DNA of 14,361 nucleotides from Thermoplasmatota archaeon (lineage in GTDB: Bacteria > Pseudomonadota > Gammaproteobacteria > Burkholderiales > Thiobacillaceae), in assembly GCA_023475455.1 (NCBI GenBank), contig JAMCVR010000144.1, forward strand, positions 17,054 through 31,414, in the 5' to 3' direction. Within the stretch, counting starts at the first letter, position 1. Each line of letters starts with the position of its first letter. Of the stretch, positions 1-14,361 are shown piece after piece. Under the pieces are notes generated by a model that did no database searches, was not told the origin of the DNA, and saw only the letters and a program-made list of their open reading frames with translations. Made by a program: the position numbers and the translations under genes.

Positions 1-122
1 TGCTCGGCCGCCTTGGCGGCATCGCCCCGCTTGAGGTATTCGTTGCCGAGCGAGAATCGCAGCAGCGCGTTGTCGCGGCCGCCGGCGAGCAGGGCGAGAA
101 AGTTTTCCAGCGGTTCAGGCAC
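1..122 (-). CDS. TPR-like protein, N-terminal fragment (cut by window edge)
   Basis: A partial leftward reading frame of 40 codons starts at a GTG (122-120) and overlaps the end of trkH by 8 bp. It begins MPEPLENFLALLAGGRDNAL and continues with a stretch containing LLRFSLGNEYLKRGDAAKAA. The pattern of a small residue, then N-x-Y-L-K-x-G-D-x-x-K-A-A, is the signature of a tetratricopeptide helix pair, so this is probably a small TPR protein used for protein-protein contacts. There is no signal peptide, so it is likely cytoplasmic. The overlap with trkH suggests it is the last or a late gene of the same transcript. The partner and exact function cannot be told from 40 residues. The GTG start is chosen because it overlaps the upstream stop and gives a sensible N-terminus; no strong ribosome binding site is visible. 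Confidence 0.6.
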   Translation of the reverse strand, partial: MPEPLENFLALLAGGRDNALLRFSLGNEYLKRGDAAKAAE

Positions 123-1572
123 GCCAGAAGGCCCGGGTAAAGACCACCAGAACGGTCAGCAGCTCGAGCCGTCCCAGCAGCATGGCAATGGTGCAGATCC
201 AGGTCTGGAAATCGGTGAGGCTCGCGTAGTTTGTAGCGGGGCCCACCTGGTTCAGCCCGGGGCCGGTGTTGTTGATGGAAGCGATCACCGCGGAAAACGC
301 CGTGATGAATTCCAGCCCGCTGGCGGTCATGAGCAGGGTCATGACGATGATGGCGAACACATACAGGAAGGCAAAAGCCAGCACGGCATAGATGACATTG
401 TTGGGCACCACCTGACCGCCCAGTTTGACCGGCAACCGCGCTGCCGGATGAATCAGGCGGGTCAGTTCGCGTCGCCCCTGCCTGAACAGGAGCTGGGCGC
501 GCACCATTTTCATGCCGCCGCCGGTACTGCCCGAGCAGGAGGCGAAGCAGGACAGAAACAGCATCCACAGCGGCGCAAAAATGGGCCACTGGTTGTAATC
601 GGTGTTGGCGAACCCGGTCGTCGTGGCGATCGAAACGGTATTGAACAAGGAGAAGCGCAACGCCTGAAAAAAGTCGGGGTAAACCCCCATGGCGGTCAGG
701 TAAATCGCGATCATGAGCGCGCTGGCGAGGGTCACGGTCAGAAACCAGCGCGCCTCCGGATCAAGCCGGTAGGCGGTGGCCGAACGTTGCCGCCACGCCA
801 GAAAATGCGTGGAGAAATTGATCCCGGCCACCAGCATGAACACAACCGTGACTGCTTCGATAACGGGCGAGTCCCAGTAAGCGAAACTGGCATCGTGCGA
901 GGAAAACCCGCCCAGCCCCATGGTGGAAAAGGTGTGCATGACGGCGTCGAACGGCGTCATGCCGGCCAGCCAGTAGGAGAGGCCGCACGCGATCGAGATG
1001 CCGACATAGACCAGATACAGTCCCTTGGCCGTTTCGGTAATGCGCGGCGTGAGTTTGGTATCTTTCATCGGCCCCGGGGTTTCGGCCTTGTATATCTGCA
1101 TCCCGCCCACGCCCAGCAGCGGCAGGATGGCGACCGCCAGCACGATCAGCCCCATGCCGCCCAGCCAGACCAGCAGGCCGCGCCACAGATTGATGGACAT
1201 GGGCAGCGTGTCCAGACCGGACAGAATCGTGGAGCCCGTCGTGGTAATGCCCGATACCGTTTCGAAATAGGCATCGGTAAACGAGAGATCCGGCAGGTAT
1301 ATGAGGAGGGGCAGGGTGGCAAAGGCCGGCAGGCCGGTCCACGCCAGCAGCACCAACAGGAATCCGTCGCGGGTCTGCAGTTCGCGCTGCGATTTCCGGG
1401 TGAAAAGCCAGATCAGCGCCCCCGCTGCAAACGTGATGACGATGGCTTCGTCGTAGGCGCGCTGCGCCCCGTCGGCGAGCAGCCAGGACAGGGTCAGCGG
1501 CAGAAGAAAGGTGGCCGAGAACAACATGATCACCTTGGACAGCACATTCAGAACGGGGGCAATGCGGGACAT
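115..1572 (-). CDS. trkH: Trk potassium uptake system membrane subunit TrkH
   Basis: The 485-aa integral membrane protein is the ion-conducting subunit of the Trk potassium uptake system in the inner membrane; it works with the cytoplasmic NAD-binding protein TrkA. About ten hydrophobic segments are visible. The four half-pore selectivity-filter loops of the TrkH/KtrB family are recognisable: ITTTGST near residues 109-115, STMGLGGF near 216-223, ATTTGFAN near 316-323 and NNTGPGLNQVGP near 434-445. The length matches the usual 480-490 aa. Its ATG shares one base with the trkA stop codon (TGATG), so the two genes are very probably translationally coupled. It lies at the end of a leftward operon behind ntrYX and trkA. 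The gene is intact, with no sign of transfer. Confidence 0.95.
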   Translation of the reverse strand: MSRIAPVLNVLSKVIMLFSATFLLPLTLSWLLADGAQRAYDEAIVITFAAGALIWLFTRKSQRELQTRDGFLLVLLAWTGLPAFATLPLLIYLPDLSFTDAYFETVSGITTTGSTILSGLDTLPMSINLWRGLLVWLGGMGLIVLAVAILPLLGVGGMQIYKAETPGPMKDTKLTPRITETAKGLYLVYVGISIACGLSYWLAGMTPFDAVMHTFSTMGLGGFSSHDASFAYWDSPVIEAVTVVFMLVAGINFSTHFLAWRQRSATAYRLDPEARWFLTVTLASALMIAIYLTAMGVYPDFFQALRFSLFNTVSIATTTGFANTDYNQWPIFAPLWMLFLSCFASCSGSTGGGMKMVRAQLLFRQGRRELTRLIHPAARLPVKLGGQVVPNNVIYAVLAFAFLYVFAIIVMTLLMTASGLEFITAFSAVIASINNTGPGLNQVGPATNYASLTDFQTWICTIAMLLGRLELLTVLVVFTRAFWRA

Positions 1573-2945
1573 CAGAAGTAACCGAAGCCCACCTGGAGCA
1601 GTTTTTCCACCTTGGGAATGATGCGCTTGTTGAGCGCGAACAGGATGAGGTGATCCTCCGCCTCGATCAGCGTGTCATGGTGGGCGATGATGACGTCGTT
1701 GTTGCGGATGAGCGCGGCGATCGCCGCGCCTTCGGGCAGGTCGATCTCCTCGATGCGCCGGCCCACGACCCGGGAGGTCCTGGCGTCGCCATGCACCGCC
1801 GCCTCCAGCACCTCGGCCGCGCCGCGTCGGAGGGAATGCACCGCCACCATGTCGCCGCGCCGGATTTTGGATAGCAAGGGTCCGACCGTGGCCTGCGCAG
1901 GTGAAATGGCGATGTCGATTTCGCCGCCCTGCACCAGGTCGACGTAGGCCGAACGGTTGATCAGGGCGATCACCCGCTGCGCGCCCATGCGCTTGGCCAG
2001 CAGCGCCGACATGATGTTGTCCTCGTCGTCGTTGGTGAGCGCGCAGAACACGTCGATCGATTCGACGTTTTCCTGCTCCAGCAACTCTTCGTCGGTGGCG
2101 TCGCCCTGCAACACCAGGGTGCGGTGCAGCTGCTCGGCCAGCAGCGCGCAGGTGGCCTTGTTGTGGTCGATCAGCTTGACTTCGTAATTGCGCTCGAGCG
2201 ATGCCGCCAGACGCCGTCCGATGTTGCCGCCGCCGGCGATCATCACGCGCTTGACCGGCCGCTCCATGCGGCGCAGTTCGCGCATGACGACGGAGATGTC
2301 CTGTTTGCGGGCGAGGAAGAACACCTCGTCGCCCGGCTCGATCACCGTGATGCCCTTCGGCACGATGCCGCGGTCGCGCCGGTAGATCGCCGCCACCCGG
2401 GCGTCGATCTTCGGCGTGTGACGCTTGATGTCCCGCAGTTCGTGGCCGACCAGCGGCCCGCCGTGGTAGGCGCGCACCGCCACCAGCCGCAACTTGCCGT
2501 CGGCGAAATCCAGCACCTGCAGCGCCTCGGGATGCTCGATCAGGCGGCGCAGGGTGTCGGTCACCTCCTGCTCCGGGCTGATGATGTGATCGACGCCGAA
2601 ATGCTCGGCCAGGAAGTCGCCTTCGGTCTCCAGGAAATCGTTCGAGCGGATCCGCGCGATGCGGGTGGGAATGTTGAACAGGGTGGCCGACAGGCGGCAG
2701 GCCACCAGATTGGTTTCGTCGCTCTGGGTGACCGCCACCAGCATGTCGGCATCGTCCGCCCCGGCCCGCTTCAGGGTGGAGGGATGGGCCGCGTGGCCGC
2801 GCACGGTGCGCAGGTCGAAGCGGTCCTGCAGCAGCGACAGCCGCCCGGTGTCCAGGTCGACCACGGTGATGTCGTTGTTTTCCGCCACCAGGCTGGCGGC
2901 GAGGTTGGCGCCGACCTGGCCGGCGCCGAGGATGATGATTTTCAT
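1572..2945 (-). CDS. trkA: Trk potassium uptake system regulatory NAD-binding protein TrkA
   Basis: The 457-aa cytoplasmic subunit gates the TrkH channel in response to nucleotide binding. Two tandem RCK modules are visible. The first Rossmann fold carries GAGQVG at residues 7-12 and an acidic residue at the end of the second beta strand (VVDLD, 28-32). The second carries GGGNIG at about 238-243 followed by LIDHN near 258. Each is followed by an RCK-C (TrkA-C) domain, near residues 140-225 and 370-457. The length matches the usual 458 aa. The ATG at 2945-2943 has no strong Shine-Dalgarno sequence; a 97-bp gap with G-rich repeats separates it from ntrX. The stop overlaps the trkH start by one base. 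Association of trkA with ntrYX is known from other proteobacteria, so a shared operon is plausible. Confidence 0.96.
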   Translation of the reverse strand: MKIIILGAGQVGANLAASLVAENNDITVVDLDTGRLSLLQDRFDLRTVRGHAAHPSTLKRAGADDADMLVAVTQSDETNLVACRLSATLFNIPTRIARIRSNDFLETEGDFLAEHFGVDHIISPEQEVTDTLRRLIEHPEALQVLDFADGKLRLVAVRAYHGGPLVGHELRDIKRHTPKIDARVAAIYRRDRGIVPKGITVIEPGDEVFFLARKQDISVVMRELRRMERPVKRVMIAGGGNIGRRLAASLERNYEVKLIDHNKATCALLAEQLHRTLVLQGDATDEELLEQENVESIDVFCALTNDDEDNIMSALLAKRMGAQRVIALINRSAYVDLVQGGEIDIAISPAQATVGPLLSKIRRGDMVAVHSLRRGAAEVLEAAVHGDARTSRVVGRRIEEIDLPEGAAIAALIRNNDVIIAHHDTLIEAEDHLILFALNKRIIPKVEKLLQVGFGYF

Positions 2946-3044
2946 AATGAGGCGAGGGGCAAGGGGCGAGGGGTAAGCCGGAAAACCGAAGCCTTGCCTC
3001 TTGCCGGGGGCGGCCCACTCCTCACGCCCGACGTCTCACCCATG
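2946..3044. other. ntrX-trkA intergenic spacer with G-rich repeats
   Basis: This is the widest gap in the leftward operon. On the + strand, 2949-2973 is a short purine-rich repeat in which GGGG runs recur every seven bases (2956-2959, 2963-2966, 2970-2973). A seven-base inverted repeat, GGCAAGG at 2958-2964 and CCTTGCC at 2992-2998, could form a stem with a 27-nt loop. There is no T-run typical of an intrinsic terminator. The gap could hold an internal promoter for trkAH or be a processing site, but no clear -35/-10 pair is visible. Confidence 0.4.
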
Positions 3045-4772
3045 TCACAGGTCTTCGTCGAGACGCCGGCCATGCCGGATATTCAGCTGTTTGAGCTTGC
3101 GGTAGAGGTGGGTACGCTCCAGGCCGGATTTGTCGGCAACCCGCGTCATGCTGCCGCCTTCCTTCTGGATCAGGTGCTCGAAATACATGCGCTCGAAGGC
3201 GTCGCGCGCCTCGCGCAGCGGGATGTCGAGCGGGATGCCGTGGGCCACGGCGGGCGCCGCGTGCTTCATCGGGGCGAGCACGCGGTTGACGTCGACGGCG
3301 TCGATTTCGCTCGCCAGCGCGGTGACCGCCAGCGTGCGCACCACGTTGTTGAGCTGCGTCAGATTGCCCGGCCAGTCGAAGTTGCGCAGCTGGTTCAGGG
3401 CCGGCGTGGTCAGCCGCCGCACCGGGCAGACGCCCGCTTCGATCAGCTGCGCCAGCATGAAGTTGGCGATCTCGGGCACGTCTTCGCGATGCTCGCGCAA
3501 GGGCGGCACCTGGATGGCCAGGCTGGACAGACGGTAGAACAGGCGGCTGTCGAATTCGCCCGCCGCTACCATGGCGTCGAGGCTGCGGTTGCTGGCGCAC
3601 ACCAGACGCGCGCCGCTGCCTTCCATGCGGTCGAGCAGCAGTCCCAGGCCTTTCTGCTCCAGGCGTGCGAGCTCACAGGCATCCGGCAGATAGAGGGTGC
3701 CGTTGCCGAGCGCCTCGACAAAGCTCAGCGGGTCGGACACCAGGCGCGCGCGGTCCTTGATCTCGACCCACGGACTGCCGGGCTGATGCAGGAAATGGGC
3801 GCAGATTTCGAAGCCGCTGCCGGGCTCGCCCAACAGCAACACCGGCGCGGTGTTGCCGGCGATCTGGGTCAGGCGCTTTTTGAGTTCGAGAATCAGCGGG
3901 CTGCGGCCGAGCGCCGACAGGTCCATGCTGGGCGCGCGCCGGGGCAGGGCCACGCCGCGCTTGATCGCCTTGCCGACGGTGTCGATCAGCTTGGCCAGCG
4001 CTACCGGTTTTTCCAGGAAATCGGCCGCGCCGAGCTTGGTGGCTTCGACCGCGGTATCGATCGTGCCGTGGCCGGACATCATCACCACCGGCATGGTGAG
4101 CTGGCCGCCCCCCGCCCATTCCTTCAATAGCGTCACGCCGTCGGTGTCGGGCATCCAGATGTCGAGCAGGACCAGATCCGGGCGACGCGCTGCGCGAAAG
4201 GCCCGCGCCGCCTCGGCGTTTTCCGCCAGATGCACGTCGTAGCCCTCGTCGGTCAGGATTTCCGACAACAACTCACGAATGCCCAACAGCAACACCGGCG
4301 CGGTGTTGCCGGCGATCTGGGTCAGGCGCTTTTTGAGTTCGAGAATCAGCGGGCTGCGGCCGAGCGCCGACAGGTCCATGCTGGGCGCGCGCCGGGGCAG
4401 GGCCACGCCGCGCTTGATCGCCTTGCCGACGGTGTCGATCAGCTTGGCCAGCGCTACCGGTTTTTCCAGGAAATCGGCCGCGCCGAGCTTGGTGGCTTCG
4501 ACCGCGGTATCGATCGTGCCGTGGCCGGACATCATCACCACCGGCATGGTGAGCTGGCCGCCCCCCGCCCATTCCTTCAATAGCGTCACGCCGTCGGTGT
4601 CGGGCATCCAGATGTCGAGCAGGACCAGATCCGGGCGACGCGCTGCGCGAAAGGCCCGCGCCGCCTCGGCGTTTTCCGCCAGATGCACGTCGTAGCCCTC
4701 GTCGGTCAGGATTTCCGACAACAACTCACGAATGCCCACTTCGTCGTCGACGACGAGAATATGCCCGCTCAC
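3045..4772 (-). CDS. ntrX: Response regulator NtrX, with an in-frame internal duplication (575 aa as read; 424 aa if collapsed)
   Basis: NtrX is the response regulator partner of NtrY. The start is GTG (4772-4770), overlapping the ntrY stop as GTGA. The N-terminal receiver domain has the acidic pair D9/D10, phospho-acceptor D53 in LLDIWMPD, S82 and K104. A linker and the start of the AAA+ domain follow, then a C-terminal Fis-type helix-turn-helix (ADKSGLERTHLYRKLKQLNI). A 453-bp tandem duplication repeats residues 13-163 in frame, so the protein as read has a second receiver that lacks the first beta strand and its acidic pair. The usual length is about 425-460 aa, which the collapsed version matches. 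The AAA+ part is degenerate: GEPGSGFE in place of GExGxGKE, no GAFTGA, and GNGTLYLPD at Walker B. It may therefore bind DNA and be phosphorylated without activating sigma-54. Confidence 0.9.
   Translation of the reverse strand: MSGHILVVDDEVGIRELLSEILTDEGYDVHLAENAEAARAFRAARRPDLVLLDIWMPDTDGVTLLKEWAGGGQLTMPVVMMSGHGTIDTAVEATKLGAADFLEKPVALAKLIDTVGKAIKRGVALPRRAPSMDLSALGRSPLILELKKRLTQIAGNTAPVLLLGIRELLSEILTDEGYDVHLAENAEAARAFRAARRPDLVLLDIWMPDTDGVTLLKEWAGGGQLTMPVVMMSGHGTIDTAVEATKLGAADFLEKPVALAKLIDTVGKAIKRGVALPRRAPSMDLSALGRSPLILELKKRLTQIAGNTAPVLLLGEPGSGFEICAHFLHQPGSPWVEIKDRARLVSDPLSFVEALGNGTLYLPDACELARLEQKGLGLLLDRMEGSGARLVCASNRSLDAMVAAGEFDSRLFYRLSSLAIQVPPLREHREDVPEIANFMLAQLIEAGVCPVRRLTTPALNQLRNFDWPGNLTQLNNVVRTLAVTALASEIDAVDVNRVLAPMKHAAPAVAHGIPLDIPLREARDAFERMYFEHLIQKEGGSMTRVADKSGLERTHLYRKLKQLNIRHGRRLDEDL
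3828..4738. repeat. Tandem direct repeat 1 inside ntrX (period 453 bp, two copies)
   Basis: Copies 3828-4285 and 4281-4738 are identical over 458 bp on base-by-base reading, sharing the 5-bp junction GCCCA. The repeat lies wholly within ntrX and the period is a multiple of three, so the frame stays open. Identity stops abruptly at both ends (c/t at 3827 versus 4280; a/c at 4286 versus 4739). The abrupt ends and tiny microhomology fit either an unmerged contig overlap or a very recent duplication. Confidence 0.97.
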
Positions 4773-6901
4773 GTGCGCTCCCCGACTGCTGCGAAAACGG
4801 GCAGTGCGATGCGGATGGCGGCACCGCCTGATTTGAGGTTTTCGATCTGGATTTTACCGTGATGCTCTTCGACGATTTTCTTGACGATGGCCAGACCCAG
4901 ACCGGTTCCCTTGGCCTTGGTGGTTGCGTATGGCTCGAACAGCCGCGTCATCAGATGCTCCGGAAACCCGGCTCCATTGTCGGTTACGGTCAAACAAACT
5001 GCATGGTTGTTGAGGCGCGTGCTGACTTCGACACACGGTGCGGAGTGACCGGTCAGCGCATCCTGCGCATTTTGCAACAGATTATGTATCACCTGGCGCA
5101 ATAATGTGGAGTCGCCCGCAATGCGCGGCAAATCGGCATCGAGGTGCAGCTGCAATCCGAGGGCCCTGGCGTCATATAACGCCAGCACTTCGCGCACCAG
5201 CGCATTGAGGTCGAGCGCATCGAGCTTGGCACGCGGCATCCGCGCATAGCCGGCAAATGCGTCGACCATGCTTTTCATGGCGGCGACCTGGCTGACGATG
5301 GTTTGCGTGGCGCGCGCCAGAAACTCGGCGTCCGCCGCTTCCAGCCGCCCATCGAGCTTGCGCGCGATGCGCTCGGCCGACAGCTGGATCGGAGTGAGCG
5401 GGTTCTTGATCTCGTGCGCCAGCCGCTGCGCCACTTCGCTCCATGCGGCATTGCGTTCGGCATCGATCAGCTTGGTCACGTCGTCGAACACCAGCACGTA
5501 GCCACGTTCCACGCCCGGCGGCAGGCGGGTGCCGCGCAGCAGCAGCGACTGGTTGCCGCCGGGGCCGGCATAATCGACCTGCTCCTGCCATTCGCCTTCG
5601 TGCTCGCCGAAGTGCGCGGCCACCGTCGCGCCGAACGCGTGCAGGGCCTCGCCCGGCTGCCCCAGCCCGGCGAGCGGCCGGGTGTCGAGCGCAGCCGCGT
5701 CCACACCCAGAATCTGCGCCGCCGCGCTGTTCATCGTGCGCACCCGCAGGGCGTCGTCGAACACCACCACGCCGGACGACAGGTTGGCCAGCACCCGTTC
5801 GAGAAAGGCCTTAGCCTGCTCGGTCTGCTGATGGTTCCGCGCAACCTGTTCGCGCGCGTCGGAGAGCTGGCGGGTCATGCGGTTGAACGACTGGATCAGC
5901 ACGCCCAGCTCGTCGCGGCTTTTCACCGACGGCATCTGCGAGAAATCGCCCTTGGCCACCGCACGGGTGCCGCGCGCCAGCGAGCGCAGCGGCGCACCGA
6001 GGCGCTCCGACAGCAGATAGGCGATGACCAGGGTCATCAGCAAGGCCAGCATCAGCGTCAGCGTCAATGCGACGCCGTAGATACGCTTCAGCCCCAGCCG
6101 CGAGACCGCGATCTGCTGGTATTCCTGGTACGCCAGCTGCACCGCCTGCGCGTCGCGCGCCAGGCTGGCCGGCACCGGCTGCACCAGCTGCAGCACGCGC
6201 GTATCGCCGGCCAGTGAACTGGTATACACCGGCACGATGACGTGCATGACGAGACCGCGCTCGGGCACTTCCTCGATGCGGCTGTAGGGCTGCTGCTGCC
6301 GCACCTGCCACAGCACGCTGCGCTCGGGCAGCACCGGCAGCAGGGTGCCGCGCTCGCCGCTGACATGGGCGATCACGCCGCCGCGCTCGTCGAACAGCGT
6401 CAGTTCCTGCACCGCGCTTTGCTCGCGCAGGGTGGAGAGGCTGGTGATGATCGAGCCCATGCCTTCGTCCGACAGCGTCAGCGCCATGCGCTGCGCCTTT
6501 TTTTCCAGTTCGCGCAGCAGGTCGTCGAGCGCCGCCTGGCCGAGATTGACGCCGGAGGCCAGCGCGTTGTCGACCCGCACGTCGAACCAGGTTTCGATCG
6601 AACGATTGAGAAAGAACACCGAGGCGCCATATACGACCAGACCGGGCAGCATGGCGACGACGCCGAACATCGCCAGCAGCTTGAGCGTGAGCTTGGCGCC
6701 GAACACGCCGCGGCGGATGCGCTTTTGCAGCCACCACAGACGCCAGCCCAGCAGCACCAGCAGCGCCACCCCGAGCACGCCGCCGCCGACGAACAGGGTA
6801 GGCAGGGTGTCGGAGAATACGGCGCTGTCGCCGCTGGCATAAAACAGCAGCGTCAGCAGCGCGATGCCCATGATGAGGGCGGCGGCGATCAGACTGCGCA
6901 T
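4769..6901 (-). CDS. ntrY: Membrane sensor histidine kinase NtrY
   Basis: NtrY is a 710-aa inner-membrane histidine kinase that senses an unknown signal and phosphorylates NtrX. Hydrophobic segments lie near residues 4-20, 35-54 and 72-98. A periplasmic domain (about 100-275) follows, then a membrane segment at about 276-297, a HAMP domain (299-352), a PAS domain (about 365-480) and the kinase core. The core shows the H-box RLAHEIKNPLTP with H496, N-box HNLLQNAQDAL (606-616), G1 DNGAGF (641-646), F-box LFEPY (654-658) and G2 GTGLGL (665-670). All catalytic boxes look intact. The start is ATG 6901-6899, which overlaps the stop of the DUF4390 gene by one base (TGATG); an upstream in-frame ATG at 6979 lies inside that gene and is less likely. 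The stop overlaps the ntrX GTG start. Confidence 0.94.
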   Translation of the reverse strand: MRSLIAAALIMGIALLTLLFYASGDSAVFSDTLPTLFVGGGVLGVALLVLLGWRLWWLQKRIRRGVFGAKLTLKLLAMFGVVAMLPGLVVYGASVFFLNRSIETWFDVRVDNALASGVNLGQAALDDLLRELEKKAQRMALTLSDEGMGSIITSLSTLREQSAVQELTLFDERGGVIAHVSGERGTLLPVLPERSVLWQVRQQQPYSRIEEVPERGLVMHVIVPVYTSSLAGDTRVLQLVQPVPASLARDAQAVQLAYQEYQQIAVSRLGLKRIYGVALTLTLMLALLMTLVIAYLLSERLGAPLRSLARGTRAVAKGDFSQMPSVKSRDELGVLIQSFNRMTRQLSDAREQVARNHQQTEQAKAFLERVLANLSSGVVVFDDALRVRTMNSAAAQILGVDAAALDTRPLAGLGQPGEALHAFGATVAAHFGEHEGEWQEQVDYAGPGGNQSLLLRGTRLPPGVERGYVLVFDDVTKLIDAERNAAWSEVAQRLAHEIKNPLTPIQLSAERIARKLDGRLEAADAEFLARATQTIVSQVAAMKSMVDAFAGYARMPRAKLDALDLNALVREVLALYDARALGLQLHLDADLPRIAGDSTLLRQVIHNLLQNAQDALTGHSAPCVEVSTRLNNHAVCLTVTDNGAGFPEHLMTRLFEPYATTKAKGTGLGLAIVKKIVEEHHGKIQIENLKSGGAAIRIALPVFAAVGERT

Positions 6902-7524
6902 CAGGGCAGGGGCTGCGAGGAGGAGGGCGCGGCGGGCGCATCGAACGACCAGTCGAACCAGGGGGTGGCCAGTTCCCATTTGTCGCTGGTGACCGCGCCG
7001 ATGGACAGCGGCTTGGGCAATTGCGCGGTGTCGAGGCGCAAACGCAGGCGGGCGTCGTAGCGCTGTCCGGGTTTGAGCGCGCCGCGCTCCAGCACCTGCC
7101 AGTCGTCGACCCGTCCCAACAGGGCCAGCGCTTCGCCCAGGGTGGCGGCGGTCCGCGTGACGTAGCCCGACTCGACGACATAGCGGCGCAGCAGCAGATG
7201 GTAGTAAATCCGCATCTTGCGCACCGGCTCGGCCACGTCTTCGTCAAACCACCAGCTGCGCGGCCGGGTCAGTTCAAGTTCGAGCAGAAAATGCAGGTTG
7301 ATGCCCTTGGTCAAGGCATCTTCCAGCGTGCGGTTGAGCACGATGTCGACATCCGCATCCAGCACATAGCCTTGCGGCGCGGCCCGGATTTCGGCCCGTT
7401 TGATCGCGCTTTTGTCATTGGCCAGCGCGCTGCCCGCCGCGCCCAGCCAGCAGCCCAGCAGCAGCGCAGCCAGCCAGCGCAATGCCGGGTCAAGTCTTGC
7501 GCAGCAGGGCGTAAAAGAAACCAT
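6901..7524 (-). CDS. DUF4390 exported protein (complete copy)
   Basis: This 207-aa protein starts with a signal peptide (hydrophobic core LRWLAALLLGCWLGAAGSALA, ending near residue 35), so it is probably exported or anchored at the periplasmic face. The rest resembles the DUF4390 family commonly encoded directly before ntrY in betaproteobacteria, with FDEDVAEPVRKMRIYYHLLLR near residues 93-113 and DARLRLRLDTAQLP near 157-170. The function is unknown; its fixed place before ntrY suggests a link to the NtrY periplasmic sensor, which is inference. The start is ATG at 7524 (a second ATG lies one codon upstream). In the uncorrupted arrangement the start lies inside the 3' end of rsmB, here in a duplicated rsmB tail. 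As sequenced the frame stays open upstream through a partial second copy to 8190, giving a 429-aa ORF. Confidence 0.82.
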   Translation of the reverse strand: MVSFTPCCARLDPALRWLAALLLGCWLGAAGSALANDKSAIKRAEIRAAPQGYVLDADVDIVLNRTLEDALTKGINLHFLLELELTRPRSWWFDEDVAEPVRKMRIYYHLLLRRYVVESGYVTRTAATLGEALALLGRVDDWQVLERGALKPGQRYDARLRLRLDTAQLPKPLSIGAVTSDKWELATPWFDWSFDAPAAPSSSQPLP

Positions 7525-7684
7525 CATGCTCGGCATCGGGCAGCAGCGGCCCGTCGGACAAAGGTTCAGGAAGCGGACAGCGCTCGGCATCGCTTGCATG
7601 GCGCGCCAGGAACGCACGCACCTGGCCTTCGTTTTCTTCATCGAATATGGAGCAGGTGGCGTAAAGCAATGTACCACCCGGGGC
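7490..7684 (-). pseudogene. rsmB: Duplicated 3' tail of rsmB
   Basis: This matches the last part of rsmB (8156-8350), including the conserved end DGFFYALLRKT and the TGA at 7490-7492. It has no start and no methyltransferase domain, so it cannot make RsmB. It exists only because repeat 2 copies the rsmB/DUF4390 boundary. In the sequence as given it sits immediately before and overlapping the complete DUF4390 gene. Confidence 0.9.
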
Positions 7685-8190
7685 AATTGCGCGGTGTCGA
7701 GGCGCAAACGCAGGCGGGCGTCGTAGCGCTGTCCGGGTTTGAGCGCGCCGCGCTCCAGCACCTGCCAGTCGTCGACCCGTCCCAACAGGGCCAGCGCTTC
7801 GCCCAGGGTGGCGGCGGTCCGCGTGACGTAGCCCGACTCGACGACATAGCGGCGCAGCAGCAGATGGTAGTAAATCCGCATCTTGCGCACCGGCTCGGCC
7901 ACGTCTTCGTCAAACCACCAGCTGCGCGGCCGGGTCAGTTCAAGTTCGAGCAGAAAATGCAGGTTGATGCCCTTGGTCAAGGCATCTTCCAGCGTGCGGT
8001 TGAGCACGATGTCGACATCCGCATCCAGCACATAGCCTTGCGGCGCGGCCCGGATTTCGGCCCGTTTGATCGCGCTTTTGTCATTGGCCAGCGCGCTGCC
8101 CGCCGCGCCCAGCCAGCAGCCCAGCAGCAGCGCAGCCAGCCAGCGCAATGCCGGGTCAAGTCTTGCGCAGCAGGGCGTAAAAGAAACCAT
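7681..8190 (-). pseudogene. Partial second copy of DUF4390 gene, 3' end missing
   Basis: The first 170 codons of the DUF4390 gene (MVSFTPCC to LDTAQLP) match the codons of the complete copy at 7015-7524. The last 37 residues are missing. At 7680 the reading frame continues without a stop through 52 out-of-context codons (the rsmB tail read in the wrong frame) into the complete copy, so a gene caller may report one 429-aa protein. The intervening stretch has no family resemblance and is an artefact of the duplication. The start, at 8190-8188 inside the native rsmB 3' end, shows the natural arrangement of the rsmB/DUF4390 overlap. Confidence 0.85.
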
Positions 8191-9133
8191 CATGCTCGGC
8201 ATCGGGCAGCAGCGGCCCGTCGGACAAAGGTTCAGGAAGCGGACAGCGCTCGGCATCGCTTGCATGGCGCGCCAGGAACGCACGCACCTGGCCTTCGTTT
8301 TCTTCATCGAATATGGAGCAGGTGGCGTAAAGCAATGTACCACCCGGGGCCAGCAGCCGCCAGAGTGCCTCCAGCATAACGGCCTGCTGCGCGGCAAATT
8401 GAGCGATGTCGTCGGGACGGCGCAGCCATTTGATGTCGGGGTTGCGGCGCACCACGCCGGAGGCGCTGCACGGCACGTCGGCCAGGATGCGGTCGAACGG
8501 CCGGCCGTCCCACCAGGCGTCGGGCCGGGCGGCGTCGCCCTCGACCAGCGTGGCAGAGAGCTGGAGCCGGTCGAGATTTTCCCGCACCCGCGCCAGCCGC
8601 GCCGCATCGGCGTCGAGCGCGGTGAGATCCACATCGCACCCGCCAGGAGTACGCCGCCAGACGTTTATGCCCTTCGGGGTGCTCGCCCCTTGGGCGGTGC
8701 GTGGTTGTTGCCGATTGATCGGCTTTACAACCACGGCCTGCCCCTTGCGGGCGGTCTTGGCGCAGGCGCGCTCGAGAATATGGCCGGTCTTGCCGCCGGG
8801 CGCGGCGCAGGCATCCAGGACTCGCTCGCCCGGCTGCGCATCGAGCAGGCGCGCCGCCCACTGCGCGCCGGCATCCTGCACCGACACGTCGCCCCGGTCG
8901 AAGCCGGGCAGCGTGTGCACCGGCACCGCCTTGTCGAGGGTGACGGCGTCCGGGCCGGTCTGGTGCGCGGGCAGCCCGGCCTCGTTCAGGCGCCGCAGAT
9001 AACCCGCGACGTCGCCGTGGCGGCGATTGACGCGCAGGGTGAACGGCGGGTGCAGCAGGCTGGCTTCGAGGATGCCTTGCCAATGGTGCGGGTGTTCGGC
9101 TTGCAGTTTGGCGATCCACCAGTCGGGGTGCGA
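8156..9133 (-). pseudogene. rsmB: rsmB second partial copy carrying the native 3' end
   Basis: This stretch encodes 325 native RsmB residues in one frame, from SHPDWWIAKLQ through both catalytic cysteine motifs to the true C-terminus DGFFYALLRKT and a TGA at 8156-8158. It lacks the first 136 codons. Joined at the repeat to the upstream copy (10388-9981) it gives an intact 461-aa RsmB, so it is the downstream part of the real gene displaced by repeat 3. It also contains a second copy of the palindromic insertion (about 8636-8767). Confidence 0.88.
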
Positions 9134-9982
9134 CCTGGCCTTCGTTTTCTTCATCGAATATGGAGCAGGTGGCGTAAAGCAATGTACCACCCGGGGCCAG
9201 CAGCCGCCAGAGTGCCTCCAGCATAACGGCCTGCTGCGCGGCAAATTGAGCGATGTCGTCGGGACGGCGCAGCCATTTGATGTCGGGGTTGCGGCGCACC
9301 ACGCCGGAGGCGCTGCACGGCACGTCGGCCAGGATGCGGTCGAACGGCCGGCCGTCCCACCAGGCGTCGGGCCGGGCGGCGTCGCCCTCGACCAGCGTGG
9401 CAGAGAGCTGGAGCCGGTCGAGATTTTCCCGCACCCGCGCCAGCCGCGCCGCATCGGCGTCGAGCGCGGTGAGATCCACATCGCACCCGCCAGGAGTACG
9501 CCGCCAGACGTTTATGCCCTTCGGGGTGCTCGCCCCTTGGGCGGTGCGTGGTTGTTGCCGATTGATCGGCTTTACAACCACGGCCTGCCCCTTGCGGGCG
9601 GTCTTGGCGCAGGCGCGCTCGAGAATATGGCCGGTCTTGCCGCCGGGCGCGGCGCAGGCATCCAGGACTCGCTCGCCCGGCTGCGCATCGAGCAGGCGCG
9701 CCGCCCACTGCGCGCCGGCATCCTGCACCGACACGTCGCCCCGGTCGAAGCCGGGCAGCGTGTGCACCGGCACCGCCTTGTCGAGGGTGACGGCGTCCGG
9801 GCCGGTCTGGTGCGCGGGCAGCCCGGCCTCGTTCAGGCGCCGCAGATAACCCGCGACGTCGCCGTGGCGGCGATTGACGCGCAGGGTGAACGGCGGGTGC
9901 AGCAGGCTGGCTTCGAGGATGCCTTGCCAATGGTGCGGGTGTTCGGCTTGCAGTTTGGCGATCCACCAGTCGGGGTGCGACC
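8286..9982. repeat. Tandem direct repeat 3 inside rsmB (period 847 bp)
   Basis: Copies 8286-9135 and 9133-9982 match over 850 bp, sharing the 3-bp junction ACC. The period is not a multiple of three, so the duplication frameshifts rsmB. Sharp loss of identity outside the copies is seen at 8285/9132 (c/g) and 9136/9983 (t/a). Confidence 0.97.
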
Positions 9983-10388
9983 AGCGTGCGGACGGCAGTT
10001 CGGCCGCGATTTTTTCCAGTTCGGCGCGGCGGCGCTGGAAGTTGCGCAGCACCGCGTTGGTGAGCCCGCGCCGCCAGCCCGGTCCCGCCGCGGTGACGGC
10101 GTTGTGCACCACGGCGTGCGCCGGCGCGCGGGTGTAGGCCAGCTGATACAAGGCCACGCGCAGCAGCCGGCCGAGTTCGGGATCGGTCAGCGGGCGTTCC
10201 AGCAGCGCCGCCAGCCAGGCGTCCAGGCGCCCCAGCTGGCGCAGGCTGCCGTACACGATGTCCTGCAGGGCGCCGCGCTCGCCCGGCGTTTGCAACTGCT
10301 GCAGGATGCGGGGCAGCACCTGATGCAGCGCCGCGCCGGCGAGCACCTCTTCCAGCGCGCCGGCGGCCAGTTTTTGCAGCTTACGCAT
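8304..10388 (-). CDS. rsmB: 16S rRNA m5C967 methyltransferase RsmB, frameshifted by tandem duplication
   Basis: RsmB (Sun/Fmu) uses S-adenosylmethionine to make 5-methylcytidine at position 967 of 16S rRNA. Residues 1-130 form the NusB-like RNA-binding domain, followed by the RsmB/NOP methyltransferase domain with the SAM motif LDACAAPGGKTGHILE, motif IV DVPCSASGVVRRNPDIKW and motif VI YATCSIFDEEN holding the catalytic cysteine. From ATG 10388 the native frame holds for 419 residues to ENEGQV. It then crosses a repeat junction whose 847-bp period shifts the frame, adding about 275 meaningless residues (694 aa in all) and losing the native last 42. Removing one repeat copy gives 461 aa ending at 8156. 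Even that is longer than E. coli RsmB (429 aa), because about 42 residues are inserted after HILE. The start overlaps the fmt end by 8 bp, with GGAG 11 bases upstream. Confidence 0.88.
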   Translation of the reverse strand: MRKLQKLAAGALEEVLAGAALHQVLPRILQQLQTPGERGALQDIVYGSLRQLGRLDAWLAALLERPLTDPELGRLLRVALYQLAYTRAPAHAVVHNAVTAAGPGWRRGLTNAVLRNFQRRRAELEKIAAELPSARWSHPDWWIAKLQAEHPHHWQGILEASLLHPPFTLRVNRRHGDVAGYLRRLNEAGLPAHQTGPDAVTLDKAVPVHTLPGFDRGDVSVQDAGAQWAARLLDAQPGERVLDACAAPGGKTGHILERACAKTARKGQAVVVKPINRQQPRTAQGASTPKGINVWRRTPGGCDVDLTALDADAARLARVRENLDRLQLSATLVEGDAARPDAWWDGRPFDRILADVPCSASGVVRRNPDIKWLRRPDDIAQFAAQQAVMLEALWRLLAPGGTLLYATCSIFDEENEGQVAPRLVDRQTASRTPAPLARHPRSQPAAPAVHPARQSPPRRRRGLSAAPERGRAARAPDRPGRRHPRQGGAGAHAARLRPGRRVGAGCRRAVGGAPARCAAGRASPGCLRRARRQDRPYSRARLRQDRPQGAGRGCKADQSATTTHRPRGEHPEGHKRLAAYSWRVRCGSHRARRRCGAAGAGAGKSRPAPALCHAGRGRRRPARRLVGRPAVRPHPGRRAVQRLRRGAPQPRHQMAAPSRRHRSICRAAGRYAGGTLAAAGPGWYIALRHLLHIR
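9483..9614. repeat. Palindromic in-frame insertion element in rsmB (also at about 8636-8767)
   Basis: About 130 bp inside the RsmB methyltransferase domain encodes a stretch (CAKTARKGQAVVV... to ...TPGGC) absent from E. coli RsmB, where HILE is followed after about six residues by the next beta strand. The core is a strong hairpin at 9547-9582: CGTGGTTG pairs with CAACCACG and GCCGAT with ATCGGC, with a two-base loop and a small internal loop. On the coding strand the ends look like imperfect inverted repeats (CGCCTGCGCCAAGACCGCC at the left; GGCGG and TGGCGGGTGCG at the right). It has no coding capacity of its own. It resembles a REP-type or RPE-like palindromic element that inserted without breaking the frame; the family is not identified. 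Confidence 0.6.
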
Positions 10389-10650
10389 GAGGGGGCACGC
10401 TCCGGTTGGCCTTCCGGTTCATGTAGCGGCCGAGACGCGTGCCCGCTGCCAGCGGCCGTCCGGCGAGAAACGCCGCAGCGAGCATCCGTTTGCCGCCCGC
10501 CGGCTGGACCTCCTGCAAGGCGAGCGCACCTTTGCCGCAGGCGACGACCAGTTGCTCCGCGTCGGCGCGCAGCACCATGCCCGGCACATACGATCTTTCA
10601 CGCGCTTCAGCCCGTAGAAAGTCGGCGTCCTTTAGGGCGCCGATCCCGCC
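10381..10650 (-). pseudogene. fmt: Duplicated 3' end of fmt
   Basis: This is a copy of the last part of fmt (10942-11202), encoding PGMVLRADAEQL through the end NRKANRSVPPHA and the TAA at 10381-10383. It lacks the catalytic N-terminal domain. It arises from repeat 4 and sits directly before the rsmB start at 10388, which is why rsmB still has its natural upstream sequence. Confidence 0.9.
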
Positions 10651-10949
10651 GCGGTGACGGCGTTGTGCACCACGGCGTGCGCCGGCGCGCGGGTGTAGGC
10701 CAGCTGATACAAGGCCACGCGCAGCAGCCGGCCGAGTTCGGGATCGGTCAGCGGGCGTTCCAGCAGCGCCGCCAGCCAGGCGTCCAGGCGCCCCAGCTGG
10801 CGCAGGCTGCCGTACACGATGTCCTGCAGGGCGCCGCGCTCGCCCGGCGTTTGCAACTGCTGCAGGATGCGGGGCAGCACCTGATGCAGCGCCGCGCCGG
10901 CGAGCACCTCTTCCAGCGCGCCGGCGGCCAGTTTTTGCAGCTTACGCAT
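10632..10949 (-). pseudogene. rsmB: Duplicated 5' end of rsmB, truncated
   Basis: This has the same start as rsmB (MRKLQKLAAGALEEVL) and covers the NusB-like N-terminal domain for about 102 residues up to NAVTAAG. It then crosses the repeat 4 junction and meets a stop after three foreign residues (105 aa in all). It has no methyltransferase domain. Its ATG overlaps the end of the complete fmt by 8 bp. Confidence 0.9.
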
Positions 10950-11955
10950 GAGGGGGCACGCTCCGGTTGGCCTTCCGGTTCATGTAGCGGCCGAGACGCG
11001 TGCCCGCTGCCAGCGGCCGTCCGGCGAGAAACGCCGCAGCGAGCATCCGTTTGCCGCCCGCCGGCTGGACCTCCTGCAAGGCGAGCGCACCTTTGCCGCA
11101 GGCGACGACCAGTTGCTCCGCGTCGGCGCGCAGCACCATGCCCGGCACATACGATCTTTCACGCGCTTCAGCCCGTAGAAAGTCGGCGTCCTTTAGGGCG
11201 CCGGTCCCGCCCACCGCCTGCGCGGACCAGATTTTCAGCGGTGCGCCGTCCAGCAGCGTCCACGCGCCGGGCGTCGGATTGTAGGCGCGCACCGCGCGCG
11301 CCAGCGCCTCGGCGGGCTGGCGCCAGTCCAGTTGCGCCTCCTCCTTGCTGAGTTTGGCGGCATAGGTGGCCTGGCTGTCGTCCTGCGCCACCGGCACCAG
11401 CGTGGCGATATTCGCCAGCGCCGCCACGATGGCGGCCGCGCCCGCTGCCGCCAGGGCGTCGTGCAGGCTGGCCGCGGTGTCGCTGTCGCCGATCGGCACG
11501 ACGGTTTTTGCAAGCATCGCCCCGGTGTCGAGCCCGGCATCCATCCGCATGATGGTGATGCCGGTTTCCGTGTCGCCCGCCAGGATCGCCCGCTGGATCG
11601 GCGCCGCCCCGCGCCAGCGCGGCAGCAGCGAAGCATGGATGTTGAGGCAGCCGAAGCGCGGCAGGTCCAGCACCGCCTGCGGCAAAATCAATCCGTAGGC
11701 CGCGACCACCATGACGTCGGCGTCGGCTGCGGCGAGTTCGGCCTGCGCCTCGGGCGTTTTCAGGCTGGCGGGCTGGTATACCGGCAGCCCGCGCGCCAGC
11801 GCCGCCTGCTTGACCGCGCTGGGGGCGAGCTTCATGCCGCGCCCGGCCGGGCGGTCGGGCTGGGTCAGCACCAGGGCGATGTCGCGCCCCGCATCCGCCA
11901 GGGCATCGAGGGCGGCGGCCGCAAACGGCGGGGTGCCGGCAAAAATGACGCGCAC
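10942..11955 (-). CDS. fmt: Methionyl-tRNA formyltransferase
   Basis: Fmt transfers the formyl group from 10-formyl-tetrahydrofolate to methionyl-initiator tRNA in the cytoplasm. The 337-aa protein is complete: MRVIFAGTPPFA at the start, then the formyl-transferase core with N105 and H107 in NIHASLLPRWRGAAPIQ and D143 in MDAGLDTGAM, matching the catalytic Asn-His-Asp triad, and a C-terminal tRNA-binding OB-like domain (about 205-337). The start is GTG at 11955-11953, eight bases after the def stop; no strong Shine-Dalgarno is visible, so coupling to def is likely. E. coli Fmt is 315 aa. Much of the extra length is an insertion of about 15 residues (within GGTGALKDADFLRAEARERS) between KIWSAQ and PGMV, encoded by palindromic DNA. 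The def-fmt-rsmB order is widely conserved. Confidence 0.95.
   Translation of the reverse strand: MRVIFAGTPPFAAAALDALADAGRDIALVLTQPDRPAGRGMKLAPSAVKQAALARGLPVYQPASLKTPEAQAELAAADADVMVVAAYGLILPQAVLDLPRFGCLNIHASLLPRWRGAAPIQRAILAGDTETGITIMRMDAGLDTGAMLAKTVVPIGDSDTAASLHDALAAAGAAAIVAALANIATLVPVAQDDSQATYAAKLSKEEAQLDWRQPAEALARAVRAYNPTPGAWTLLDGAPLKIWSAQAVGGTGALKDADFLRAEARERSYVPGMVLRADAEQLVVACGKGALALQEVQPAGGKRMLAAAFLAGRPLAAGTRLGRYMNRKANRSVPPHA
11156..11202. repeat. Palindrome-rich in-frame insertion in fmt (copy at 10595-10641)
   Basis: Two adjacent hairpins lie in the fmt coding region. The first, 11156-11182, pairs CTTTCACGCGCT with AGCCCGTAGAAAG, with one bulge and one mismatch. The second, 11185-11202, is GGCGTCCTTTAGGGCGCC, a near-perfect palindrome. 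They encode the residues that are extra relative to E. coli Fmt. This looks like a small REP-type insertion; the family is not identified. Confidence 0.5.
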
Positions 11956-11963
11956 CGGCCGGC

Positions 11964-12497
11964 TCAGAGCGACGCGCGCACCGGCGCGGCGTCGGGCCGG
12001 TGTTCACGCGCCTGCTTCAACAGCCTGGCCTTGATGCGGTTGCGTTTGAGGTTGGACAGATAATCGACGAAGACCCTGCCCATCAGGTGATCCATTTCGT
12101 GCTGGATGCACACCGCCAGCAGGCCGTCGGCGTCCAGTTCGAAGGGCTTGCCGTCGCGGTCGAGCGCCCGCACGGTGACGCGCTCGGCGCGCGTCACCGT
12201 GTCGAAAACGCCGGGCACCGACAGGCAGCCTTCCTCGCTTTCCTCGCGGCCCGATTCGGCGACGATCTCGGGATTGATGAACACCTGCAATTCGTCGTGG
12301 GTTTCGGAAATGTCGATGACGACGACGCGCTCGTGGACGTTGACCTGGGTGGCCGCCAGTCCGATGCCCGGGGCGGCGTACATGGTCTCGGCCATGTCGT
12401 CGACCAGCCGCCGGATGCGGTCGTCCACCGTCTTCACCGGCTTGGCGACGGTGTGCAGGCGCGCATCGGGGTAGTGCAAAATATCGAGTCTGGCCAT
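11964..12497 (-). CDS. def: Peptide deformylase
   Basis: This 177-aa metallohydrolase removes the N-formyl group from nascent proteins at the ribosome. All three family motifs are intact: motif 1 GIGLAATQ (residues 44-51), motif 2 EEGCLSVPG (88-96) with metal ligand C91, and motif 3 QHEMDHLMG (132-140) with metal ligands H133 and H137 and catalytic E134. The length is typical (168-180 aa). It is the first gene of the leftward operon, directly followed by fmt with an 8-bp gap, so the two enzymes that remove and add the formyl group are made together. The start is ATG 12497-12495, with only a weak purine stretch upstream. It is transcribed divergently from the LysM gene across a 157-bp gap. Confidence 0.97.
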
Positions 12498-12624
12498 AAA
12501 AACTTTACGGATGAACGGGCTGGGCGCACACTTTGACGCAGGATCTGCGTTTTTTGCGCGCGGCCCTAAATATAAGACGGCGGATAGCCGTTAGCTAGGC
12601 GCACAGTATATTTTCAACGCAAAA

Positions 12625-12639
12625 TTAGACAAGGTCTAA
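12625..12639 (+). promoter_or_regulatory. Perfect inverted repeat in the LysM gene leader
   Basis: TTAGAC, a three-base spacer AAG, then GTCTAA form a perfect six-base inverted repeat ending two bases before the Shine-Dalgarno sequence. It could be an operator half-site pair or a small 5'-UTR hairpin that influences translation. The regulator is unknown. Confidence 0.35.
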
Positions 12640-12641
12640 AT

Positions 12642-12647
12642 GGAGGG
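12642..12647 (+). promoter_or_regulatory. Ribosome binding site deciding the LysM gene start
   Basis: GGAGGG lies seven bases before GTG 12655. It overlaps the alternative ATG at 12640, so that ATG could not use it. This supports the GTG as the true start. Confidence 0.8.
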
Positions 12648-12654
12648 TTCCCCC

Positions 12655-13848
12655 GTGCGTCATCTCGCTGTTTCTCTTGCCCTGCTGTTGGCCACGCCCG
12701 CGCTGGCCGACACCCTTAAACTGCGGGACAACGCGCCGGACACCTACGTCGTGGTCAAGGGCGACACGCTGTGGGACCTCTCCGGGCGCTTTCTCAAGGA
12801 TCCGTGGCGCTGGCCGCAGATCTGGAACCTGAACCGCGAAGAGATCAAAAACCCGCACTGGATTTACCCGGGCGACATGATCGTGCTCGACCGTAGCGGC
12901 AAGGAGCCGCGGCTGTCGCTGGTCAAGGGCGGCAAAAACGGCCTGCAGACGGTCAGGCTGTCGCCCGGCGCGCGCGCGACCGGCATCGACAGCGAGGCGA
13001 TTCCGTCCATCCCGATCCGCGTGATCCATCCCTTCCTGTCGCAGCCGCGCGTGGTGCCCAAGGGGGCATTCGACGACGCGCCCTTCATTCTGGGCAGCAA
13101 TGCCGAGCGTGTGGTGCTGGCCGCGGGCGACGAGGCCTTCGCCACCGGCGGCAAGCCCGGCGTGGCGCACTGGAACGTGCTGCGTCCCGGCAAGGTGCTG
13201 AAAGACCCCGAAACCGGCGAAGTGCTGGGACATGAAGTCGAATACCTGGGCGACGCCCGCACCCTGGTGGAGGGCGCGCCGCAGAAGATCCGCATCACCC
13301 GGTCGGCGCAGGAAATCCTGCCCAGGGACAAGCTGGTCGAAGCGGACACCCGCACCACCTTCGAATACGTTCCGCACGCGCCGGACGCCAAAATCAACGG
13401 CCGCATCATCTCGGCCTACGGCGGGCTGTCGGACAGCGGCCGCTATCAGACCGTGGTCGTCAACCGCGGCAGCCGCGACGGTCTGGAGCCCGGCCACGTG
13501 CTGTCGGTGTTTCGCGAAGGCCAGGCGGTGACGCTCACCCGCGACGAAAAGGACCGCATGACCTGGGTCAACGAAAAATCCGCGGGCGTTCCCAGCGGCG
13601 GTGCCTGGCTCTACAACGACGTGCGCTGCCTGAAGGAAAACGGCAAGGTCACCTACGACCAGGCCGCGGACGTGCGCAACAGCTTCCGCAGCACCTGCCT
13701 CAACGCCAGCAGCGACCGCGCCGTCAAGCTGCCCGACGCCCGCAGCGGCCTGGTGATGGTCTACCGCGTGTATGACCGCGTGTCGTATGCCCTCATCATG
13801 CAGTCCGATGGGCCGGTCTACCTGCTCGACGCGGTTAAAAATCCCTGA
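12655..13848 (+). CDS. Secreted LysM peptidoglycan-binding domain protein
   Basis: This 397-aa protein begins with a signal peptide (RHLAVSLALLLATPALA, cleavage near residue 18), so it is exported. One LysM domain follows at about residues 31-79 (YVVVKGDTLWDLSGRFL ... IYPGDMIVLD), the fold that binds peptidoglycan. The remaining 300 or so residues show no enzymatic motif I recognise. LysM proteins of this layout are often found just upstream of dprA in betaproteobacteria. The role is probably in cell-wall structure or septation, but this is inference. GTG 12655 is chosen as the start because a strong GGAGGG lies seven bases upstream; starting at the ATG 12640 would add five residues. It is followed after 30 bp by dprA in the same direction, so co-transcription is likely. 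Confidence 0.88.
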   Translation: MRHLAVSLALLLATPALADTLKLRDNAPDTYVVVKGDTLWDLSGRFLKDPWRWPQIWNLNREEIKNPHWIYPGDMIVLDRSGKEPRLSLVKGGKNGLQTVRLSPGARATGIDSEAIPSIPIRVIHPFLSQPRVVPKGAFDDAPFILGSNAERVVLAAGDEAFATGGKPGVAHWNVLRPGKVLKDPETGEVLGHEVEYLGDARTLVEGAPQKIRITRSAQEILPRDKLVEADTRTTFEYVPHAPDAKINGRIISAYGGLSDSGRYQTVVVNRGSRDGLEPGHVLSVFREGQAVTLTRDEKDRMTWVNEKSAGVPSGGAWLYNDVRCLKENGKVTYDQAADVRNSFRSTCLNASSDRAVKLPDARSGLVMVYRVYDRVSYALIMQSDGPVYLLDAVKNP

Positions 13849-13878
13849 GCGCGCCCGCCTCCGGAAAACGCCGCACAC

Positions 13879-14361
13879 GTGCTTGACGCCTGGCTGCACC
13901 TCGCTCTTGCGCCGGGCGTCGGCAACACCAGCCTGATCCGCCTGCTGACGGCCTTCGGTTCCCCGGAGGCCGTTTTGGCATCCGGCCGCAGCGCGCTGGC
14001 GGCGCACCTGTCCCCGGCACAGTGCGACGCGTTGCAGGCCGAACCCGATAGCGCCCAGATCGAGGCCGCGCACACCTGGCTCGCCCAGCCCGGCAACAGC
14101 CTGATGACGCTGGCGGACGAGGACTACCCGAAGACCCTGCTGGAAATCGCCGACCCGCCCGCCGTGCTGTACTGCAAAGGCCGGCGCAGCCTGTTGAGCC
14201 AGCCCGGCCTCGGCATCGTCGGCAGCCGCAACGCCACGCCGCAGGGGGTGCGCGACGCCGAAGCCTTCGCCCACGCGCTGTCCGACGCCGGGCTCACCAT
14301 CGTCAGCGGGCTTGCGCTCGGCATCGACGCGGCGGCGCACCGCGGCGGGCTGGCCGGCGCC
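13879..14361 (+). CDS. dprA: DNA-processing protein DprA, N-terminal part (cut by window edge)
   Basis: DprA (Smf) binds incoming single-stranded DNA and loads RecA during natural transformation. The frame is open for 161 codons from GTG 13879 to the window end. The N-terminal part (about residues 4-50, LHLALAPGVGNTSLIRLL) looks like the helix-hairpin-helix or SAM-like domain. The Rossmann-like core then starts, with DYPKTLLEIADPPAVLYCKG (83-101), GIVGSRNAT (112-120) and SGLALGIDAAAHRGGL (143-158), all hallmark DprA motifs. About 200 more residues are expected beyond the window. GGAAAA at 13863-13868, ten bases before the GTG, may be the ribosome binding site. Confidence 0.93.
   Translation, partial: MLDAWLHLALAPGVGNTSLIRLLTAFGSPEAVLASGRSALAAHLSPAQCDALQAEPDSAQIEAAHTWLAQPGNSLMTLADEDYPKTLLEIADPPAVLYCKGRRSLLSQPGLGIVGSRNATPQGVRDAEAFAHALSDAGLTIVSGLALGIDAAAHRGGLAGA

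What the first reader, a model, noticed from the sequence alone, without database searches (positions are those of the whole stretch)
3828..11211. Four long direct tandem duplications in 7.4 kb, arranged like unmerged contig overlaps
Periods are 453, 666, 847 and 561 bp, with junction microhomology of only 5, 4, 3 and 11 bp. The window can be written as five pieces (to 4285; 4281-7684; 7681-9135; 9133-10650; 10640 onward), each overlapping the next by 458-850 bp in content. Repeats 2 and 3 overlap, so 65 bp occurs three times. Deleting one copy of each restores four normal full-length genes. Four independent near-identical duplications damaging neighbouring housekeeping genes would be remarkable biology; misassembly of overlapping contigs is the simpler reading.
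Basis: partly seen in the sequence, partly recalled or inferred. Interest (0 to 1): 0.75.

Follow-up and report, generated by a model that had tools for sequence, protein, structure and literature searches.

The report
Overlapping contigs misjoined in Thiobacillus sequence
Four stretches of a Thiobacillus-like chromosome segment appear twice in a row, most likely because overlapping pieces of sequence were glued together without removing the shared part, so this is very probably a computer or laboratory artefact rather than biology.

Summary
In detail: four exact head-to-tail direct duplications in 7.4 kb (periods 453, 666, 847, 561 bp) with one odd base, at 10643. The window is a Thiobacillus-like housekeeping segment. 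Relatives that could be measured are single-copy: across duplication 1, 47 of 54 have exactly the single-copy 458 bp and none the window's 911; across duplications 2+3, 24 of 42 have exactly the single-copy spacing once a 129-bp insert is allowed for, and none comes near the window's 2968. Exact direct repeats above 87 bp: 0 of 80 loci. No 575-aa NtrX or 694-aa RsmB is among the 120 best hits listed for each. Cut at the junctions, piece 3 (1455 bp) has no sequence of its own. Best reading: tiling pieces were joined at chance 3-11-bp matches while their true 458-850-bp overlaps were missed. Blunt concatenation does not fit the microhomology (chance about 1.5e-5). Only rsmB is broken. In-vitro chimeras and in-vivo template switching are weaker rivals; reads would decide. 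By-product: an in-frame palindromic element in rsmB, one of a dispersed family.

The parts
3828..4285 (.). D1 copy 1 (458 bp, period 453), inside ntrX (minus strand)
4281..4738 (.). D1 copy 2; junction match 4281-4285
3045..4772 (-). ntrX, 575-aa frame with two Response_reg domains; the 120 relatives listed have 416-425 aa (575 - 151 = 424)
7015..7684 (.). D2 copy 1 (670 bp, period 666), DUF4390 5' part plus rsmB 3' end
7681..8350 (.). D2 copy 2; junction match 7681-7684
6904..7677 (-). complete DUF4390-protein copy
   Evidence: tblastn with the 258-aa frame of L005, residues 1-258; PF14334 positions 4-161 of 161
8286..9135 (.). D3 copy 1 (850 bp, period 847), inside rsmB
9133..9982 (.). D3 copy 2; junction match 9133-9135; breaks the rsmB frame
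9132..10388 (-). rsmB residues 1-376 of 418 (numbering of L028), then out of frame; residues 137-418 lie in another frame at 9133-8159
10079..10650 (.). D4 copy 1 (572 bp, period 561), rsmB 5' end plus fmt 3' end
10640..11211 (.). D4 copy 2; junction match 10640-10650 (10 of 11), odd base A at 10643
10942..11955 (-). fmt, complete
7681..9135 (.). piece 3 of the five-piece reading: 1455 of 1455 bases also present in other pieces
7620..7684 (.). 65-bp stretch present three times (also 8286-8350 and 9133-9197)

Best explanation
The four duplications are not in the organism's chromosome; they are joins made while the sequence was put together. Five pieces from one strain tile this locus and overlap by 458, 670, 850 and 572 bp. 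The overlaps were not recognised, and neighbouring piece ends were joined at chance 3-11-bp matches. A gap-closing or scaffolding step would do this when the true gap is negative and it only looks for short overlaps. Each missed overlap then appears as a tandem duplication. Shown: exact repeats, short matches at every junction, redundancy of pieces 3 and 4, single-copy structure in the relatives measured. Inferred: that the joining was done by software, and by which route.
For: Exact repeats with one odd base, at a junction. Single-copy spacing in relatives: of 80 loci, 54 gave both flanks of D1, and 47 have exactly 458 (= 911 - 453), the other 7 at 439-452. 42 of 80 gave both flanks of D2+D3, and 24 have exactly 1326 (= 2968 - 666 - 847 - 129 for the rsmB insert), range 1294-1395. 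0 of 80 loci (1,493,267 bases) has an exact direct repeat longer than 87 bp. The 120 listed NtrX relatives (of 8000 scored) are 416-425 aa and the 120 listed RsmB relatives (of 8000 scored, 7995 of them matching) are 417-436 aa. Piece 3 is wholly redundant, piece 4 all but 108 bp by 40-mers, and pieces 2 and 4 overlap each other by 65 bp. All four overlaps are 458-850 bp and no shorter one is seen, as expected if shorter true overlaps were merged correctly and only longer ones were missed (inference).
Against: No Ns or other scaffold marks. Exact overlaps of 458-850 bp are easy for most overlap assemblers (general knowledge). [quoted passage not shown] The microhomology excludes simple blunt concatenation and needs a joiner that uses very short matches; my one paper search on gap-closing errors listed 2 papers, neither about this error by title or abstract start. 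The D4 spacing test is inconclusive because that spacing varies among relatives. No reads, coverage or assembler name were available.
Confidence: 0.74

Rival explanations
1. Chimeric molecules made in vitro (phi29 multiple displacement amplification or a similar amplification): a displaced 3' end re-annealed a few hundred bases back by a short match, and the low-diversity amplified library was assembled faithfully.
For: Short junction matches are typical of MDA chimeras: among direct joins under 10 kb in an E. coli single-cell reaction 90.9% had 2 bp or more of complementarity (PMC1855051, passages); among inverted chimeras of human DNA over 95% of overlaps are 3-13 nt, peak 7 (PMC5372508, passages). 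The excess over chance here is significant.
Against: MDA chimeras are mostly inverted: 406 of 475, with only 11 of 475 direct and under 10 kb (PMC1855051); about 70% inverted in human data (PMC4595205, passages). Here all 4 are direct and there is no shared inverted 25-mer. All four are backward jumps within 7.4 kb. The 80-280-nt jump preference of PMC5372508 was measured on inverted chimeras only, so the 453-847-bp size here is only a weak argument.
Confidence: 0.13
2. Real tandem duplications in the chromosome of this strain, from one microhomology-mediated replication accident with several backward template switches, or from separate events.
For: Microhomology at the junctions exceeds chance. 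There is a stray substitution at junction 4. Three of four periods are multiples of three and three of four duplications leave complete or in-frame genes, so the cell could be viable. The D4 breakpoints lie in somewhat more foldable sequence.
Against: No trace in the relatives measured or among 240 listed proteins, though a strain-specific event would leave none there. In Salmonella, spontaneous duplications were deduced to be true at junction matches of 11 bp or more: 5 of 8 tested were verified, the 7- and 9-bp ones were negative, and so was one of 17 bp (PMC3411829, passages); three junctions here have 3-5 bp. Exact repeats of 450-850 bp should recombine away (general knowledge). Three or more of four periods divisible by three has a chance of about 0.11 (own arithmetic), so it is no evidence of selection. 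Breakpoints of D1-D3 are not unusually foldable.
Confidence: 0.1

Closest known systems
False segmental duplication by 'duplicated overlapping contigs' (Kelley and Salzberg 2010, PMC2864568; passages seen)
   Same: Neighbouring pieces share the same sequence at their ends and are both kept, so the overlap looks like a recent duplication.
   Different: There the cause is two divergent haplotypes and the contigs stay separate; here the copies are identical, without Ns, and joined at 3-11-bp matches inside one continuous sequence.
phi29 MDA chimeras (PMC1855051, PMC5372508, PMC4595205; passages seen)
   Same: Short matching sequence at the junctions; joined parts lie close together in the genome.
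   Different: MDA chimeras are mostly inverted; all four here are direct.
Spontaneous rearrangements in bacteria (PMC3411829; passages seen)
   Same: Direct copies with a short direct match at the ends.
   Different: The duplications verified there had matches of 11 bp or more; here three are 3-5 bp, and four lie within 7.4 kb.

Membership tests
Duplicated overlapping contigs (assembly artefact) | adjacent pieces with identical overlapping ends | tested here: met
   suffix-prefix overlaps 458, 670, 850 exact; 572 bp with two differing positions due to one base
Duplicated overlapping contigs (assembly artefact) | merging the overlap gives the structure of relatives (D1, D2, D3) | tested here: met
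   D1 spacing in 47 of 54 and D2+D3 spacing in 24 of 42 relatives equals the single-copy value, 129-bp insert allowed for; judged from spacings, no merged sequence was made
Duplicated overlapping contigs (assembly artefact) | merging the overlap gives the structure of relatives (D4) | tested here: inconclusive
   spacing varies: 30 of 43 relatives at 491-719 bp around the single-copy 572, 13 of 43 at 959-1512, window 1133; no exact repeat above 87 bp in any of the 80 loci
Duplicated overlapping contigs (assembly artefact) | pieces held as separate contigs with a gap between | tested here: not met
   no N in the window
Duplicated overlapping contigs (assembly artefact) | mate pairs or read depth fit better after merging | not testable with these tools
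   no reads available
MDA chimera | short match at junctions | tested here: met
   5, 4, 3 and 10 of 11
MDA chimera | mostly inverted joins | tested here: not met
   4 of 4 direct; no shared inverted 25-mer
MDA chimera | amplified library | not testable with these tools
   origin of the window unknown; no genome held for it
Spontaneous chromosomal tandem duplication | junction match of about 11 bp or more (cut-off deduced in PMC3411829) | tested here: not met
   three of four junctions have 3-5 bp; the fourth 10 of 11
Spontaneous chromosomal tandem duplication | junction present in DNA molecules | not testable with these tools
   no reads; junction 1 absent from viral contigs, which is not a fair test for a chromosome

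The most novel reading that the evidence does not exclude
One replication accident in a living Thiobacillus cell made four successive backward template switches of 450-850 bp at 3-11-bp microhomologies, all direct, within 7.4 kb: a bacterial counterpart of MMBIR-type complex rearrangement. It left most genes usable and broke only rsmB.
Probability: 0.06. Interest if true: 0.55.

Novelty: not a real feature. Interest (0 to 1): 0.12.

Why it matters
If left unflagged, the window would yield false gene calls: a two-receiver NtrX, a split RsmB and extra DUF4390 and Fmt fragments. It also suggests a signature of such joins: overlaps above about 450 bp, joins at a few matching bases, and a piece with no sequence of its own. 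If the duplications were real, they would be an unusually clean case of serial template switching in a bacterium.

Tried and rejected
Blunt concatenation of contigs: rejected on microhomology (the null is drawn from this window itself). Foldable breakpoints: with RNA energy parameters, 80-base stretches around the 9 points of D1-D3 are ordinary (33-95% of 570 background positions at least as stable); the 3 points of D4 are among the more stable 3-13%, so this is not excluded there. Selection for in-frame duplications: chance about 0.11 (own arithmetic), so not evidence. Other sources holding the window: no match in the plasmid collection; junction 1 absent from viral contigs. Rfam: no match at gathering score. 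Paper searches for MDA with tandem duplication and microhomology (0 papers), metagenome tandem-duplication artefacts (4 listed), long-read assembly errors (20 listed of 85) and gap-closing errors (2 listed) showed nothing describing this pattern in their titles and abstract starts; the papers cited came. Size argument: under a log-uniform 0.1-10 kb prior, all four periods in 450-850 has probability 4e-4, but the prior is mine and I do not lean on it.

Full report
What is there. The window (14,361 bp, 67% G+C, no N) contains four exact head-to-tail direct duplications: 3828-4285/4281-4738 (period 453), 7015-7684/7681-8350 (666), 8286-9135/9133-9982 (847) and 10079-10650/10640-11211 (561). About 2.5 kb of paired sequence has one odd base, A at 10643, inside the shared match of junction 4, where both outer copies have G. 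A 65-bp stretch occurs three times. No other exact direct repeat of 25 bp or more and no shared inverted 25-mer was found.

Where it comes from. Best matches name trkH, trkA, ntrX, rsmB, fmt and def (trkH and the duplicated ntrX score below NCBI's cut-offs) and DUF4390. The LysM match is weak; 'ntrY' for the sensor kinase beside ntrX and 'dprA-like' for the partial last gene are my naming. The kinase finds 261 relatives in the genome collection, of which the best 80 were kept (49-93% identity, many titled Thiobacillus). The species is not known. No whole genome is held for the window and no plasmid matches, so depth, reads and the rest of the assembly could not be examined.

What the duplications do to genes. 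ntrX is one 575-aa frame with two receiver domains; the 120 relatives listed have 416-425 aa, and 575 minus 151 is 424. fmt is complete (residues 1-322 of 323 of L028 at 11955-10990) with an extra 3' fragment. DUF4390 has a complete copy at 7677-6904 and an extra partial one. rsmB starts at 10388 but runs out of frame after residue 376 of 418 (L028 numbering), because the period 847 is not a multiple of three. So one gene, not four, is broken.

Relatives. Flank spacing was measured in every locus of the 80 that gave both flanks in the right orientation; the others were dropped. Across D1 (54 of 80 usable) the window has 911 bp; 47 of 54 relatives have exactly 458 (911 - 453) and the other 7 have 439-452. 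Across D2 and D3 (42 of 80 usable) the window has 2968; 24 of 42 have exactly 1326, which is 2968 - 666 - 847 - 129, the 129 being an in-frame insert in this strain's rsmB (43 residues); the full range is 1294-1395. Across D4 (43 of 80 usable) the spacing varies: 30 of 43 lie at 491-719 around the single-copy 572, and 13 of 43 lie at 959-1512, the window having 1133, so distance alone does not decide D4. Among the 80 loci (1,493,267 bases), exact direct repeats of 40 bp or more occur in 4, none longer than 87 bp. No 694-aa RsmB appears among the 120 relatives listed. Both protein lists were capped at the best 120.

How it most likely arose. Cut at the junctions, the window is five pieces. Piece 3 (7681-9135) has no base of its own, piece 4 (9133-10650) has 108 by 40-mers, and pieces 2 and 4 overlap each other by 65 bp. 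That is what tiling contigs or reads look like when laid side by side without merging. The joins are not blunt: among 300,000 random pairs of points 400-900 bp apart in the window, microhomology of 3, 4, 5 and 7 bp or more has frequency 0.075, 0.029, 0.011 and 0.0014, and four junctions as rich as these (5 + 4 + 3 + 7) have a chance of 1.5e-5. A step that closes a negative gap by accepting short matches would explain both the duplicated overlaps and the short matches; this step is inferred, not shown.

Rivals. MDA chimeras also have short matches at their junctions, but are mostly inverted (406 of 475; only 11 of 475 direct and under 10 kb; PMC1855051, passages; about 70% inverted in PMC4595205, passages). 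All four here are direct. The overlap-length and jump-size figures of PMC5372508 (passages) are for inverted chimeras only and weigh little. In Salmonella, spontaneous duplications were deduced to be true at matches of 11 bp or more (5 of 8 tested were verified; PMC3411829, passages); three junctions here have 3-5. Against my own reading: Kelley and Salzberg note that duplications inside one contig are rarely mis-assembled (PMC2864568, passages), there are no Ns, exact overlaps this long are normally easy to merge, and D4 lies in somewhat more foldable sequence.

By-product. The 129-bp insert in rsmB belongs to a dispersed palindromic family of Thiobacillus-like genomes. An 18-residue (54-bp) form sits at two different places of RsmB in relatives (436-aa versions). 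A 27-base core pattern, up to 3 mismatches, has 31 places in 6 genomes, with none for the reversed control. Each of the 30 places fetched lies in an open stretch of 275-1008 codons (weak evidence in G+C-rich DNA, and some places are neighbours). Of the 10 frames given to Pfam (of 30), 8 match known families: CoaE (2), the two CoaBC domains (1), DUF3418 of HrpA-type helicases (3), an MFS transporter (1) and a nuclease-like domain (1). This resembles Rickettsia palindromic elements, which are about 150 bp (PMC10969869, passages). Two paper searches listed nothing on such an element in Thiobacillus. It lies inside the D3 unit, in both copies, so it predates duplication 3; I see no link to how the four duplications arose.

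Verdict. The artefact reading is supported with an amendment about how the joins were made. Reads or PCR are needed to settle it.

Noticed in passing
window 8636-8766 (second copy 9483-9613), inside rsmB: A 129-bp in-frame insert (43 residues) in RsmB, strongly self-folding as RNA (z -3.2, 1 of 200 shuffles as stable). The 5 relatives aligned lack it, apart from a related 21-bp stretch at another place in L006. By eye it is a 54-bp palindromic element with a second repeat of about 55 bp nested in it.
   Followed up: partly
P0121, P0122, P0126 versus P0139, P0193, P0218 (and partial in P0156): RsmB of relatives carries an 18-residue insert at two different sites with two different peptide readings of what looks like the same element (the frame difference is inferred from the peptides), so the gene seems to have been invaded at least twice without losing its frame.
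   Followed up: partly
It resembles Rickettsia palindromic elements but is shorter; nothing on it was listed in the searches. This may deserve its own study.
   Followed up: partly
L081-L100 (genome of L028): A second repeat of about 55 bp, the part nested in the window's rsmB insert, occurs at many other places of that genome, by eye often beside other repeat units.
   Followed up: partly
L004 (JAIBEL010000067.1): Record titled Rhizobium sp., but its NtrY-like kinase is 89% identical to the one in this window and its DNA aligns along most of the window: probably a mislabelled or contaminated bin.
   Followed up: no
between fmt and rsmB in relatives such as L004, L007, L009-L011, L013, L027, L078: 13 of 43 relatives have about 0.4-0.9 kb more between the D4 flanks than the single-copy spacing (959-1512 bp against 572), so another element or gene may sit there in some lineages.
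   Followed up: no
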